DNA of 64,000 nucleotides from an uncultured Microbacterium sp. (GTDB taxonomy: Bacteria; Actinomycetota; Actinomycetes; Actinomycetales; Microbacteriaceae), in NCBI GenBank assembly GCA_913774845.1, contig CAJYJO010000043.1:1-64000 (forward strand), given 5' to 3'. A program made the translations under genes and the position numbers. This document shows, in pieces, positions 1-64,000 of the stretch; positions within the stretch are counted from its first letter, which is position 1, and the number at the start of each line of letters is the position of its first letter. The notes under the pieces were generated by a model. The model had not been told where the DNA came from and did not search any database. It saw nothing but the letters and a program-made list of their open reading frames with translations.

Positions 1-214
1 TCTTACCCGTGCCGTGGGGCAGGATGACCGTGCCGCGGACCATCTGGTCGGCCTTACGGGGGTCGACCGAGAGCTTCAGCGCGACCTCGACGGTCGAGTC
101 GAACTTCTTCGAGCCGGTCTCCTTCGCGAGCGCGACGGCGTCGGTCGGGGTGTAGTACGTGTCGGGCGCGATCTTCTCGGCGGCGGCCCGGAATGCCTTG
201 GACTTGGTAGCCAT
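1..214 (-). CDS. rplA: 50S ribosomal protein L1 (N-terminal part, runs off the window)
   Basis: Ribosomal protein L1 forms the L1 stalk of the large subunit and represses its own operon by binding mRNA. The visible 71 residues begin [20 protein letters not shown] and carry the L1 N-terminal block with the [20 protein letters not shown] region, which fits actinobacterial L1. The ATG is preceded by a strong GGGGAGAA ribosome binding site, and the gene lies 12 nt after rplK, the usual rplK-rplA pair. The rest of the gene lies before the window start, so the C-terminus cannot be judged. Identification is firm. Confidence 0.97.
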
Positions 215-226
215 GTTCTTCTCCCC

Positions 227-658
227 TTAGTCCTCGACCGTGATGCCCATGGAGCGGGCGGTGCCGGCGATGATCTTGGCCGCGGCCTCGATGTCGTTGG
301 CGTTCAGGTCGGGCTGCTTGGTCGTCGCGATCTCGCGCACCTGGTCCTTGGTGAGCTTGCCCACCTTGGTCGTGTGCGGGGTGGGCGAGCCCTTCTGCAG
401 GCCGGCGGCCTTCTTGATGAGCTCGGCGGCCGGGGGCGTCTTCAGGATGAACGTGAAGCTGCGGTCCTCGTACACCGTGATCTCGACGGGGATCACGTTG
501 CCGCGCTGCGACTCGGTCGCGGCGTTGTAGGCCTTGCAGAACTCCATGATGTTGACGCCGTGCTGACCGAGCGCCGGGCCGATCGGCGGCGCCGGGTTGG
601 CAGCACCGGCGTTGATCTGGAGCTTGATCAGGCCGGTCACCTTCTTCTTGGGTGCCAT
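227..658 (-). CDS. rplK: 50S ribosomal protein L11
   Basis: L11 sits at the GTPase-associated centre of the 50S subunit and binds 23S rRNA; it is needed for RelA activation and is the thiostrepton site. The 143-residue protein starts [20 protein letters not shown] and has the conserved [22 protein letters not shown] segment followed by the C-terminal RNA-binding domain ending in the GTARSMGI block. Length is normal for the family. An in-frame extension to 748 exists, but the ATG at 658 follows a GGAAAGGAAGAGG ribosome binding site and matches the family N-terminus. In most actinobacteria nusG lies directly upstream; here about 1.6 kb of foreign-looking sequence separates them. Confidence 0.98.
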
Positions 659-896
659 GTCCTCTTCCTTTCCTCGAGCACGAGCGGACACTCGTGCTCT
701 CCCGCGCACCCGGCGTCTCCGGGCAGCGGTCGTGACGCGCCGAAGCACGCAACCTCCTCATCATACGCGACGTCGGGGCCGGCGGCATCCCGCGCTTTCC
801 GCGCGTGCGCCGGTCGGCTCCAGGGGGTCTTCGCGCATGCGCCGGTCGGCGCTCCGCGGTCTCCGCGCATGCGCCGGTCGGCGCCCCGCATCTGCC

Positions 897-965
897 GCGA
901 TAAACGCCGCAGCGAGCGAAACACGGCCCGCCTCGCCGTGTCTCACTCGCTGGAGCGTTTATCGC
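897..965. repeat. 69-bp palindromic repeat, copy 1
   Basis: Two 31-nt arms (897-927 and 935-965) are inverted complements with four mismatches around the 7-nt spacer CCGCCTC. The outer arm reads GCGATAAACGC and the inner arm ends GACACGGC or AACACGGC. Copies 2 and 3 lie at 1069 and about 2160. It resembles a REP/MITE-type element; neighbouring regions also hold its flank ACATCTGCC-like sequence twice. Confidence 0.8.
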
Positions 966-1068
966 AACGTCGAACGCTCCGGCATCCCGCGAGGTCCCCC
1001 TCACGCGCGCGCACCGGTCGGCGCCGACGGTCTCCGCGCGCTTGCGTCGTCGGCGCTCCGCATCTGCC

Positions 1069-1137
1069 GCGATAAACGCCGCAGCGAGTGAGACACGGCC
1101 CGCCTCGCCGTGTCTCACTCGCTGGAGCGTTTGTCGC
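1069..1137. repeat. 69-bp palindromic repeat, copy 2
   Basis: Nearly identical to copy 1, including the spacer CCGCCTC and the preceding GCATCTGCC flank. The left arm reads GAGTGAGACACGGC near the centre, so it pairs better with its right arm than copy 1 does. It lies 66 bp before the start of the AbiEi/DUF559-type gene. Confidence 0.8.
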
Positions 1138-1203
1138 GAAGTTGTCCACAGGTACGCCCGGGCGATGAAGCAGGGAAAGCGGCGGGGATGCCACCCTCGG
1201 GCG

Positions 1204-2178
1204 ATGACGCAGACACCGCCGCTCACGGCCGTCGAGCCCCCGGCATCCCTCATCCGCGCCGACCACGCGGCATCCGCCGGCTCATACCCCGCCGTCGACC
1301 GCGCGCTTCTGCGCATCCGACCAGCGGTCTACACCGTGCGTGAGGAGTGGGAGGCACTGCCGCAGTGGGACCGCTACCTCCTGCGGGTCCACGCGTACGC
1401 CACCGTCCGTGGCGGTGCGATGTTCTCACACGAGTCGGCGGCGGCCCTTCTCGGACTCCCCCTCTTCGGTCATCCCCGGGATATCCACGTGTTCGACTGC
1501 CGCCGCACGCGCTCGCTGCGCTTCGGCGACGTGGCCGTGCACACCAGCGCCGACCCGCGGAGTGCGCTGCACCTCGGTGAGCTGCGAACGACCACGGTGC
1601 TGGATACCGTTCTCGACCTCGTCCGTTGCCTCCCGCCTGCCTTCGGCCTCGCCGTCGCCGACGACGCCACGCGCCGGATGGGCATCACGCGCGAGGGACT
1701 GCTCGCGCGAGCATCGCAGCAGCGGACGAACCGCGGCCGACGGCGCGTGGAGTGGATCGGCGAGCACATGGACGCGCGGGCGGAATCGGTCGCCGAGTCG
1801 ATCAGCCGCGCGGTCGCGCAGTGGTGCGGCTTCCCTCGTCCCGCTCTGCAGAGGGAGCACCGCGCCGACGGGAGGACCTATCGCTCCGATCTGAGCTGGC
1901 CCGAGCACCGGGTGATCGGAGAATGCGACGGCTGGCAGAAGTACGGCACGGGAGACGATGCGACCCGCGCCTTCCGGGAGGAGAAGCGTCGCGAAGACGC
2001 CCTGCGACGCGCGGGGTGGAAGGTGGCGCGCTGGGATTACGCCGGGGCCCTCCGGGTCGACGGCATGCGCGACGCCCTCCTGTCCGCAGGGCTCCCCCTC
2101 ATCCATCCGGCCGACACGGCGCGCCTCACCACGCTGCGGCAGCGGCGACCCTCGTTCGAGAAACGCGGCGGCGAGTGA
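1204..2178 (+). CDS. AbiEi-like/DUF559 endonuclease-like domain protein
   Basis: This 324-residue protein matches the actinobacterial family annotated as type IV AbiEi-like antitoxin domain plus DUF559. The N-terminal half contains the winged-helix style segment ending FSHESAAALLGLPL and an HVFD strand. The C-terminal half has a very-short-patch-repair/PD-(D/E)XK-like layout: YRSDLSWPEHRVIGECDG, KRREDALRRAGW and VARWDY. Catalytic function is inferred only. No AbiEii nucleotidyltransferase partner lies beside it, so it is not a complete AbiE system. ATG 1204 is chosen; ATG 1165 in frame is an alternative, and neither has a strong ribosome binding site. It sits opposite in strand to the ribosomal genes, between nusG and rplK, and its stop codon lies inside palindrome copy 3. 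Confidence 0.7.
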   Translation: MTQTPPLTAVEPPASLIRADHAASAGSYPAVDRALLRIRPAVYTVREEWEALPQWDRYLLRVHAYATVRGGAMFSHESAAALLGLPLFGHPRDIHVFDCRRTRSLRFGDVAVHTSADPRSALHLGELRTTTVLDTVLDLVRCLPPAFGLAVADDATRRMGITREGLLARASQQRTNRGRRRVEWIGEHMDARAESVAESISRAVAQWCGFPRPALQREHRADGRTYRSDLSWPEHRVIGECDGWQKYGTGDDATRAFREEKRREDALRRAGWKVARWDYAGALRVDGMRDALLSAGLPLIHPADTARLTTLRQRRPSFEKRGGE

Positions 2179-2226
2179 GACACGGCGTGCGGTGGCGTGT
2201 CTCACTCGTACGGGCGTTTATCGCGA
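2160..2226. repeat. Palindromic repeat, diverged copy 3
   Basis: GCGAGTGAGACACG and CGTGTCTCACTCG form a perfect inner stem with outer AAACGC/GCGTTT pairing. It shares the GAGTGAGACACGGC core and GCGTTTATCGCGAAG right end with copies 1 and 2 but has a different spacer. The stop codon of the AbiEi/DUF559-type gene (TGA in GAGTGA) is part of the left arm. Confidence 0.7.
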
Positions 2227-2247
2227 AGGAAGCGGGCGGCGGAAACG

Positions 2248-2287
2248 GCGAACGCCCCGCGCGGCCGGGGCCGGGCGGGGCGTTCGC
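2248..2287 (-). terminator. Hairpin terminator after nusG
   Basis: A perfect 13-bp stem (GCGAACGCCCCGC, 2248-2260, with GCGGGGCGTTCGC, 2275-2287) encloses a 14-nt GC loop. It begins 17 nt past the nusG stop codon. There is no clear T run, as is common in actinobacteria. It implies that nusG and rplK are no longer cotranscribed here. Confidence 0.75.
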
Positions 2288-2303
2288 GACGACGCGCGGG
2301 GCG

Positions 2304-3419
2304 TCAGATCATCTTGGTGACCTGGTCGAACGACAGCTCGACCGGGGTCTCGCGCTCGAAGAGCGACACGAGCACGGTGAGCTTGCCGCTCTCGGGCTTG
2401 ATCTCGCTGATCGTGCCGGGCAGGCCCGCGAACGAGCCTTCCTTGATGGTAATCGTCTCGCCGGCCTCGAAGTCGACCTCGGCGGGGATGACGCGCTGCG
2501 CGGTGGGGGCGCCCTTGGCGGCACCGGCCTTGGCGGGCGCGGACTCCTTGACCTCGACGAGGCTCTTGAGCATGTTGAACGCCTCTTCGAAGCGCAGCGG
2601 CGTGGGGTTGTGGGCGTTGCCCACGAAGCCGGTGACGCCGGGCGTGTGACGCACGACCGACCAGGTGTCCTCGTTGAGGTCCATGCGCACCAGCACGTAG
2701 CCGGGGATGCGCACGCGGTTGACCATCTTGCGCTGGCCGTTCTTGATCTCGACGACGTCCTCCATGGGGACCTCGACCTGGTAGATGTCGTCCTCGACCT
2801 CGAGCGTCGACTTGCGCTGCTCGATGTTGGCCTTCACCTTGCGCTCGAAGCCGGCGTAGGAGTGGATGACGTACCACTTGCCGGGGAGCATCCGCAGCTC
2901 GGTGCGGAACGTCTCGTACGGGTCAGCGTCCTCGTCGATGTCGTCGTCGCCAGCGGCGTCGGCGGGCGACTCGCCGGCCTCCACCTCGTCGACCACGCCG
3001 GCGGCGGCGGAGACCTCGTCGACGAAGTCCTCGTCGAGCACGGGAGCGTCGGGCTCGCCGTTGACGTCGGGACCGTCGTAGGGGGTGACCTCGTCTTCGG
3101 CCTCGGCGGCCTTCTCGGCCTGTTCCTCGGCGAGGGAGTCGTTCAGGACCTCGGCGGCGGCCTCGGCCTCGCTGGTCTCGTCGATCTCGAGAGCGTCGTT
3201 CACGATCGCGTCCGCCTCCGGGTCGGTGATGTCGATGTCGCCCAGGTCGGCGTCGTCGGTGTCGGTCTCGTCGTCGACGATGTGGACGGCGGAGTGCTCG
3301 GCCGAGTCGGAGGCGCGCTCCTGCGAGGCGAGCACGTTGCCCTCCTGGGCTTCGTCGTCCTCGCTGGACTGCTCAGCGGCCGTCGCCCAATCGGCGTCGT
3401 CGACATATCTTTCAGACAC
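2304..3419 (-). CDS. nusG: Transcription termination/antitermination protein NusG
   Basis: NusG binds RNA polymerase and couples it to Rho and to the ribosome. The protein has 371 residues. The first ~180 are a strongly acidic, low-complexity extension rich in Asp, Glu and Ala, a known actinobacterial feature. The NGN domain follows ([22 protein letters not shown], then [27 protein letters not shown]), and the KOW domain is at the C-terminus ([26 protein letters not shown]). The start is GTG at 3419. secE lies 60 nt upstream, as expected. Downstream, the normal neighbour rplK is displaced by about 1.6 kb. Confidence 0.97.
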
Positions 3420-3479
3420 TGTGATCTCTTCCGTTCAAAGGCGGCCGCTCTTGGCGCCGCTCGTCCGCACAGACGCCGG

Positions 3480-3755
3480 TCAGGCGCCGGCGGTACCGGG
3501 GACGCCGAAGACGGCGGTGGTGATCCACACGAACAGCACGTCGAGGCCGTAGACGACCGCCATCATGACGACGACGAAACCGAGGACCACCGCGGTGAAC
3601 TTCAGCAGCTCCTGCCGCGTCGGCGTGACGACCTTGCGGAGTTCTGCGAAGACCTGGCGGATGAACAGTGCGATCCGCGCGAAGAAGTTGAGCTTCTTCT
3701 CACGGGGAGCGCCGCGCTCGGCGACGATCTCGCCCTTCGCCTCGTCCTGCGTCAT
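3480..3755 (-). CDS. secE: Preprotein translocase subunit SecE
   Basis: SecE clamps the SecY channel in the cytoplasmic membrane. The 91-residue protein has a short charged N-terminus, the conserved amphipathic segment FIRQVFAELRKVVTPTRQEL, and one transmembrane helix at about residues 53-75 (FTAVVLGFVVVMMAVVYGLDVLF). The ORF could extend upstream to 3824, but the ATG at 3755 follows an AAGGTGG-like ribosome binding site and gives the family length for actinobacteria. It lies between tRNA-Trp and nusG, the canonical order. Confidence 0.96.
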   Translation of the reverse strand: MTQDEAKGEIVAERGAPREKKLNFFARIALFIRQVFAELRKVVTPTRQELLKFTAVVLGFVVVMMAVVYGLDVLFVWITTAVFGVPGTAGA

Positions 3756-3797
3756 CGAACCACCTTGGTCTGTGTCTGTGCCAGCGTGCGCTGTGCG

Positions 3798-3870
<73 letters not shown>

Positions 3871-3999
3871 AAGATCCCGAGGGATCCAGGATTCGAGACC
3901 CGCACGCTTTCGCCTGGAATCTCACGGGGGAGGATGCCGCGCACCCGGAGGCACAGCGAAAGAATGCAGATTTCGACTGCACTACCCAGTCTATGTCAT

Positions 4000-4031
4000 G
4001 TCCCCCGGCGAGGCGAACCGGGCCGGGGGAC
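4000..4031 (-). terminator. Hairpin terminator after the putrescine operon
   Basis: A perfect 9-bp stem, GTCCCCCGG (4000-4008) with CCGGGGGAC (4023-4031), starts 9 nt beyond the stop codon of the semialdehyde dehydrogenase. No T run follows. Confidence 0.55.
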
Positions 4032-4040
4032 GGACACGGA

Positions 4041-5402
4041 TCAGGCGGTGCGGATGAGCTTCTTGTTCACGAACTCGTCGGCCGCGAGCAGCCCGAGCTC
4101 GCGCGAGGTGCCGCTGCGCTTGACCCCGCCGAACGGCAGCTCGGGCGAGTCGGCGAGCACGACGTTGACGTAGACCATCCCGGCCTCGAGGCCGTCGGCC
4201 ACGCGCTGAGCCTGCTCGGCATCCGTGGTGAAGACGTAGGAGCCGAGACCGTAGCCGGTGTCGTTCGCGAGGGCGACGGCCTCGTCTTCGCTCGAGACGC
4301 GGTAGACAGTGCCGACGGGACCGAAGAACTCCTCGCCGTACGCGTCCATCTCACTCGTCACACCGGTCAGCACGGTGCCCGGGTAGAACGCGCCGTCGCG
4401 GGTCCCCCCGACCTCCACGGTGGCGCCCTGCGCGACCGCACGCTGCACCTGCTCGTCGAGACGCTCGGCCGCGGCGAGCGAGGACAGCGGCCCCAGCACG
4501 GTGTCGTCGGCGAAGGGGTCGCCGACCTTGGCCTCGCCGAGGGCGGCGGCGAACTTCTCGAGGAAGGCGTCGTACAGCTCGTCGATGACGATGAAGCGCT
4601 TCGCGCCGTTGCACGACTGCCCGTTGTTGTCGAGGCGCGCGTCCACCGCCGCCTGCACCGCGGCATCCAGGTCGTCCGTCGACAGCAGGATGAACGGGTC
4701 GGATCCGCCGAGCTCGAGCGCGACCTTCTTGAGGTTGCGACCGGCGATCTCGGCCACAGCCGCCCCGGCCCGCTCGGAGCCCGTCACCGACACGCCCTGT
4801 ACGCGGCGGTCGGCGATGATGGTCGCCGCCTGGTCGTTGGTGGCGCGGATGTTCACGTACGCCCCCTCGGGCAGGCCCGCGTCGCGGTAGATCGCCTGCA
4901 GCGCCTCCGCCGACTCCGGGCACTGGGGCGCGTGCTTGAGCAGGATGGTGTTGCCGACCGCGAGGTTCGGGGCGGCGAAACGGGCGACCTGGTAGTACGG
5001 GAAGTTCCACGGCATGATGCCCAGCAGCACCCCCAGCGGCGAGCGGCGGACCACGGCCGTTCCTTCGCCCAGGATCTCGAGCGGGCTGTCGCCGGTGATC
5101 TTGTCGATGTTGTCGGCGTAGTACTCGGTGATGTCGGCGGCGAAGTCGACCTCGCCCAGCGCCGCTTCGAGGGGCTTGCCCATCTCGCGGACGATGATGG
5201 CGGCGAGCTCGTCCCGACGCTCGCGGTGGAGTTGCGCGACCTGGCGCAGTCCCTCGGCCCGCTGGGCCGGGGCCGTGCGCGACCAGACGCGGTATCCGTC
5301 ATGGGCGGACGCGATCGCGGCCTCGACCCCGGAGTCGCTCAGCGTGTCGTACTCGGCGAGGGTCTCACCGGTAGCGGGATTGACGACGGCGTAGTCGCTC
5401 AT
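4041..5402 (-). CDS. gabD: NAD(P)-dependent succinate-semialdehyde (or aminobutyraldehyde) dehydrogenase
   Basis: An aldehyde dehydrogenase of 453 residues, normal for the family. The general-base Glu is in LELGGSDP (Glu230) and the nucleophile in GQSCNGAKR (Cys264); the cofactor-binding PWNFP motif is at 131-135. Oxidation of succinate semialdehyde to succinate is inferred from the operon, which also holds GABA aminotransferase and putrescine oxidase. The same enzyme might oxidise 4-aminobutanal to GABA, since no second aldehyde dehydrogenase is present in the cluster. The start is ATG 5402 (MSDYAVVNPATGE, the usual family N-terminus); the longer frame to 5483 overlaps the permease gene. It is the last gene of the cluster, 22 nt after the permease. 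Confidence 0.88.
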   Translation of the reverse strand: MSDYAVVNPATGETLAEYDTLSDSGVEAAIASAHDGYRVWSRTAPAQRAEGLRQVAQLHRERRDELAAIIVREMGKPLEAALGEVDFAADITEYYADNIDKITGDSPLEILGEGTAVVRRSPLGVLLGIMPWNFPYYQVARFAAPNLAVGNTILLKHAPQCPESAEALQAIYRDAGLPEGAYVNIRATNDQAATIIADRRVQGVSVTGSERAGAAVAEIAGRNLKKVALELGGSDPFILLSTDDLDAAVQAAVDARLDNNGQSCNGAKRFIVIDELYDAFLEKFAAALGEAKVGDPFADDTVLGPLSSLAAAERLDEQVQRAVAQGATVEVGGTRDGAFYPGTVLTGVTSEMDAYGEEFFGPVGTVYRVSSEDEAVALANDTGYGLGSYVFTTDAEQAQRVADGLEAGMVYVNVVLADSPELPFGGVKRSGTSRELGLLAADEFVNKKLIRTA

Positions 5403-5424
5403 GGTGCTCCTTTTCGTTTCGTGG

Positions 5425-6987
5425 TCAGGACGTGACGCGGCGGCGGCGTGCGCTGGCGGGGGCTTCTCGACCCAGCGTCTCACCCCGGAAGAACCCGGGG
5501 CTCACGATGCGCTGGGCGATCATGAGCATGACCCCGACCACGATGATCACGACCGTGATCACGAACACGAGGCCGACGCCGCCGATCTCGGATCCCGAAC
5601 CGTAGTCGGGGCTCGCGCTGTCGATCAGGGTGGTGACGAACAGCACGGCGAGGATCACCCCGCCGATGAGGGGGGCCAGCAGCGTCAGGAAGACGTTGCG
5701 CACCGAGTCGAACCACTGCTTGCGGAAGTACCAGACGCACGCGAACGCGGTGAGGCCGTAGTAGAAGCAGATCATCGCGCCGAGGGCCGTGATCGTGTCG
5801 GTGAGCACGTTCTCGCTGAGCACGCGCATCACGGCGTAGAACGCCGAGGCGACGATCGCCGAGACGATGGTGGCGTACCCGGGGGTGAAGAACCGCGGGC
5901 TGACAGTCGCGAACCTCTTCGGCAGGGCGTCGTAGTGCGCCATCGCCAGGAGCGTGCGCGCCGGACCCACGAAGGTGGCCTGCAACGAGGATGCCGAGCT
6001 GGTGAGCACCGCGAGCGAGACGAGGAACGCCAGGGGTCCGAGGATGGGTCCCGACAAGTGGAAGAAGACGTTCTCCTGGATGTCCTCGTTCCCGAGCCCC
6101 AGCTCCCCCGTCCCGTTGCCGGCGAACATGAGCAGCGCGACGGCGATCAGCAGGTACAGGGCGACGATGAGGAACACCGTGACCGTGGCGGCTCGACCGG
6201 GGGTCTTGTCGGGGTCCTTCGTCTCCTCGTTCATGGTGAGGATGACGTCCCACCCCCAGAAGATGAAGATCGACAGCGACAGGCCCGCGGCGAACGCGCT
6301 GAACGAATCGACCTCGAACGGGTTGAACCAGGACGCCTGCACGGGGCTCGCGTCGAACGCGTTGCCGTTCATCATCTCGACGACGGCCGCGCCGGCGAAC
6401 ACCAGCAGCACGAGCACCTGGAACCCGACCAGGCCGTACTGCAGACGCTGAGTGGTCTGCAGGTCGCGGTAGGACACGATCGTGGCGAGCAGCATGAAGA
6501 GCAGGCACACGGCCACGTTGATGGGCACGACGCGCGTGAGCTCGGCGATGTCGGCGTTGCCGGTGACCTGCGCGATGAGCAGGAAGAGGAAGTCGACCGC
6601 GATGCCGGCGAGGTTCGAGAGCACGATCACCGTGGCGGCGATCAGCCCCCAGCCGGCCATCCACCCCACCCACGGCCCGAAGGCGCGGGCGGCCCAGGTG
6701 AAGGAGGTGCCGGCATCCGGCATCCGCGAGTTCAGCTCGCGGTAGCCGAGGGCGACGAGGAGCATCGGGATGAAGCCGACGAGGATGATCGCGGGGACCT
6801 GGAAGCCGACGGCCGACACGGTGGGGCCGAGGGCTCCGGTGAGCGTGTACGCGGGGGCGATGGTCGAGATGCCGATGACGACGGCGCCGATCATGCCGAT
6901 CGAGCCGACCCGGAGTCCCTTGTTGGAGATGCCGGTGGTGACGGCGCTGTCGGGCGCCGGGCTCGCGCCGTTGCGAGGGGTGGTCAT
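5425..6987 (-). CDS. APC-family amino acid/polyamine permease
   Basis: A 520-residue integral membrane carrier of the amino acid-polyamine-organocation superfamily. After about 25 polar residues, the first helix has the signature GSIGMIGAVVIGISTIAPAY, and roughly 12 hydrophobic segments follow. NSRMPDAGTSFTWAARAFGP is the conserved loop of TM3. The gene overlaps the universal-stress gene by an ATGA junction and precedes gabD, so putrescine or GABA uptake is the likely role, by context rather than by specific residues. The protein has a normal length and no interruptions. Confidence 0.88.
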   Translation of the reverse strand: MTTPRNGASPAPDSAVTTGISNKGLRVGSIGMIGAVVIGISTIAPAYTLTGALGPTVSAVGFQVPAIILVGFIPMLLVALGYRELNSRMPDAGTSFTWAARAFGPWVGWMAGWGLIAATVIVLSNLAGIAVDFLFLLIAQVTGNADIAELTRVVPINVAVCLLFMLLATIVSYRDLQTTQRLQYGLVGFQVLVLLVFAGAAVVEMMNGNAFDASPVQASWFNPFEVDSFSAFAAGLSLSIFIFWGWDVILTMNEETKDPDKTPGRAATVTVFLIVALYLLIAVALLMFAGNGTGELGLGNEDIQENVFFHLSGPILGPLAFLVSLAVLTSSASSLQATFVGPARTLLAMAHYDALPKRFATVSPRFFTPGYATIVSAIVASAFYAVMRVLSENVLTDTITALGAMICFYYGLTAFACVWYFRKQWFDSVRNVFLTLLAPLIGGVILAVLFVTTLIDSASPDYGSGSEIGGVGLVFVITVVIIVVGVMLMIAQRIVSPGFFRGETLGREAPASARRRRVTS

Positions 6988-7856
6988 GAGGAGGCCTCCG
7001 AGGTGCGCGGCACCACGATCATGGGGACGGGGAGGGCGCGGAGGATGCGCCCCGCGGTGGAGCCGAGGAACAGACGCCGGGGCTGCGCGAGACGGCTGGA
7101 ACCGACGAGCGCGACCTCGCCGGGCTGCCAGTCGATGCGCGAGACGGCGTCCTCGATGTCGGAGCCGGCGCCGACGAGGGCCTCGGCCTCGATCTCGGCG
7201 GGAAGCGCCGCACGAACGGTCTCGAGCACGTCCTCGGCGTGCGCCTGACCGGTCAACCGGGTCAACGACGGGTCCACCCGCCCGGGCAGGTCGACGCCCG
7301 CGAGCGAGAGCAGTCGCAGGGGTGCCTTCGCGCGACGAGAGAGGGATGCCGCGGTTTCGAGCAGGACGTCGGCTCCGGGGCGGGTGCCGATCGCGGCAGT
7401 GACGCGCGGCAGCCCGACGGACGGATCGACGTCGCGCGCGCCCTCGGGAGCGAGGGCCACGGGGACGGGTGCCGAGTGGACGAGCTCCTCGGCGGTCGTG
7501 CCGAGGCGGTGGCGACCGCGGGGCCCTCCCCCGCCGGTGCCGACGACGATGACTCCGGCGTCAAACTCCTCGGCGGCCGCGACGAGTCCGTCCGACACCG
7601 CGTGGCCGGAGCGGACGTGACCGCGGATGCCGGGATAGGGCGCCAGGGCCTCGCGCAACCAGCCGCGGGCGGTGTCCTGCACGAGACGCTCGTAGCCGGC
7701 ATCCGTCGGGATCGACACGTTGTTCTCGGCCGAGGGGAGAACGACGACCGCGTGCACGGGGGCGTCGAGGGCCGCGCCCAGCCGCGCACCGAGCGCGAGG
7801 GCGTCGGCCCCCGCCTCGGTCGCGGTGTAGCCGACCACCACGCGACGGGCGCTCAT
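6984..7856 (-). CDS. Universal stress protein (tandem UspA domains)
   Basis: The 290-residue protein has two UspA-like halves. The first begins RRVVVGYTATEAGADAL and carries the ATP-binding type loop GTGGGGPRGRHRLGTTAEEL with VALAP; the second ends VALVGSSRLAQPRRLFLGSTAGRIL and VPMIVVP, again the G-x2-G-x9-G(S/T) pattern. These proteins bind ATP and often modulate transporters. It is translationally coupled on both sides (stop of putrescine oxidase overlaps its ATG; its stop overlaps the permease ATG), which points to a role tied to the permease. ATG 7856 is chosen over longer frames running into the oxidase gene. Confidence 0.85.
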   Translation of the reverse strand: MSARRVVVGYTATEAGADALALGARLGAALDAPVHAVVVLPSAENNVSIPTDAGYERLVQDTARGWLREALAPYPGIRGHVRSGHAVSDGLVAAAEEFDAGVIVVGTGGGGPRGRHRLGTTAEELVHSAPVPVALAPEGARDVDPSVGLPRVTAAIGTRPGADVLLETAASLSRRAKAPLRLLSLAGVDLPGRVDPSLTRLTGQAHAEDVLETVRAALPAEIEAEALVGAGSDIEDAVSRIDWQPGEVALVGSSRLAQPRRLFLGSTAGRILRALPVPMIVVPRTSEASS

Positions 7857-9307
7857 CCGCGCGTCCGCTCGAGGATCTCCTCGGCCGCGCGGTGGCCCTG
7901 ACGGATCGCGCCGTCGACGTGCTGGAAGCCGGCGCCGGCCATGTCGCTGCAGGCGAGGTGGAGCGCTCCGACGGGCTCGCGCAGGTCGGCGCCGTAGCGG
8001 TGCAGGCCGCCCAGGTCGAAGCTCGCGGCGTAGGCGCCGCGGGTCCATTCCTCGGTGCCCCAGTCGCTCTCGTAGTAGACGACGGGGTTCTTCGCCTCGG
8101 GTCCGTAGTAGTGCGACAGCGACTCGAGGATGCGCTCCTTGCGCTCTTCGGCGCTGAGACGGAACAGATCATCGGCGTTGTGGTCCGAGACGAAGCCCAC
8201 GAGCGTTCCGCGCTCGTCGCCGTGGTTGGTGTTGTCGTACGCCTCGTGGCACAGCTCGTAGGGGCTGAAGGCGGTGCCGGAGAGCCCCTGCTCGCGCCAG
8301 AACGGCGTCTCGTACACGGCGTGCACCTTGATGACGAAGCCCATCGAGATGTGCTGGTGCATCTGGTGCTGCAGGCGCGGCAGCGGCGGCTCGAACGAGA
8401 TGCGCGAGTACAGCACGGGGGCGAGCGCGAGGACGGCGAAGCGGGCACGGACCGTGACGCCGTCGGCGATCACGGTGACCCCCGCCGAGGCGGTCTTCGC
8501 GGCGTCGACGCGGGCCGTCAGCGCCCGCAGGTCCGCCACCTTCTGGCCCGTGTCCGCGGAACGCTCGGGAGCCGCCGTATCGGCGCCCCAGACGATGCGG
8601 CGCACCGGCTGGTTCAGCAGCACGTCGTCGCCGAGCCGCTCGGCGAGCAGCTCGGGCACCTGCTGGAGGCCGCCGGTCACGCGCTTGTCGAGGATGAAGT
8701 CGGCGTCGACGAGGTTCGAGTACGAACCCGCGGATGCCGCCATGTGCAGCGACTGCAGGAGCGAGAACGAATGCGTGGGCTTGGTGAGCATCGCGGAGCC
8801 CGTCGCGAAGGCGAGGTTGCGGACGGCCTCGTCGTCGTCGGTCTGCTCGCGCAGCCAGGCGTCCCACGAGATCGTGTCCCACTCGGCGGCCCGGGGGTGC
8901 GCCCAGGGGCGGTCGGGGTCGATCTCGGCGACCATCGCGTCGAGGCGCGCGGTCACCTCGTCGATGACCCTCTCGGTTTCGGGGGCGACGGGGAACATCT
9001 CGCCCGTGAAGCGCTTCGTCTCGCCGTCGGCACCGACGTAGACGCTCTCGCCCTCGCGGTAGCGGCTGTAGGTCGACAGGCCCAGGTCGGCGACCGTGTC
9101 GATGAGGGCCGTCTGGTCGGGCGAGACCCACTGACCGCCGAGCTCGAGCATCGCTCCCTCGACCACGTCGGTCCACAGGCGCCCGCCGACGCGGTCGCGC
9201 GCCTCGAGCACGACGACCGACAGGCCGGCTTTGCGCAGATCGTTGGCGGCGGTGAGTCCGGCAGCGCCGGCTCCGATGACGACCACGTCTCGGGTGATCT
9301 CTTCCAT
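7853..9307 (-). CDS. puo: Putrescine oxidase (flavin amine oxidase)
   Basis: A 484-residue FAD amine oxidase that would convert putrescine, O2 and water to 4-aminobutanal, ammonia and H2O2. The N-terminal Rossmann motif is VVVIGAGAAGLTAAND with the ARDRVGGR signature. Blocks such as GGQWVSPDQTALID, HQMHQHISMGFVIKVHAVYE, YESDWGTEEWTRGAYAASFD and GGLHRYGADLREPVGALH closely resemble the Rhodococcus and Kocuria putrescine oxidases as I remember them. ATG 9307 is preceded by TAAGGACG and gives the family N-terminus; an upstream in-frame start at 9394 adds an unrelated leader. Its neighbours gabT, permease and semialdehyde dehydrogenase fit the pathway. Confidence 0.9.
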   Translation of the reverse strand: MEEITRDVVVIGAGAAGLTAANDLRKAGLSVVVLEARDRVGGRLWTDVVEGAMLELGGQWVSPDQTALIDTVADLGLSTYSRYREGESVYVGADGETKRFTGEMFPVAPETERVIDEVTARLDAMVAEIDPDRPWAHPRAAEWDTISWDAWLREQTDDDEAVRNLAFATGSAMLTKPTHSFSLLQSLHMAASAGSYSNLVDADFILDKRVTGGLQQVPELLAERLGDDVLLNQPVRRIVWGADTAAPERSADTGQKVADLRALTARVDAAKTASAGVTVIADGVTVRARFAVLALAPVLYSRISFEPPLPRLQHQMHQHISMGFVIKVHAVYETPFWREQGLSGTAFSPYELCHEAYDNTNHGDERGTLVGFVSDHNADDLFRLSAEERKERILESLSHYYGPEAKNPVVYYESDWGTEEWTRGAYAASFDLGGLHRYGADLREPVGALHLACSDMAGAGFQHVDGAIRQGHRAAEEILERTRG

Positions 9308-9393
9308 GAAAGCGTCCTTACTTGTCGTGCGGAGTCGGGAGTGTGGCCCCGACGGCGGCGGAGTTCGGGTCGACGCCGCCGTCGGGACGATCA

Positions 9394-10743
9394 TCAGCTG
9401 CGGGCGAGGACGGCCGCGACGACGTCGAGGCCCTCGTTCAGGAGTTCGTCGCCGATCGTCAGCGGCGGGAGGAAGCGGATGACGTTGCCGTAGGTGCCGC
9501 AGGTGAGCACGATGACGCCTTCGGCGATCGCGGTCTTCGCCACGGACGCGGTGAGGGCGGCGTCGGGCGCACCCGTGGTGGGGTCGACGAACTCGGCGGC
9601 GATCATCGCGCCGTGTCCGCGCACGTCGCCGATGCGCGGGTCGGCCTTCTGCAGCTCACGCAGGCGCCCCTTCAGAAGCTCCCCGATCTGCTGGGCGCGC
9701 TCGACCAGGCCCTCGTTCTCGAAAGCGTCGATCGAGGCCAGCGCCGCGGCGCACGCGATCGGGTTACCGCCGTAGGTGCCGCCGAGTCCGCCCGTGTGGG
9801 TGGCATCCATGATGTCGGCGCGGCCCGTGACGGCCGCGAGCGGCAGACCCGCGGCGATGCCCTTGGCGGTGGTGACGAGGTCGGGGACGATGCCGAAGTG
9901 CTCGCTGGCGAACATGGCGCCGGTGCGGGCGAAGCCGGACTGCACCTCGTCGGCGATGAAGACGACGCCGTTGTCGCGGCACCAGTCCACGATCGCGTTG
10001 AGGAAGCCGTCGGCGGGGACGATGAAGCCGCCCTCGCCCTGGATGGGTTCGATGACGACCGCGGCGAGGTTCTCAGCGCCGACCTGCTTCTCGATCACCG
10101 AGATGGCCTTGGCTGCGGCATCCGGTCCCGAGAGTCCGTCGCGGAAGGGGTACGACAGCGGAGCGCGGTACACCTCGGCCGCGAAGGGGCCGAATCCGCT
10201 CTTGTACGGCATGTTCTTCGCCGTGAGCGCCATCGTCAGGTTGGTGCGTCCGTGGTACGCGTGGTCGAAGGCGACGACGGCCTGGCGGCCGGTGAACTTG
10301 CGGGCGATCTTGACGGCGTTCTCGACCGCCTCGGCGCCGGAGTTGAACAGCGCGCTCTTCTTCTCGTGATCGCCCGGGGTGAGGCGGTTCAGCGCCTCGG
10401 CGACGGCGACGTACGAGTCGTAGGGCGAGATCATGAAGCACGTGTGGGTGAAGGCTGCCACCTGCTCCTGCACGGCCTTCACGACGGCGGGGTGGGCGTT
10501 GCCGACGCTGGTGACGGCGATGCCCGAGCCGAGGTCGATGAGCGAGTTGCCGTCGGCGTCGACGACCACTCCCCCGCCCGCCGCGACGGCCTGGATCGGG
10601 ACGGTGTGGCCGACTCCGGATGCCACGGCGGCGGCCTTGCGGTCCAGCAGCTCCTGCGAGCGCGGGCCGGGGATGGCGGTGACGAGGCGGCGCTCCTGGG
10701 CGAGGGACGGACCGCCGACGAGGGGAAGGATGTCGAGGCTCAT
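9394..10743 (-). CDS. gabT: 4-aminobutyrate aminotransferase
   Basis: A class III PLP aminotransferase of 449 residues that would transfer the amino group of GABA to 2-oxoglutarate, giving succinate semialdehyde. The cofactor Asp is in FIADEVQSGFARTG (Asp265), and the Schiff-base lysine is in TTAKGIAAGLP (Lys294). Motifs FNSGAEAVENAVKIAR and HGRTNLTMALTAK are typical of GabT. The start is ATG 10743; a TAGCAT hexamer lies 7 nt before it, suggesting a leaderless transcript. Longer frames to 11025 run into the divergent regulator. It is the first gene of the five-gene putrescine cluster. Confidence 0.93.
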   Translation of the reverse strand: MSLDILPLVGGPSLAQERRLVTAIPGPRSQELLDRKAAAVASGVGHTVPIQAVAAGGGVVVDADGNSLIDLGSGIAVTSVGNAHPAVVKAVQEQVAAFTHTCFMISPYDSYVAVAEALNRLTPGDHEKKSALFNSGAEAVENAVKIARKFTGRQAVVAFDHAYHGRTNLTMALTAKNMPYKSGFGPFAAEVYRAPLSYPFRDGLSGPDAAAKAISVIEKQVGAENLAAVVIEPIQGEGGFIVPADGFLNAIVDWCRDNGVVFIADEVQSGFARTGAMFASEHFGIVPDLVTTAKGIAAGLPLAAVTGRADIMDATHTGGLGGTYGGNPIACAAALASIDAFENEGLVERAQQIGELLKGRLRELQKADPRIGDVRGHGAMIAAEFVDPTTGAPDAALTASVAKTAIAEGVIVLTCGTYGNVIRFLPPLTIGDELLNEGLDVVAAVLARS

Positions 10744-10834
10744 GGCCGCGATGCTACGGACGCCGCGACGGGGCATGCACTCTCCTGGATGTACAGTCGC
10801 AGGCACCGTCGTATACGAGCCGTACAGGAGTCCC
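10744..10834. promoter_or_regulatory. Divergent control region gabT / pucR-type regulator
   Basis: The 91-nt gap carries TAGCAT 7 nt before the gabT start (minus strand) and ACAGGAG before the regulator start (plus strand). CTCCTGGATGTAC near 10783 and CGTACAGGAG near 10821 form a loose inverted repeat that could be an operator of the PucR-type protein. The operator idea is inference. Confidence 0.45.
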
Positions 10835-12370
10835 ATGGTCGACACCGCCGTCGCCCCGCCGAGTCTGCGCGCGCTGCTCGGGCGTTCCGACCTGCACCTC
10901 CGTCTCGTCGTCGACGAGGACGCCCTGCCCGCCGACAGCATCGACCGGCCCGTCCGATGGGTGCACTCGAGTGATCTCGCCGACCCCACGCCGTTCCTCA
11001 GCGAGGGCCTCGTGCTGCTCACCACCGGGACACAGTTCGACGACGCCTCCCCCGCCGACTACGAGGCGTACGTGGGACGCCTGCGCGCGCGGGGCGTGCG
11101 CGGCCTGGGCTTCGGCACCGAGGTGGTGCGCGACGGCATCCCCTCCGCTCTGCTGGAGGCGTGCCTGCGCAACGGGATGCCGCTGTTCGAGGTGCCCTAT
11201 CGCACGCCCTTCATCGCGGTGGCCCGCGCCGGCGCCGAGGCGATCGCCGCCGACGCCTATGCGCGACGCAGCTGGTCGCTCGCCGCGCAACGCGCCGTGT
11301 CGCTCGCGGCGCTTCGACCGGACGGCCTGTCGGCGACGCTCGCGGAGCTGTCGCGGCAGCTGGGCTGCGGCGTGGGTCTGTTCGATGCGGCCGGCGCGCT
11401 GCGCACCGAGCATCCGGCCGGCGCGTTCAGCGGCGACCGGCTCCCCGCGGTCGCGAGCGAGGTGACGTCGATGCTGCGCCGCGGTACGCGCGCCGCCTCG
11501 ACGGTGCGCGTGGACGACGTGACGGTGAGCGTGCAGACGCTCGGCCGCGGCGGCCACCTGCGCGGCGCCCTCGCGATCGCGTCCGACGACCTCGACCACG
11601 AGGGGCGCAACGTCGTGACCGCGGTGGTCGCGATGGCCGCGCTCGCCCTCGAGCAGCAGGACGGTCTCGGGCGCGCGATCGGCACGTTCCGCGCCGGTCT
11701 CGTGCAGGCCCTCTCCACCGACGACCCCTCACTGGCGCGTCGCGCGGGCCGCGACCTGTTCGGGCCCCTGCCCGCGGCACCGGTGGTGGTGGCGGTGACG
11801 CCCGCGGCATCCGCGCGCTCGACCGCCCTCGCGGAGTGGCTGGAGGTGCGCGCGCAGGACCGGCGTGGCGACGTGTTCTTCGGGCGTGGCGACGACGGGG
11901 TCGTCGTCGTGGTGCCCGCCGCGGGGCGAGGCGTCCTCGAAGAGATCGCCGAGCGGTTCGAGATCGTGGTCGGATGCTCGGCGCCCACCGGATACGACGG
12001 CTTCTCGCACGCCCTCGCCCAGGCCCGCACCGCGCGCGACCGGGTCGCCGCCCCGGGTGTCGCCGACTTCACCGACACCGCCCGCGCGGGCCTTCTCGCG
12101 GCGCTCGACTCCGAGGCGGCGCGGGCCGTCGCGACCGGGGCGCTCGCGCCGCTGCGCCAGCACGACGACGCGCAGGGATCCGCGCTGCTCGAGACGCTGG
12201 ACGCCTGGCTGGCGCACGACTGCTCGCACGAGGCGACGGCGCAGGCGCTCGGCATCCACCGCCACACTGTGCGCGCCCGCATCGCCCAAGCCGAGCGCGT
12301 GCTCGAGCGCGACCTGTCGTCGTTCGCCGCCCGTGCGGAGCTGTGGGCGGCGCTGCGGCTGGCCGAGTAG
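10835..12370 (+). CDS. PucR-family transcriptional regulator
   Basis: The 511-residue protein has the PucR N-terminal ligand-sensing region (residues ~15-125, with SDLADPTPFLSEGLVLLTTG), a middle GGDEF-like segment, and a C-terminal helix-turn-helix of the HTH_30 type (DAWLAHDCSHEATAQALGIH, then RHTVRARIAQAERVLERDL). Such regulators control purine, GABA and polyamine catabolism (GabR/PucR types). It is transcribed divergently from gabT and likely governs the putrescine operon. ATG 10835 follows a good ACAGGAG ribosome binding site; the frame extends further upstream across gabT without a plausible start. Confidence 0.87.
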   Translation: MVDTAVAPPSLRALLGRSDLHLRLVVDEDALPADSIDRPVRWVHSSDLADPTPFLSEGLVLLTTGTQFDDASPADYEAYVGRLRARGVRGLGFGTEVVRDGIPSALLEACLRNGMPLFEVPYRTPFIAVARAGAEAIAADAYARRSWSLAAQRAVSLAALRPDGLSATLAELSRQLGCGVGLFDAAGALRTEHPAGAFSGDRLPAVASEVTSMLRRGTRAASTVRVDDVTVSVQTLGRGGHLRGALAIASDDLDHEGRNVVTAVVAMAALALEQQDGLGRAIGTFRAGLVQALSTDDPSLARRAGRDLFGPLPAAPVVVAVTPAASARSTALAEWLEVRAQDRRGDVFFGRGDDGVVVVVPAAGRGVLEEIAERFEIVVGCSAPTGYDGFSHALAQARTARDRVAAPGVADFTDTARAGLLAALDSEAARAVATGALAPLRQHDDAQGSALLETLDAWLAHDCSHEATAQALGIHRHTVRARIAQAERVLERDLSSFAARAELWAALRLAE

Positions 12371-12568
12371 GGCGGGCGGGCTGCATCGGGGCGGTCACCC
12401 ACCGGCCGCCCCGCCTCGCCCTGCGCTGAGCACGACGGCGGGAGATCTCGCCGACACGCCGCCCCTCGGCATCCGCCACCGGCGTGTCCCCTCCGGGGCC
12501 CGCCGTGGGGCACAGCGCCCGCCCTCGCCCGCGGGCGGCGTTCGGGCCAGGCCGGGCGCGAGCGCGGG
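12371..12568. terminator. Convergent intergenic region with hairpin
   Basis: The region separates two convergent genes. CGGGGCGG (12387-12394) and CCGCCCCG (12406-12413) make a perfect 8-bp stem with an 11-nt loop, 16 nt past the regulator stop, and probably act as its terminator. I see no gene in the remaining 150 nt. Confidence 0.5.
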
Positions 12569-13417
12569 TCAGCCGGCGTCGCCGAGGTTGTCGGAGAGGA
12601 TCTCGAGCACGCGCTCGCGGGCGAGGTCGGCATCGCCTGCGCGGGCGCGGGCCACGGCGTCGACGAACGCCTCCGCGAAGACCGCGTGCGCGATGCGCGA
12701 GGTGTGCTCCAGCTCGTCGCGGAACGTCCCGCCCGAGGCGAGGACCAGCGAGAGGTCGGCGCGCTCGGTGAGGGGCGAGGCGACGAACGAGGTCAGGGCG
12801 ATCACTCGCGCCCCGGCCGCGCGTGCAGCCGTGGCCGCGCGGAGGCTCGCCTCGTTCGCCCCGGAACCGCTGATCACGACGCACACGTCGTCGGGCGAGA
12901 GGTGACGCGCGGCGATCTGCTGGCCGATCGGATCGCCCAGGGTCTCGGCCGGGCGCCCCACGGCGGTCAGGCGCATCGCGAGATCCGTTGCGACCGGAGC
13001 CGACAACCCGCTCGCCACCACCAGCAGACGACGGGCCCCCACGACCGCGTCGACGGCGGCGTCGACCCCGTCGGAGTCCAGCAGGCTGGTCACCGCACGC
13101 AGATCGTCCGCGATGCGGTCGATGGCGGAGCGGATGCCGCCGAGCACGCCGTCCTGGGCGACCGGAGGCACCACGCGGCGTCCGCGCTCCGCGGCGAGCG
13201 CCACGCGCAGCTGCGGGTACCCGCGGTAGCCGAAGGTCTGGCAGGCGCGCACGACGGAGGAGCGGCCCACCCCCACGCGGTCGGCGATCTGCTGCGCGGT
13301 GAGCTCGATCACGGCATCCGGATCATCGACGATGAGGTCGGCGATCCGGCGCTCGCTCGGCTGCAGCGAGTTGCGGACGGCGGCGATGCGGGCGGTCACG
13401 GGGATCTCAGCGGACAC
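12569..13417 (-). CDS. MurR/RpiR-family transcriptional regulator
   Basis: The 282-residue protein has an N-terminal RpiR-type HTH (LQPSERRIADLIVDDPDAVI, then QQIADRVGVGRSSVVRACQT) and a C-terminal SIS sugar-phosphate binding domain at about residues 105-245 (LLVVASGLSAPVATDLA, VCVVISGSGANEASL). These regulators sense phosphorylated sugars or similar esters. Its GTG start overlaps the end of the phnE-type gene by 11 nt, so it is the last gene of the transporter operon. That linkage suggests that the imported compound, or its product, is the ligand. The direction of control (activation or repression) is unknown. Confidence 0.85.
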   Translation of the reverse strand: MSAEIPVTARIAAVRNSLQPSERRIADLIVDDPDAVIELTAQQIADRVGVGRSSVVRACQTFGYRGYPQLRVALAAERGRRVVPPVAQDGVLGGIRSAIDRIADDLRAVTSLLDSDGVDAAVDAVVGARRLLVVASGLSAPVATDLAMRLTAVGRPAETLGDPIGQQIAARHLSPDDVCVVISGSGANEASLRAATAARAAGARVIALTSFVASPLTERADLSLVLASGGTFRDELEHTSRIAHAVFAEAFVDAVARARAGDADLARERVLEILSDNLGDAG

Positions 13418-14231
13418 GCGGACCCTCCATGATGCGGCGGCGGATGCGGCCCGAGACCGCGTCGATCGCGACGGTGACGACGACCACGACGATCAGGAGC
13501 ATGCCGACCGTCGACCACTCACGGTACTGGGTGTACGAGGTGAGCATGTCGCCGATCCCGCCGACGCCGATCAGACCGAGCACCGCCGAGGCGCGCACGT
13601 TGATCTCGAAGCGGTACAGCCAGAACGACAAGAACGTGGGCGAGGCCTGGGGCCACACTCCCCAGCGCAGCACCTGGGCGGTCGAACCGCCCGCGGCCCG
13701 CGCGGCCTCGATGGGCCCGGGAGCGACGTTCTCGACCGCCTCGTAGCCCCACTTGCCGAGGGTGCCGATCCCCCCGATCGCGAGGGCGAGCGCCCCGGTC
13801 AGCGGGGTCAGGCCGGTGACCGAGAGGATGATGATCGCGAAGACCAGCTCGGGCACGGCCCGCACCAGGGAGAAGACGAAGCGCAGCGCGACCCGCACGG
13901 GCGCCGGGCCGAAGCCGCGCGCGGCGACGAGCGAGAGCGGGGTCGCGATCAGGATGCCGAGCACGGTGCCGATCCACGCCATCTCGATGCTGCGCCAGGT
14001 CTGCCAGAGCGCCTCGGGCAGCTTCTCCCAGGCGGGCGAGAGGAACATCAGCCCGAGGTAGCGCACGATCTCGGCGGGGAGCTCCCCGAGCCGCGACCAC
14101 GTGATGTCGGCCGACCAGAAGGCGGCGATCACGACGAGGGTGACGACGATCCACGACAGGGTGCGCAGGGGCGTGCGCCGGCGCGGCGGCAGCGAGAGGC
14201 TCGCGGGCCGTGAGGGGGCGAGGGCGGTCAT
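13407..14231 (-). CDS. phnE: Phosphonate-type ABC transporter permease (second PhnE)
   Basis: A 274-residue inner-membrane permease with about six hydrophobic segments and the EAA-loop pattern typical of PhnE (GPIEAARAAGGSTAQVLRWGVWPQ). The end of the protein carries INVRASAVLGLIGVGGIGDML, the conserved PhnE C-terminal signature. It overlaps the first permease gene through an ATGA junction, giving a PhnD-C-E-E arrangement. PhnE proteins import phosphonates, phosphite or phosphate esters; the true substrate cannot be read from the sequence. Confidence 0.88.
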   Translation of the reverse strand: MTALAPSRPASLSLPPRRRTPLRTLSWIVVTLVVIAAFWSADITWSRLGELPAEIVRYLGLMFLSPAWEKLPEALWQTWRSIEMAWIGTVLGILIATPLSLVAARGFGPAPVRVALRFVFSLVRAVPELVFAIIILSVTGLTPLTGALALAIGGIGTLGKWGYEAVENVAPGPIEAARAAGGSTAQVLRWGVWPQASPTFLSFWLYRFEINVRASAVLGLIGVGGIGDMLTSYTQYREWSTVGMLLIVVVVVTVAIDAVSGRIRRRIMEGPRVR

Positions 14232-15022
14232 ACGAGTCTCCGGCGGATCGCGTCGCTGACGGTGTCGAGCACGACGACGATCACGAGGATCTCGACGATG
14301 ACGAGCGACAGCTGGTCGTAGCGGTAGAAGGTGCGCACGGCGTCGATGAGCAGACCGATGCCGCCGGCCCCCACGAGGCCGAGCACGGTCGAGGCGCGGA
14401 CGTTGAGCTCGAACACGTACAGCGTCTGCGACACGAACGCGGGCCAGGTGTCGGGCAGAGCGATCGCGCGGTTGATCTGCGTCTGGGTCGCCCCGGCGGC
14501 GCGGCCGGCCTCGAGGGGGCCGGCGTCGGTGGCGTCGATCGACTCCGACACGAGCTTGACGATGATGCCGACGTTGAACAGCACGAGCGCCAGGATGCCG
14601 GGGAGGGCGCCCACCCCGACCATCGCGACGAGGACCGCCGCGTAGACGAGCTCGGGCACGGCGCGGATCACGTTCAGGATGCCGCGCACCAGCGCCCGCG
14701 TCGGAGCGAACGGGTTCGTCGGCCGAGCCGCCCAGAAGCTCACCGGCAGAGAGATCGCCGCCCCGACCGCGGTGCCGATGACCGCCATCTGCAGCGTCTC
14801 GAGGATCGGGCCGACCGTGCGCGGGAAGAACGACCAGTCCGGGGTGAGCAGTTCGCCCACCCGCAGCGCGCCCTGCTGCCAGTTGCGCGCGATCGCACCG
14901 ACGTCGAGGCCCACCCCGACCACCGGCAGGCACATGAACACGGTCACCGCGACGACGATGCCCGCGGCGGTCCACGGCATCCATCGCCCCTTCGGCCGGG
15001 GCGGAACGCTCAGCACGGTCAT
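14228..15022 (-). CDS. phnE: Phosphonate-type ABC transporter permease (first PhnE)
   Basis: A 264-residue permease with about six membrane segments. The EAA loop reads [24 protein letters not shown], and the PhnE-type signature [20 protein letters not shown] follows, closely paralleling the downstream paralogue. It overlaps phnC by an ATGA-type junction. Two different permease subunits in tandem suggest a heterodimeric channel, as in several PhnCDE1E2 systems. Confidence 0.88.
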
Positions 15023-15837
15023 CGCTCGAGCCTGTCGGCCGCGGTGACGGAGCGACCGTAGATCTGCGCGAAGTCAGCGTCGGTGGCGGATGCCGCGGGG
15101 CCGTCGTAGACGACCTCTCCGGCGCGCATGCCGATCATGCGCGTGCCGTACTCGCGGGCGAGATCGAGCAGGTGCAGGTTGACCAGCACGGTGATGCCGA
15201 GGTCGACGTTGATGCGGCGGAGGTCGTCCATCACCCCGCGGGCCGTCGGCGGGTCGAGGCTCGCGACCGGCTCGTCGGCGAGGACGATGCGCGGCTGCTG
15301 AGTGAGCGCGCGCGCGATCGCGACGCGCTGCTGCTGGCCTCCCGAGAGGGCCGACGCCCGGTCCCACACCTTCGGCAGCAGCCCGACCCGGTCGAGCGCC
15401 TCGAAGGCGAGCCGGCGATCCGCGTCACGGTACGCACCGAACAGCGTGCGCCAGAGCGGGGTGTGCGCGAGGCGACCGACCAGCACGTTGTTGAGGACCG
15501 TGGTGCGACCCGCGAGGTTGAAGCTCTGGAACACCATGCCGATGTGCCCGCGGAGGTCGCGCAGGCGACGCCCCGAGGCGTTGTCGACGCGTCGGCCGCC
15601 GACCTCGACGACACCGGAGGTCGCGGGCACCAGGCCGTTGATGGTGCGGATCAGGGTCGACTTGCCCGAGCCCGACAGTCCCACCACGGCGACGAGCTCG
15701 CCGGGCGCGATGTCGAGGGTGACGTTGTTCAGTCCCACCGTGCCGTTGGGGTAGCGCACCGAGACCCCGTCGAGACGGATGCCCCAGGGCGCCGAGGCGA
15801 GAGCCTCGACGCCCGGGGTGAGCGATCCGGTCGTCAC
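15019..15837 (-). CDS. phnC: Phosphonate-type ABC transporter ATP-binding protein
   Basis: A 272-residue ABC ATPase. Walker A is GLSGSGKST (53-61), the signature is [15 protein letters not shown], and Walker B is IVLADEP followed by VASLDP. The Q-loop [11 protein letters not shown] and the [18 protein letters not shown] segment are characteristic of PhnC. The GTG at 15837 is chosen; it overlaps the stop of phnD (GTGA) and gives a protein beginning with a short leader before the PhnC core. Longer frames continue into phnD in another reading frame. Confidence 0.92.
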
Positions 15838-16811
15838 TGGAGTCCGAGCTGCTGGGCGGCGCGCGCGACGACGTCGAGCGACGACGGGTCGGCCGGGGCG
15901 AGCTTGGTGATCGAGTAGACGGCCTTCAGGGCGGCGGAGCCCTCGTCGGTCGCGGAGTAGTCGGCGAGCGCCGTCGAGATCTTCTTCTGCAGCTCGGGCG
16001 AGAGATCCTTCGAGACGGCCACACCGTCGTTGGGGATCTCGTTGGTCAGGCCGAACACGACGACCTTCTGGCCCACGTCGGGCTTGTCCTTCTTCACGAG
16101 CGTGCGGGCGTCCCAGAAGCTGAAGCCGACCTCGGCGTCGCCGTTGTAGACCGCCAGGACGGACGCGTCGTTGGCCGTGACGGGCACTTTCTGGAATCCG
16201 CTGTCGATGTCGACGCCCGCCTCCTTCAGCGCCAGCATCGGGTAGATGTATCCGGCGGGCGAGCCGGGTCCGAGCACGGCGACCTTGGCGCCGGCGATCT
16301 TGGTGATGCTGTCGAGACCGGCGGGGCCCTGCAGCGCGTCGGCGCCGTTGCAGAACGACATGCCGTCGCGCTCGACGACCGGGGTGTCGCAGTACGTGTC
16401 GGGGTCGTTCGTCATGAACTGGCCCGGGTAGGTGATGTTGCCGTTGCGCTCGGTCTGCAGCACGACCGAGGCGCCGTAGCGGTCGTTCGCCTGCCACAGC
16501 TGCAGCGAGGGCAGGAAGCCGATCTGCGCCTGGCCCGCCCCCATCGCCTCGACGGCGGCCTGGTAGTCCTTCGACACGACGCCCGTGACCGGGATGCCGA
16601 GCTTCTCGGTGAGCATGTCGGTGAGGGGCTTCGCGGTGTCGACGAGGTTGGCCTGGTCCTGCGAAGGAACCAGCGCGAGCACGAGGGAGCTCGGGTCGGC
16701 GGCGGGGGCGGCCGAGTCGGCGCCGGCGGCACCGGAGCAGCCGGCCAGGGCGATCGAGGCGAGAGCGGCCGTGGCGACGGCCGCGGCGAGACGGGAGCGA
16801 CGAGTGTTCAT
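15834..16811 (-). CDS. phnD: Phosphonate/phosphate-ester binding lipoprotein, PhnD type
   Basis: A 325-residue periplasmic-type binding protein anchored as a lipoprotein. The signal peptide has RRSR near the start, a hydrophobic core, and a lipobox ALAGC with the lipidated Cys25. The mature part shows the PhnD/PtxB fold pattern: [52 protein letters not shown], and [10 protein letters not shown]. Two Cys later in the protein (near YCDTPV and FCNG) might form a disulfide. It is followed by phnC and both phnE genes and preceded by the HAD gene, 25 nt upstream. Confidence 0.9.
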
Positions 16812-16836
16812 GATTCCTTTGCGATTCGGGTGGGAT

Positions 16837-17523
16837 TCAGGCGGGGGACGGGAGGTGTGCGGCGGGGGGAGCGTCGACGTGGGCGGCGTCGACCCACGCG
16901 GCGAGTGCGGGCAGCAGCTCGTCGAGGGTGTCGGCGCGGAAGGTGGGGGCGGCGGCGGCATCGGCGTAGCCGCCGACGAGCGCAGTGTCGAGACCACGGG
17001 CGTGGGCGGGGGCGAGGTCGTTGCGCCAGACGTCGCCGACCGTGAGCACCGGCACGCCCTCGCCGAGGCTGGCCAGCAGGGCCTCGAGCCCGGCGGGCTT
17101 GGCGGCGTCGGTGACCACGCGGTCGAACAGGCCGGCCAGTCCCATCCCGGACAGGGCGGCGTCGAGACGGGTGGCGGGAGCGTTCGTGACGAGGAGTCGC
17201 TCGGCATCCACCTGCGCCAGGAACTCCGCCAAGCCGGCGGCGGTCGACACCGGTGCGTCGACGCTGCCCAGCTGCGTGCGACTGAGGGTGTACGCCGCGG
17301 CCAGGGCGTCGTCATCGACCCCGGCCTCGAGGGCGAGACGGCGGACGGCGTCGTACCCGTCGATGACGTCGCCGGTCGGGGCGGCGAGGTGAGCGGAGAC
17401 GGTCGAGACGAAGGCGTCGGCGGATGCCGTGTGGGCGGCGACCGCGCGGGCGTAGGCCAGCAGGGGGCCGTCGCCGACGGCGACGGTACCGTCGAAGTCG
17501 AAGATGAGGACGGGGCGGGGCAC
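16837..17523 (-). CDS. HAD-superfamily phosphatase-like hydrolase
   Basis: The 228-residue protein opens with the HAD motif I LIFDFDGTVAVGDG (nucleophile and general acid Asp), then motif II LLVTNAPATR, a Lys in VTDAAKPAG, and the motif IV region VLTVGDVWRNDLAPA. It belongs to the HAD-IA class with an alpha-helical cap at about residues 20-90. First gene of the phnDCEE operon, so it may dephosphorylate the imported ester or a phosphonate breakdown product; it lacks features that would let me call it phosphonoacetaldehyde hydrolase. GTG 17523 follows an AGGAG ribosome binding site. Upstream frames to 17904 lack coding character. Confidence 0.78.
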   Translation of the reverse strand: MPRPVLIFDFDGTVAVGDGPLLAYARAVAAHTASADAFVSTVSAHLAAPTGDVIDGYDAVRRLALEAGVDDDALAAAYTLSRTQLGSVDAPVSTAAGLAEFLAQVDAERLLVTNAPATRLDAALSGMGLAGLFDRVVTDAAKPAGLEALLASLGEGVPVLTVGDVWRNDLAPAHARGLDTALVGGYADAAAAPTFRADTLDELLPALAAWVDAAHVDAPPAAHLPSPA

Positions 17524-17538
17524 GGGGGAACTCCTGTC

Positions 17539-17586
17539 GTGGACGTTGCGTCCATGATGCACATCGAATGTGGACGGTATGTCCAC
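17539..17586. promoter_or_regulatory. Two tandem palindromic operators in a divergent promoter
   Basis: GTGGAC-N5-GTCCAT (17539-17555) and GTGGAC-N5-GTCCAC (17570-17586) lie with centres 31 bp apart, about three helical turns. They fall between the HAD/phn operon and the divergent unknown gene, so they probably bind the RpiR-type regulator encoded at the operon end or a dimeric repressor elsewhere. Confidence 0.65.
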
Positions 17587-17646
17587 GTCGTGTAAACGCT
17601 GGATGAACGACGGCTGTGCGCCCCCGGGCCCGCCTACCGTGGGACC

Positions 17647-18270
17647 GTGACCTCCCCCGCAGCCCTCGCCGCCGCTGCCGCCCTCGGGGCCGAGACCCCC
17701 TCCTCGGCGATCGACTCGCTCCCGTGGCTCGCGGCATCCCTCGTCGATGACGCCGCCGCCGGCCGCTTCGCCGCGTGGGGACGCTCGACGATCGTCGACG
17801 AGAACGTCGGACAGGCGGTCCTTCCCCGCGCACTGTTCGACGAGCTGCACGCGCGAGCCGGGCTCGACGCCTCCTGGCCGGTGGGCAACGCCGGCCTGCT
17901 GCACGTCTACGGCTACCTGCTGTCGACCACACCGACCCCGTACGGACTCAAGCGCGAGCGGTGGCTCACCGACGACCTGGCCCTCGCCGGCGGACTCTCC
18001 CGCGGGGCGTTCTCACCCTGGACCGGGGCCGACACCCTGCTCTCGCGGGTCACCGCCGCCGCGGCATCCCTCCTCTCCCGCCCCGACGCGATCGACGAGG
18101 TCGTCGAGGGCCGCTCGGCCCGCATCGCGCTCGGAGACCCGCTCCCCGACGGCGCCACCGCCCTGGCCTACGCGGTCGACGGACTCATCGTCACGATGTT
18201 CCCGGTGGCCGACGCGGAGGCGCTGCGGTCGGGACTCGGCGGACCGCGGCTGCGGTGGAACGCGATGTAA
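17647..18270 (+). CDS. Conserved hypothetical protein (unknown function)
   Basis: A 207-residue soluble protein with balanced composition and codon use like its neighbours, so I consider it real. I do not recognise a domain. Visible parts are a Trp/Pro-containing centre (YGYLLSTTPTPYGLKRERWL, then FSPWTGADTLLSRVTAAAAS) and a C-terminal strand-rich part (ALAYAVDGLIVTMFPV). The start is GTG 17647 with a TACCGT hexamer 6 nt before it, consistent with a leaderless transcript. It is divergent from the phn operon across two operator-like palindromes and convergent with the ramB-like gene, 6 nt away. It may have been annotated elsewhere as an amino acid deaminase, which I cannot support. Confidence 0.65.
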   Translation: MTSPAALAAAAALGAETPSSAIDSLPWLAASLVDDAAAGRFAAWGRSTIVDENVGQAVLPRALFDELHARAGLDASWPVGNAGLLHVYGYLLSTTPTPYGLKRERWLTDDLALAGGLSRGAFSPWTGADTLLSRVTAAAASLLSRPDAIDEVVEGRSARIALGDPLPDGATALAYAVDGLIVTMFPVADAEALRSGLGGPRLRWNAM

Positions 18271-18276
18271 GACCCC

Positions 18277-19755
18277 TTACTCGCGTGGCGCGTGCGCCTC
18301 GAGGAACTCGTACATCTCGGTCGTATCCACGCCCGGGAACGCCCCCGTCGGCAGGGTCGCGAGCAGGGTACGGGGCGTGCGCACGTTGGGCCAGGCCTGA
18401 CCGCGCCACGCGGTCTCGAGGTCGGCGGGCGCGCGGCGGCAGCACGTCTCGACCGCGTGCCGCGAGACCCCGCGGTTGGGGGTGTCCCGCCCGCGGAACC
18501 ACCTCGTGTCGTCGAACCGCACGCCCACGCTCACCGAGTGCGCGCCCTCGCTCGACTGCTCGACGCGCGCGGTGCACCAGTACGTCCCGTTGCCGGTGTC
18601 GGTGTACTGGTAGTACGGGTTGAAGAGGTCGTCCTCCTCGAACACCACGCGGCTCGTCCATCGGCGACAGCACATCTGCCCCTCGATCGAACCGAGGCGA
18701 TCGGTGGGGAAGTTCACGTCGTCGTTCTCGTACGCCTTCGTGATCGTCCCCGACTCGTGCACTTTGAGGAAGTGCACCGGGATGCCGAGATGCACCGTCG
18801 CGAGATTGGTGAAGCGGTGCGCGGCCGTCTCGTACGACACCGAGTAGGCGTCGCGCAGGTCTTCGACGCTGATCGTGCGCCGCTCCTTCGCCTCGCGCAG
18901 GGCCGCGACGACGTGCGCCTCGGGCATGAGAAGGGCGCCGGTCAGGTAGTTCGTCTCGACGCGCTGACGGAGGAACTCGTCGTAGCTCGTCGGCTCGCCG
19001 TGCCCGAGGATCCGGCTCGACAGCGCCTGCAGCACGGCCGCACGGGGGTCGCCCTTCGCGACCTTCGTCGACAGGTACAGCCGACCGTGCTTCACATCGG
19101 CGATGCTGCGCGTCGATGACGGCAGGTCGGGCACGTAGTGCAGCGTGAAGCCGAGGTGCGCGGCGATGTCGCTCGCGCCGCGCTGGGTGAGCGGTCCGCC
19201 GGGGTGCTCCACGGCCTCGAGGATTGCGGATGCCACGCGCTCGAGCTCCGGGAAATGGTTGTCCTGCGTGCGCATGAGGCGACGGAGGGCGACGTTCGCG
19301 CGACGGGCCTCCTCCGGCGTCGCCGACCGCTCCTCCCGGAGCCGTTCGATCTCGGCCTGGAGAGCGAGCATCGCGGCGAGCGCCTCGTCGGGCACCGCGC
19401 GCCCCACGCGGAACGGCGCGATCCCGAGCGCTTGGAACGTCTGCCCGCGCATCGCCCGCTCCACCGACAGCTCGAGGGTGGCGCGGGCGTCGAGGGGCTC
19501 GGCATCCAGGATCTGGTCGAGCTTGCACTCCAGAGCACGCGCGATCGCCTGCAGGAGCGTGAGCTTGGCTTCGCGGCGCCCGTTCTCGATCATCGACATC
19601 TGGCTCGGCGCGCGACCGACCGCTCCGGCGAGGTCGTCGAGGGTCATGCCGCGCGCGGTGCGCAGCTGCCGGATGCGGCGGCCGATGGTGAGCGTGTCCA
19701 CTCCCTCATCGTCGAGCGGGAGGGATGCCGAGGGGATCGAGACGCCGGTGTCCAT
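18277..19755 (-). CDS. ramB: RamB-like regulator of acetate/glyoxylate metabolism (XRE HTH + ImmA/IrrE-type domain)
   Basis: The 492-residue protein has an N-terminal XRE helix-turn-helix (residues ~24-84; [32 protein letters not shown]), an IrrE/DUF955-like central part, and the C-terminal DUF2083/ScfR-type region with several Cys ([16 protein letters not shown]). This architecture and length match RamB, which in Corynebacterium controls aceA, aceB and other acetate genes. It is divergent from aceA, as ramB is next to aceA in corynebacteria. The start is ATG 19755. The assignment to RamB rests on architecture and neighbourhood; the ligand is not evident. Confidence 0.82.
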
Positions 19756-19778
19756 ACCGGCAGGTTCTCACAGAATCG

Positions 19779-19796
19779 GAAGATCGGGCGATCTTC
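19779..19796. promoter_or_regulatory. Palindromic operator candidate between ramB-like gene and aceA
   Basis: GAAGATC-N4-GATCTTC is a perfect inverted repeat in the 131-nt divergent gap. Further half-site-like sequences (GAATCTTC, GATCTTCG) follow at about 19803 and 19823. It differs from the corynebacterial RamB site I recall (AAAGTTTGCAAA-like), so the bound protein is uncertain. Confidence 0.55.
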
Positions 19797-19886
19797 ACAA
19801 GGAGAATCTTCGGAACGGGGCTTGATCTTCGCCCACAGTGGTCTCCACGGGGCACCGAGGCCCCGGCATCCCGAAGGAGAACGCTC

Positions 19887-21203
19887 ATGACGATCCAGGC
19901 CACCCCCGCGCAGCCGCCGCTCCGCCCCGGCGACCAGACCGAGACCGCCGCCGAGCTCCGTGCCGCATGGGAGGCCGACCCGCGCTGGGACGGCATCGAG
20001 CGCACGTTCTCGGCCGACGACGTCGTCCGCCTGCGCGGCAGCGTCCGCGAGGAGGCGACCCTCGCCCGCCGCGGGGCCGAGAACCTCTGGAACCTCCTCC
20101 ACACCGAGGAGTACGTCCGCGCCCTCGGCGCGTACACCGGCGGTCAGGCCGTGCAGCAGGTGCGCGCGGGCCTGAAGGCCATCTACCTCTCCGGCTGGCA
20201 GGTCGCCGCCGACGGCAACCTCGCGGGTCAGACCTACCCCGACCAGAGCCTGTACCCCGCCAACTCGGTGCCGGCGGTCGTGCGCCGCATCAACAACGCA
20301 CTGCTGCGCCAGGACCAGATCGAGCGCGCCGAGGGGGAGATCACCCAGGACTGGCTCGCCCCGATCGTCGCCGACGCCGAGGCAGGCTTCGGCGGTCCGC
20401 TGAACGCCTACGAGCTCGCGCAGTCGCTGATTTCGGCGGGGGCCGCCGGCATCCACTGGGAAGACCAGCTCGCGAGCGAGAAGAAGTGCGGTCACCTCGG
20501 CGGCAAGGTGCTCGTGCCGATCCAGCAGCACATCCGGACCCTCAACGCCTCGCGCCTCGCGGCCGACGTCGCGGGCGTGCCGACGGTGATCATCGCACGC
20601 ACCGACGCCCTGGCCGCCGACCTGCTCACGAGCGACATCGACGAGCGCGACCGCGAATTCCTCACCGGCGAGCGCACGAGCGAGGGGTTCTACCGCGTGC
20701 GCCCGGGTTTGGATGCCGTCATCGCCCGCGGCCTCGCCTTCGCCCCCTACGCCGATCTGCTGTGGGTCGAGACCGGGGAGCCGGACATCGAGCTCGCCCG
20801 CCGCTTCGCCGAAGCGATCCACGCCCGCTTCCCGGGCAAGAAGCTCGCCTACAACTGCTCGCCGAGCTTCAACTGGAAGCGCCACCTCGACGAAGCGCAG
20901 ATCGCGACGTTCCAGGCGGAGCTCGCGGCGATGGGCTACGCCTTCCAGTTCATCACCCTCGCGGGCTTCCACGCCGTGAACCACTCGATGTTCGACCTCG
21001 CCCGCGGCTACGCCGAGCGCGCCATGAGCGCGTACGTCGAGCTGCAGGAGGCCGAGTTCGCCGCCGAAGCGAACGGGTACACCGCCACGCGCCACCAGCG
21101 CGAAGCGGGCACCGGATACTTCGACGTCGTCTCGACCGCGCTCAACCCCGACAGCGCAACCCTCGCCCTGGCCGGCTCGACCGAGACGGCCCAGTTCCAC
21201 TGA
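19887..21203 (+). CDS. aceA: Isocitrate lyase
   Basis: Cleaves isocitrate to glyoxylate and succinate, the first step of the glyoxylate shunt. The 438-residue protein has the catalytic signature [11 protein letters not shown] (Cys201) preceded by [13 protein letters not shown], and motifs such as [19 protein letters not shown] and [10 protein letters not shown], all family hallmarks. The length is normal for the short bacterial form. ATG 19887 follows a strong AAGGAGAA ribosome binding site; the upstream part of the frame is not coding. It is divergent from the ramB-like gene and followed by aceB after a repeat-rich gap. Confidence 0.97.
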
Positions 21204-21253
21204 CCCGCGGCGGCCCCGTCGCCCGCGCGAGAACCTCGTCCCACTTATCGCGG

Positions 21254-21312
21254 ACCTCGTCCCACTTATGGCCACCTGAGCCACCCTCAACCAGCCATAA
21301 GTGGGACAAGGT
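21254..21312. repeat. Hairpin repeat, copy 1 (aceA-aceB gap)
   Basis: ACCTCGTCCCACTTATGG at the left pairs with CCATAAGTGGGACAAGGT at the right with one mismatch around a ~23-nt loop. A half copy (CCTCGTCCCACTTAT, 21234-21248) lies just before it. It may serve as the aceA terminator, but the duplicated form at 21385 suggests a REP-like family. Confidence 0.75.
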
Positions 21313-21384
21313 CGCACGCGGCCCCTCCCGCCGCACCTCGCTCTTCGCAACGCACATCGCCCCCTCGTCCCCGTTATGACGGAG

Positions 21385-21440
21385 CTTGTCCCACATATGG
21401 CCGGTCAAGCCACCCCCGACCAGCCATAAGTGGGACAAGG
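21385..21440. repeat. Hairpin repeat, copy 2 (aceA-aceB gap)
   Basis: CTTGTCCCACATATGGC pairs with GCCATAAGTGGGACAAG (one mismatch), and an inner GGTC/GACC pair flanks the loop. The right arm is identical to that of copy 1, AGCCATAAGTGGGACAAGG. It lies 48 nt before the aceB start. Confidence 0.75.
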
Positions 21441-21487
21441 TTCGCGGGGAAAGGGGCACAGCGCGACACAGACAGAAAGCCACGACC

Positions 21488-23167
21488 ATGACCCTCATCA
21501 CCTCTCCCCCGCAGACCACCGCGACCTCCGCGGGCACGACTTCGGCCGGCGCGACGCCGCAGCCCCTGGCATCCGCCCCGCACCTGCGCCTGGAGCGCGC
21601 CCTCGAAGGACGGGATGCCGAGATCCTCACCCCCGCGGCCCTGGCGTTCCTCACCGAGCTGCACGACCGCTTCGCCCGGCGCCGGCACGACCGGCTCGCC
21701 GCGCGCGAGCGCCGCCGCTTCGAGATCGGCACGGGCGACGACCCGCACTTCCGCGCCGACACCGCGCACATCCGCGACGACCCGTCGTGGCGCGTGGCGG
21801 GGGCGGGCCCGGGCCTCGAAGACCGCCGCGTCGAGATCACCGGCCCCACCGACCCGAAGATGACCATCAACGCGCTGAACTCCGGCGCGCGGGTGTGGCT
21901 GGCCGACCAGGAGGATGCCACCAGCCCCACCTGGCGCAACGTGATCGGCGGACAGCTCTCGCTGTTCGACGCGATCCGCGGGCAGCTGTCGTTCACCAGC
22001 CCCGAGGGCAAGCGCTACGAGGTCACCGCCGAGCGCACTCCCACGATCGTGATGCGCCCGCGCGGCTGGCACCTCCCCGAGAAGCATGTGACGTTCATCG
22101 ATCGCGCGGGCCGGGAGCTGCCGGCATCTGGTTCGCTCGTGGACTACGGGCTGTACGTCTTCCACAACGCGCACGCCCTGATCGCGGCGGGCCGGGGGCC
22201 GTACTTCTACCTGCCGAAGATCGAGTCGGCAGAGGAAGCGCGACTGTGGGACGACGTCTTCTCGTTCACCGAGGAGCGCCTGGGTCTCGCGCACGGCACG
22301 ATCCGCGCGACGGTGCTGATCGAGACGCTGCCCGCGGCGTTCGAGATGGAGGAGATCCTCTTCGCCCTCCGCGACCACTGCGCGGGGCTGAACGCCGGCC
22401 GCTGGGACTACATCTTCTCGATCATCAAGACCTACCGCGGGCGCGGGGCGCGGTTCGTGCTCCCCGACCGCAGCGAGGTGACCATGACGGTGCCGTTCAT
22501 GCGGGCCTACACCGAGCTGCTCGTGCGCACCTGCCACAAGCGGGGCGCGTACGCGATCGGCGGCATGAGCGCCTTCATCCCCAACCGCCGCAAGCCCGAG
22601 GTGACGGAAGCGGCGTTCGAGAAGGTCGCCGCCGACAAGCGACGCGAGGCCGGCGACGGCTTCGACGGCACGTGGGTGGCCCACCCCGACCTCATCCCGG
22701 TGGCTCGCGCCGAGTTCGACGCCGTGCTCGGCGACGCGCCGAACCAGCTCGAGCGCCGACGCGAGGACGTGTCGATCGATCCCGCCGATCTGCTCGACCT
22801 GCGGATCGGTCTGCCCGTGACGACGACGGGTGTGCGCGGCAACGTCTCGGTGGCGATCCGCTACATCGAGGCGTGGTTGCGGGGCCTCGGTGCCGTGGCG
22901 ATCGACGATCTCATGGAGGATGCCGCGACCGCCGAGATCTCACGCTCGCAGATCTGGCAGTGGATCCACCAGGACCGCGAGACCGCCGAGGGCGACACGA
23001 TCACCCGGGCCTTCGTCGAGGGCCTGCTCGACGAGGTGCTGGCGGAGGTGCCGCGCACCGACGGAGATCGTTTCGACGACGCCGCCGCGGTGTTCCGCGA
23101 GGTGGCGCTGCGACCGGAGTTCCCGGCGTTCCTCACCCTGCCGGCCTACGCCAAGTACCTCGACTGA
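21488..23167 (+). CDS. aceB: Malate synthase A
   Basis: Condenses glyoxylate with acetyl-CoA to malate. The 559-residue length fits isoform A. Key blocks are visible: DPKMTINALNSGARVWLADQ with ADQEDATSPTW, the IVMRPRGWHLPEKHV segment, PYFYLPKIES, IRATVLIETLPAAFEMEEIL (catalytic Arg and metal-binding Glu region), GRWDYIFSIIKTYR and the C-terminal base-containing DLMEDAATAEISRSQIWQW. The start is ATG 21488; the ribosome binding site is weak. Downstream there is a strong terminator. With aceA it completes the glyoxylate shunt. Confidence 0.97.
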   Translation: MTLITSPPQTTATSAGTTSAGATPQPLASAPHLRLERALEGRDAEILTPAALAFLTELHDRFARRRHDRLAARERRRFEIGTGDDPHFRADTAHIRDDPSWRVAGAGPGLEDRRVEITGPTDPKMTINALNSGARVWLADQEDATSPTWRNVIGGQLSLFDAIRGQLSFTSPEGKRYEVTAERTPTIVMRPRGWHLPEKHVTFIDRAGRELPASGSLVDYGLYVFHNAHALIAAGRGPYFYLPKIESAEEARLWDDVFSFTEERLGLAHGTIRATVLIETLPAAFEMEEILFALRDHCAGLNAGRWDYIFSIIKTYRGRGARFVLPDRSEVTMTVPFMRAYTELLVRTCHKRGAYAIGGMSAFIPNRRKPEVTEAAFEKVAADKRREAGDGFDGTWVAHPDLIPVARAEFDAVLGDAPNQLERRREDVSIDPADLLDLRIGLPVTTTGVRGNVSVAIRYIEAWLRGLGAVAIDDLMEDAATAEISRSQIWQWIHQDRETAEGDTITRAFVEGLLDEVLAEVPRTDGDRFDDAAAVFREVALRPEFPAFLTLPAYAKYLD

Positions 23168-23182
23168 CGCCACTCACAGCCG

Positions 23183-23214
23183 CGAGCCCCCTCCCCGTCT
23201 CGGGAGGGGGCTCG
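23183..23214. terminator. Bidirectional terminator between aceB and the ligase gene
   Basis: CGAGCCCCCTCCC (23183-23195) and GGGAGGGGGCTCG (23202-23214) form a perfect 13-bp stem with a 6-nt loop. It lies 16 nt after aceB and 3 nt from the stop codon of the convergent gene, so it can end both transcripts. Confidence 0.85.
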
Positions 23215-23216
23215 GG

Positions 23217-24722
23217 TCACGCCGTCGCGGCGGAACGGAAGCGCCGGGGCTTGCCCTCGCCGAGGTCGATGAGGCGGTCCACGCGCGTGACCTCGACGGG
23301 CTGGTCCAGCAGCGCCTCGAGGGCACCGCGGATCATTCGCGCGTCGCCCCCGGCGACCGTCACCTCGACCGCGCCCCCGGCCCCCTGCACGACCGACCAC
23401 CCGAGCGCTCCGTGGCTCTGCAGCTGCTGCGTGAGATCGACCGAGGGAACGCGCACGCCGGAGCCGGTGACGAATTCGGTGTGCGCGCGCCCCTCGAGGT
23501 CGGCGATGCCGACCGCCCCGTCGGGGAGCCTCACGAGACGCCCCACGTCGCCGGTGCGGTACCGCACGAGCGGGAGCAGGGGGTTTTCGCCGGCCGTGAC
23601 GGTGATCTCGCCCCTCTCACCCTCGGGCACGGGGTTGCTCTCGGCATCCAGGATCTCGACGAGCACCCGTCGGTCGAGGACGCGGAACGGCCCGTCATCG
23701 GTGCGCGCGGCGATCGGCCGGGTTTCGTGGAGGCCGTAGACGTCGATGACTGGACACGCGAAAGCGGCCTCGAGCGCGGTGCGCAGCGGAGCCGACAACG
23801 CCATCGCGCCCGAGAACAGCGCGAGCGGTCGCAGCACCTCGCGCAGATCGTCGCTCAACAGCTCGGCGAGGCTCGTGGGGTTGCCCGAGATCACCTGCGG
23901 GTCCGCGTCGGCGAGGAATCGGGAGCGATCGGATGCCGCCCGCCAGGCGCGCGCGTCGAGGTTCACGCGCGCCATCGCCCGGTGCGCGAAGCCGCTGATC
24001 AGCGAGACGTAGGTGAACGCCTGCCGCTGCTGCAGCACCCAGACGAGCGCCAGACGCTCGGCATCCGGAGTCCAGGTCGCCCCCGCACGGCGGGCGAGGT
24101 CGACGAGGAGGTGGAAGCCGCGCGCGACCTCTTCGACGTCGTCGGGGATCACGAGCGCAGCTCCCGTCGAGCCCGAGCTCGTGCCGTGCAGCATGCGGTC
24201 GAGGTCGGCGTCGAGCGGCACGAACGCCGAGACGTCGGCCGCCAGGTCGGCGCGGGCGATCGGGGGGAAGTCCACGAGGGTGCGCAGCCCCGTGTGCCCG
24301 CGATAGAACGGGAGCTTCCGCGCGGTCGCGAGGTGCTCGTCGAGCCAGCCCTCGCGCGGAAGCGGGGTGCGCGTGCGCTCGATCGCCTCAGCGGTCAGCC
24401 GGTCGCCGGTCGCGTGCACCCAGGTGGGAGCGCAGGGGTGGGTGCGCCAGCGGCGGAGGCGCTCCTCGGCGGGGGTGTCGAGGGTCGGCCAGCGCTCGGC
24501 ATCCGTGAGCACCGCCGCGGAGCCCGGGCGGTACTCGCCGAGCGCGAGCGGATCATCGGGGTCGGGTACCGCCGCCGGCTCCGGTTCGCCGCCGACGCTC
24601 GGTGCCGGTGCGGAAGGGGTGGGCACCGCCGGCTGCGATTCGCCGCCACCCGGGGACACGTCTCGGCTGTCACGCCCCGCCACCGGTTCGGGCGCGGGCC
24701 GAAGGGCGCCGGGCTCACTCAC
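23217..24722 (-). CDS. Adenylate-forming (PaaK-like) acyl-CoA ligase-type enzyme
   Basis: The 501-residue protein resembles phenylacetate-CoA ligase-type AMP-binding enzymes. The phosphate loop is TSSGSTGAALVIP, the acceptor region reads DVYGLHETRP (YGxTE-like), and the late AMP motif is RYRTGDVGRLVRL. The C-terminal domain ends EGKPRRFR, placing a Lys near the expected catalytic position. Residues 1-60 are a Pro/Ala/Glu-rich tail-like extension. It would activate a carboxylic acid with ATP; the substrate is unknown. GTG 24722 overlaps the preceding gene by 8 nt, making it the last gene of the MoxR/VWA operon, an unusual partner. Confidence 0.78.
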   Translation of the reverse strand: MSEPGALRPAPEPVAGRDSRDVSPGGGESQPAVPTPSAPAPSVGGEPEPAAVPDPDDPLALGEYRPGSAAVLTDAERWPTLDTPAEERLRRWRTHPCAPTWVHATGDRLTAEAIERTRTPLPREGWLDEHLATARKLPFYRGHTGLRTLVDFPPIARADLAADVSAFVPLDADLDRMLHGTSSGSTGAALVIPDDVEEVARGFHLLVDLARRAGATWTPDAERLALVWVLQQRQAFTYVSLISGFAHRAMARVNLDARAWRAASDRSRFLADADPQVISGNPTSLAELLSDDLREVLRPLALFSGAMALSAPLRTALEAAFACPVIDVYGLHETRPIAARTDDGPFRVLDRRVLVEILDAESNPVPEGERGEITVTAGENPLLPLVRYRTGDVGRLVRLPDGAVGIADLEGRAHTEFVTGSGVRVPSVDLTQQLQSHGALGWSVVQGAGGAVEVTVAGGDARMIRGALEALLDQPVEVTRVDRLIDLGEGKPRRFRSAATA

Positions 24723-25323
24723 TGGAGTACCTCGCCGCCGCCTCCCGCGCACGGGCCTCGGCCAGACGTCGGGCGATCTCCTCGCGGTGCTCGTACGCGG
24801 CGTAGGCCTCGGCGAGCGCGCTGCTGCGCCGCAGCGAGTCGCGGGCCTGCCAGAGCGCCTGCGCGGTCGCGCGGTCCTCTCCCGCGGGAAGGAACCCGGC
24901 CCACAGCAGGAAGGTGCGGGCCGCCTCCTCGCGCCGTTCGTCGTCGGCGAGCCAGTCGAGCGGATCGACCACCGGCGCGACCCGTAGCGCGAGGGCGTCG
25001 ACCGCGCGAAGCGCCCACGGACCGGTGAGGGACGGACGGAAGGGCTCGACCACCTCCTCGCTGGCGAGGAGCCAGAGCCCGATCGCGGCCCCGCGGCGCA
25101 CGCGCGGATCGTCGGCGTAGGCGGCGGACGCGCACTCGGCCCCCACGATGTCGCCCGAGAGCGCCCTGATCGACACGTCGTCGTCGAGGAACGATCGCGG
25201 CACGCTCGACAGCCGCGCGGCGACGGCGTCGAGCGCGGGGCCGGGGCGCGCGAGCGACCACGTCTCGCCCTCGGGCGGGGCCATGCTCGCCCAGACCTTC
25301 AGCAGTTCGTCGGCGTCAGCCAT
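24715..25323 (-). CDS. Unknown helical protein of the MoxR/VWA operon
   Basis: A 202-residue protein without signal peptide or membrane segment. It is rich in Ala, Arg, Glu and Asp, and the C-terminal 55 residues (TAQALWQARDSLRRSSALAE onwards) look like a long charged helix that could form a coiled coil. The middle part, WALRAVDALALRVAPVVDPL, is hydrophobic-helical. I recognise no domain. Start ATG 25323 overlaps the end of the peptidase-VWA gene by 8 nt, and its stop overlaps the ligase start, so it is translated with both. It probably forms part of the same complex. Confidence 0.7.
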   Translation of the reverse strand: MADADELLKVWASMAPPEGETWSLARPGPALDAVAARLSSVPRSFLDDDVSIRALSGDIVGAECASAAYADDPRVRRGAAIGLWLLASEEVVEPFRPSLTGPWALRAVDALALRVAPVVDPLDWLADDERREEAARTFLLWAGFLPAGEDRATAQALWQARDSLRRSSALAEAYAAYEHREEIARRLAEARAREAAARYSSE

Positions 25324-27142
25324 TGAGCACCTCCGCCAGGGTCGCGCACGCCGCGGGGGCGTCGTCCATCGTCTCGAGGTAGAGCGTCTCGTAGCCGGCC
25401 GCTCTCGCAAACGGTTCCACCTGCCGCGACCGGTCGAGGACGACGAGCGTCCCGGTCGACAGCGTGGACCGCACCTGGGCCGCCACCCCGGCTCGGTCCG
25501 GATCTCCCGCCCCGAACATCGACACGAGCCCATCGTCCGAGAGCACGACGAGATGGTGGCGTTCGTCAGCGCCCGCCGGCCCGCGACCCGCGGCGCGGCG
25601 CTCGAGCAGGTCGAGCGGAAAGGTCGTCCCCCCACCGAAGAAGAGCGCGAGGTCGCGCACGACGCGCACCGGATCGCGTGTGAAATCCTCGCTGCCGGCG
25701 ACCTGCCCGGGGCCGGAGAAGCTCGCCACGCGCACCCGACCGCCGCCCCGCAGGATCGAGAGCGCGAGGATCGTGCCCGCCAGCACGGCAGGGGACCCCG
25801 ATTGAGGGTTCGGCATCGATCCGGACGAGTCGATGTAGAGATCCAGGGTGATGCTCGCCTCGCGCGGAAGCGGCTCGTCGGCGAGGAAGGGGCGGCGGCG
25901 CGTCGTGATGCCGGGGACGACGACACCGCCGGCCCGAAGGGTCGCGGGCCAGTCGAGGTCGGCCAGGTCATCGCCGGTCTCCCACGTCTCGACGGGACCG
26001 GGCAGCTCTTCGGCCGGTGTCGACGGTGCGCGCTGCGTGAAGGGACGCACCCATCGCACGGCCTCGGAGCGGTACCACGCCGCGATCACGGCATCCTGGT
26101 CCGCGCCCGCGTACAGCTCGAGAGTCTCCGCGATGCCGAGCGCCTGCCCCGACCCGTTCCCGGCGGACCGCGCCGTGCCCGACCCACGCCCGGTGGGCAC
26201 GGGGAGGGGCGCCTGGAGCCGGCGATCCGCGAGGACGCGACCGAGTTCGGCTGTTCCCGGGGGAACCTCGTCGGCGGAACACGCGCCGCCCGGCATCGAC
26301 GCTCCGGCCGCGCGCTCCGCGACGACATAGGGGGCCATCAGCACGCCGAAGCGCAGGGCCCCCGAGACGGCATCGCCGGCGAACGTGCGCACGAGCTCGG
26401 CGAGCGTGTCGGCGTCGAGACCGGGTCGCGTGATCGTGGCTTCCGCGAGCTCGAGCGCCGCCTGTTCGGCCTCGGCCCGCGCCTCACGCATTCTGTCGTC
26501 GCGCCCGCGGTAGCCGCGCCGCAGCTCCTGACTCTCGGCCGGGGCGGTGGCGGCGCGCGGCGGAGGCGCCGGCGGGGAGTCGACCGCGCACAGAGTTCCC
26601 GCGGGCAGATTCCACAGCAGCTCGTACGTCCGCAGGTACACCCACCAGAGCCGACCGCCGGTGTCGCGCGACGCGCGGTAGAGCGCACGCGACAGCCGCA
26701 CGATCCCCGGCTCGCCCGCTCCGTCGCGCCGCCGCTGCAGCAGGGCCACCCGGGCGTTGACGAGCAGGTCGGTCCACAGGTTCGACAGCATCGCGACGTC
26801 GTCGTCGCGCACCGAACTCGCTCCGGCTGCCACGAGGGTCCGCGCCATCTGGTGACGGATCTTCAGCGAATCCAGACGCGTTCCGGGAGCCAGCGCGTGG
26901 TGGCCGAGCTCGTGCGCGAAGACGCTCTCCATCTCGCCCGCGCCCCCCAGCTCGGCCACCATGCGCGGGTCGACGACGATCGCCGGAGGGAAGCGGAACC
27001 ACGCGGGAGCCCCGTGCTCTCGTCCGGCCCCGGGCTGCAGCTCGGCGTCGTGCATCTGCACGCCCCAGAGCTCCTGCGCGTCCTCCCACGCGCGCCGCAC
27101 GTCCCCCTCGAGCGGCACGCTCCTCGCGCGAGTCCCCGTCAT
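25316..27142 (-). CDS. Metallopeptidase (HExxH)-VWA domain fusion protein
   Basis: The 608-residue protein joins two modules. The N-terminal part has a zinc-peptidase motif, VFAHELGHHALAPG (His77, Glu78, His81), preceded by an IVVDPRMVAEL strand. The C-terminal ~170 residues are a von Willebrand A domain with an intact MIDAS: DSSGS (438-442), a Thr in GGGTTFP near 507, and Asp in LSDDG. Between them lies a helical linker with charged and Ala-rich segments. VWA proteins next to MoxR ATPases act as substrate adaptors in metal-dependent assembly or chaperone systems. ATG 27142 forms an ATGA overlap with the preceding gene. No signal peptide is seen, so it should be cytoplasmic. Confidence 0.82.
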   Translation of the reverse strand: MTGTRARSVPLEGDVRRAWEDAQELWGVQMHDAELQPGAGREHGAPAWFRFPPAIVVDPRMVAELGGAGEMESVFAHELGHHALAPGTRLDSLKIRHQMARTLVAAGASSVRDDDVAMLSNLWTDLLVNARVALLQRRRDGAGEPGIVRLSRALYRASRDTGGRLWWVYLRTYELLWNLPAGTLCAVDSPPAPPPRAATAPAESQELRRGYRGRDDRMREARAEAEQAALELAEATITRPGLDADTLAELVRTFAGDAVSGALRFGVLMAPYVVAERAAGASMPGGACSADEVPPGTAELGRVLADRRLQAPLPVPTGRGSGTARSAGNGSGQALGIAETLELYAGADQDAVIAAWYRSEAVRWVRPFTQRAPSTPAEELPGPVETWETGDDLADLDWPATLRAGGVVVPGITTRRRPFLADEPLPREASITLDLYIDSSGSMPNPQSGSPAVLAGTILALSILRGGGRVRVASFSGPGQVAGSEDFTRDPVRVVRDLALFFGGGTTFPLDLLERRAAGRGPAGADERHHLVVLSDDGLVSMFGAGDPDRAGVAAQVRSTLSTGTLVVLDRSRQVEPFARAAGYETLYLETMDDAPAACATLAEVLNG

Positions 27143-27792
27143 GCGGGCTCCGCGACGTAGATCCACGCGAGGTACGACTCGGCGAAGGTCAGAAGGGATG
27201 CCGCGGGCCCGGAGCCGCGGCTCGTCCCGGAGAGCGGCTCCCCCTCGAGCGCGACCAGTCGCGAGCCCCAGACATCGGCATCGACGCGCCACCAGCGCTC
27301 TCCCGTGCGCACGGCGAAGGCGCCGTCGGCATCGAGCGGTCTCGGGTCGGTGGGCGGGGCGGTCCACGCGCCCCCGAGCCCGGCGAAGCCGCCCACCGCG
27401 CAGACGTATCCGCGCTGGCCCGGGCGGCCCGGCCACCAGAAGCGGTCGGTGCGCTGGTGCTCGGCGAACGCGTCGAGGTCGCCCTCGGCGAGACCGAGCG
27501 CCGCCGCGGCGGCCACCGGCGGAACGTCGGCCAGGTGCGCGAGGGCATCGTCGCGGAGGCCCGGCACTCCGGCGCGCCAGCCCGAGATCCCCGCGAGCGC
27601 GACGACGAGATCGCTCGAGGCATCGACCGGCAGCGCCCTCTGCCCCGCGGCGAGCGCGTGCCGGAACCGCTCGGCCGACCCGCCCGCCGCCTCGACGTTG
27701 ATCCCCGCGCGCTCGAAGTCGAGCCCCGGGACGTCGGTCGGCACCCCGGTCGGCGGCTCGGTGTCGGCGAGATGCCCGGGGCGGCGGATCAC
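27139..27792 (-). CDS. Unknown protein of the MoxR/VWA operon
   Basis: A 217-residue acidic protein with many Trp, Gly and Pro residues (RTDRFWWPGRPGQRGYV, TGERWWRVDADVWGSR). It lacks membrane segments. The C-terminal half looks strand-rich, and the N-terminal half holds Ala-rich helices. I recognise no family. GTG 27792 overlaps the MoxR stop (GTGA), and its own stop overlaps the peptidase-VWA start, so it lies between ATPase and adaptor in a tightly coupled operon. By analogy with other MoxR operons it may be a substrate or a scaffold. Confidence 0.7.
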   Translation of the reverse strand: MIRRPGHLADTEPPTGVPTDVPGLDFERAGINVEAAGGSAERFRHALAAGQRALPVDASSDLVVALAGISGWRAGVPGLRDDALAHLADVPPVAAAAALGLAEGDLDAFAEHQRTDRFWWPGRPGQRGYVCAVGGFAGLGGAWTAPPTDPRPLDADGAFAVRTGERWWRVDADVWGSRLVALEGEPLSGTSRGSGPAASLLTFAESYLAWIYVAEPA

Positions 27793-29360
27793 GCCCGCCC
27801 CTCGACCCAGCGGAGGTAGGCCGTGTAGCGCTGGTGCAGGTACTTCAGGGCGGTCAGGTCGTCGAAATCACGGCCGTACAGCTTGCCCGCGGTCGACGCG
27901 GCGCGCAGGCGTGCCTCGATCGCCGTCAGACGTCGCGAGGCCTCGACGGCGGAGACCCCGTCGAGTCCGGCGTCCAGTTGCGCGAGGAGCTCTCCGACCG
28001 GGTCCTGGCGTCCGCGTCCCAGCGCGTCGTACTGGCGGCACGACTCGGCGAACAGGTCGCTCAGCCAGCTCATGAGGTCGGTCGACAACTCGCGCTCGAC
28101 GCCGATGTCGAAGCGGGGGTGCGTCGGGTTCGGGAGCAGCTTGCCGCGCAGCACGAAGGGCACCATCGCCGCCACGTCGGCGAGCGACACCTCGTCACGC
28201 CCGCGGAACCACGCGACCGCCTTGGCATAGACGATGAGGGTCTGCAGCGCGCGGACCGACAGACCGTTCAGCGTCTGCGCGCCGAGGTCGGCCATGAGGT
28301 CGGCTCCCGAGTTCGCCTCGATGGTCTCGGCGACCTTTCCGCCGCCCGTCGTGACCGTGTCCTTCGTGCGGTACTCGAAGCGTCGCCCGCCGCCCTGCAC
28401 GAACTCGAAGTGGCTGAGGAAGAACTCCAGACGCCGTCGCACGCCGGCGGGGACGGGCACCGCGCGGATCGCCGCGCGCATCGCCGTCTGCTCGTCGGGG
28501 GCGAAGACCAGCTCGGCGGGGACGTGCTCCTCGGGCTTCTCTCCCGCCTCGACCCGCGTGATCAGTTCGTCGAGGAAGCGGCTGTTGAATCCCGCCGCCG
28601 GCACCGTGACGTCCATGCGGTCGCGCAGCGCCTGGATGACGGGGAAGGTGCCTCCGCCCGCGTCGTCGTTCGCGGTGAAGAACCAGCTCTCGACTCCGGA
28701 CGCCGGGGCCGTGCGGCGGAGCTGATCGTGGCTCTCGACGTACCCCTCGGCGACCATCGTCAGCAGTGCCGACTGCGTCTTCGTGGGGATGCGGTTGTAC
28801 TCGTCGATGATCTTGACCGGTCGCGACAGCCAGTCGCGCCACGCGACGCCCACCTCGGCGAGACTCGCGGCGTTCATGAGGTCTCGCGGGAGAGGGATGC
28901 CGACCAGGTCGCTGATCGTGAGCTGCGGCTGCCCCTGCTGCACCCCGCGGCGCACGTCGTCGGGGGTGGAACCGGCGAGCACGCCCATGAGCACCGCGAC
29001 GGTCGTCTTGCCGCGTCCCGGACCGCCGACGAGAAGGCACTTGCCCCCGACCGCGAAGCTCAGCAGCGGCAGCAGGACGTTCGACGAGAACGACGCCTCG
29101 TCGGGCAGCGTCAGCTCGGCGCCGGCGTCGCCGAGGGTGAAGGCGAGAGGCGCACCGGAGGAGAACTCGACGTCGTAGTACGGCGAGATCACCGCGCGGT
29201 TGACGATCCAGTAGTAGGTCTGGCGGAGCTTCTCGTCGATCGGCACCGCGACCGTCTCGGCCGGGCCGCGGAACAGGTCGGCGGCCCTCATCGGGGCCGT
29301 CCCCTCCCCCGCGCCGGTCGTGGTGGGTGCCTGCGAGAGCTTGTGCCAGCGGTCCGCCAT
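27789..29360 (-). CDS. MoxR-family AAA+ ATPase
   Basis: The 523-residue ATPase has Walker A GGPGRGKTT (about 112-120), Walker B KIIDEY (183-188), sensor 1 in WFFTANDD (Asn231), and an arginine-finger region after QALRDRMDV. The C-terminal ~150 residues go beyond the minimal MoxR core and include a helical part ending LHQRYTAYLRWVEG. MoxR ATPases act with VWA proteins to remodel or mature target complexes; the partner VWA gene is two genes downstream. ATG 29360 has TAGGCT 6 nt before it, so the operon is probably transcribed leaderless from there. No ribosome binding site is evident. Confidence 0.88.
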   Translation of the reverse strand: MADRWHKLSQAPTTTGAGEGTAPMRAADLFRGPAETVAVPIDEKLRQTYYWIVNRAVISPYYDVEFSSGAPLAFTLGDAGAELTLPDEASFSSNVLLPLLSFAVGGKCLLVGGPGRGKTTVAVLMGVLAGSTPDDVRRGVQQGQPQLTISDLVGIPLPRDLMNAASLAEVGVAWRDWLSRPVKIIDEYNRIPTKTQSALLTMVAEGYVESHDQLRRTAPASGVESWFFTANDDAGGGTFPVIQALRDRMDVTVPAAGFNSRFLDELITRVEAGEKPEEHVPAELVFAPDEQTAMRAAIRAVPVPAGVRRRLEFFLSHFEFVQGGGRRFEYRTKDTVTTGGGKVAETIEANSGADLMADLGAQTLNGLSVRALQTLIVYAKAVAWFRGRDEVSLADVAAMVPFVLRGKLLPNPTHPRFDIGVERELSTDLMSWLSDLFAESCRQYDALGRGRQDPVGELLAQLDAGLDGVSAVEASRRLTAIEARLRAASTAGKLYGRDFDDLTALKYLHQRYTAYLRWVEGRA

Positions 29361-29369
29361 CGCGCCAGC

Positions 29370-30440
29370 CTAACCGCCGGCCCGCCGGCGGAGCTCCTCT
29401 TGCTCGGCGTGCGGTCGACCCTCCATCGGAGCGGCGAACGAGGTCGCCTCGGCCACGGCTCGGCGGATGGCGGGAAGGGCGGATGCCACCCGCTCGGCCA
29501 CGCTCCCTCGCACCTCGAGCCACGGCACCGGCTGCGCCGCGAGCACCTCGCGGAAGCGCTCCTGCATGTCGGCGCGGATGTGTTCGCCGTCGCGCATCCC
29601 GTCCTGCACGAAGGGGATCTCGTCGCCCGTGAGGATGTACAGCGCAGGGCGGTGCGCCGCAGCCCGCTCGAAGATGCGCGGCGCGGGGGCGCCCACGTAC
29701 CGCTCGTGCCAGAGGGCGGTGGCGAGGACGTCGGTATCGCAGACCAGCACGGAACGCGGCGCGCGGCGCACGGCATCCTGTTCCCAGGCGATCTGCCGGT
29801 CGACGACGAGGTCGAACTCGTCACTGCGCCAGGGCGCATCGAGCCCGCCTTCGCGCGTCTCGCTCAGCTCGCGACCGTACTCGGGCACCCAGAGCGTGCC
29901 GAGCTCGGCGGCGAGCGCCTCGGCGAGCGTGGTCGAGCCCGTCGACTCGGCGCCGAGAACGACGACCCGCGCGGCGAGGTCGGCACGAACCGCCGGCGAC
30001 AGCTCATGCCAGTGGGCGTCGAGATCGGCGCGGATCGCCGTTCCCGAGACGGGGTTGAGGCGTCGACCGGGGTCGACCTGCACCCAGTCGGCACCGAGAC
30101 GACGCGCGAGCTCCGCCCCGTACTCGTCGGAGGTGAAGACGACGTCGACCGGCTCGTCGAGCAGGCCCGCGATGGTCGCCGTGTGCGCGTCCCACGCCAT
30201 GTCGGAGGCGAAGTCGACGGGGGTGTCGTCGAGCAGGTCCACCACGCGCACGGTCGGGTGGTCGGCGCGCACCCACGCGGCCCGCTTGTCGAGCGGGATG
30301 GACTCGACGGATGCCGCGATCACCTCGACCGTGACCCGCTCGCACGCGCGGACGGCCGAGCGGATGAGGTGCGCGTGCCCGACGTGGAGGGGATAGAACT
30401 TGCCGACGACCACGCCGTGGCGGTAGCGGCGCTCAGGCAC
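29370..30440 (-). CDS. nadR: NadR-type bifunctional NMN adenylyltransferase / ribosylnicotinamide kinase
   Basis: The 356-residue protein starts with a nucleotidyltransferase domain: VVVGKFYPLHVGHAHLI holds the HxGH motif, and the matching ISTxxIR-type motif is SGTAIRADLDAHW. The C-terminal half is a P-loop kinase-like domain with GAESTGSTTLAEAL at about residue 175 and an LVCDTDVLATALWHE strand. In canonical NadR the P-loop has Lys (GKS/T); here that position is Ser, so the kinase step may be altered. It overlaps pnuC by 8 nt (GTG 30440), which supports a role in ribosylnicotinamide salvage to NAD. The longer frame to 30464 is unlikely. Confidence 0.85.
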   Translation of the reverse strand: MPERRYRHGVVVGKFYPLHVGHAHLIRSAVRACERVTVEVIAASVESIPLDKRAAWVRADHPTVRVVDLLDDTPVDFASDMAWDAHTATIAGLLDEPVDVVFTSDEYGAELARRLGADWVQVDPGRRLNPVSGTAIRADLDAHWHELSPAVRADLAARVVVLGAESTGSTTLAEALAAELGTLWVPEYGRELSETREGGLDAPWRSDEFDLVVDRQIAWEQDAVRRAPRSVLVCDTDVLATALWHERYVGAPAPRIFERAAAHRPALYILTGDEIPFVQDGMRDGEHIRADMQERFREVLAAQPVPWLEVRGSVAERVASALPAIRRAVAEATSFAAPMEGRPHAEQEELRRRAGG

Positions 30441-31041
30441 GGGTCTCCGCCGCGGGCACGGCATCCGCCGACTCGTTCTGCACGCGGCGCCAGGAGAGCA
30501 GGCCGCCCACGCACAGCACGATGAACAGGGCGTAGAGAGCGGCGATGATCCACAGTCCCGTGGCGATCGAGAGCGCGACGAAGGCGATGTCCACGCCGAT
30601 CCACACGAACCAGTTCTCGATCCACTTGCGGTTGAGCATGTACTGCGCGACGAGGCTCGCCGAGGTGGTCGCCGCGTCCGCGAGAGCGACCTGCGAGTCG
30701 GTGAAGGTGGCGAGCACCCAGGTCAGCAGGGCTGCCCCCGCCACCGCGGCGACGATGAGCCAGGGCACAGCGCGCCGGGGTGTCCGGGCGACGTACTCGC
30801 GGTCGTGCTCGACCCCGCGCGTCCAACGCCACCATCCGTGCACACCGAGCACGAGGTACACGATCTGCAGGGCCGCGCTGGCGTAGAGGCCGGCGGGCAC
30901 GAACACGACGAGGAACACGAGGTTGTTCGCGATCCCGATCGGGTAGGTCCACACGTTCCTCCGTGCGGCCAGCAGCACGCACGCCGCACCCGTCGCGAAG
31001 CCGAGGATCTGCGTCCACTCGGCGAGAATCCACTCGATCAC
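30433..31041 (-). CDS. pnuC: Nicotinamide riboside transporter PnuC
   Basis: The 202-residue membrane protein has about seven hydrophobic segments and the PnuC hallmarks WTYPIGIANNLVFLVVF near the N-terminus, YASAALQIVYLVLGVHGWWRW, and SLVAQYMLNRKWIENWFVWI in the third quarter. PnuC mediates facilitated uptake of nicotinamide riboside, trapped by phosphorylation in the cell. The coupled downstream nadR provides that step. The start is GTG 31041, with TAGGCT 6 nt before it, suggesting a leaderless transcript. I saw no NAD-responsive riboswitch upstream. Confidence 0.93.
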   Translation of the reverse strand: MIEWILAEWTQILGFATGAACVLLAARRNVWTYPIGIANNLVFLVVFVPAGLYASAALQIVYLVLGVHGWWRWTRGVEHDREYVARTPRRAVPWLIVAAVAGAALLTWVLATFTDSQVALADAATTSASLVAQYMLNRKWIENWFVWIGVDIAFVALSIATGLWIIAALYALFIVLCVGGLLSWRRVQNESADAVPAAETRA

Positions 31042-31097
31042 CCGTCGAGCCTAGGTGCGCCGACGAGCTGACACGCGTGCCGGGCCCTGGTGTCGCG

Positions 31098-31889
31098 TCA
31101 GTCCGCTGCCGTCCACAGCTCGACGCCCATTTCGGCGATCGCCGCGGCCGCGCTCTCGGGCAGCTCGGCGTCGCTGACGATGACGTCCAACGCGTCGAGG
31201 GGCACGACCCGGAAACGCTCCGCGGTGCCGTACTTCGTGCTGTCGGCGACCAGGACGCCGGAGGTCGCGGCATCCAGGACCGCCCGTTTCAGCACGACCT
31301 TGTCGAGCTCGGGGGTGGTCAGCCCGTGCGCGGTGTCCCAGGTTCCGGTGCTGAGAACGGCGAGGTCGAGGGTCATCGCCGAGACGGTTGCGGCGGCGAG
31401 GACCCCGCTCGACGAGCCGCTCGCGGGATCCACCACCCCACCGGTGTGGATGACCTCGATCGCGGGGTGCGCGAAGAGCGCCGAGACGGTGAAGAAGTCG
31501 TTGGTCACCACGGTCAGGCCGCGGCGCGAGATCAGATGCGGGACGAGTGCCTGGCAGGTGGTCCCCGCGTCGATGAACACCGTCATGTCGTCGGTGAGGA
31601 GAGCGGCCGCGCGGCGGGCGACGGCCTCTTTGCGGGGAAGTTCCAAGACGGCTCGGGAACCGCGTTCGCGCGGGGGCTCCACCCCCGTGTGTTCGCGCAG
31701 TCGTACGCCCCCCTGCACGGCGTCGACGAGACCCTCGTCCGCGAGAGCGGCGATGTCACGACGCACGGTCATGTGCGACACCCCCAACGACGAGGCCAGG
31801 TGGCGGATGCTGAGCGCGCCCGCCCCCCGCAGTAGACGCATGAGTTCTCGCTGGCGCTGTTCCGGGATGAGGGGCGGCGGTGTCGACAT
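31098..31889 (-). CDS. DeoR-family transcriptional regulator
   Basis: The 263-residue protein has the DeoR N-terminal helix-turn-helix (EQRQRELMRLLRGAGALSIR, GVSHMTVRRDIAALADEGLV) and the C-terminal DeoRC sensor (VFIDAGTTCQALVPHLISR, VVTNDFFTVSALFAHP, VLVADSTKYG). DeoR proteins bind phosphorylated sugars. It is divergent from the aldolase gene and likely represses the aldolase-transporter-kinase operon. The start is ATG 31889; a TAGGCT hexamer lies 7 nt upstream. Lys and Asp in the sensor loop (VADSTKYG) are conserved. Confidence 0.9.
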   Translation of the reverse strand: MSTPPPLIPEQRQRELMRLLRGAGALSIRHLASSLGVSHMTVRRDIAALADEGLVDAVQGGVRLREHTGVEPPRERGSRAVLELPRKEAVARRAAALLTDDMTVFIDAGTTCQALVPHLISRRGLTVVTNDFFTVSALFAHPAIEVIHTGGVVDPASGSSSGVLAAATVSAMTLDLAVLSTGTWDTAHGLTTPELDKVVLKRAVLDAATSGVLVADSTKYGTAERFRVVPLDALDVIVSDAELPESAAAAIAEMGVELWTAAD

Positions 31890-31964
31890 CCCACCGAGCC
31901 TAAGCCTCCCTCGGGTGAGACATCGTGTTCTTTCGTGTTAATCCACGTGATACCGTGTGCAGCG
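31890..31964. promoter_or_regulatory. Divergent promoter region with repeated half-sites
   Basis: The 75-nt gap holds ATCGTGTTC, TTCGTGTTA and CCACGTGATA within 30 nt (about 31921-31950), plausible DeoR-type half-sites. TACCGT sits 8 nt before the aldolase start and TAGGCT 7 nt before the regulator start, on opposite strands. Confidence 0.55.
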
Positions 31965-32615
31965 ATGTTAAAGAAGCATGAAGTCCTCTCCGCCGTTGTC
32001 GACACAGGCGTCGTCTTGATCGTTCGCCTCGACTCCCCCGACGAGGCGCTCGCCGTCTCTCGCGCGGCAGTGGCCGGCGGCATCCGCGCCCTCGAGATCA
32101 CCCTCTCGGTCCCGCACGCGCTCGACGTCGTACGCACCCTCGCCGACGAGTTCGGCGACCACGTGGCCGTCGGCGTCGGAACGGTCCTGGATGCCGAGAT
32201 GGCCGTCGCGTCCGTGCAGGCCGGGGCGCGCATGCTCGTGAGCCCGAACCTCAACCCCGACATGATCCGCGCCGCCAACCGCTACCAGGCGCTCACGATC
32301 AGCGGAGCGTTCACCCCCACCGAGATCGTGCAGACGATGGAAGCCGGCGCCGACATCGTCAAGCTCTTCCCCACCGAGATCGCCGGACCCGACTACCTGC
32401 GCACGGTCATGGCACCGCTCGCGCACGCGCCGATCCTTCCCGCCGGTGGCGCCACGCGCGACAACGTCGGCGACTGGTTCGCCGCCGGAGCACTCGCGGT
32501 CGGTGTCGGAAGCGCCATCACCAAGGCCGCGCGCGCGAGCGGCGACTTCGCCGACGTGACCCGCGCCGCCGAAGACTTCCTCGCCGCCGTCGCGAACGCG
32601 CGGCAGACGATCTGA
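31965..32615 (+). CDS. 2-keto-3-deoxy-phosphosugar aldolase (KDPG/KDPGal class I)
   Basis: The 216-residue aldolase of the Eda/DgoA family cleaves a 2-keto-3-deoxy-6-phospho sugar acid to pyruvate and glyceraldehyde 3-phosphate. Conserved features are RALEITLS (Glu44), the GVGTVLD loop, and the Schiff-base lysine in ADIVKLFPTE (Lys133). The phosphate-binding GGAT segment follows (ILPAGGATRDN). Start ATG 31965. It is the first gene of an operon with an MFS sugar-acid carrier and a P-loop kinase and is controlled by a divergent DeoR protein. Galacto- versus gluco-specificity cannot be told. Confidence 0.87.
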   Translation: MLKKHEVLSAVVDTGVVLIVRLDSPDEALAVSRAAVAGGIRALEITLSVPHALDVVRTLADEFGDHVAVGVGTVLDAEMAVASVQAGARMLVSPNLNPDMIRAANRYQALTISGAFTPTEIVQTMEAGADIVKLFPTEIAGPDYLRTVMAPLAHAPILPAGGATRDNVGDWFAAGALAVGVGSAITKAARASGDFADVTRAAEDFLAAVANARQTI

Positions 32616-32671
32616 CACCCCCTCGGCGGACCACGACGTCCGCCCCTCACCCGAACACGAAGGAGTGGACC

Positions 32672-33964
32672 ATGAGCGAGACGACGGCAGACGCGCCGCA
32701 GCTCACGCGCGACGAGAAGAAGACGATCCGGATCCGATGGTTCCTGGTCGGATTCCTGATCCTCGGCGGGGTGGTGAACTATCTCGACCGCTCGACCCTG
32801 AGCGTCGCCAACACGACGATCGCGGGTGAGTTCGGGCTCGACCCGTTCGCGATGGGTCTGCTGCTGTCGGCGTTCTCGTGGCCGTACGCCATCGCCAACC
32901 TCCCGGCGGGATACCTCGTCGACAAGTTCGGGCCGAAGAAGATGTTCGCCTTCGCCGCGGGCGCGTGGTCGCTCGTGTCGATCGTCACCGCCGCCGCCAA
33001 CTCGTTCGGCGTGCTGTACGCGTGCCGCGTCGCCCTCGGCATCACCGAGTCGCCGTTCTTCACCTCCGCCCTCAAGGTCAACGAACGCTGGTTCAACAAG
33101 TCGGAGCGAGCACTCCCCGTCTCCCTCGTCAACACCGGCTCGCAGATCGCCAACGCCATCGCGCCGCCGCTGCTGACCTTCCTGCTGCTCACGATGAGCT
33201 GGCGCGGCATGTTCATCATCGTCGGAGCCTTCGGCATCGTCGTCGCCCTCGTGTGGCTGCGCATCTACCGCGACCCGACCCTGAAGGAGCAGGCGCTCAT
33301 CAAGGGCGCCGAGGCCGAGGCGCGCGTCGCCGCGTCGGTCGAGAAGGTCGGCTGGGGACGCCTGCTGCTGCAGTCGAACACCTGGTTCATGGTGCTCGGC
33401 GCCTTCGGCATCTTCTACACCGTGTGGGTCTACCTCACCTGGCTCCCCAGCTACCTGCAGACCGCCCGCGGCTTCAGCCTCGCGCAGAGCGGGTGGCTCG
33501 CATCGCTGCCGTTCCTCTGCGGCATCATCGGCGTGATCTTCGGCGGCTGGCTCTCGAACCGTCTCGTCCGTCGCGGCGTGAACACGGTCCGCGCGCGCAA
33601 GATCCCGATCGTCGGCGGAGCGATCCTCGCCGCCGCGGCGGTGCTCCCCGTCGCGTACGTCGACAGCACCCCGCTCGCCATCGTCCTGCTCTCGGTCGGC
33701 TACTTCGCCTCGCAGGTGCCGATCGGATGCCTCTGGACCCTCGCCTCCGACGTCGCGCCGTCGAACCAGGTCGCCTCTCTCGGCGCGATCCAGAACTTCG
33801 GCGGATTCATCGGAGCGGCCGTCGCCCCCGTGGTCACCGGGGCGATCCTCACCTCCACCGGAGGTAACTACACGACGGTGTTCCTCATCGGCGGCGTGCT
33901 GCTGCTGGTCGGCGCCCTGTCGTACGGACTGTTCGTCAAGGACCGCTCCGTCGCGGCATCCTGA
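32672..33964 (+). CDS. MFS transporter, anion:cation symporter family (sugar acid)
   Basis: The 430-residue protein has 12 predicted membrane segments. After TM1 comes VNYLDRSTLSVANTTIAGEF, the ACS-family signature shared with glucarate, galactonate and hexuronate carriers, and TM2-3 carry GYLVDKFGPKKMFAFA. Substrate is inferred as a sugar acid (for example galactonate or gluconate) from the linked 2-keto-3-deoxy aldolase. ATG 32672 follows GAAGGAGTGG, a good ribosome binding site. The gene is intact and lies 56 nt after the aldolase. Confidence 0.88.
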   Translation: MSETTADAPQLTRDEKKTIRIRWFLVGFLILGGVVNYLDRSTLSVANTTIAGEFGLDPFAMGLLLSAFSWPYAIANLPAGYLVDKFGPKKMFAFAAGAWSLVSIVTAAANSFGVLYACRVALGITESPFFTSALKVNERWFNKSERALPVSLVNTGSQIANAIAPPLLTFLLLTMSWRGMFIIVGAFGIVVALVWLRIYRDPTLKEQALIKGAEAEARVAASVEKVGWGRLLLQSNTWFMVLGAFGIFYTVWVYLTWLPSYLQTARGFSLAQSGWLASLPFLCGIIGVIFGGWLSNRLVRRGVNTVRARKIPIVGGAILAAAAVLPVAYVDSTPLAIVLLSVGYFASQVPIGCLWTLASDVAPSNQVASLGAIQNFGGFIGAAVAPVVTGAILTSTGGNYTTVFLIGGVLLLVGALSYGLFVKDRSVAAS

Positions 33965-34017
33965 TTCCGCGTGGGGAGGACGACCTCTCGTCCTCCCCGC
34001 CCTCCGGGAGGAACCCC

Positions 34018-34596
34018 ATGACCGCACGACTGTTCTTCGTGATCGGACCCGCCGGCAGCGGCAAATCGACCGTGAGCACCCTCATCGCCCGACGCATCCG
34101 CGCGGCGTATCTCGACAAGGACTCCGTCGCCACCGCTTTCACCGAGGCTCTCCTGGAAGCCGCGGGGAGCGACAAGAACGAACGCGACAACAACCCCTAC
34201 TACCAGGACGTGGTGATGGGGCTGGAGTACGCGACGCTCCTCCGCCTCGCAGGCGACAACCTGCGCCTCGGCAACGATGTCGTGCTCGACGCCCCCTTCG
34301 TGCGGTACTTCCCGGAAGAGGACTACCTCGAGCGCGCCGCCGCCGCTCACGACTGGCCCGCCGATGTCGTCATCACCGTGGTGCACGTGACGGTCGACGG
34401 CGCCCTCGTCCGGGACCGCGTCGATTCGCGCGGCTACGGTCGCGACGCCTGGAAGCTCGCCCACTGGGACGAGTTCTGGGCCACGGCGCAGGCCGCCGAC
34501 TGCCGCTGGCGCGGCGCGCACCACGTGCTCTTCGACAACAGCGCGTCCGGCGCTGATCCCGCCGCGCTCGAGGCCGCCCTGGCCGCCTTCGTCTGA
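34018..34596 (+). CDS. P-loop kinase-like ATPase (candidate sugar-acid kinase)
   Basis: The 192-residue protein has a P-loop IGPAGSGKST (10-18), a following AAYLDKDSVATAF segment (Asp as in small-molecule kinases), and VVLDAPFVRYF plus a C-terminal RDRVDSRGYGRDAWKLAHW with the lid-like Arg residues. It resembles gluconate/zeta-type kinases in size but I cannot name a family. In position it follows a sugar-acid carrier and a phospho-aldolase, so phosphorylation of a keto-deoxy sugar acid would complete the route. It has a GGGAGGAA ribosome binding site and stops 22 nt before the convergent ClC gene. Confidence 0.7.
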   Translation: MTARLFFVIGPAGSGKSTVSTLIARRIRAAYLDKDSVATAFTEALLEAAGSDKNERDNNPYYQDVVMGLEYATLLRLAGDNLRLGNDVVLDAPFVRYFPEEDYLERAAAAHDWPADVVITVVHVTVDGALVRDRVDSRGYGRDAWKLAHWDEFWATAQAADCRWRGAHHVLFDNSASGADPAALEAALAAFV

Positions 34597-34618
34597 GCCG
34601 GCTCTCGCGGCAGAGTGA

Positions 34619-35914
34619 TCAGGGACGCGCCGGGTCGATCGGTGCGAACCGCCGCAGCCCCGCGCGCGAGCTCAAGCGCGAGGCGGCGAGCGACCCCGCC
34701 ACCGCGAGGAAGATCGGCAGCAGCAGGGTGAACCCGGTGTCGGTGAACTCGATGATCAACGCGATCGCGGTGAAGGGCGCCCGCATATTGGATGCCAGGA
34801 ACGCGGCCGCCGCGATGATCGCGAGCGCCGTGCCGTCGGCTCCCGGCCAGATGAGCGCCCACCCGGCCGCCGCGGCGGCGCCGAGCGCCGCGCCGATCGC
34901 GACGGAGGGCTGGAGCGTGCCGCCGATCGCCCCCGAACCCAGCGAGATCGTCGTCGCGACGGACTTCAGCAGAGCGAGAAGGAGCAGCAGGAGCGCGGGC
35001 TGCGACAGGTCGAAGCCCGCGGTGGCCAGGGCGCGACCATTGCCGAGCACGAGCGGGAAGAACGCCCCGAGCGCGCCGACGGCCGCGAACGTCAGGGGCA
35101 GGACGACGAGCATCTTCCAGCCCTTCGGGCGGAAGCGCCCGAACGCCTTGGTCACGGTCGCGAAGCTCGTCGCGCCCCACCCCATGAGCGGGCCGATCAG
35201 GACGGCCGCCACGACGAGCGAGGCGTTCACCTCGAGCGCGGGCACCTGGTAGAGCGAGCCGTCGCCGACGAGGGGGCGCGCGACGAGCGTGGCGATCGCG
35301 CTGACGGACAGGGCGACGACCGCGCCGCCGACGCTGAACTGCGCGAGCAGGATCTCGATCGCGAACAGCGCACCCGCGAGCGGCACGTTGTAGACCGCCG
35401 CGAGACCGGCACCCGCCGCCGAGGCGATGAGGATGCGCCGCCACCGCGCGTCGAGGCCGAACCAGCCGACGATCTTCGAGCCCGCCATCGCCGAGAGCTC
35501 GCGCGGCGCGACCTCCTTACCGATCGAGGCGCCGAGGGCCACCGAAGTCACCTGTATGACGGTGTCGGCGAGCGTCTCCCACCACGGCATCCGGGCGCCG
35601 TCGACTCCCTGCTCGACCGTGGCGAGCGTGCGACCGAATCGCCGCAGCAGATACCACCCGAGCGCAGCGACGACACCCGCCCCGCCCACGGTGACGATCG
35701 GCAGCCACCACGGCGACGGCAGCGCGAGGCCGTCGAGGAACGGCCCCTCCTCGTGGCCCCAGACGAGGTGCTCGATCGAGTGCACGATCCACACGAGCAG
35801 CAGCACCGCGAGGCCGGTCGTCAGCCCGACGATCAGCGTGGCGAGGCCGAGCTTGGACAGCGCGAGGACGGCACGACGGTGAGGGCGCGTCTGCGCCAGG
35901 GGCTCTGCTGTCAC
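34619..35914 (-). CDS. ClC-family chloride channel/transporter
   Basis: The 431-residue membrane protein has about ten hydrophobic segments and the ClC selectivity motifs: GASIGKEVAPRELSAM in helix D-F position (with the gating-type Glu in GKE), AAGAGLAAVYNVPLAGALFA, LGSGAIGGTLQPS, and FLASNMRAPFTAIALI. It lacks CBS domains. The typical GKEGP is GKEVAP here. Start GTG 35914 with TAGCGT 6 nt before it, consistent with leaderless mRNA. It is convergent with the kinase gene and divergent from a small membrane protein gene. Confidence 0.88.
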   Translation of the reverse strand: MTAEPLAQTRPHRRAVLALSKLGLATLIVGLTTGLAVLLLVWIVHSIEHLVWGHEEGPFLDGLALPSPWWLPIVTVGGAGVVAALGWYLLRRFGRTLATVEQGVDGARMPWWETLADTVIQVTSVALGASIGKEVAPRELSAMAGSKIVGWFGLDARWRRILIASAAGAGLAAVYNVPLAGALFAIEILLAQFSVGGAVVALSVSAIATLVARPLVGDGSLYQVPALEVNASLVVAAVLIGPLMGWGATSFATVTKAFGRFRPKGWKMLVVLPLTFAAVGALGAFFPLVLGNGRALATAGFDLSQPALLLLLLALLKSVATTISLGSGAIGGTLQPSVAIGAALGAAAAAGWALIWPGADGTALAIIAAAAFLASNMRAPFTAIALIIEFTDTGFTLLLPIFLAVAGSLAASRLSSRAGLRRFAPIDPARP

Positions 35915-36007
35915 CCCGCAACGCTAACGGACCCGAGTTACCGTCCCGTGACGCGTTCTTCCGCGGCATCCGCTCGCCACCGAGCGGCATCGCACTACCG
36001 TGAACGC

Positions 36008-36331
36008 GTGACCCCTCCCCCCGTGGCGGCCCGGCGCCCCGCCGACGTCCTCGGCATCGTCGCCGTGGTCCTTTCCGCCGTCCTTCTCCTTCCGACGCTC
36101 TTCGTCTCCCTCGTGGGGCTCATCCCCGAGATGAACGCGATCTGGTGGCTCGGCATCATCCTGCTGCCGCTGCTCTTCGCGGACGGCCTCATCGTCATCG
36201 TGCTGGCGGTGATCGGCCTGATCGTCGCCGCGCGCCGAGCGGGACGACGGGTGTGGTCGATCGTGGCGCTGGGGCTCGGCATCCTGATGCTCGTTCCCGC
36301 CGTTCTCGTGCTGGTGCCCTGGTCGTCATGA
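36008..36331 (+). CDS. Small integral membrane protein, unknown function
   Basis: A 107-residue protein made of three hydrophobic segments (about residues 14-40, 44-72 and 80-104), separated by the short charged loop ARRAGRRVW. No family recognised. The start GTG 36008 is chosen because TACCGT lies 6 nt before it and the frame upstream enters the ClC leader. Codon usage matches the neighbours. The next gene, an aminotransferase, starts 39 nt downstream with its own TAGGCT hexamer. Confidence 0.65.
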   Translation: MTPPPVAARRPADVLGIVAVVLSAVLLLPTLFVSLVGLIPEMNAIWWLGIILLPLLFADGLIVIVLAVIGLIVAARRAGRRVWSIVALGLGILMLVPAVLVLVPWSS

Positions 36332-36370
36332 TCCTCGGCGCGCAAGCGCGAAAACATTAGGCTCTCCCTT

Positions 36371-37570
36371 GTGACTTCCCGCGCCCCGCTCTCCCGCAAG
36401 CTGTCCGCCATCGCCGAGTCCGCGACCCTCAAGGTCGACGCCAAGGCCAAGGCCCTCCAGGCCGCCGGTCGACCGGTCATCTCGTACGCGGCGGGCGAGC
36501 CGGATTTCGCCACGCCGTCGTTCATCGTGGATGCCGCCGCCCAGGCGCTGCAAGACAAGAAGAACTACCGGTACACGCCCGCCGCGGGTCTTCCCGTGCT
36601 GCGCGAGGCGATCGCGGCCAAGACGCTGCGCGACTCGGGCCTCGAGGTCGCGCCCTCGCAGGTGATCGTGACCAACGGCGGCAAGCAGTCCGTCTACCAG
36701 GCGTTCCAGACCGTGGTGAACCCCGGCGACGAGGTGCTGCTGCCGGCGCCGTACTGGACCACCTACCCCGAGGCGATCGCCCTCGCCGACGGCACGCCCG
36801 TCGAGGTCTTCGCCGGCGCCGACCAGGACTACAAGGTCACCGTCGCCCAGCTCGAGGCCGCCCGCACCGACAAGACCACGGTGCTCGTCTTCGTCTCGCC
36901 CTCGAACCCCACCGGCTCGGTGTACACGCCCGAGGAGACGGCCGAGATCGGCCGCTGGGCGCTCGAGCACGGCATCTGGGTCATCACCGACGAGATCTAC
37001 CAGAACCTCACCTACGAGGGCGTCCGCGCCGTCTCGATCGTCGAGGCCGTCCCCGAGCTCGCCGAGCAGACCATCCTCGTCAACGGCGTCGCGAAGACGT
37101 ACGCCATGACCGGATGGCGCGTGGGCTGGATGGTGGGACCGGCGGATGCCATGAAGCTCGCCGGCAACCTGCAGTCGCACCTGTCGAGCAACGTCAACAA
37201 CGTCGCCCAGATCGCGGCCGCGGCGGCGCTGAACGGCCCGCAGGACGAGGCGGAGCAGTTCCGCCTCGCCTTTGATCGGCGCCGCCAGCTGATCGTCTCG
37301 GAGCTGTCGAAGATCGACGGCGTCGAGGTGCCCAACCCGCTCGGCGCGTTCTACGTCTACCCCGACGTGCGCGGCCTGCTGAACCGGGAGTGGGGCGGCG
37401 TGACGCCGAGCACCTCGCTGGAGCTGGCCGACCTCATCCTCGAGCAGGCCGAGGTGGCCGTGGTCCCCGGCGAGGCCTTCGGCCCGAGCGGCTACCTGCG
37501 CCTGTCGTACGCCCTCGGCGACGACCAGCTCCTCGAGGGCGTCCAGCGCCTCCAGCGCCTCTTCGCCTGA
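36371..37570 (+). CDS. aspC: Class I PLP-dependent aminotransferase (aspartate aminotransferase type)
   Basis: The 399-residue enzyme has the class I pattern: [75 protein letters not shown] and the PLP lysine in [13 protein letters not shown] (Lys242). It transfers amino groups between aspartate and 2-oxoglutarate or similar acids; exact specificity is not determined. The GTG start at 36371 has TAGGCT 7 nt upstream and no ribosome binding site. In related actinobacteria this gene usually lies near tRNA-Trp/secE and murB; here murB is adjacent (convergent) but tRNA-Trp is 32 kb away. Confidence 0.9.
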
Positions 37571-37582
37571 CTCCCTTCCCTT

Positions 37583-37633
37583 CCCTCCTCCCCCCTCTCT
37601 CTCACGCGCGGTAACCGGGGGGAGGGAGGGGGG
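37583..37633. terminator. Convergent terminator aspC / murB
   Basis: CCCTCCTCCCCCC (37583-37595) can pair with GGGGGGAGGGAGGG (from 37617) with one bulge, around a 21-nt spacer. It lies between the aspC stop and the murB stop, so it can serve both transcripts. Confidence 0.5.
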
Positions 37634-38770
37634 CTAGAGGTCTACGTTCACGAGGACGGGCTCGGGCTGCAGGAGCAGGCCGAACTCGGAGTGCACGCGC
37701 TGCTGCACGAAACGGGCCAGCTGCGCGATCTCGGCGGCCGTGGCCTCGCCGCGGTTGGTCAGCGCGAGAGTGTGTTTGGTGGAGAGGCCGGCGCGCGAGC
37801 GCGGGAAGCGGAAACCGCGCGAGAGCCCGGCGTTCTCGATGAGCCACGCGGCGCTCACCTTCACCTCGCGCCGCTCGATCGGGGGCGGGGGCAGGATGCC
37901 GTCGAACGCGGCCAGGGGGATCACCGTCACCGGGTCGAGATCGGGCGCCAGCGGCCACTTCGGGCACTCCGCGGGCAGGGTCCGGGCGAACGACTCCGAC
38001 ACGATCGCGTTCTGGAAGAACGAGCCGGCGCTCCAGGTGTCGGGATCGTCCGGGTCGAGCACCATGCCCTTGCGCGCACGGGTCGCCAGCACGTGATCGC
38101 GGATCCAGCGCAGCGACACCGCGTCGGCGGCATCCAGCCCGAGAGCCCCTCGGAGCTGTTCTCCCCCGATCGGACGCTCCCCCGCGCCGACGCGGGCGAG
38201 TTCGAGCGTCACCGACAGGATGACCGCGGACCGCTCCGGGACGGAGCCGTAGTGCTGCTTGAGCACCGAGGTGCGAAAGCCCAGGCCCAGCTCGGACGCC
38301 GGGACGGTCGACACGTCTCCCGTGGCCTCGTCGATCAGCTCGACCTCGACGAGGGTCTGCACGATCTCCTGGCCGTACGCGCCGACGTTCTGCACGGGGG
38401 CGGCGCCCACGGTGCCGGGGATGCCCGACATCGCCTCGATACCAGCGAGGCCGCGCTCGACGGTCTCGGCCACGAGGGCGTCCCAGTCGTGGCCCGCCTG
38501 CACCCGCACACGAACGGTGTCGGGGCGGGACCCGGGCAGCTCCTCGATCCCGCTCGAGCGCACGCGGATCACCGTGCCCTCGAACGGTTCGTCACCGACG
38601 AAGAGGTTCGAGCCGCCGCCGAGGACGAACCACGGCTCCCCGTTCGCCCAGGTCTCGCGCAGGGCGGCGACGAGCTCGTCGGCGGACGCCGCCTCGACCA
38701 GGCGCGCGGGCACGCCGCCGGTGCGCAGCGTCGTCAGCTGCGAGAGCGGGACGGCGTCGACCTCGGGCAT
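37634..38770 (-). CDS. murB: UDP-N-acetylenolpyruvoylglucosamine reductase
   Basis: MurB reduces the enolpyruvyl group to lactyl in peptidoglycan precursor synthesis and uses FAD and NADPH. The 378-residue protein has the FAD-binding blocks FVLGGGSNLFVGDE and GIPGTVGAAPVQNVGAYGQE, the catalytic SAGSFFQNAI (Ser proton donor), and SAAWLIENAGL near the end. It is longer than E. coli MurB but typical for actinobacteria. ATG 38770 overlaps the stop of the hydratase gene by one base, forming a hadA-hadB-murB operon. Confidence 0.95.
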   Translation of the reverse strand: MPEVDAVPLSQLTTLRTGGVPARLVEAASADELVAALRETWANGEPWFVLGGGSNLFVGDEPFEGTVIRVRSSGIEELPGSRPDTVRVRVQAGHDWDALVAETVERGLAGIEAMSGIPGTVGAAPVQNVGAYGQEIVQTLVEVELIDEATGDVSTVPASELGLGFRTSVLKQHYGSVPERSAVILSVTLELARVGAGERPIGGEQLRGALGLDAADAVSLRWIRDHVLATRARKGMVLDPDDPDTWSAGSFFQNAIVSESFARTLPAECPKWPLAPDLDPVTVIPLAAFDGILPPPPIERREVKVSAAWLIENAGLSRGFRFPRSRAGLSTKHTLALTNRGEATAAEIAQLARFVQQRVHSEFGLLLQPEPVLVNVDL

Positions 38771-39174
38771 CAGGACAACCGCACCCGCACCTGCGCCTTG
38801 CCGAGCACGGTGGTGCCGGCGAACGTCACGGTGAGGTCGATGCGGGCGGTGTCGTCGTCGACGGCGCCGACCTTGGCGCTGACGTGCAGATCGGCACCGG
38901 TCTCGGGGTCGACCACGACGGGGCGCGTGAAGCGCACACCGTACTCGGCGATCCGGCCGGTGTCTCCGAGCGCCTCGGCGAGCGCGCCGACCGCGACGCC
39001 CATCGTGAGCATGCCGTGGGCGAGGACGCCCGGCAGCCCGACCTCGGCGGCGACGTCGTCGCGGTAGTGGATCGGGTTGAAGTCGCCCGACGCGCCCGCG
39101 TAGCGCACAAGCGACTCGCGAGTCAGGTGCACGGAGCGCTCGGCGATCACGTCGCCCACGGTGAACGCGCTCAT
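38770..39174 (-). CDS. hadB: MaoC-like (3R)-hydroxyacyl dehydratase, HadB type
   Basis: The 134-residue hot-dog protein has the hydratase-2 motif: GDFNPIHYRDDVAAEVGLPG with the catalytic Asp and His, followed by VLAHGMLTMG. It dehydrates (3R)-hydroxyacyl chains in fatty acid elongation as a heterodimer with HadA. The upstream gene hadA and the downstream murB give the same order seen in actinobacteria, where hadABC sits close to secE. ATGA-type overlap with hadA supports complex formation. Confidence 0.85.
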   Translation of the reverse strand: MSAFTVGDVIAERSVHLTRESLVRYAGASGDFNPIHYRDDVAAEVGLPGVLAHGMLTMGVAVGALAEALGDTGRIAEYGVRFTRPVVVDPETGADLHVSAKVGAVDDDTARIDLTVTFAGTTVLGKAQVRVRLS

Positions 39175-39620
39175 GCGCCGCCCTCCCCGGCCAGCAGGAC
39201 GCTGGTGGTCGTCACGACGTGGGCGCCGTCGGCATCCACGATCTCGGCCTCGCTGGTGATCATCGCGTTGCCGCCCATCGAGCGGATGCCGGTGACCGAC
39301 AGGGTCGCGACGAGCTCGTCGCCGGCGACGATCGGGCGCGAGTAGCGGAAGCGCTGCTCGGCGTGCACGAGCCGCGACAGCTCGATCCCCGAGTCGGGGT
39401 CGCCCAGCAGCTGCTGGAGCGTGAGGTCCTGCACGACCATCGCGAAGGTCGGCGGCGCCACGACGTCGGCGTAGCCGAGCGCGCGAGCGGCCTCGGGGTC
39501 GGAATGCTGCGGGGCGTCGGCGAACACGGCGCGGGCGAACTCGCGCACCTTCTCGCGGCCGACCAGGTACGGCGCGGTCGGCGGGAAGGCACGACCGACC
39601 AGTTCGGGGTTCACGGGCAC
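39171..39620 (-). CDS. hadA: FAS1-type MaoC-like dehydratase N-terminal domain, HadA type
   Basis: The 149-residue hot-dog domain protein contains GRAFPPTAPYLVGREKVREF at its N-terminus and YADVVAPPTFAMVVQDLTLQ and LVHAEQRFRYSRPIVAGDEL, the usual pattern of HadA/FAS1_DH_region proteins. It lacks the catalytic DxxxxH motif, as expected for the substrate-binding subunit. The start is GTG 39620 with TAGACT 6 nt before it, so the mRNA may be leaderless. First gene of hadA-hadB-murB. Confidence 0.85.
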   Translation of the reverse strand: MPVNPELVGRAFPPTAPYLVGREKVREFARAVFADAPQHSDPEAARALGYADVVAPPTFAMVVQDLTLQQLLGDPDSGIELSRLVHAEQRFRYSRPIVAGDELVATLSVTGIRSMGGNAMITSEAEIVDADGAHVVTTTSVLLAGEGGA

Positions 39621-39660
39621 CGCCTCAGTCTACCGAGGGCGGGTCGCGCGCCGTCCGGCG

Positions 39661-40458
39661 TCAGCGCTGGTGGCGTCCGCGGACGGCCTTGACCGCCATC
39701 TGCGTGGCGATGAACACGAGGAACACCGAGAACAGGACGTTCGCGACGAACGGGTCGATGGCCTTGGCGATCTGCGCACCCAGCGCCGTCGTCGCGCAGG
39801 CCGCGATCCCGACGCACACCGCCGCGGTCAGATCGACATTGCTCCGACGGATGTTGCCGACCGTCCCCGACACCGCCGTCGGGATCATCATCAGCAGCGA
39901 GGTCCCCTTCGCCACCAGATCGCTCGTTCCGAAGAGCAACAGCAAGGCGGGCACGACGATGATGCCGCCGCCCACGCCCAGCAGACCCGCCAGGATGCCG
40001 GTGACGACACCGAGCGCGGCGAGCCCGGGTCCCGAGATCCAGGTCAGCTCGAGCTCGGCGTCGCGGGAGGGGATGACGAAGTAGAGGCTGACGATCACGG
40101 CGAGCAGGAAGGCCACGAACGCCCATCGCAACGCCGTCTGCGACAGCTTCGGCAGGAGCCACGTGCCGATCTGCGCACCCACCACTGCTCCGGCCGCCAG
40201 GATCAGAGCGGGCAGCCACGCGACATGGCCGTCGACGGCGTACGTGATCACGCCCACGGAGGCGGTGGGCACGATCGCGGCGAGGGAGGTGCCGGCGGCC
40301 AGGCGCTGGTCGAAGCCGAGGATCAGCACGAGCAGCGGAACGATGACGGTTCCGCCGCCCACGCCGAAGAGCCCCGACAGCAGTCCCGCGAGCAATCCCA
40401 CCCCGATGCAGACCAGATACAGGCGGGTGGTGCGAGGCGGGCGGGTATCGCTGGTCAC
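39661..40458 (-). CDS. TauE/SafE-family sulfite/anion exporter-like membrane protein
   Basis: The 265-residue protein has about eight membrane segments with two repeats: GLLAGLLSGLFGVGGGTVIVP near the N-terminus and VTGILAGLLGVGGGIIVVP in the middle. Both carry the GxGGGxxxVP TauE/SafE signature, and LAAGTSLAAIVPTASVG follows the first. Members export sulfite, sulfoacetate or similar anions; the substrate here is not known. GTG 40458 with GAGGAATC ribosome binding site is chosen. It is divergent from the oxidoreductase gene. Confidence 0.85.
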   Translation of the reverse strand: MTSDTRPPRTTRLYLVCIGVGLLAGLLSGLFGVGGGTVIVPLLVLILGFDQRLAAGTSLAAIVPTASVGVITYAVDGHVAWLPALILAAGAVVGAQIGTWLLPKLSQTALRWAFVAFLLAVIVSLYFVIPSRDAELELTWISGPGLAALGVVTGILAGLLGVGGGIIVVPALLLLFGTSDLVAKGTSLLMMIPTAVSGTVGNIRRSNVDLTAAVCVGIAACATTALGAQIAKAIDPFVANVLFSVFLVFIATQMAVKAVRGRHQR

Positions 40459-40554
40459 GTGGATGATTCCTCAGGGGGCGGGTGTGCGCACGGGGATTCC
40501 GCACCCGTCCAGTCTCGCACCGCGGCCTCGCCGGTCCGCGGCCGCCCGAGAGAA

Positions 40555-40669
40555 AGAAAGCGGCCCCCGGTGGTCCGAAGCCGCGTCCACCGGGGGCCGT
40601 CGCCCTCACAGGTCAAGCAGGACGGTGACCCGAACACCGGACTGCGACCACTCGCGTGAGGGTGCGACA
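40555..40669 (-). ncRNA. Candidate small RNA with strong terminator
   Basis: In the 347-nt gap without a gene, the minus strand has TATCGT at 40681-40676 (a -10), then GTCGCACCCTCAC pairing with GTGAGGGCGAC about 50 nt later (one bulged A), and finally a perfect 13-bp stem, CGGCCCCCGGTGG with CCACCGGGGGCCG (40599-40561), followed by CTTTCTTTC. That is promoter, structured body and Rho-independent terminator without an ORF. It cannot terminate either flanking gene. I do not recognise a known family; it lacks the SRP RNA motif. Confidence 0.5.
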
Positions 40670-40805
40670 GGAATGACGATAAGCGCCGCGTGCGCACGGA
40701 ACAGACCGGTTGACGAAGGTCCTTAAAGCTGCTAACTATTTATGTCGCTGAAGACAGAAACCTGCTCCCGGGAATGCCCGATCGGATGCCGCGGTTGACG
40801 AGCCC
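40670..40805 (+). promoter_or_regulatory. Promoter region of the NADP oxidoreductase gene
   Basis: TTGACG at about 40710 and TAACTA at about 40733, AT-rich compared with the surroundings, make a likely promoter. I see no operator. Confidence 0.4.
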
Positions 40806-41441
40806 ATGACAACTGTAGGAATCATCGGCGCAGGACACATCGGCTCGGCCCTCGCGAAGGGGTTCGCGCGACATGGCTACGACGTCGTGATCGCGAACTC
40901 CCGAGGCCCCGAGACCCTGACCGACCTGGTCTCCTCCGTCGGCGAGCGCGCCCGCGCCGCCACCGCGGAGGAAGCGGCTCAGGCCGGAGACATCGTGGTG
41001 GTGACCGTGCCGCTCAAGGCGTACACCGAGGTCCCGGTCGCCCCGCTCGCGGGAAAGATCGTCCTCGACACGAACAACTACTACTTCGAGCGCGATGGGC
41101 ACATCGCCGAGCTGGACGAGAAGAAGACGACCACCTCGCAGATGCTGCAGGAGCATCTCCCCGAGTCGCACGTCGTCAAGGCGTTCAACCACATCATGGC
41201 CGCCCACATCCTCACCGACGGCTCCCCCACCGGCACCGAGAACCGCCGCGCCCTCGCCACCGCGAGCGATTCCGAGGAGGCCGTCGCCCTCGTGACCCGT
41301 ATCTACGACGAGTTCGGCTTCGACACCGTCACCGTCGGGCCCCTGAGCGAGAGCTGGCGGGTCGAGCGCGACCAGCCCGCCTACGTCGTCCGGCAGAACG
41401 CCGAAGAGCTCGAGCAGAACCTCACCCGCGCCGAGCGCTGA
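40806..41441 (+). CDS. NADP-dependent oxidoreductase, F420-reductase-like
   Basis: The 211-residue Rossmann protein opens MTTVGIIGAGHIGSALAKGF and continues VVIANSRGPETL, the NADP-binding pattern of NADPH:F420 oxidoreductase-like proteins. Later blocks are VVTVPLKAYTEVP, IVLDTNNYYFERDGH and VVKAFNHIMAAHIL, typical of this family. F420 use is not proven; many members act on other substrates. It is followed by a long hairpin and the convergent transsulfuration operon. Confidence 0.85.
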   Translation: MTTVGIIGAGHIGSALAKGFARHGYDVVIANSRGPETLTDLVSSVGERARAATAEEAAQAGDIVVVTVPLKAYTEVPVAPLAGKIVLDTNNYYFERDGHIAELDEKKTTTSQMLQEHLPESHVVKAFNHIMAAHILTDGSPTGTENRRALATASDSEEAVALVTRIYDEFGFDTVTVGPLSESWRVERDQPAYVVRQNAEELEQNLTRAER

Positions 41442-41456
41442 CGCACCGCGTCTCTT

Positions 41457-41524
41457 TCGCGTGAGGTGCCGGTTTCCGTCGCCTTCGAGTACCTCGAAGC
41501 GACAAGAACCGGCACCTCACGCGA
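41457..41524. repeat. Long hairpin between convergent genes
   Basis: TCGCGTGAGGTGCCGGTT and AACCGGCACCTCACGCGA form a perfect 18-bp outer stem. Inside, GTCGCCTTCGAG and CTCGAAGCGAC form an 11-bp stem with one bulge. It lies 15 nt after the oxidoreductase stop and 11 nt from the CGL stop, so it can act as bidirectional terminator. Its size and style resemble the other REP-like palindromes in this window. Confidence 0.75.
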
Positions 41525-41535
41525 CACACCGGACG

Positions 41536-42696
41536 TCAGAGCGACGCGAGCGCCTGATCGACGTCGGCGACGAGGTCGTCGACCGACTCGATGCCCACCG
41601 ACAGGCGCACGATCGTCTCGGGCACCGCGAGCTCGGTCCCCCGGACGGACGCGTGGGTCATGGCATCCGGGTAGTTCACGAGCGACTCGACACCGCCCAG
41701 CGACTCCGCGAGCGTGAACAGGCGCGTCGACTCCGCGAACCGTCGCGCCGCCGCCCCGTCGGCCAGCTCCAGCGACACGATGCCGCCGAAGCCGCTCATC
41801 TGCGACGCGGCGAGCGCGTGGCCGGGGTGCGTGGGCAGGCCCGGGTAGTACACCTTCGCGACGCGACCGTGGCCCGCGAGGTGCTCGGCGACGGCCTGGG
41901 CGTTGGAGCTGTGCCGCTGCATGCGCACGGCCAGCGTCTTGATGCCGCGGGTGGTCAGGTAGGCGTCGAAGGGGCCCGACACCGCCCCGGCGGCGAACTG
42001 CAGGAACTGCACCTTCTCGGCGAGGTCCGCGTCGGCGAAGGCGAGCGCCCCGCCCACCACGTCGCTGTGCCCTCCGAGGTACTTCGTCGCGGAGTGCACC
42101 ACCACGTCGGCGCCGAGCGCGATCGGCCGCTGCAGGGCGGGCGAAGCGAAGGTGTTGTCGACGACGACGATCGCGCCGGCGGCGTGCCCGAGACGAGCGA
42201 GCCCGGCGATGTCGGTGATGCGCAGCATCGGGTTGCTGGGGGTCTCCACCCACACCATCCGCGGCGCGCGCTCCTCGATCGCCGCGGCGACGGCATCCAG
42301 GTCGCTCATGTCGACCACGCGGAGCTTCACGCCCCACGGCCCCAGAACACGGGCGAGCAGGCGGTAGGTCCCGCCGTAGACGTCGTTGCCGAGCAGCACC
42401 TCGTCGCCCGGGACGAGCGCCGCCCGCAGCAGCGCGTCTTCTCCGGCCAGACCCGACGAGAACGACAGCGCCCGCACGCCCCCCTCGAGGGCGGCGACCT
42501 GCGTCTCGAGGGCGGTGCGCGTGGGGTTTCCGCTGCGCCCGTACTCGTAGCCGTTGCGCAGGCCGCCGATACCGTCCTGCGCATAGGTCGTCGACACGTG
42601 GATCGGCGGGATGACCGCGCCGGTGGTCTCGTCGGGCGCCTGCCCGGCGTGGACGGCGAGGCTGTCGAAGCCGCGGGCGGCATCGTGGGTGCTCAT
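41536..42696 (-). CDS. Cystathionine gamma-lyase / gamma-synthase family enzyme
   Basis: The 386-residue PLP enzyme has the Cys/Met metabolism hallmarks: AVIPPIHVSTTYAQ, YEYGRSGNPTRTALE, FSSGLAGEDALL, VVVDNTFASP and the Schiff-base lysine in SATKYLGGHSD (Lys205). It probably cleaves cystathionine to cysteine, as it is coupled to cystathionine beta-synthase (its ATG overlaps the CBS stop), but gamma-synthase activity is possible. Start ATG 42696; the longer frame to 43431 runs through CBS. Catabolic or biosynthetic direction is inferred from the neighbour. Confidence 0.88.
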   Translation of the reverse strand: MSTHDAARGFDSLAVHAGQAPDETTGAVIPPIHVSTTYAQDGIGGLRNGYEYGRSGNPTRTALETQVAALEGGVRALSFSSGLAGEDALLRAALVPGDEVLLGNDVYGGTYRLLARVLGPWGVKLRVVDMSDLDAVAAAIEERAPRMVWVETPSNPMLRITDIAGLARLGHAAGAIVVVDNTFASPALQRPIALGADVVVHSATKYLGGHSDVVGGALAFADADLAEKVQFLQFAAGAVSGPFDAYLTTRGIKTLAVRMQRHSSNAQAVAEHLAGHGRVAKVYYPGLPTHPGHALAASQMSGFGGIVSLELADGAAARRFAESTRLFTLAESLGGVESLVNYPDAMTHASVRGTELAVPETIVRLSVGIESVDDLVADVDQALASL

Positions 42697-43697
42697 GCGG
42701 AGTGCTCCTGGCTGCTCGGGGGGATGACGGATGCCACGGATGCAACGTCGTAGCCCCGCTGGATCATCCAGTCGTCGTCGAAGATCTTGCTGAGGTAGCC
42801 GCGACCGTGGTCGGGGAGGACGACGACGACGACCGCGTCGGCGGGGAGATCGCGGGCGACGCGGAGGGCGCCGACCACGGCCATGCCGCTGGATCCGCCG
42901 ACCAGCAGGCCCTCCTCGCGGGCGAGGCGCCGGGTCATGGCGAAGGACTCGGCATCCGAGATGCGCTCGTAGCCGTCGACGATCGCGGGGTCGAAGGCCG
43001 CAGGCCAGAAGTCCTCGCCGACACCCTCGACGTCGTAGCCGTGGATGTCGCCGCCCGAGTAGATCGAGCCGACGGGGTCGACGCCGATGATGCGCACGGC
43101 CGAACCCGCGACCTCGCGGAGGTAGCGCCCGGTGCCGCTGATCGTGCCGCCCGTGCCGACGCCGGCGACGAAGTGCGTGAGCTCCCCGTCGGTATCGCGC
43201 CAGATCTCGGGACCGGTGGTCTCGTAGTGGCTGCGCGGGCCGTTCGGGTTGGCGTACTGGTTCGGCTTGAAAGCGCCGGGGATCTCGCGGACGAGCCGGT
43301 CGGACACGCTGTAGTACGAGTTCGGATCGTCGGGCTCGACGTTGGTCGGCGTCACCACGACCTCGGCACCGTAGGCGCGCAGCACCGCACGCTTGTCTTC
43401 GGCGACCTTGTCGGGCACCACGAAGACGCACCGGTAACCGCGCTGCTGTGCGACGAGGGCGAGGCCGACGCCGGTGTTGCCGCTGGTCGGTTCGACGATC
43501 ACCCCGCCCGGTTTCAGGAGACCGTCGCGCTCGGCGGCGTCGACGATGTTGGCCGCGATGCGGTCCTTCGCCGAACCGCCGGGATTGAAGTACTCGATCT
43601 TCGCGAGGACCGTGGCGGCGATGCCGTCGGTGACGCGGGAGAGACGGACGAGGGGGGTGTTGCCGACGAGGTCGGCGACGCTCTGGGCGTAACGCAC
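42693..43697 (-). CDS. Cystathionine beta-synthase (short form)
   Basis: Condenses serine and homocysteine to cystathionine. The 334-residue protein has the PLP lysine in NPGGSAKDRIA (Lys44), the PTSGNTGVGLA loop, GTGGTISGTGRYL, and the C-terminal LPDHGRGYLSKIFDDDWM, a known CBS marker. The usual C-terminal CBS (Bateman) regulatory domains found in mycobacterial Cbs are absent. GTG 43697 follows an AGGA ribosome binding site. Coupled with the downstream lyase gene, it provides reverse transsulfuration from homocysteine to cysteine. Confidence 0.9.
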   Translation of the reverse strand: MRYAQSVADLVGNTPLVRLSRVTDGIAATVLAKIEYFNPGGSAKDRIAANIVDAAERDGLLKPGGVIVEPTSGNTGVGLALVAQQRGYRCVFVVPDKVAEDKRAVLRAYGAEVVVTPTNVEPDDPNSYYSVSDRLVREIPGAFKPNQYANPNGPRSHYETTGPEIWRDTDGELTHFVAGVGTGGTISGTGRYLREVAGSAVRIIGVDPVGSIYSGGDIHGYDVEGVGEDFWPAAFDPAIVDGYERISDAESFAMTRRLAREEGLLVGGSSGMAVVGALRVARDLPADAVVVVVLPDHGRGYLSKIFDDDWMIQRGYDVASVASVIPPSSQEHSA

Positions 43698-43824
43698 GAT
43701 GGAGTCCTGGAGGGTGGTGCGCCTGATCCGGGCGCGGCTGACGGGGTCGTCGAAAAAGAACGCGAGGCGTTCAGCGACAACAGCGACAGGTCAGCACGCC
43801 GTCAGCATACCCGACGCACCGCCC

Positions 43825-44673
43825 TCAGGACACGGCGCCGAGAAACTCCTCGAAACTCTGCGCGGGGCGGCCGGTGACCCGCTCGACATCGGTCGACACC
43901 ACGGCGAGGTCGCCGCTGGCGATCGAGGTGTACGTGCTCACCCACGCGTCGACCTGCCAGCGCGGAGCGCCGAAGGCCGCACGCGAGGAGTAGGCCTCGT
44001 CGACCGTCTCGTCGACGAACCGCACGGGGTGACCGCGCACCGCCGAGATCTTCTGCGCCACCTCCGCCATCGTCAGCGCCTCGGGGCCGGTGAGGTCGTA
44101 CGCGGCGTCGGCGTGCGCCGAGGGATCGAGCAGCACCGCCACCGCGGTCGCCGCGACATCGGAGCGCGAGACCAGAGAGCAGCGCCCTTCTCCGGCGGGA
44201 CCGCGGATGACGCCGTCGTCGCCGGCGAACAGCTCCATCATGTCCATGTAGAAGTTGTCGCGCAGGAACGTCCAGCGCATCCCCGACGCGCGGATGATGT
44301 CCTCGGTGGCCGCGTGGTCGCGGCCGAGCGTGAACACCGCGTCGGGGGCGGCCGCCAGGAACGAGGTGTACACGATCGAGCGCACACCGGCCTCGGCGGC
44401 CGCCTCGACGAAGGTGCGGTGGTGTTCCACCCGGTCGGCGGTCTCGGATGCCGAGACCATGAACAGCGTCTCGACGCCGTCGAGGGCCGCGCGGGCGGCA
44501 TCCGCGTCGGAATAGCGCGCGACGTGCACCTCGGCACCGTCGAGTCGCGGAGCGCGGGAGGCGTCACGCACCAGAAGGCGCTGCGGGATGCCGCGGGCGG
44601 CGAGATCGCGAGCGACGCGGCCGCCGACTGCTCCGGTGGATCCGGTGACGGCGATGACGGGCGACGTGGGCAT
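43825..44673 (-). CDS. NmrA-like NAD(P)-binding SDR family protein
   Basis: The 282-residue atypical short-chain dehydrogenase starts VIAVTGSTGAVGGRVARDLA (GxxGxxG) and has RLLVRDASRAPRLDG, YTSFLAAAPDAVF and GMRWTFLRDNFYMDMM, typical of QOR2/NmrA proteins that reduce quinones or sense NADP. No Tyr-x3-Lys catalytic pair is evident, so activity is uncertain. ATG 44673 follows GGAGG. It lies 127 nt after (transcriptionally upstream of) CBS and probably forms its own unit. An inverted repeat TCAGC/GCTGA occurs in the gap. Confidence 0.82.
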   Translation of the reverse strand: MPTSPVIAVTGSTGAVGGRVARDLAARGIPQRLLVRDASRAPRLDGAEVHVARYSDADAARAALDGVETLFMVSASETADRVEHHRTFVEAAAEAGVRSIVYTSFLAAAPDAVFTLGRDHAATEDIIRASGMRWTFLRDNFYMDMMELFAGDDGVIRGPAGEGRCSLVSRSDVAATAVAVLLDPSAHADAAYDLTGPEALTMAEVAQKISAVRGHPVRFVDETVDEAYSSRAAFGAPRWQVDAWVSTYTSIASGDLAVVSTDVERVTGRPAQSFEEFLGAVS

Positions 44674-44744
44674 ACGGCCTCCGGTGGGCGGGTTCTCGAC
44701 CCCTCCAGAGTAAGCCGCCTCGACGTGTCGCGGCCGGGAACTCC

Positions 44745-45065
44745 TCAGGAAGCGGGGGCGACCAACCGCGCCACGCGCACCCGCACGGATGCCGGGACGT
44801 CGTCGTCGCCCGCGCCCCGGGCGGCCGCGGCCACCGCGCCGGCCACCGTGGCGGCGTCGTCGAGCTCGGACACGCCGATGCACACCGTGATGGCCCGGGC
44901 GCCCTCGACGTCCTCGACGGCGGCGAGCGACCCCTCCACGTCGGCGACGCGTTCGACGGCTCGCGCCACGACCGGTCGGGCCGAATAACTCTCGCGCACA
45001 CCCTCGACCGCCGTGACGGCGAGATCGATGCGCGGGGCCAGTTCTGCGGCGGTGTTACGGGTCAT
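44745..45065 (-). CDS. Small protein of the Asp23/sigma cluster, unknown function
   Basis: A 106-residue Ala/Val-rich protein (VARAVERVADVEGSLAAVED, ARAITVCIGVSELDD). It looks like a single alpha-beta domain of the same style as Asp23-type proteins but is too divergent to assign. ATG 45065 overlaps the upstream Asp23-like gene through an ATGA junction, so it belongs to that operon. No signal or membrane segment. Confidence 0.6.
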   Translation of the reverse strand: MTRNTAAELAPRIDLAVTAVEGVRESYSARPVVARAVERVADVEGSLAAVEDVEGARAITVCIGVSELDDAATVAGAVAAAARGAGDDDVPASVRVRVARLVAPAS

Positions 45066-45634
45066 GAGTCCTCCCCCTCGTCCAGGTGCACATCGCCCAC
45101 GGTGATGTCGACGCGACCGACCCGGAGATCGCCGTGTCTCTCTATCGCGGAGCGCACGCCCTCGCGCATCTCGTCGACCGCGGAGGTCATCCGGCGACCG
45201 AACCGCACGCTCACCGTCGCGCGGACGTCGAGCGCCCCGTCGTCGTCGGGGCGGTCGATGCGTACGCGCCCCACCAGCAGTCCTTCGATGCCGTCTCCGA
45301 CCGAGCGGATCAGCTCGTAGAGAGCACCCTCGGTCACGACGAGCTCGGTGCCGTCGTCGGTCCGAGCCAGGGGGATGTCGCGGCCCGCGCGGAACTCGCG
45401 CATCACCTCGCGCATCACGATGTCGTACCACGACTCCGGGATCGGTTCGGCGGCCTGCTCCTCGACGATCTCCCGTGACAGTGCACCCATCCGCTCCATC
45501 GACGCCAGGACGGCCTGGCACTCGGCGTTGCGCTCGATCGCGGGGATGCGGGGGGTACGTCCGCGATCGAGGTAGGCGGAGAGGTCTTCCAGGGAGTAAC
45601 CCGAGCCTCCGACGTCGTCGCTGTGCTCGCTCAT
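45062..45634 (-). CDS. Asp23/Gls24-family-like envelope stress protein
   Basis: The 190-residue protein has an N-terminal part with SLEDLSAYLDRGRTPRIPAI and a middle RNAECQAVLASMERM, followed by an Asp23-like region: GALYELIRSVGDGIEGLLVG, RVRIDRPDDDGALDVRATVS and MREGVRSAIERHGDLRVGRV. Asp23 family proteins associate with the cell envelope through partners and respond to alkaline or wall stress. It lies between an ECF sigma gene and another small Asp23-like gene. The start ATG 45634 is 5 nt after the sigma factor stop. Confidence 0.7.
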   Translation of the reverse strand: MSEHSDDVGGSGYSLEDLSAYLDRGRTPRIPAIERNAECQAVLASMERMGALSREIVEEQAAEPIPESWYDIVMREVMREFRAGRDIPLARTDDGTELVVTEGALYELIRSVGDGIEGLLVGRVRIDRPDDDGALDVRATVSVRFGRRMTSAVDEMREGVRSAIERHGDLRVGRVDITVGDVHLDEGEDS

Positions 45635-45639
45635 TCCGG

Positions 45640-46182
45640 TCACCTCCACTCCTGCATCCGGTCCAACACGGTCTTGCGCGCCCGGGCGAGGCGGCCGCGG
45701 ACCGTCGCCGCGGACTCGCCCACCTCGACGGCGATCTGGTCGTAGCTGTGCCCGCCGACCTCGCGCAGCACCCACACCACGCGCAGTTCCTCGGGCAGCT
45801 CCGCGAGCACCTTCTTCAGCGCGTCCATCTGAGAGGACGCGACGACGGCGCGTTCCGGATCGTCACGCGCGGAGACCATCTCCTCGTCGATCTGATCCGA
45901 CACCTTGCGGGACCGCAGACGATCGGTCGCCTTGCGCGAGACGATCGTCGTGAGCCAGCTTCGCACCTTCTCGGGATCGGTGAGGTCCGGGAGGCGGCGC
46001 CATGCCGTGATGAGCGCTTCCTGCACGCAGTCGTCGGCGTCGGCCCGCGACCCCGTGAGGCGTGTCGCGAAAGCCACGAGGAACGGGGCATGCCGTCGCA
46101 CCAGCGCCCCGAACGCCAGTTGATCGCCGTCGGCCGCGCGCGCCGCGAGGAACGCGTCGGTGGCGGAGGACAAAGAGGGCAT
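45640..46182 (-). CDS. RNA polymerase sigma factor, ECF type
   Basis: The 180-residue sigma factor has region 2 (LVRRHAPFLVAFATRLTGSR, DADDCVQEALITAWRRLPDL) and region 4 (LPEELRVVWVLREVGGHSYD, QIAVEVGESAATVRGRLARA). Start ATG 46182 has an ACAGGAAC ribosome binding site. It is divergent from the Asp23 gene at 46303 and followed by two Asp23-like genes, so it likely directs expression of this envelope-stress cluster. No separate anti-sigma factor is seen; the Asp23-like proteins may serve that part. Confidence 0.87.
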   Translation of the reverse strand: MPSLSSATDAFLAARAADGDQLAFGALVRRHAPFLVAFATRLTGSRADADDCVQEALITAWRRLPDLTDPEKVRSWLTTIVSRKATDRLRSRKVSDQIDEEMVSARDDPERAVVASSQMDALKKVLAELPEELRVVWVLREVGGHSYDQIAVEVGESAATVRGRLARARKTVLDRMQEWR

Positions 46183-46302
46183 TAAGGTTCCTGTCAGCGT
46201 TTTTTCAGCCTCGGCGCGTGACGTTTGGCGAACCGGGCTCGTCCCCATAGCGAACACCCCGAGGCTGAACCGCCCCGGGCACTTGACGAAAGGACGCCCC
46301 TC
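46183..46302. promoter_or_regulatory. Divergent promoter between ECF sigma factor and Asp23 gene
   Basis: The region holds AGCCTCGG near 46207 and CCGAGGCT near 46258, an 8-bp inverted repeat with 44-nt spacing, plus an AT-rich TTTTTTC tract at 46199. GGAACC/CGAACA-like elements could be an ECF-dependent promoter but I cannot fix one. Confidence 0.4.
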
Positions 46303-46719
46303 ATGGCACAGAACTCCTCCCTCTCGGCCGACGCCCGCGCGAACGGCGGCAAGACGGTCATCGTCGATCCCGTCGTCGCGAAGGTCGCCGGCATCGCCGC
46401 GGCCGAGGTGCCCGGTGTGCACGCCCTCGGTGGCGGTGCCGCCCGCGTGATCGGCAACATCCGCCAGGCGGTGGGCGCGAAGGACTACGCCCAGGGCGTG
46501 AGCGTCGAGGTCGGCGAGACCGAGGTCGCCGCCGACATCGCGATCCAGGTCGACTACCCCGAGCGCATCCAGCGCGTCGCGGAGAACGTGCGCTCGGCCG
46601 TCGAGAAGGCCATCACCGAGATCGTGGGCATGAAGGTCGTCGAGGTCAACGTGACCGTGGTCGACGTCTACATCCCCAGCGACGACGACGACGAGCAGGA
46701 GGAGGCCCGCGTCCACTGA
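46303..46719 (+). CDS. Asp23/Gls24 family envelope stress response protein
   Basis: The 138-residue protein shows the family pattern: VDPVVAKVAGIAAAEVPGVH, VSVEVGETEVAADIAIQVDY, IQRVAENVRSAVEKAITEIV and VVEVNVTVVDVYIP. It ends in an acidic tail DDDDEQEEAR. ATG 46303 follows GAAAGGA. Divergent from the ECF sigma factor and its Asp23-like genes across a 120-nt region that holds the inverted repeat AGCCTCGG/CCGAGGCT. Confidence 0.9.
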   Translation: MAQNSSLSADARANGGKTVIVDPVVAKVAGIAAAEVPGVHALGGGAARVIGNIRQAVGAKDYAQGVSVEVGETEVAADIAIQVDYPERIQRVAENVRSAVEKAITEIVGMKVVEVNVTVVDVYIPSDDDDEQEEARVH

Positions 46720-46835
46720 CGCGGCGTCCCGGCCCGCGAGCACCGGCTCGCGGGCCTTCGCCATCGATGGCGCGGACGATGTCCGTCCCCCGCGCTATCG
46801 TCGGCGGCATCCCTCCCCCGACCCCAGGAGCACCC

Positions 46836-47678
46836 GTGCGCATCGCCCTCACCGGCTCATCCGGCAAACTCGGCACCGTCGTGGCTCGCGAGCTGCGCGC
46901 CGCCGGTCACGACCTCATCGGCCTCGACGTACGCGGAGAGCGCGGTCCAGGCTTCGTCCAGGTCGACCTCACCGACTACGGCCAGGTCGTCGACGCCCTC
47001 ACCGCGGTCAACGACCAGCACGACGGGTTCGACGCCCTCGTCCATCTCGCGGCGATCCCGGCCCCGGGTATCCGCTCCGACATCGCCACCTTCCACAACA
47101 ACATGGCGAGCACGTTCAACGTGTTCTGGGCGGCCACGCGCCTCGGCATCCAGAAGATCGTGTACGCCTCGAGCGAGACGGTCCTCGGGCTGCCGTTCGA
47201 CGTGCCGCCCCCGTACATCCCCGTCGACGAGGAGTACGCGCCGCGCCCCGAGTCGGTCTACTCGCTCGTGAAGACGCTCGAAGAGCGCCTCGCGGTCGAG
47301 CTGGTGCGCTGGAATCCCGAGCTGTCGATCACCGCGCTGCGCTTCTCCAACGTCATGGTGCCCGAGGACTACGCCGAGTTCCCCTTCGACGACGACGCCC
47401 GCGCTCGCAAGTGGAACCTGTGGGGGTACATCGACGCCCGCGACGGCGCCCAGGCCGTCGACCGCGCGCTCGAGACCGCACCGGCCGGTTTCGACACGTT
47501 CATCATCGCCGCCGCCGACACGGTCATGACCCGGCCGAACGCCGAGCTCGTGGCCGAGGTGTTCCCCGGCGTCGAGACGCACGGCGACCTCGGCGACACG
47601 CGCACCCTGCTCTCGATCGACAAGGCGCGCCGACTGCTCGGATACGAGCCGCAGCACTCCTGGCGCGACCACCGCTGA
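46836..47678 (+). CDS. NAD-dependent epimerase/dehydratase-type protein
   Basis: The 280-residue extended SDR opens RIALTGSSGKLGTVVARELR and continues LIGLDVRGERGPGF, VHLAAIPAPG, IVYASSETVLGLPF and YSLVKTLEE, which holds the YxxxK catalytic pair. Members act on nucleotide sugars, uronate or sugar acids; here the substrate is unclear. GTG 46836 after an AGGAG ribosome binding site is chosen; an ATG at 46767 is in frame but lacks coding character. A separate unit between Asp23 and a small hypothetical gene. Confidence 0.82.
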   Translation: MRIALTGSSGKLGTVVARELRAAGHDLIGLDVRGERGPGFVQVDLTDYGQVVDALTAVNDQHDGFDALVHLAAIPAPGIRSDIATFHNNMASTFNVFWAATRLGIQKIVYASSETVLGLPFDVPPPYIPVDEEYAPRPESVYSLVKTLEERLAVELVRWNPELSITALRFSNVMVPEDYAEFPFDDDARARKWNLWGYIDARDGAQAVDRALETAPAGFDTFIIAAADTVMTRPNAELVAEVFPGVETHGDLGDTRTLLSIDKARRLLGYEPQHSWRDHR

Positions 47679-47712
47679 CCCCGTGGCGGCGGGAGCGTGG
47701 CACACTCGGGGA

Positions 47713-47967
47713 ATGGATGCCGACGAACCCCGGATCCCGCTGCCGACGGCGCGCGAGAAAGAGGTCAGCTTCCTCGCGCGCTCCGGCGCCGTGGTGACGC
47801 TGCGGCTCATCGACACCGGTCGCTACGAGGTCAAGCTCGACACGCGCGGCGACTACACCGCCGAGTTGCGATACGACGGCGACACCTTCGAGCTGCACCC
47901 GGCCCCGGGTGTGCACGCGCTCGGCGGCACCGGGCTGTCCGCGACGCAGCTGTACGAGGGGTTCTGA
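47713..47967 (+). CDS. Small conserved hypothetical protein
   Basis: An 84-residue protein, MDADEPRIPLPTAREKEVSF onwards, that looks like a small strand-rich domain (VVTLRLIDTGRYEVKLDTRG, AELRYDGDTFELHP). No family recognised, but codon use is typical. ATG 47713 has CACACT 6 nt before it, a weak leaderless promoter candidate. Another open frame in the same place (47697-47981) lacks coding pattern. Confidence 0.6.
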   Translation: MDADEPRIPLPTAREKEVSFLARSGAVVTLRLIDTGRYEVKLDTRGDYTAELRYDGDTFELHPAPGVHALGGTGLSATQLYEGF

Positions 47968-48008
47968 GCGCCGACGGGTGAGCCTGCCCGCTCGCGGCGC
48001 GCGAGCGC

Positions 48009-48120
48009 TTCCGGCATCGGCCGATTCCGTCGCGCTGACTTTCCCGGCGTCGGCCGATCGCGGCGCGCTGACCCTTCCGGCATCGGCCGATCGCGGCGCG
48101 CTGACCCTCCCGGCGTCGGC
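48009..48120. repeat. 33-bp tandem repeat array, 3.4 copies
   Basis: Units start at 48009, 48042, 48075 and 48108, exactly 33 bp apart. Each holds TCGGCCGAT-type sequence followed by a CGCGCTGAC end. Odd units read TTCCGGCATCGG and even ones TCCCGGCGTCGG, an alternating pattern. It lies between the small gene and the flavin oxidoreductase. A hairpin (GCCCCGC/GCGGGGC, 48126-48148) follows and may be a terminator. Confidence 0.75.
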
Positions 48121-48125
48121 CGCAA

Positions 48126-48148
48126 GCCCCGCGGCTTCGCGGCGGGGC
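48126..48148 (+). terminator. Short GC hairpin after the tandem repeats
   Basis: GCCCCGC (48126-48132) pairs with GCGGGGC (48142-48148) around a 9-nt loop containing CTTCG. It lies 41 nt before the next start codon. Confidence 0.4.
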
Positions 48149-48188
48149 CGCGGTTGACTGGAGCCCTCGACCCGCCGGGAGGACCACC

Positions 48189-49598
48189 GTGAACCACGAC
48201 GCCGACAGCTATGACATCGCCGTGATCGGCGCCGGCCCCGCCGGAACCGCCGCTGCCCTGCGCGCGGCGGAGCTCGGCGCCTCGGTCGTCGTGCTGGAAG
48301 CCGGTCGCGTCGGCGGCACCTGCGTCAACACCGGGTGCGTGCCGACCCGCGTCCTCGCCAAAGCCGCTCGCCTGATGCGCGAGACCCGCGCGGCCGACGA
48401 CTACGGCATCGTCGTGGACGAACCCCGGGTCGACTGGTCCGCCGTCGTCTCGCGCGTGCACGAACGAGTGGATGCCGTCCGCTCGATCAAGCGCGAGGCG
48501 AAGCGGTTCGCCGCGGCCGGCGTCGATCTCGTGCACGAGGGGCGGGCGCGTTTCGTCGACGATCACACCCTGGTGCTCGACAGCGGCCGGCGCATCCGCG
48601 CGGAGTCCATCCTGGTGTGCGTGGGCGGTCATTCGCGGCGTCTGCCGATCCCCGGCGCGGAATGGGCGACCGTTCCCGAGGACGTGCTGTCACTGCCGGA
48701 GCTGCCGCGACGGGTCGCCGTGATCGGCGCGGGCAACACGGGGGCGCAGCTGGTGACGGTGTTCCGCTCCTTCGGCTCCGAGGTCACGCTCCTCGATGTG
48801 GCTCCGCGGGTGCTCATGGCATCCGATGCGAAGATCTCGGCGGCGATCGCCGAGTCCTTCGCCGGCCACGCCATCGACGTGCGCACCGGGATCGAGACGG
48901 TCGAACGCCTCGACCGCCAGGACGACGGCGCGATCCGCCTCACCTGGCGCGAGGACGGCTCCGCGCACGAGCGCGAGGTCGACGTCGTCATCATGGCGAC
49001 CGGTTGGCCGGCCGACGTCGAAGACCTCGGGCTCGACAAGGCCGGCGTCGAGGTGGTGCGCTCCGCGATCCCCGTGGACCGCTACTTCCGGACCGTCGTG
49101 CCGCACATCCTGGCCGTCGGCGACGCGAACGGGCGCGACATGCTCGTCCAGGCCGCCCAGTTCGAGGGCGAGGCCGCCGCCGAGAACGCCGTGCTCGGAG
49201 CGAACCGCCGGACCCCGCACCACCTTCTGCCCGCCGGCGGGTTCACCGACCCCGACTACGCGGGGGTGGGCCTGACGGAGGAGCAGGCGCGCGAGCGCGA
49301 CGCGTCGTGCGTCGTGGCCACCGTGCGCTTCGCCGACCTCGACCGGGCCGTCATCGACGACCGGGAGAGCGGGTTCCTCATGCTCATCGCCGACCGCCGC
49401 CGCGAGCTGGTGCTCGGAGCGCACGCGGTCGGCGAGAACGCCGTCGAGGTGATCCAGTCGGTGACGACGGCGATGGCCGCAGGCATCGACGTCTCCACCC
49501 TCGCCGGCGTGCGCTTCGCCTACCCGACCTACAGCGCGGTCATCGGCAACGCGGCGCGCGCGCTGCTGCACGCCGACACCCCCGCGCTGCTGGAGTGA
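48189..49598 (+). CDS. Flavin pyridine-nucleotide disulfide oxidoreductase, MerA/Lpd-like
   Basis: The 469-residue enzyme has the FAD motif DIAVIGAGPAGTAAALRAAE, the redox-active pair in GGTCVNTGCVPTRVLAK (Cys-x4-Cys), the NAD(P) motif RRVAVIGAGNTGAQLVTVF, ILAVGDANGRDMLVQAAQ and a C-terminal dimerisation domain. The usual HxHPTxSE motif with the catalytic His-Glu is replaced by FAYPTYSAVIG, so it is unlikely to be lipoamide dehydrogenase. The substrate is unknown; it resembles mercuric reductase-like proteins without the extra Cys pair. GTG 48189 follows GGGAGGA. It precedes a TetR gene by 12 nt. Confidence 0.8.
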   Translation: MNHDADSYDIAVIGAGPAGTAAALRAAELGASVVVLEAGRVGGTCVNTGCVPTRVLAKAARLMRETRAADDYGIVVDEPRVDWSAVVSRVHERVDAVRSIKREAKRFAAAGVDLVHEGRARFVDDHTLVLDSGRRIRAESILVCVGGHSRRLPIPGAEWATVPEDVLSLPELPRRVAVIGAGNTGAQLVTVFRSFGSEVTLLDVAPRVLMASDAKISAAIAESFAGHAIDVRTGIETVERLDRQDDGAIRLTWREDGSAHEREVDVVIMATGWPADVEDLGLDKAGVEVVRSAIPVDRYFRTVVPHILAVGDANGRDMLVQAAQFEGEAAAENAVLGANRRTPHHLLPAGGFTDPDYAGVGLTEEQARERDASCVVATVRFADLDRAVIDDRESGFLMLIADRRRELVLGAHAVGENAVEVIQSVTTAMAAGIDVSTLAGVRFAYPTYSAVIGNAARALLHADTPALLE

Positions 49599-49610
49599 CA
49601 CACTGATTCC

Positions 49611-50231
49611 GTGACCGCCGATCCGACGACCGCCTCCCCCGACGCCCCCGCCCGACGCGGCCGGCCGGGATACGACCGCGAGGGCATCCTCGCGGTGGCC
49701 GTGCAGGTGTTCAACGAACAGGGCTACGACGCCACGAGCGTGTCCGACCTCGCCCGCCGACTCGGGCTGACGAAATCGGCGCTGTACCACCACTTCTCCT
49801 CGAAGGAGGAGCTCCTCTCCGTCGCCCTCGAGGCCGCGCTCGGCGGGCTCGAGGCCGTGCTCGACGAGCCCGGCGCCCGCGAGGGCGCGGCATCCGATCG
49901 CCTGCGCTTCGTGCTCACCGGCGCCACCGACGTGCTGGTGGCACAGCTGCCGGCGGTCACCCTGCTGCTGCGCGTGCGCGGCAACAGCGCGGTCGAGCAG
50001 GCGGCGCTGGAGCGTCGACGCGTGTTCGACCACCGGGTCACCGCTCTCGTCGCCGCGGCGCAGCGCGAGGGCGAGGTGCGCGACGACGTCGATGCCGCGG
50101 TCGCCGCCCGCCTGCTGTTCGGCATGATCAACTCGGTCGTCGAGTGGTACCGCCCCGGCGGCGGGGTCGACGGCGACCGCCTCGGCGCCGACATCGTGCG
50201 CATCGCCCTCGACGGCCTCCGCACCACCTGA
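49611..50231 (+). CDS. TetR-family transcriptional regulator
   Basis: The 206-residue protein has a disordered N-terminus, then an HTH (GILAVAVQVFNEQGYDATSV, SDLARRLGLTKSALYHHFSS) and a ligand domain ending GMINSVVEWYRPGG. This arrangement, with an ACCGAACGTTCAGT site before the PaaI-type gene nearby, is similar to PaaR/KstR-like regulators of aromatic or acyl-CoA pathways. Start GTG 49611 has CACACT 6 nt upstream. It could regulate the MHS carrier and thioesterase further downstream. Confidence 0.82.
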   Translation: MTADPTTASPDAPARRGRPGYDREGILAVAVQVFNEQGYDATSVSDLARRLGLTKSALYHHFSSKEELLSVALEAALGGLEAVLDEPGAREGAASDRLRFVLTGATDVLVAQLPAVTLLLRVRGNSAVEQAALERRRVFDHRVTALVAAAQREGEVRDDVDAAVAARLLFGMINSVVEWYRPGGGVDGDRLGADIVRIALDGLRTT

Positions 50232-50256
50232 CGCGCGCCCGCCTCGCGCGCACGGA

Positions 50257-50289
50257 GGAGGGGCCCCGCGCCACGCGCGAGGCCCCTCC
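50257..50289. terminator. Convergent terminator TetR / MFS carrier
   Basis: GGAGGGGCC (50257-50265) and GGCCCCTCC (50281-50289) form a perfect 9-bp stem with an inner CGCGC/GCGCG pair. It lies between two convergent stop codons. Confidence 0.75.
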
Positions 50290-50302
50290 ACGGCATCCGG
50301 GA

Positions 50303-51625
50303 TCAGGCGCGCAGGTCGACGCCCTTCGTCTCCTTGATCAGCGAGACCGCGCCGAGCGAGACGAGGGCGGCGACCGCGATGTACAGGCCGATCGTCCACG
50401 AGGCGCCCGTGGAGCGCAGCAGCGCCTCGGCGATCATCGGTGCGAAGGCCCCGCCCAGGATCGCGCCGAGCGCGTATCCGATCGAGACGCCCGAGTAGCG
50501 CACGTTCGCGGGGAACATCTCGGCGTAGAGCGCCGCCTGCGGTCCGTACGACAGGCCGAGGCCCAGGGTCATCACGAACAGCGCGACGAAGTACCAGAAG
50601 ATGTTGGCGGTGTCGATGAGGAACCACATCGGTACGGCCCAGACCGCGAGCAGCAGGTAACCGAGCTGGAAGGTGCGGACGCGTCCCAGTCGGTCCGACA
50701 GGCGACCGCCCCAGAGGGTGAAGCCGAGCCAGCCGAAGGATGCCAGCGTCGTGGCCAGCAGCACCGTCGGGCGCTCCATGCCCAGCACCGACACCGAGTA
50801 CGTCGCGAAGAAGGCGATGAGCAGGTACCCGGCGGCGTTGTTGCCGATGAAGACGAAGGCGGTCAGGGCGACCTCGCGCCAGTTCTTGCGGAAGAGCTGG
50901 CCGAGAGGGGCGGAGGACTCCTTGCGGCGGCGCAGGAGGTCTTCGAACACCGGGCTCTCCTCGACCGCGCGGCGGATGAGGTAGCCGACGACGATCAGCA
51001 CGATCGAGAACAGGAAGGGCACGCGCCAGCCCCACGCGAGGAAAGCCTCCGGCGACATCGAGGAGGTCAGGATCCACAGCGTCGCGGTGGCGAGGATCAT
51101 GCCGACCGGCACGCCGATCTGCGGGTAGGCGCCGAAGTAGCCGCGACGATGGGCGGGGGCGTGCTCGACCGACAGCAGCGCCGCCCCGCCCCACTCGCCA
51201 CCGGCCGAGAAGCCCTGCAGCACCCGCAGGAGGATGAGCAGCACGGGCGCTGCGACGCCGATGGCGGCGTAGGTGGGCAGCACGCCGATGAGGGCCGTCG
51301 ACACGCCCATCATGATGAGCGTCAGCACGAGCATCTTCTTGCGCCCCAGGCGGTCGCCGAGCCAACCGGCGACGACGGCACCCAGGGGACGGAAGAGGAA
51401 GGAGATGCCGATCGTGGCGAAGGAGAGCACCTGGGCGATCGCCGGATCGCTCTCGGCGAGGGGCGCGAGGAACAGGGGCGCGAGCACGAGCCCGGCCGCC
51501 TGCGCGTAGATGAAGAAGTCGTACCACTCGATCGAGGTGCCCACGAGCGTGCCGGCGAGCACGCGCCGTTCCTCTCGGGTCACGCCGGTCGTGGCGGGGG
51601 CGGATGCCGCAGTCTGCGAGGCCAT
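50303..51625 (-). CDS. MFS metabolite:proton symporter (MHS family)
   Basis: The 440-residue carrier has 12 membrane segments. GTSIEWYDFFIYAQAAGLVL is the MHS-family N-terminal signature, followed by GWLGDRLGRKKMLVLTLIMM. Relatives transport shikimate, proline/betaine or dicarboxylates; specificity here is unknown. It is divergent from the PaaI-type thioesterase across an operator-like palindrome and convergent with a TetR gene. ATG 51625 follows no strong ribosome binding site. The gene is intact. Confidence 0.87.
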   Translation of the reverse strand: MASQTAASAPATTGVTREERRVLAGTLVGTSIEWYDFFIYAQAAGLVLAPLFLAPLAESDPAIAQVLSFATIGISFLFRPLGAVVAGWLGDRLGRKKMLVLTLIMMGVSTALIGVLPTYAAIGVAAPVLLILLRVLQGFSAGGEWGGAALLSVEHAPAHRRGYFGAYPQIGVPVGMILATATLWILTSSMSPEAFLAWGWRVPFLFSIVLIVVGYLIRRAVEESPVFEDLLRRRKESSAPLGQLFRKNWREVALTAFVFIGNNAAGYLLIAFFATYSVSVLGMERPTVLLATTLASFGWLGFTLWGGRLSDRLGRVRTFQLGYLLLAVWAVPMWFLIDTANIFWYFVALFVMTLGLGLSYGPQAALYAEMFPANVRYSGVSIGYALGAILGGAFAPMIAEALLRSTGASWTIGLYIAVAALVSLGAVSLIKETKGVDLRA

Positions 51626-51673
51626 GAGAACTCCGTCGTTCCGTGGTCGGGTGTGGACGTCCGATCGGCACTG

Positions 51674-51696
51674 TTACCGACCGAACGTTCAGTAAT
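51674..51696. promoter_or_regulatory. TetR-type operator candidate
   Basis: ACCGAAC-GTTCAGT (51680-51693) is an inverted repeat with 6 of 7 pairs, preceded by TTACCG and followed by AATAGT. It lies in the divergent gap between the MHS carrier and the PaaI gene, and the pattern is close to PaaR/TetR operators (ACCGNNCGTTCRGT-like). The TetR gene at 49611 is the likely partner. Confidence 0.6.
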
Positions 51697-51746
51697 AGTG
51701 TCAGAGGTGCGCCCGCCCGACAAGAGGGCGGCGGAAGGAGCCCCCC

Positions 51747-52139
51747 ATGCCACCCTGGGTCATCATCCCCGGCGCCCTCGACGAGCGCATCGGCATCACC
51801 GTCACCGAGCAGTCCGCCGACCGCGTCGCCGCTTGGATGCCGGTCGCCGGCAACACGCAGTCGCTCGGGCGCCTCCACGGCGGGGCCACCGCGGCGCTCG
51901 CGGAGGCGGTCGGATCGTGGGCGGCGATGATCTACGCCTCGACCCTCGGCAAGGTCTGCGTGGGGGTCGACCTGAACATCACCCACCACCGCGGCGCGCG
52001 GGAGGGTCGCATCTTCGCCGTCGCCACGCCCGCGCACCGCGGTCGGCGCGTGGCGACCTACGACGTGGCGATCCGCGACGACGCCGACCGGACCATCGCG
52101 ACGGCCCGCATCACGAACCTCGTCGTCGATCCGGACTGA
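51747..52139 (+). CDS. PaaI-family hot-dog thioesterase
   Basis: The 130-residue protein has the hot-dog signature of PaaI: GRLHGGATAALAEAVGSWAA (catalytic Asp region replaced here by Glu) and VGVDLNITHHRGAREGRIFA. It would hydrolyse acyl-CoA thioesters, possibly phenylacetyl- or hydroxyphenylacetyl-CoA. ATG 51747 has a GGAAGGAG ribosome binding site. It is divergent from the MHS carrier. No paaABCDE genes are visible here, so the linkage to phenylacetate is not shown. Confidence 0.85.
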   Translation: MPPWVIIPGALDERIGITVTEQSADRVAAWMPVAGNTQSLGRLHGGATAALAEAVGSWAAMIYASTLGKVCVGVDLNITHHRGAREGRIFAVATPAHRGRRVATYDVAIRDDADRTIATARITNLVVDPD

Positions 52140-52179
52140 GCCCGGGGCTCTGGCATCCTGGATCTCGTGTCGGGAGTCC

Positions 52180-52215
52180 GAGGGGTTGCACTGCCCCCAT
52201 GCAGTGCAACCCCTC
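52180..52215. repeat. Hairpin A upstream of the ECF sigma gene
   Basis: GAGGGGTTGCACTGC (52180-52194) pairs perfectly with GCAGTGCAACCCCTC (52201-52215), a 15-bp stem with a 6-nt loop. It lies 40 nt after the PaaI stop and could terminate that gene; no T run follows. Confidence 0.8.
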
Positions 52216-52253
52216 GCCCGTCGATATCAGTCCCGAACATCTCTCGACGGGCG
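52215..52253. repeat. Hairpin B upstream of the ECF sigma gene
   Basis: CGCCCGTCGA (52215-52224) pairs perfectly with TCGACGGGCG (52244-52253) across a 19-nt loop. It directly abuts hairpin A. Confidence 0.7.
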
Positions 52254-52302
52254 TATGGGTGCCATCTCGAAGCCGGAGACGACACCCACCCCCATCAGTG
52301 CG

Positions 52303-52386
52303 GTGTCTCGGGGGCCGCGATCCTTACACGGACGCCGGAAAAACTTTCCGGACCCGTCGATGTAAGGATCGAGGAGCCCCCGACAC
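52303..52386. repeat. Long imperfect hairpin C before the ECF sigma gene
   Basis: The arms share GTGTC...CGGGGGC, CGATCCTTACA, GGAC and CCGGAAA with the complements AAGGATCG, TTTCCGG, GTCC-like and GCCCCCGACAC. About 84 nt long, with interior bulges. It ends 31 nt before the sigma factor start, so it could affect its mRNA leader or be a REP-type element. Confidence 0.65.
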
Positions 52387-52417
52387 AGCCTGAACGAACG
52401 CACGGAGACGTACGACG

Positions 52418-52936
52418 GTGATCGACGACTCGGAATTCGTGGCGCTCTTCCGGGAGCACCACAACGCCGTGCTGCGGTTCATCGAGCGGCGCGTGTCGGA
52501 TCGCGAGGCGGCCGCAGACCTCACGATGGACTGCTTCGAGATCGCCTGGCGCAAACGCGATCCGCGCGATCCGTTCGGGTTGCCGTGGCTGTACCGCACC
52601 GCGCGCAACCTGATCGCGAACGAGTACCGACGACGAGACCGGGAGGGGGCACTGTGGGCGCACATCGAGGACCACGTCCGCATCCTCTCGAGCGAGTCCT
52701 CGCCGGCTCTCGTCGAGACGCTCGTGGATGCCATGAAGAGCCTGCCCGAGCGCGATCGGGAAGTGCTCTGGCTCACGTACTGGGAAGAGCTCCCCGCGTC
52801 CGAGATCGCCGTGGTCCTCGGGATGAGCGAGGGCGCCGTCTGGACACGGCTGAACCGCGTGCGCGCGCGGCTTCGACCCCTGCTGACGGCCGCGACCGAC
52901 GCCCGGACCGAGGAGGTGGCCGATGACCGACGATGA
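52418..52936 (+). CDS. ECF sigma factor
   Basis: The 172-residue sigma factor has region 2 (EFVALFREHHNAVLRFIERR, DREAAADLTMDCFEIAWRKR) and region 4 (SLPERDREVLWLTYWEELPA, IAVVLGMSEGAVWTRLNRVR). GTG 52418 has GGAGACG before it. It overlaps the following membrane-protein gene by 14 nt. Upstream are three consecutive hairpins. It likely responds to an envelope signal through the membrane protein and drives the third gene. Confidence 0.88.
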   Translation: MIDDSEFVALFREHHNAVLRFIERRVSDREAAADLTMDCFEIAWRKRDPRDPFGLPWLYRTARNLIANEYRRRDREGALWAHIEDHVRILSSESSPALVETLVDAMKSLPERDREVLWLTYWEELPASEIAVVLGMSEGAVWTRLNRVRARLRPLLTAATDARTEEVADDRR

Positions 52937-53912
52937 CCTCGCCCGTCTCCTGCGGGCCGTCGACCCGGCCCGCACGCCCGTCGACGCGCCGATCCCCCTC
53001 GAGGCCGAACGACGCGTCCGCGAGATCGTGGGGCGCCCGGCCGCGCGCCGGCGGCGCCCCGTCCTGGCGTGGGCGTCGGCCGCCGCCGTCGTCGTCCTCG
53101 TCTTCGCGATCGTCACCGGGATGCTCTGGATGCCGACGGACTCGGCATCCGCCCTCACCCCCAAGCCCCTCAGCTACACCGCCGTCGCCGACGACGCCGC
53201 GCAGGTGATCGCCCGGGCGCAGGCCCGCTTGGCCGAGACGGACGAGCCTCGCGTACCGGAGCGCCGGTCGCTGGCCCTCGGCTGGTACTTCTCGCTCTCG
53301 GTCGACGGCGGGGAGGCGACCGTGTTCCGCCGCGAATGGGTGGACCTGCGCTGGAACGCCGATCGATCGGGCTCGGTCGTCACCACCGCCGCCGAGGCCA
53401 CCAACGCCGACGGCGACACCGTGCCCGCCGGGGAGCCGAGACCGGGCACCGTCGTGGGCGAGTTGACCTTCCTGAAGAACCAGTTCACGCCGATCTCGCC
53501 GGACCCGCCCGCGGCCACCGCCGAGGCGATGCGCTCGGTCGTGACCGCCTCCACCGGGATCGACACGCCCACCGCGGGCGACGCGATGATCGGGGCGCGG
53601 ACGCTGCAGGGCGAATGGACCCTGACCGACGCGCAGCAGTCCGCCCTCCTCGACGTCGTGGGCGCGGCATCCGATCTGCGCGTGCTCGGCACGACCGAGG
53701 ACCGCATCGGTCGCCCGGTCGTGGGGCTCAGCGGCATCCCGTCGGGGCCGATCAACGCGCGCGTGACGCTGCTGCTGTCGACCGAGACCGGACGTATCGT
53801 GGGCTTCGAGTCCGCCCTCGTCGAGGCGGACGCCCAGCTCGACCTGCCCGCAGGCTCCCTCACCGACTACACGCTGTGGGATGTCACCGACCGAGAGGAC
53901 GCACCCCGATGA
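52923..53912 (+). CDS. Single-pass membrane protein, putative anti-sigma or sensor
   Basis: The 329-residue protein has a ~45-residue cytoplasmic N-terminus (MTDDDLARLLRAVDPARTPV), a transmembrane helix at about 46-69 (VLAWASAAAVVVLVFAIVTG) and a large extracytoplasmic domain. Strand-rich stretches such as GWYFSLSVDGGEATVFRREW and GTTEDRIGRPVVGL are like the CU044_5270-type proteins linked to ECF sigma genes. The short N-terminus could bind the sigma factor, but the family is not proven. It overlaps the sigma gene and the next gene (ATGA). Confidence 0.75.
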   Translation: MTDDDLARLLRAVDPARTPVDAPIPLEAERRVREIVGRPAARRRRPVLAWASAAAVVVLVFAIVTGMLWMPTDSASALTPKPLSYTAVADDAAQVIARAQARLAETDEPRVPERRSLALGWYFSLSVDGGEATVFRREWVDLRWNADRSGSVVTTAAEATNADGDTVPAGEPRPGTVVGELTFLKNQFTPISPDPPAATAEAMRSVVTASTGIDTPTAGDAMIGARTLQGEWTLTDAQQSALLDVVGAASDLRVLGTTEDRIGRPVVGLSGIPSGPINARVTLLLSTETGRIVGFESALVEADAQLDLPAGSLTDYTLWDVTDREDAPR

Positions 53913-54292
53913 CCGACACCACCGACCTGCACCCCGACATCGCCGCGGCCCTCGCCGAGGTCCCCGGCGGTGAGGCGATCGACGCGCGCCACGCGCGCTG
54001 GCCCGAGTTGGGCATGACCATGGACGTACCCGACGAGAACGAACGCTCGGTCGGCAGCTGCGCCACCGGCAACGTCTGCGCGTTCAGCGGCACGGGGTTG
54101 ACGGGAACGCGCGTGTCGTGGTCGAGCTGCGGCACCTACGCACCCGGGATCAGCGTGCGCTCGATCGCCGACGCCCGCTCCACCGGCTACCTCCAGGCCC
54201 GCACCTCGTCGGGATCGGTGCTCGCGACGGCGATCGCCGGGTCGTGGGCGAACGTCTCGGGCGTCACGGCCGACGTGCGCTGCGTGTCCTGA
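53909..54292 (+). CDS. Small Cys-containing protein, I36 inhibitor-like, with leader-like N-terminus
   Basis: The 127-residue protein has Cys at 51, 57, 74 and 125, which could form two disulfides, and Trp at 71 and 113. The segment SCATGNVCAFSGTGLTGTRV and IADARSTGYLQ look similar to peptidase inhibitor I36-type domains (crystallin-like), but the match is weak. The first 45 residues are acidic and hydrophilic without a signal peptide, resembling a leader rather than a secretion signal. It is translationally coupled to the membrane protein and is the last gene of the ECF operon. Confidence 0.65.
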   Translation: MTDTTDLHPDIAAALAEVPGGEAIDARHARWPELGMTMDVPDENERSVGSCATGNVCAFSGTGLTGTRVSWSSCGTYAPGISVRSIADARSTGYLQARTSSGSVLATAIAGSWANVSGVTADVRCVS

Positions 54293-54311
54293 CCGACCTC
54301 TCGCCGGCGCC

Positions 54312-55238
54312 TCAGCGCCACGGGCGCTCGGAGCGGGCACGCCAGTACTCCGGCGGATCGATCGCGAGACGCGCGAGCGTTCCGTCGTCGACGAGGAGTG
54401 CGCGAGCGCTGCTCCCCCGCCGTAGGTGGTCGACGGTCGTGGCTCCGCTGAGCACGACGTCGGCCCAGGGCTGGGCGAGCGCGGCGCCGATCGCGAACGC
54501 GTCGAGCTCGATCCCGGATGCCGCCCGCCCGAGGTCGTCGTCGGCCGAGACGCCGGCGAGCTCGCCGTTGGCCAGCACTTCCTTGACCACCACGGTCCAT
54601 CCGGCGTCGTGCGCCGCGGCGAGCGCTCCGGCGACGGAGGACTCGCGCAGGTTCCACGTGGACTGCACGACGGAGAACGGCCCGTCCTCGAGCGCGAGCG
54701 CCGCCTCGACGACCTCGGACTGGGACGGGCCGCTGGTGGACAGCCCCACCCGGACCCCGTCCGTGCGCAGTGACCGCAGCCGGTCGAGCAGGGCCGCATC
54801 GCTGAGCGCGATGCTCTCGGGCGTCACGGAGTGGATCAGGTAGAAGTCGGGCTCCGTGCCGAGCGCGGCGGTGGTCTCGGGCCACTGCCGGTCGAACATG
54901 GCCACCGAGTGCTCCTTGCGTTCGTGCACGGCGGCATCCATCCGCCACGCGCCCACGTAGGCGTAACCCCATTTCGACCCGATCGTCAGCTCGGCTCGGC
55001 GCTCGGGGTGCGCGCGCAGCCAGTCGCCGAGGAACTCCTCCGCCCGCCCGTAGGAGCGCGCCGCGTCGATGTACCGGATGCCGAGCGCCCACGCCTCGTC
55101 GAGCAGTTCGTGCGCGCGACTCCGCATCGCCTCGACCGAGCGCCCGGCCGGGTCGCCCAGGTCGGCGTCGCGAGCGGTCGTGATGTAGGCGGGCCGCCCC
55201 ACGGCGGCGAGACCGAGGCCGAGTCGTGCAGCGTTCAT
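54312..55238 (-). CDS. Aldo/keto reductase family protein
   Basis: The 308-residue TIM-barrel protein has the catalytic Asp-Tyr-Lys set: YIDAARSYGRAEEFLG and GSKWGY, with a His in FYLIHSVTP. NADPH-binding end segments (LSGATTVDHLRRG) follow. Family members reduce aldehydes or ketones; the substrate is unknown. The start is ATG 55238, preceded by TAGCGT 6 nt upstream. It is convergent with the ECF operon's Cys-protein gene. Confidence 0.85.
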   Translation of the reverse strand: MNAARLGLGLAAVGRPAYITTARDADLGDPAGRSVEAMRSRAHELLDEAWALGIRYIDAARSYGRAEEFLGDWLRAHPERRAELTIGSKWGYAYVGAWRMDAAVHERKEHSVAMFDRQWPETTAALGTEPDFYLIHSVTPESIALSDAALLDRLRSLRTDGVRVGLSTSGPSQSEVVEAALALEDGPFSVVQSTWNLRESSVAGALAAAHDAGWTVVVKEVLANGELAGVSADDDLGRAASGIELDAFAIGAALAQPWADVVLSGATTVDHLRRGSSARALLVDDGTLARLAIDPPEYWRARSERPWR

Positions 55239-55296
55239 GCTCCGACGCTAGCGCGAGGGCACGAATAACGACGGGGTCCGCCGCGTTGTCTCGGTC

Positions 55297-55464
55297 ATGA
55301 CGTACGGGTACCCGCTGGCCGACGACGCGCAACCCATCTGCCCCTCGTGCGGGGTGACGATGCACCCCCTGCTCGACGAGGGGGTCTCGGCCGACGAGTG
55401 CCGCGAGTGCGGGTATCGGCAGCAGTGGCAGGGCGATGCCGAAGACGACGGCTGGGACGACTGA
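55297..55464 (+). CDS. Small zinc-ribbon protein
   Basis: A 55-residue protein, MTYGYPLADDAQPICPSCGV onwards. It has CPSC and CREC Cys pairs, 21 residues apart (a zinc ribbon), and an acidic tail GDAEDDGWDD. The four Cys suggest one zinc. ATG 55297 is in the 260-nt gap between aldo-keto reductase and TetR. Too short for most ORF cut-offs but the composition is convincing. Confidence 0.65.
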   Translation: MTYGYPLADDAQPICPSCGVTMHPLLDEGVSADECRECGYRQQWQGDAEDDGWDD

Positions 55465-55498
55465 CCTCGGCCTCGATCGGGGGCGCCGCGTCGCCTGA

Positions 55499-56119
55499 TC
55501 AGCGCGGGCGGGCCGAGGCGATGAGCATGTCGAGGCCGCGTTCGAAGGCGCGCGTGGCCACCGGGTCCTCGGGGTCCTCCTCGACCAGGGTCGCGAAGGC
55601 GGCGGCGAAACGCGGGAACGCCTCCTCCTGGCCCGTGGGGTCGAAGACGACGGACGGACCCGACATGTCGAGGACGCTGCCGAGGATGAAGGACTCGAAG
55701 GCGGTCAGCAGCGGGATCACCTCGCGCAGGGCCCAGCCGGCGGCTTCAGCGGCCGCGGCGAAGTCCTCGTACTGGGCGAGGAGCACCGGCGCCGACGCGC
55801 GCTCGGTCATCAGCAGCGGCACGACGCGCGGATGCCGCGCGAAAGCGCGGCGATACGAGCGCGCCCACGCGCGGAGCGCGTCCTCCCACGGCAGCTCGCG
55901 AAGGGGCTGCGAGTCGATGTGGGCGGAGACGAGCGCACGGACGTCCTCGACCATCGCGGCTCGGTTGGACACGTGGTTGTAGAGCGACGCCGGATTCACC
56001 CCGAGTTCGGCGGCGACGCGACGGAGGCTGGCGCCGTCGGGGCCGTGCCGGTCGACCAGCGCGAGGGCGGTGCGCGCGATCAGGTCGCGGCTCAGCAGCG
56101 GCGTGTGCGGTCTGGCGAT
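55499..56119 (-). CDS. TetR-family regulator with no canonical start codon
   Basis: The reading frame from 55499 continues upstream of the first in-frame GTG (55999) and the extra part completes the HTH: LLSRDLIARTALALVDRHGP, DGASLRRVAAELGVNPASLY. Without it the HTH is cut in half. Between that and the upstream stop (TAG at 56147-56149) there is no ATG, GTG or TTG. A GGGGAG ribosome binding site sits 6 nt before an ATC (56119-56117), so ATC is proposed as start, giving 206 residues. The C-terminal domain is typical TetR (ERASAPVLLAQYEDFAAAAE). It is divergent from the amidase gene and likely represses it through the palindrome at 56186. TAGGCT lies at about 56146-56151. Confidence 0.65.
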   Translation of the reverse strand: MARPHTPLLSRDLIARTALALVDRHGPDGASLRRVAAELGVNPASLYNHVSNRAAMVEDVRALVSAHIDSQPLRELPWEDALRAWARSYRRAFARHPRVVPLLMTERASAPVLLAQYEDFAAAAEAAGWALREVIPLLTAFESFILGSVLDMSGPSVVFDPTGQEEAFPRFAAAFATLVEEDPEDPVATRAFERGLDMLIASARPR

Positions 56120-56185
56120 GACGGTCTCCCCGGGGTCGATCAGAGCCTACGGGCGCGGGCTCCCGGATCCACTCTCGCACACCTA

Positions 56186-56204
56186 AAACAAACGGTGTAT
56201 GTTT
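56186..56204. promoter_or_regulatory. TetR operator candidate overlapping the amidase promoter
   Basis: AAACAAACGGTGTATGTTT is an imperfect palindrome with 8 of 9 outer pairs matching except one. TATGTT inside it ends 7 nt before the amidase ATG, so repressor binding would block a leaderless promoter. Confidence 0.65.
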
Positions 56205-56210
56205 ACCGCC

Positions 56211-58235
56211 ATGACCACCGAGGCCTTCACCGTCGTCGACGCCGATGTCGCCGCCCTGCGCGCCGCCCTCGACTCCGGGACCGTCACGAGCGTCGAGCTC
56301 GTCGCCCGCTACCTGAACCGCATCGCGGCGTACGACCGCGCCGGAATTCGCCTCAACGCGGTTCCGGTGCTCGACCCCCGCGCGTTCGACGAAGCGCGCG
56401 AAGCCGACCGGCGACGCGCCGAAGGTCGGGTGCGCGGCCCGCTCGACGGCATCCCCTTCACCGCGAAGGACAGCTACCGCGTCCGAGGGCTCACCGTTGC
56501 CTCCGGCTCGCCCGCGTTCGCCGACCTGGTCGCCGGCGACGACGCTTTCGCCGTCGAACGACTGCGCGAAGCGGGAGCGGTGTCCCTCGGTCTGACCAAC
56601 ATGCCCCCGATGGCCGCGGGCGGCATGCAGCGCGGCGTGTACGGCCGCGCCGAATCGCCGTACAACGGCGAATACCTCTCCTCCGCCTTCGGATCGGGCT
56701 CCTCCAACGGCTCGGGCACCGCGACCGCCGCCAGCTTCGCCGCATTCGGGCTCGGCGAGGAGACGTGGTCGTCGGGTCGCGCCCCCGCCTCGCACAACGC
56801 GCTCGTGGCCTACACCCCCTCGCGCGGCGTGATCTCGGTGCGCGGCAACTGGCCGCTCGTGCCGACCATGGACGTCGTCGTGCCCCACACCCGGTCGATG
56901 GACGACCTGCGCGCAGTGCTCGATGCCATCGTGGCCGACGACCCGCGCACCGACGGCGACCTCTGGCGGTCGCAGCCGTGGATCCCCCTCCCACGCCCCT
57001 CCGAGGTCCGCCCCGAATCGTTCGCCGCGCTCGAGCCGCTGCCGCTCGCGGGGCTGCGCCTGGCCGTGCCGCGGATGTACGTCAACGGCGACCCCGACAA
57101 CGCCTCGCCGATCGTCACGCGCGACAGCGTCCTGCGGCTCTGGAACGCCCTGCGGGCCGACCTCGAGGCCGCGGGCGCCGAGGTCGTCGAGACCGACTTC
57201 CCCGTCGTCGACCGCTACGAGAAGGTGCACCCCGGCGACGAGGACTTCCTCGACCGCGGCTTCGTCACCCGGCAGTTCCTCGACGACGAGGTCGGAGACC
57301 TCGCGGTGTGGGCCATGGACGCCTTCCTCCGCCAGAACGGAGATCCGGCCCTGAACCGCCTCGCCGACGTCGAGGCCGCGCGGATCTTCCCCCACCCCCC
57401 GGGCGCTCTGCCCGACCGGTACGGCGTGTGGCACTACGACATCGCGTACGACATTGGCGAGTACGTGACCCGCGCGCGGGAGTGGGAGCCCGACTGGCGC
57501 GACGTGCCGAGCCTCGAGGCGGGTCTGCGCGGTCTCGAGCACACGCGCCGCGTCGACTTCGAGGAGTGGATGGATGCCGGCGCCTTCGACGCCGTCGTCT
57601 TCCCGACGCAGTCCGACGTGGGCCCGGCCGACGCCGACGTGAACCCCGCCTCCGCCGACATCGCGTGGCGCAACGGCGTGTGGGTGTCGAACGGCAACCT
57701 CGTGCCCCGGCACCTCGGCATCCCGACCGTCACCGTGCCGATGGGCACGATGGACGACACCGGGATGCCGGTGGGCCTGACCATCGCCGGGCCGGCGTAC
57801 AGCGACACCCGGCTTGTACAGCTGGGTTCGGCGATCACCGCTCTCGGCGACCGGCGCACCACGCCGCCGCGCACACCGGCGCTTGCGGACGAGACCGTCT
57901 TCCCCACCGCACGACCGGTCGGTGCGGGCGAGCTGCGTGTGGTCGTCGACGCGGTCGAGACCGAGGACGATGGCGACGAGACGATCGTCCGCTTCACCGC
58001 CACCGTCTCCGGCGGGGTGGCACGGGAGCACGCCGGCTTTGTCGACGGCGCGCGCGTCGAGACGAAGGTCGACGGCGATCGCCTCCAGGGGAGCGCGCGC
58101 GTCTCGGCCGCGGCCCACCGGACTCCCGTCAGCCCCTGGGTCGCGCCCTATGGACCCCTCGTCGTCGTGGTCGTCCGCGACGACGACGGTGTGGTCGCCG
58201 GGGACCTCGCCACCACCGCCGGCTCACCGCTCTGA
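56211..58235 (+). CDS. Amidase-signature family hydrolase with C-terminal extension
   Basis: The 674-residue protein carries an amidase core with the Ser-cisSer-Lys set: Lys86 in FTAKDSYR, a Gly/Ser-rich loop GSGSSNGSG (161-169), and Ser188 in TWSSGRAPAS. The core ends near residue 540 and about 110 residues follow (VFPTARPVGAGELRVVVDAV onwards), probably a beta-sandwich. ATG 56211 is chosen; ATG 56199 is within the operator. It is followed 25 nt later by agmatine deiminase, so N-carbamoylputrescine hydrolysis is possible. It would be an unusual substitute for the nitrilase-type AguB. Inference only. Confidence 0.8.
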   Translation: MTTEAFTVVDADVAALRAALDSGTVTSVELVARYLNRIAAYDRAGIRLNAVPVLDPRAFDEAREADRRRAEGRVRGPLDGIPFTAKDSYRVRGLTVASGSPAFADLVAGDDAFAVERLREAGAVSLGLTNMPPMAAGGMQRGVYGRAESPYNGEYLSSAFGSGSSNGSGTATAASFAAFGLGEETWSSGRAPASHNALVAYTPSRGVISVRGNWPLVPTMDVVVPHTRSMDDLRAVLDAIVADDPRTDGDLWRSQPWIPLPRPSEVRPESFAALEPLPLAGLRLAVPRMYVNGDPDNASPIVTRDSVLRLWNALRADLEAAGAEVVETDFPVVDRYEKVHPGDEDFLDRGFVTRQFLDDEVGDLAVWAMDAFLRQNGDPALNRLADVEAARIFPHPPGALPDRYGVWHYDIAYDIGEYVTRAREWEPDWRDVPSLEAGLRGLEHTRRVDFEEWMDAGAFDAVVFPTQSDVGPADADVNPASADIAWRNGVWVSNGNLVPRHLGIPTVTVPMGTMDDTGMPVGLTIAGPAYSDTRLVQLGSAITALGDRRTTPPRTPALADETVFPTARPVGAGELRVVVDAVETEDDGDETIVRFTATVSGGVAREHAGFVDGARVETKVDGDRLQGSARVSAAAHRTPVSPWVAPYGPLVVVVVRDDDGVVAGDLATTAGSPL

Positions 58236-58260
58236 CACCCCACTCCACAAGGAGCACGAC

Positions 58261-59289
58261 ATGTGGCACATGCCCGCAGAATCCGCCGCGCACGAGCGCA
58301 CCTGGATGGCGTTCCCCCGCGAGGGCCTCACCCTCGGGGAGGGCGCCGTGTCACGCGAACAGGGCTACCGCGCCTGGACCGACGTCGCGCACGCGGTGCG
58401 GGAGTTCGAGCCGGTGACCATGGTGGTCGACCCCTCCGAGACGGGCCGCGCCCGGCGCATGCTCTCCGCCGACATCGAGATCCTCGAGGCACCTCTCGAC
58501 GAATTCTGGATGCGCGACATCGGCCCCACCTTCGTCGTCGACCCCGACCGCCCCGGGATCCTGGGGGCCGTCGACTGGATCTTCAACGGCTGGGGTGCCC
58601 CCGATTGGGCCGAGTGGCAGCTCTCGGCCGGCATCGCCCGCGTCGTCGCCCAGCACGTGGGCGCCGAGCTGATCGATTCCCTCCTGGTGGCCGAGGGCGG
58701 CGGGCTCCACGTCGACGGCGCCGGCACGGTCCTGCTCACCGAGACCGTGCAGCTCGACCCGCGACGCAACCCCTTCGCCGACCGCGCCCGCGTCGAGGCC
58801 GAGATGGCCCGCACCATCGGAGCGACGGATGCCATCTGGCTCTCTCGTGGCCTGACCCGCGACTACGACGACCTCGGCACCAACGGTCACGTCGACATCG
58901 TGGCGACCTTCGCCTCCCCCGAGCACCTCCTCCTCCACGAGCAGACCGACGCGTCCCACCCCGACTTCGAGATCTCGCGTCTCGTACGGCACGAACTCGA
59001 GGCCGCGTTCGCCGAGCGGGGCCGCACCGTCACCATCACCGGCATCCCGGCCCCCTCCGCCCTACGCGACGACGAGGGGTGGCTCGACTGGAGCTACATC
59101 AACCACCTCGTCACCAACGACGGTGTCGTGCTGTGCGGCTTCGGCGATGACGCCGCTGACGCGCGGGCGCGCGAGATCATCGCCGACGCCTACCCGGGAC
59201 GACGGGTGGTCACGGTCGACGCGCGCCCCATCTTCGACCGCGGCGGCGGTATCCACTGCATCACCCAGCAGCAACCGAAGGTGGGCTGA
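58261..59289 (+). CDS. aguA: Agmatine deiminase
   Basis: Converts agmatine to N-carbamoylputrescine and ammonia. The 342-residue protein has all the family motifs: EFWMRDIGPTFVVD, VAEGGGLHVDGAG, TNGHVDIVATF and GGGIHCITQQQP with the nucleophilic Cys333. The length is a little short but normal for actinobacteria. ATG 58261 has CAAGGAGC before it. It is cotranscribed with the upstream amidase. The putrescine catabolic cluster at 4-11 kb would handle the downstream product. Confidence 0.93.
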   Translation: MWHMPAESAAHERTWMAFPREGLTLGEGAVSREQGYRAWTDVAHAVREFEPVTMVVDPSETGRARRMLSADIEILEAPLDEFWMRDIGPTFVVDPDRPGILGAVDWIFNGWGAPDWAEWQLSAGIARVVAQHVGAELIDSLLVAEGGGLHVDGAGTVLLTETVQLDPRRNPFADRARVEAEMARTIGATDAIWLSRGLTRDYDDLGTNGHVDIVATFASPEHLLLHEQTDASHPDFEISRLVRHELEAAFAERGRTVTITGIPAPSALRDDEGWLDWSYINHLVTNDGVVLCGFGDDAADARAREIIADAYPGRRVVTVDARPIFDRGGGIHCITQQQPKVG

Positions 59290-59502
59290 CGGAGCTCGAG
59301 GGTTTCCGTGACAGCGGAGGTGGCGTCCTGCGCCTCCCGAACTTGATCGCTACTTTCGATGCACAGATCACCGAGAAGGTCATTAGGCTGTGCGCGCGCA
59401 TGGTCAGGAACGGATCGCTGAATCCGGTGCTCTAATGCCCTGTCGCTATGCTGTCCGGACAGGTCGCTCCGTCGGAGCGTTCGGCACGGAGGGCCCACCA
59501 AC
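59290..59502. other. Gap after agmatine deiminase
   Basis: Within these 213 nt I see a TATGCT hexamer (about 59446) and the inverted repeat CTCCG/CGGAG just before the small coding gene, but no gene. It is the left side of a lower-GC patch that reaches to tRNA-Met. Confidence 0.4.
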
Positions 59503-59724
59503 ATGGCGACGATCAGGGCGGCACGGACGCAGGCGAGCGGTATCTCGGGAGCCATCACTGGCAACAGCAGTGCAATGCAGACGCTTGGCAACATCGGGAC
59601 CGACCCGCACCCGGAACGGATGCTAGCGGTCGGCCTCGCCCACGCGGGTAACGCAATCGTCGAGCTGATTGACCTGGTGGAGAAGCTACAGCGTGAGGTC
59701 GACGATCTAAAGCGCGGCCGGTAG
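59503..59724 (+). CDS. Small coiled-coil protein
   Basis: A 73-residue protein: N-terminal half rich in Ala, Gly and Thr (SGAITGNSSAMQTLGNIG), C-terminal helix HAGNAIVELIDLVEKLQREV with heptad pattern. Resembles small phage-type proteins but no family can be named. ATG 59503 follows GGAGGG. It belongs to the foreign-looking patch with a Doc-type toxin and an integrase remnant. Confidence 0.55.
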   Translation: MATIRAARTQASGISGAITGNSSAMQTLGNIGTDPHPERMLAVGLAHAGNAIVELIDLVEKLQREVDDLKRGR

Positions 59725-59757
59725 CTGGCAGTGCGGCACCACAGCCGGCCTGGTGCC

Positions 59758-60171
59758 CTACCCGCGACCCTCGAGTCGGATCGGCGCCGGTTGCGACGCT
59801 GAGAAGTACTTCAGCCACTTGGCTACCGCGCGCTCGTCATGTTTCTTGGCCGCGACCTCGAGCAGGAACTCCTCTGCGTCGTTCACCTCGGGTCCAATCC
59901 ACAGCAGACCGTGGATGCGAAGGAAGACCGTCGCCGAAAGAAACCCGGTGCGCTTGTTCCCGTCCGTGAAGAACTGCGTCGTCGCAAACCCGTGAAGGTA
60001 AGCGGACGCCTTCGAGTACACGTCCGGGAACAGTTCACGCCCGAAGACGTTCGTTTGCGGGCGCTCCACGACGCTGAGGAATCCGTTTTCGTCACGCACG
60101 CCTGCACCTTCACCGCAGAAGGCGATGTTGATGTCGCGGATGGACTCTGCCCGCAGGTAGTAGAACGTCAC
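59758..60171 (-). CDS. Doc/Fic-family toxin-like protein with altered motif
   Basis: The 137-residue protein has the Doc-type fold pattern and motif FFTDGNKRTGFLSATVFLRI. The catalytic Fic/Doc motif normally reads HxFxDGNKR; here the aligned residue is Gln (TTQFFTDGNKR), so AMP or phosphate transfer to EF-Tu may be lost or changed. GTG 60171 overlaps the stop of the upstream small gene, giving a typical antitoxin-toxin order. It is the second gene of a TA pair next to a degraded integrase. Confidence 0.8.
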   Translation of the reverse strand: MTFYYLRAESIRDINIAFCGEGAGVRDENGFLSVVERPQTNVFGRELFPDVYSKASAYLHGFATTQFFTDGNKRTGFLSATVFLRIHGLLWIGPEVNDAEEFLLEVAAKKHDERAVAKWLKYFSASQPAPIRLEGRG

Positions 60172-60326
60172 GCGAGGCGGCGCATGAGCTCCGAGTTGCT
60201 GTCGGCGATCTCGGACGCCAGGCGAAGAACGGTGTCACTGTCGGCGTAGCGGGGAGCGTCATGCTCAACCACCGGGGACCCCTGCGTGTGCAGAATCTCA
60301 CCCTTGCCGCGCCCGATGACCACCAT
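60168..60326 (-). CDS. Putative antitoxin of the Doc-type module
   Basis: A 52-residue protein starting MVVIGRGKGEILHTQGSPVV and ending SDTVLRLASEIADSNSELMR. Small, acidic in the C-terminal helix, as expected for an antitoxin that neutralises the toxin with its C-terminus. The stop overlaps the toxin GTG. ATG 60326 has TAGAGT 7 nt upstream (leaderless) and the palindrome TTAGCTAA nearby at about 60346, a possible operator. The family is not one I recognise. Confidence 0.65.
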   Translation of the reverse strand: MVVIGRGKGEILHTQGSPVVEHDAPRYADSDTVLRLASEIADSNSELMRRLA

Positions 60327-60393
60327 GCGAGCAACTCTAACAGGGTTAGCTAAATGCGCGCTGTAAAGGGATCACTTGTTGCGACCCTAATTT

Positions 60394-60638
60394 TTGTCGT
60401 CTTCGTTCGGATCGGATCGGCGATCCATCTTCAAGGAAATCATCGGCACGAGCGCGTGGTATCTGGTCTTCCCGACCTCACTGGGAACTACGGGATCCTT
60501 GCAACACGTCCCGCAACTGGGCGGACGCGCGCACTCGGCGGACGATCCGCGACTGTGCCCGATCAGGCGGGCTTAAGCGCTCGTGACATCGCCGAGCACC
60601 TCGGCCATGCGGACCCCTCGCTGACGATGGGTACGTAA
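60394..60638 (+). pseudogene. Remnant of a phage-type tyrosine recombinase
   Basis: Two frames hold parts of an integrase. Frame 1 reads FKEIIGTSAWYLVFPTSLGT at about 60429-60490, like the FVFPTxxGTP segment before the catalytic helix. A different frame later reads AGLSARDIAEHLGHADPSLT (60567-60626), like the conserved AGLSxxxIAxxLGHAxxSxT box, and stops just after it. At least one frameshift and loss of the active Arg/His/Tyr residues make it inactive. Confidence 0.6.
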
Positions 60639-60730
60639 GCGTCAAAGACCGTTGGCGGTTCGTGCGCAGCCGACGCGATCGACTCCGTGCTCGGAACGTA
60701 GTGTGCGGGATGCCCCGTCCCATAACGAAA

Positions 60731-60754
60731 CAGCCCCGATCGAAACCGGGGCTG
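60731..60754 (-). terminator. Terminator of the tRNA-Thr/tRNA-Met transcript
   Basis: CAGCCCCG and CGGGGCTG form a perfect 8-bp stem with an 8-nt loop. Read on the minus strand it is followed by TTTCGTTAT, so it fits a Rho-independent terminator after tRNA-Met. Confidence 0.8.
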
Positions 60755-60768
60755 ACCTGGCACTTTGG

Positions 60769-60842
60769 TAGCGGGAGCGGGGCTTGAACCCGCGACCTCA
60801 CGATTATGAGTCGTGCGCTCTCACCAACTGAGCTACCCCGCC
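60769..60842 (-). tRNA. tRNA-Met (CAT anticodon)
   Basis: A cloverleaf with acceptor GGCGGGG pairing TCCCGCT (two G-U pairs), D arm GCTCAGTTGGTGAGAGC, anticodon loop CTCATAA with CAT, T arm GCGGGTTCAAGCCCCGC, discriminator A and an encoded CCA (60766-60768). The acceptor and D arm resemble elongator Met; Ile-CAT (lysidine) is not excluded. Confidence 0.9.
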
Positions 60843-60875
60843 GCACGGCGTTCTGTCGGAGAGACGAACACCTGG

Positions 60876-60947
60876 AGCCCCGAGTCAGGATTGAACTGAC
60901 GACCCCTTCCTTACCATGGAAGTGCTCTGCCACTGAGCTATCGGGGC
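60876..60947 (-). tRNA. tRNA-Thr (GGT anticodon)
   Basis: The minus strand folds as a cloverleaf with acceptor GCCCCGA/TCGGGGC, D arm GCTCAGTGGCAGAGC, anticodon loop ATGGTAA (GGT), T arm TCAGTTCAATCCTGA, and encoded CCA at 60873-60875. It lies 33 nt upstream of tRNA-Met. Confidence 0.92.
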
Positions 60948-61012
60948 GTACCCGGATCGCTCCGGGCAACTAGAAGAGAATATCAGACGCAGACACTCTC
61001 ACACGAATCGAG

Positions 61013-62488
61013 TCAGCCTCCGGCGTGCTGACGCAGCCACGCGATCGGGTCGATCGGGGTGGTGCCGTTCTGCAGGATCTCGACGTGCGTGTGCGCACCG
61101 AAGGAGCGACCGGTGTTGCCGGTGCGGCCGAGGAACTGGCCGACGTGCACCTTCTGGCCCTGCGTGACCTGGAGAGAGCCGTACTGCATGTGGCCGTAGC
61201 GGCTCGAGACGAGCTGTCCGTCGATCTCGTGGTCGATCAGCACGGTGACGCCGAAGGCGCCGCCCTGCTCGGTCGCGATGCGCACGGTGCCGTCGGCGAT
61301 CGCCTGCACGGGCGAACCCTCGCCGGGGACGAAGTCGGCGCCCTCGTGGAAACCGCCGTCGCGCATGCCGAAGCCGTAGGTGATCGGCACGCCGACCGCG
61401 AAGGGCCACTGGATGGGCGCCGTCGGGTCGTTGACGTAGAAGTTCGAGGGGTTGGTGATCCCCGAATCGGCCGCCATCTTGGCGTAGGTGGTGGCGCTGT
61501 AGCCATCGGAGCGGTCGACGACGGCCGACTGCGCCGCGGCGGGTGCGACGTAGGCCTGGATGGCCCCGTCGGACCCCGCGACGTCGCCTGCCACGGCGAG
61601 GCGCGTGGTGGCGGTGTCGGCGACGGTCGTGACACTGTCGGTCCCGTTGGCCGAGGCCAGGGCGCTCACGGGCATGGTCATGCCGACGGTGAGAAGCCCG
61701 ACGACGCCCATGACACCGACCGAGAACGACGTCGCCGCGACGCGGCGGACGGTACGGCGGGTGCGGGGCGCGACCGGGAGGCCGGTGGCGACGGGCTCGG
61801 CGGGGGCGACGACGGCTGCGGGAGCCTGCACCGCGGTCTCACCGGTGAAGGCGAACAAGCGGGCGGCGGAGGTGAACTCGTCGACGCTGTCGCGGTCGGT
61901 CGCCTCGTCGGCCTCGGTGTCGGGAGTGCCGGCATCCGGAGACTGCGCCTGGGGAAGCGACTCGATCGCCGGAGCGGAGGCGGATTCGACGTCGGCGCTG
62001 TCGAGGATGACGGATGCCGCGGGCCGGCGACGCGAGCGACGGGTGACCGGGAGCGTGATCGGCGAGGTCGGCAGCGCGACGGGCGTGGTCGCGACATCGA
62101 CGTCGGCGCTCTGCAGGATGACGGCGACCTCGTCGGAACGGGTCTCGTCGACGACGGTGACGTCGAGGGCGTCGGTGATCGGCTCGGCGGCGGGCGCCTC
62201 GTCGACCGGCAGGGTCGGCTCGATGGTCGCGGCGATCACCGTCTCGAGCACGGCGACGGCGACGTTCTCGACCATCTCGGGCTGGGCGGCCGAGTCGGCG
62301 TCGACGGGGGCGGGATCGGCCGCGCGGGGAGCGGGCTCATCGATCGTCGACGTGGCGGATTCGCTGGCGGCACGACGGCGCATCTCGGCTCGGGTCAACC
62401 GGGGAGCGTTCTCGGTCACAGCGGAAGGGAGGGGGCGACGAGACCGCCGGGTCGGGGCGGGCTCAGTCTCGAAGGGTTCTGACGGCAA
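61013..62488 (-). CDS. M23-type peptidoglycan endopeptidase with long N-terminal region
   Basis: The 491-residue protein has a ~250-residue disordered, Ala/Pro/Asp-rich cytoplasmic part, a membrane segment at about 255-280 (SFSVGVMGVVGLLTVGMTMP) preceded by RRTVRRVA, and an extracellular LytM/M23 domain. The metal ligands are in HEGAD (His381, Asp385) and HTH (His466-468). It would hydrolyse cell wall peptides. The start is TTG 62488; a downstream ATG near residue 36 is an alternative. Unusual are the repeated blocks RRSRR and ILDSADV/ILQSADV. Confidence 0.85.
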   Translation of the reverse strand: MPSEPFETEPAPTRRSRRPLPSAVTENAPRLTRAEMRRRAASESATSTIDEPAPRAADPAPVDADSAAQPEMVENVAVAVLETVIAATIEPTLPVDEAPAAEPITDALDVTVVDETRSDEVAVILQSADVDVATTPVALPTSPITLPVTRRSRRRPAASVILDSADVESASAPAIESLPQAQSPDAGTPDTEADEATDRDSVDEFTSAARLFAFTGETAVQAPAAVVAPAEPVATGLPVAPRTRRTVRRVAATSFSVGVMGVVGLLTVGMTMPVSALASANGTDSVTTVADTATTRLAVAGDVAGSDGAIQAYVAPAAAQSAVVDRSDGYSATTYAKMAADSGITNPSNFYVNDPTAPIQWPFAVGVPITYGFGMRDGGFHEGADFVPGEGSPVQAIADGTVRIATEQGGAFGVTVLIDHEIDGQLVSSRYGHMQYGSLQVTQGQKVHVGQFLGRTGNTGRSFGAHTHVEILQNGTTPIDPIAWLRQHAGG

Positions 62489-62639
62489 CGCGCGAGGGCT
62501 CTCGGATCGTGTCGCGCAGGGGCGACGGCTTCGGGCTTGGGGGCTTGGCCATTTCCGCAGGTTCGGGTCGCGGAAAATAACGAACTGGTAAACACCCTAC
62601 CCCGGGCGGTCTGGGAAAGCCATGGGCGCGTTCCCAGAA
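62489..62639. other. Gap before the M23 peptidase gene
   Basis: 151 nt with an AT-rich stretch near 62575-62595 (GTTATTTTCCG on the minus strand) that may hold the peptidase promoter. I looked for a c-di-AMP (ydaO) riboswitch, common before such genes, but did not find its conserved core. Confidence 0.35.
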
Positions 62640-63437
62640 TCAGCGGTCGTAGTCGAGCAGCGGCTCCAGACGGGCGAAGAACGCGGGGCTCGACGCGATG
62701 ACCATGCCGTTGCCCGGGCGTCCTCCGGGGGCGCCGCCCACCCGTCCCCCGGCCTCCTCGACCAGGAGGACTCCGGCCGCGTGATCCCACGGGTGGGTGC
62801 CGCGTTCGTAATAGGCGTCGACCCGACCGGCGGCGACGGAGGCGAGATCGAGCGAGGCCGCACCGATGCGCCGCACGTCGCGCGCGATCGGCATGACGCG
62901 GGAGAGCTGCGCGAGAGCGGGGCCGTGCGTCTCGGGGTCGTAACCGAAGCCGGTGGCGACGAGGCCACCGGCCTCGCCCACCTCGCTCACCGCGAGACGA
63001 CGGTCGCCGAGCCACGCCCCGCCGTCGCGGGACGCGCGGAACAGCTCCCCCGTGACCGGGTTGTAGACGGCCCCGGCGAGCGCGGACCAGGCGGCCGTGT
63101 CGGCGTCGCCTGCGACGGCGGCGATGCTGACCGCCCACGCGGGGATGCCATAGGCGTAGTTGACCGTGCCGTCGATCGGGTCGACGACCCAGGTGATGCC
63201 GCTCTCGCCCTGCTCCGCTCCCGATTCCTCGCCGAAGAAGCCGTCCCCCGGACGTTCGCGCGCGAGCTCGGCGCGGACGAACGCCTCGACCTCCCGGTCG
63301 GCGGCGGTGACGATGTCGGCGGCGGCGGACTTGGTCGCGGCGACCGTGACCCCCTCCTGACGACGGCGGAGCGCCAGGTCTCCGGCCTCACGGGCGATGC
63401 GCGCGGCGATCTCGAGCAGTTCTGCGGCGAGGGTCAT
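62640..63437 (-). CDS. Inositol monophosphatase family protein
   Basis: The 265-residue Mg-dependent phosphatase has metal-binding motifs GFFGEESG, WVVDPIDGTVNYAYGIPAWA and THPWDHAAGVLLVEEAGG, all hallmarks of IMPase/FBPase-like enzymes. It may act on inositol phosphate, histidinol phosphate or NADP-type substrates. The ATG at 63437 is preferred (TAGCGT 7 nt upstream, leaderless) over GTG 63446, which overlaps that hexamer. Intact. Confidence 0.9.
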   Translation of the reverse strand: MTLAAELLEIAARIAREAGDLALRRRQEGVTVAATKSAAADIVTAADREVEAFVRAELARERPGDGFFGEESGAEQGESGITWVVDPIDGTVNYAYGIPAWAVSIAAVAGDADTAAWSALAGAVYNPVTGELFRASRDGGAWLGDRRLAVSEVGEAGGLVATGFGYDPETHGPALAQLSRVMPIARDVRRIGAASLDLASVAAGRVDAYYERGTHPWDHAAGVLLVEEAGGRVGGAPGGRPGNGMVIASSPAFFARLEPLLDYDR

Positions 63438-63498
63438 GGCATCCACGCTACTGCGCCACCCCCTCGGTCGAATCCATCGCGCTCGCTACCGTGAGGGC

Positions 63499-64000
63499 AT
63501 GACCGCTTCGGATTCTCGCCGGTACGACGTCGTCATCGTGGGGGGCGGGCACAACGCCCTCGTCTCCGCGGCCTACCTCGCCCGGTCGGGGCGTCGCGTG
63601 GTGGTGATCGAGAAGTCGGATGCCGTGGGCGGCGCCGCCGTGTCGGAACGGCCGTGGGCGGGGGTCGACGCCCGTGTGTCGCGATACTCGTACCTCGTCA
63701 GCCTGCTGCCGCAGGAGATCATCGACGACCTCGGCCTCCGCATCGACCTGCGTCGGCGGCGCTACTCGTCCTATACGCCGGATCCATCCGACCCGTCGCG
63801 CGGGATCCTCGTCGACACCGAGGATGCCGAAGCCACCGCCGCCTCGTTCGCGCGCACCCTCGGCGACACCGGCGAGGCGGAGCGCTTCGCCGCGTTCGGG
63901 GAGCGTCTCGCTCCGCTGGCGCGCGCCGTCTTCCCGACGATGACCGAACCCCTGCCCACGGCCGACGAGCTGCGCGAACGCCTCGGCGACGACGAGCTGT
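63499..64000 (+). CDS. FAD-dependent phytoene-desaturase-type oxidoreductase (truncated by window end)
   Basis: The visible 167 residues start MTASDSRRYDVVIVGGGHNA, an FAD Rossmann motif, then VVVIEKSDAVGGAAVSERPW, as in CrtI-like or amine oxidase-like proteins. SRYSYLVSLLPQEIIDDLGL follows. TACCGT lies 6 nt before ATG 63499, consistent with a leaderless start. The gene runs off the window, so its true class cannot be decided. It is divergent from the phosphatase. Confidence 0.8.
   Translation, partial: MTASDSRRYDVVIVGGGHNALVSAAYLARSGRRVVVIEKSDAVGGAAVSERPWAGVDARVSRYSYLVSLLPQEIIDDLGLRIDLRRRRYSSYTPDPSDPSRGILVDTEDAEATAASFARTLGDTGEAERFAAFGERLAPLARAVFPTMTEPLPTADELRERLGDDEL

Follow-up and report, generated by a model that had tools for sequence, protein, structure and literature searches.

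In the DNA of an uncultured Microbacterium sp. (64,000 nucleotides, the whole analysed stretch being called the window here), five genes, g1 to g5, belong to a conserved set that is kept in order by several unrelated bacterial groups. It ties two proteins with no recognised domain (g2 and g4) and a divergent branch of MoxR ATPases together in a near-fixed order across several phyla, and it is genetically coupled to the salvage of nicotinamide riboside. The near-constant co-carriage of genes for the import and use of this vitamin B3 nucleoside points to an undescribed tie between the set and NAD metabolism. Our literature searches, which covered one open-access library, brought up no paper about these genes as a set.

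Organisation of the locus

The genes concerned are as follows; the starts of g3, g4 and g5 were assigned by us from the sequence.

30433 to 31041, minus strand: PnuC, nicotinamide riboside importer, 202 aa (TIGR01528 80.3 bits, PF04973 168 bits)
29370 to 30464, minus strand: NadR-like protein (NMN adenylyltransferase and ribosylnicotinamide kinase), 364 aa from the ATG at 30464
27789 to 29360, minus strand: g1, divergent MoxR AAA+ ATPase, 523 aa (AAA_lid_2, AAA_3)
27139 to 27792, minus strand: g2, no recognised domain, 217 aa, GTG start
25316 to 27142, minus strand: g3, zincin-like HExGHH domain and C-terminal VWA domain with a MIDAS, 608 aa
24715 to 25323, minus strand: g4, helical protein with an invariant C-terminal Glu, 202 aa
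23217 to 24722, minus strand: g5, PaaK-like adenylate-forming enzyme, 501 aa, GTG start

The initial annotation described five overlapping genes between 23217 and 29360, and this is confirmed: they are tightly overlapping open reading frames on the minus strand, the overlaps being, in order, of 4, 4, 8 and 8 nt. It also took these five genes for the whole unit. The g1–g5 set stands, but the boundary was drawn too narrowly, since PnuC and NadR belong to the unit too. A gap of 9 nt separates the end of NadR from g1, and the GTG at 30440 is an alternative start of NadR.

Conservation of the gene set

The order g1–g5 is the same in all of the 15 other genomes of the family that have g3. The five genes are present in order in 56 of the 72 named loci found with g1 (E ≤ 1e-3), beyond which there are five Flavobacterium loci where g2 falls below the threshold. 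These loci come from actinobacteria, Flavobacterium, a planctomycete and a desulfobacterial MAG, and the 8-nt overlap between g3 and g4 is seen again in 55 of 63 loci. The constancy in the family, the 56 loci and the recurring short overlaps exclude a chance arrangement. In L027, g5 is split in two pieces; in Riflebacteria, g5 lies outside the cluster, yet it is present elsewhere in the genome. The gene-order search of other genomes supports the earlier proposal that g1–g5 form a single conserved group. As expected if they also form one system, the ligase and the peptidase are not missing from most homologous operons, and the residues of the HExxH, MIDAS, Walker and adenylation motifs, all of which were found, are conserved and do not vary freely. 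The set is patchy, with 13 of the 119 genomes of the host genus carrying it.

It is important to note how the samples were defined. One survey used two peptide patterns taken from the alignment of a single family, so that it under-counts distant members, and two genome surveys scored just 3–4 candidates per genome. In the first alignments the gene starts of the relatives were chosen by a script and some were wrong; wrong scripted starts or a split g5 are the reasons why L029 (A2), L027, L031, L032, L034 and L038 (A3) and L027 (A4) were left out. The deep alignments, thinned at 90% identity, have hand-picked rows (24 for g1, 44 for g2, 41 for g3, 37 for g4 and 22 for g5) and omit nine loci (L056, L070, L089, L094, L104, L105, L106, L107 and L111), with L105 restored by hand for g3 and L104–L106 for g1. 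Flanking genes were called with our own gene caller.

Protein families and motifs

The product of g1 has the AAA core, Walker A and B motifs and lid of a MoxR AAA+ ATPase. AAA_lid_2 scores 38 bits (Pfam, E ≤ 1; cut-off 22.7), and AAA_3 26.3 bits with the protein (cut-off 27) and 29.8 bits, above the cut-off, in the genome search. Walker A, Walker B and sensor-1 are invariant or almost so in 24 g1 sequences from several phyla.

The VWA fold of g3 and its MIDAS (DxSxS-T-D) are those of the VWA partner in a pair of the NorQD kind. Its motif residues are invariant or nearly so among 41 sequences: DxSxS and Asp536 are present in 41/41, and Thr506 is substituted in four (Flavobacterium, Desulfobacterales and one planctomycete). 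Pfam (E ≤ 1) gives three weak matches below the cut-off, of which M48 (E 0.006) covers the HExxH. All structure models are of single chains; that of g3 (pLDDT 86.8) has NorD as its best match in Foldseek, and its VWA domain also matches that of midasin, while in VIA NorD and midasin are tied with many unrelated VWA domains. The matches to NorD and midasin lead us to read the set as a NorQD-like remodelling machine.

No Pfam family matches g2 at E ≤ 1. In its AlphaFold model (pLDDT 94), which has no match at E ≤ 0.001 in the PDB, helices at the N-terminus are followed by a beta domain at the C-terminus, and the protein carries a GGFxGxGG-like motif. For g4, Pfam (E ≤ 1) returns one match at chance level (E 0.33). 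The C-terminal Glu of g4 is present in 64 of 64 intact homologues, and this invariance makes it a candidate MIDAS ligand. Pup-like modifiers have a C-terminal GG(E/Q) tail; we rejected g4 as a protein of this kind, as its homologues end in RYSSE, TYGRE and the like, and GG never precedes the last residue.

The A3, A5 and A7 motifs of g5, namely SG(S/T)TG, Y-x-x-x-E and RYRT-x-D, place it among the ANL enzymes, close to PaaK; they are conserved with few variants in 22 rows, and A3 is altered in the g5 of G874, which is outside these rows. The A10 lysine motif (GEGKPRR-like) is found in 18 of the 22, all actinobacterial and including the window, and is absent from L095 and three Flavobacterium rows, where the alignment is unsure. 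The Pfam AMP-binding model scores 38.6 bits (cut-off 29.9), and g5 stays under every NCBIfam cut-off (67 bits with DVU1553_fam_AMP, whose cut-off is 300).

Association with PnuC and NadR

The PnuC of the window passes the TIGR01528 cut-off (80.3 versus 42.45 bits). The product of 29370..30464 is filed as NadR-like on account of its match to TIGR01526, which covers positions 2–318 of 325 with 189 bits, under the equivalog cut-off of 341; its domains are AAA_28 (105 bits) and CTP_transf_like (20.3 bits, cut-off 21).

PnuC and NadR are directly upstream of g1 (≤120 nt) in 42 of the 72 loci and share the cluster with the set in 43, in actinobacteria, Flavobacterium and, on the opposite side of the set, Riflebacteria. 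An adjacent pair is missing from 20 loci that have g1–g5 in order; in the 12 non-adjacent genomes that were looked at, the pair is always found elsewhere. All 25 operon genomes that were checked have PnuC, compared with 26% (genus) and 35% (family) of the genomes without the set. With a threshold of at least 168 bits, picked after seeing the data, it is found in 16/16 operon genomes versus 5/382 others. The association is weak in the Mycobacterium sample, where PnuC occurs in 2/3 genomes with the set versus 8/75 without (p 0.04; Fisher values are too small, because related genomes are not independent) and where G874 has g1–g5 but no match to PnuC. In the actinobacterial distance fit (n = 43), the values are 0.57–0.68 for NadR versus 0.79–0.92 among g1, g3, g4 and g5.

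A possible mechanism and its alternatives

Beyond the gene order, conservation, co-occurrence and domain content of the seven genes, which are observations, the set appears to encode an ATP-driven protein-remodelling machine. We give an even chance to the idea that the seven genes function together as a single unit, a NorQD-like machine in which the Glu of g4 and the MIDAS provide the grip and PnuC–NadR the NAD. A g1 hexamer would hold g3 by its VWA domain, in the manner of NorQ with NorD, and the MIDAS metal of g3 would grip an acidic ligand, for which the invariant C-terminal Glu of g4 is the best candidate. It may be that g4 and g2 serve as adaptor or substrate carrier, that the target is remodelled through ATP-driven motion, and that the chemistry is performed or licensed by the g5 ligase together with the zincin region of g3. 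From imported nicotinamide riboside, PnuC and NadR would make NAD+ that serves this process as a substrate or cofactor, or else makes good what it consumes.

Counting against this seven-gene reading, we note G874 without PnuC, the weak association in the Mycobacterium sample and the 20 non-adjacent loci, and also the NadR distances, the Thr506 changes, the A10 gaps, the A3 motif of G874 and the VIA ties.

The initial annotation offered, as one reading, that the ATPase–VWA complex may control a peptidase and the activation of a small molecule; as regards the ligase, its A10 lysine is not conserved in the non-actinobacterial rows. Other explanations can be considered. It is unlikely, in our opinion, that the set is biosynthetic, with g5 activating the carboxylate of an NAD- or nicotinamide riboside-derived molecule whose precursor is supplied by NadR and PnuC, and the MoxR–VWA pair loading an enzyme with the product or with a metal. 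The ANL motifs A3, A5 and A7 of g5 and the link to nicotinamide riboside salvage are consistent with this, as are, by eye, a radical SAM CxxxCxxC gene after g5 in G874 and another CxxxCxxC gene adjoining the unlinked PnuC–NadR of the planctomycete genome G799; on the contrary, no further biosynthetic gene recurs beside the seven among the flanks listed, Flavobacterium and the planctomycete lack the A10 Lys motif, and A3 is altered in G874. PnuC–NadR could also be simply a frequent neighbour of five genes unrelated to NAD, as the lack of PnuC in G874, the weaker distance correlation of NadR and the presence of PnuC without g1 in 28 of 106 genomes of the genus would suggest. We consider this distinctly unlikely: actinobacteria and Flavobacterium have the pair clustered with the set, as do Riflebacteria, where it lies at the opposite side, and 12/12 non-adjacent genomes looked at still carry it.

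That the set is a conflict (anti-phage) system, which consumes NAD+ and refills it via PnuC–NadR, seems quite improbable to us. The patchy occurrence (13/119 genomes of the genus) and the additional nucleoside deoxyribosyltransferase-like gene between g1 and g2 in two planctomycete loci argue for it, together with the description of MoxR–vWA pairs as the cores of predicted conflict systems by Kaur et al. 2020 (PMC7159879). However, no effector domain was recognised, PADLOC shows just two weak P-loop matches for g1 and none for g2 or g4, and g3 has no match in the plasmids searched or, using six peptide patterns, in the viral contigs searched. The neighbours, identified by eye in the flanks listed, look ordinary, such as UvrB and UvrA in Schumannella and malate synthase in Microbacterium. 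A bolder variant of the seven-gene reading, which we find highly improbable, is a modification machine: g5 would adenylate the C-terminal Glu of g4, g4 would be joined to a target, perhaps an enzyme that handles NAD, g1–g3 would extract this target and the zincin would remove g4, NAD+ from PnuC–NadR being the input or the readout.

Comparison with known systems

The set has its MoxR and vWA core in common with the ternary conflict systems, whose third components, according to PMC7159879, are VMAP, iSTAND, FtsH or a beta-propeller fused to the vWA protein. No such third component and no effector was recognised here. Neither g2 nor g4 matches a Pfam family better than by chance; in one myxococcal locus, the gene ahead of g1 is a WD40 gene. 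The PaaK and DVU_1553 ligases share the ANL adenylation motifs with g5, and PaaK structures are its relatives in the PDB; g5 differs in its gene context and in its scores below the NCBIfam cut-offs.

In NorQ–NorD, a MoxR AAA+ ATPase works with a VWA partner to insert iron into nitric oxide reductase. Like our set, this system combines a MoxR ATPase and a protein with a C-terminal VWA domain and a MIDAS. To our knowledge, the N-terminal domain of NorD has no HExxH, unlike g3, and we know of no counterpart to g2, g4, g5, PnuC or NadR in that system.

DUF2201 (PF13203), which we take to be COG3864, resembles g3. The zincin part of g3 aligns with four PF13203 proteins over 65 columns (hhalign E 1.4e-5, probability 79.8), and both alignments have an HExxH and an NxxxDxxxN-like stretch, then a VWA domain. 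A Walker-A AAA gene adjoins the DUF2201 gene in 7 of the 9 loci inspected (of 12). On the other hand, g3 falls short of the Pfam model, which at E ≤ 1 is matched neither by the g3 of the window nor by those of Flavobacterium (L098) and L105, and the DUF2201 neighbourhoods are known from short stretches. These loci and the profile similarity speak against the initial view that known arrangements do not pair a peptidase–VWA fusion with a MoxR-type ATPase; an HExxH–VWA gene next to an AAA gene is in itself not new. As far as we know, few MoxR–VWA machines have known targets, so that a set with its own candidate adaptors, ligase and nutrient route provides a handle on them.

The five genes and their occurrence in other genomes

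The set is encoded on one strand of the window:

29360-27789, minus: g1, divergent MoxR-type AAA+ ATPase (Pfam)
27792-27139, minus: g2, no Pfam match at E ≤ 1
27142-25316, minus: g3, HExxH-plus-VWA protein, weak Pfam matches, all below cut-off
25323-24715, minus: g4, helical protein, one chance-level Pfam match
24722-23217, minus: g5, PaaK-like AMP-binding enzyme (Pfam)

The initial annotation described overlaps of 4-8 nt between all neighbours, and these measure 4, 4, 8 and 8 nt from g1/g2 to g4/g5. The Pfam M48 model matches g3 over HExxH (E 0.006, below cut-off), and g5 is closest to PaaK and the DVU_1553 family, under all curated NCBIfam cut-offs. In the window's genome g3 is present in a single copy, and the three other MoxR proteins found there are remote from g1, reaching 32% over 114 residues in the best local match. 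Strains of Microbacterium testaceum are the closest named relatives (g1 96%). Isocitrate lyase- and malate synthase-like genes, assigned by eye, adjoin the 3' end of the operon (19725-23167, plus strand), and malate synthase-like genes, also by eye, occupy the corresponding position in L040 and L045.

The five genes are conserved together as a single set around a MoxR-VWA core. The only genome of the class sample in which g3 was detected is the window's own (1/296); in the family sample it was detected in 16 of 398 genomes. The gene order, which the initial annotation proposed to search for elsewhere, is indeed retained: the set is complete and ordered in all 15 other family-sample genomes with g3 (in the family-sample locus L027, g5 is split into two pieces) and in 56 of the 72 loci obtained by scanning named genomes with the g1 alignment, one further complete locus being rearranged (57/72 complete, E ≤ 1e-3). 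The latter, L070 from Mycolicibacterium houstonense, has g3 ahead of g1 and two partial g4 and g5 matches. Carriers of all five include the actinobacterial genera Microbacterium, Agromyces, Frigoribacterium, Agreia, Cryobacterium, Nocardioides and Mycolicibacterium, among others, as well as one Flavobacterium, a planctomycete MAG and a desulfobacterial MAG. In five Flavobacterium loci g1, g3, g4 and g5 were found, g2 being under threshold (E ≤ 1e-3); the remaining named loci are contig ends, a partly dispersed Riflebacteria locus (L110), whose g5 is located elsewhere in the same genome, and L104-L107, with g1 and little else. The overlaps recur too, with starts chosen by a script that favours short distances: -4 for g1/g2 (51/62 loci) and g2/g3 (54/62), -8 for g3/g4 (55/63) and g4/g5 (40/61).

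Some loci carry additional genes. In L110 an opposite-strand gene (14501-17011), a sensor kinase by eye, separates g3 from g4. Two planctomycete loci have a gene between g1 and g2 (L093:1822-2832, L095:11504-12526) whose product is similar, in its C-terminal portion, to nucleoside 2-deoxyribosyltransferase (PF05014; L095 E 7e-7, barely above cut-off, L093 under it). The myxococcal L105 (8102-13257) has three consecutive genes, for a WD40 protein, for a MoxR resembling g1 and for an HExxH-VWA protein resembling g3; no g2, g4 or g5 was detected at this locus.

Conserved residues

The initial annotation proposed to test whether the HExxH, MIDAS, Walker and ligase residues are conserved together. 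They are at the HExxH, Walker, A3/A5/A7 and most MIDAS positions, one MIDAS threonine being replaced in some sequences. In 41 g3 sequences HExGHH, Asn121, Asp125 and Asn129 are invariant, as are the MIDAS residues Asp438, Ser440, Ser442 and Asp536, while Thr506 is replaced in four (L095, L097, L098, L103). The Walker and sensor-1 residues of g1 are invariant or nearly so (24 sequences). Across 22 g5 rows the A3, A5 and A7 motifs are kept, apart from one RYRTRD variant. The A10-type GEGKPRR is present in 18 actinobacterial rows, including the window's g5, and was not found in the other four, L095 and three from Flavobacterium, which align uncertainly at this point. The C-terminal residue of g4 is glutamate in all 64 intact homologues from the named loci. 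Nine of these genes stop with TAA or TAG, so the g5 overlap alone does not dictate this residue.

Association with PnuC and NadR

PnuC and NadR, for nicotinamide riboside (NR) import and use, lie directly upstream of g1 in the window; PnuC is above its NCBIfam cut-off, and NadR covers its model with a score under the equivalog cut-off. Both are within the cluster in 43 of the 72 named loci: the NadR frame ends at most 120 nt from g1 in 42, and in the remaining one, from Riflebacteria, the pair is downstream of g4. The five-gene operon of the initial annotation is conserved as a set, but its boundary was drawn too narrowly: the unit includes PnuC and NadR. Among the flanks listed for 20 representatives no other recurring gene adjoins the seven; some ORFs at a distance of several kb are common to 2-4 of them.

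In the genus sample, PnuC is found in all 13 genomes with g1 (of 119), about 1.7 kb upstream by coordinates, and in 28 of the 106 without g1. All 25 operon genomes checked have PnuC, not adjacent to the operon in 16; in the 12 of these inspected, NadR adjoins PnuC at all 13 PnuC loci, once shortened. In the family sample PnuC occurs in 148 of 398 genomes, including all 16 with g3 (Fisher 8e-8, relatives not being independent). G314, G515, G580, G602 and G628 of this sample have a high-scoring PnuC and no g3 match.

The coupling to NR salvage is strong but not absolute. In the Mycobacterium sample the PnuC-g1 association is weak (2/3 vs 8/75, p 0.04), at least four genomes having PnuC without g1. 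One genome, G874, has the five-gene set (g1 sharing 51% identity with its M. brisbanense counterpart, g4 also ending in Glu, A3 motif of g5 altered, outside the 22-row alignment), and no PnuC match was found in it. After its g5 come a radical SAM CxxxCxxC gene and a possible PLP enzyme, by eye (L156:15226-17054).

Pairwise distances of g1, g3, g4 and g5 correlate at 0.93-0.96 (50 loci; 0.79-0.92 in 43 actinobacterial loci), and those of NadR with the four at 0.81-0.85 (actinobacterial 0.57-0.68); since these values include no species-tree control, they count as weak support. No paper describing a set of this kind is listed for MoxR with PnuC, COG3864, NadR or NR in one collection of open-access literature.

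Comparison with NorQD

In NorQD the VWA is reported to be located in the AAA ring, and an acidic residue on the target is the proposed MIDAS ligand (PMC13036017, PMC9976466). The mechanism that we propose for g1, g3 and g4 is drawn from this analogy: g3 would be seated in the g1 ring and may hold an acidic ligand, for which the terminal Glu of g4 is a candidate. The likeness to NorQD lies in the MoxR-VWA core of g1 and g3, from which we infer a similar arrangement of ring and MIDAS ligand.
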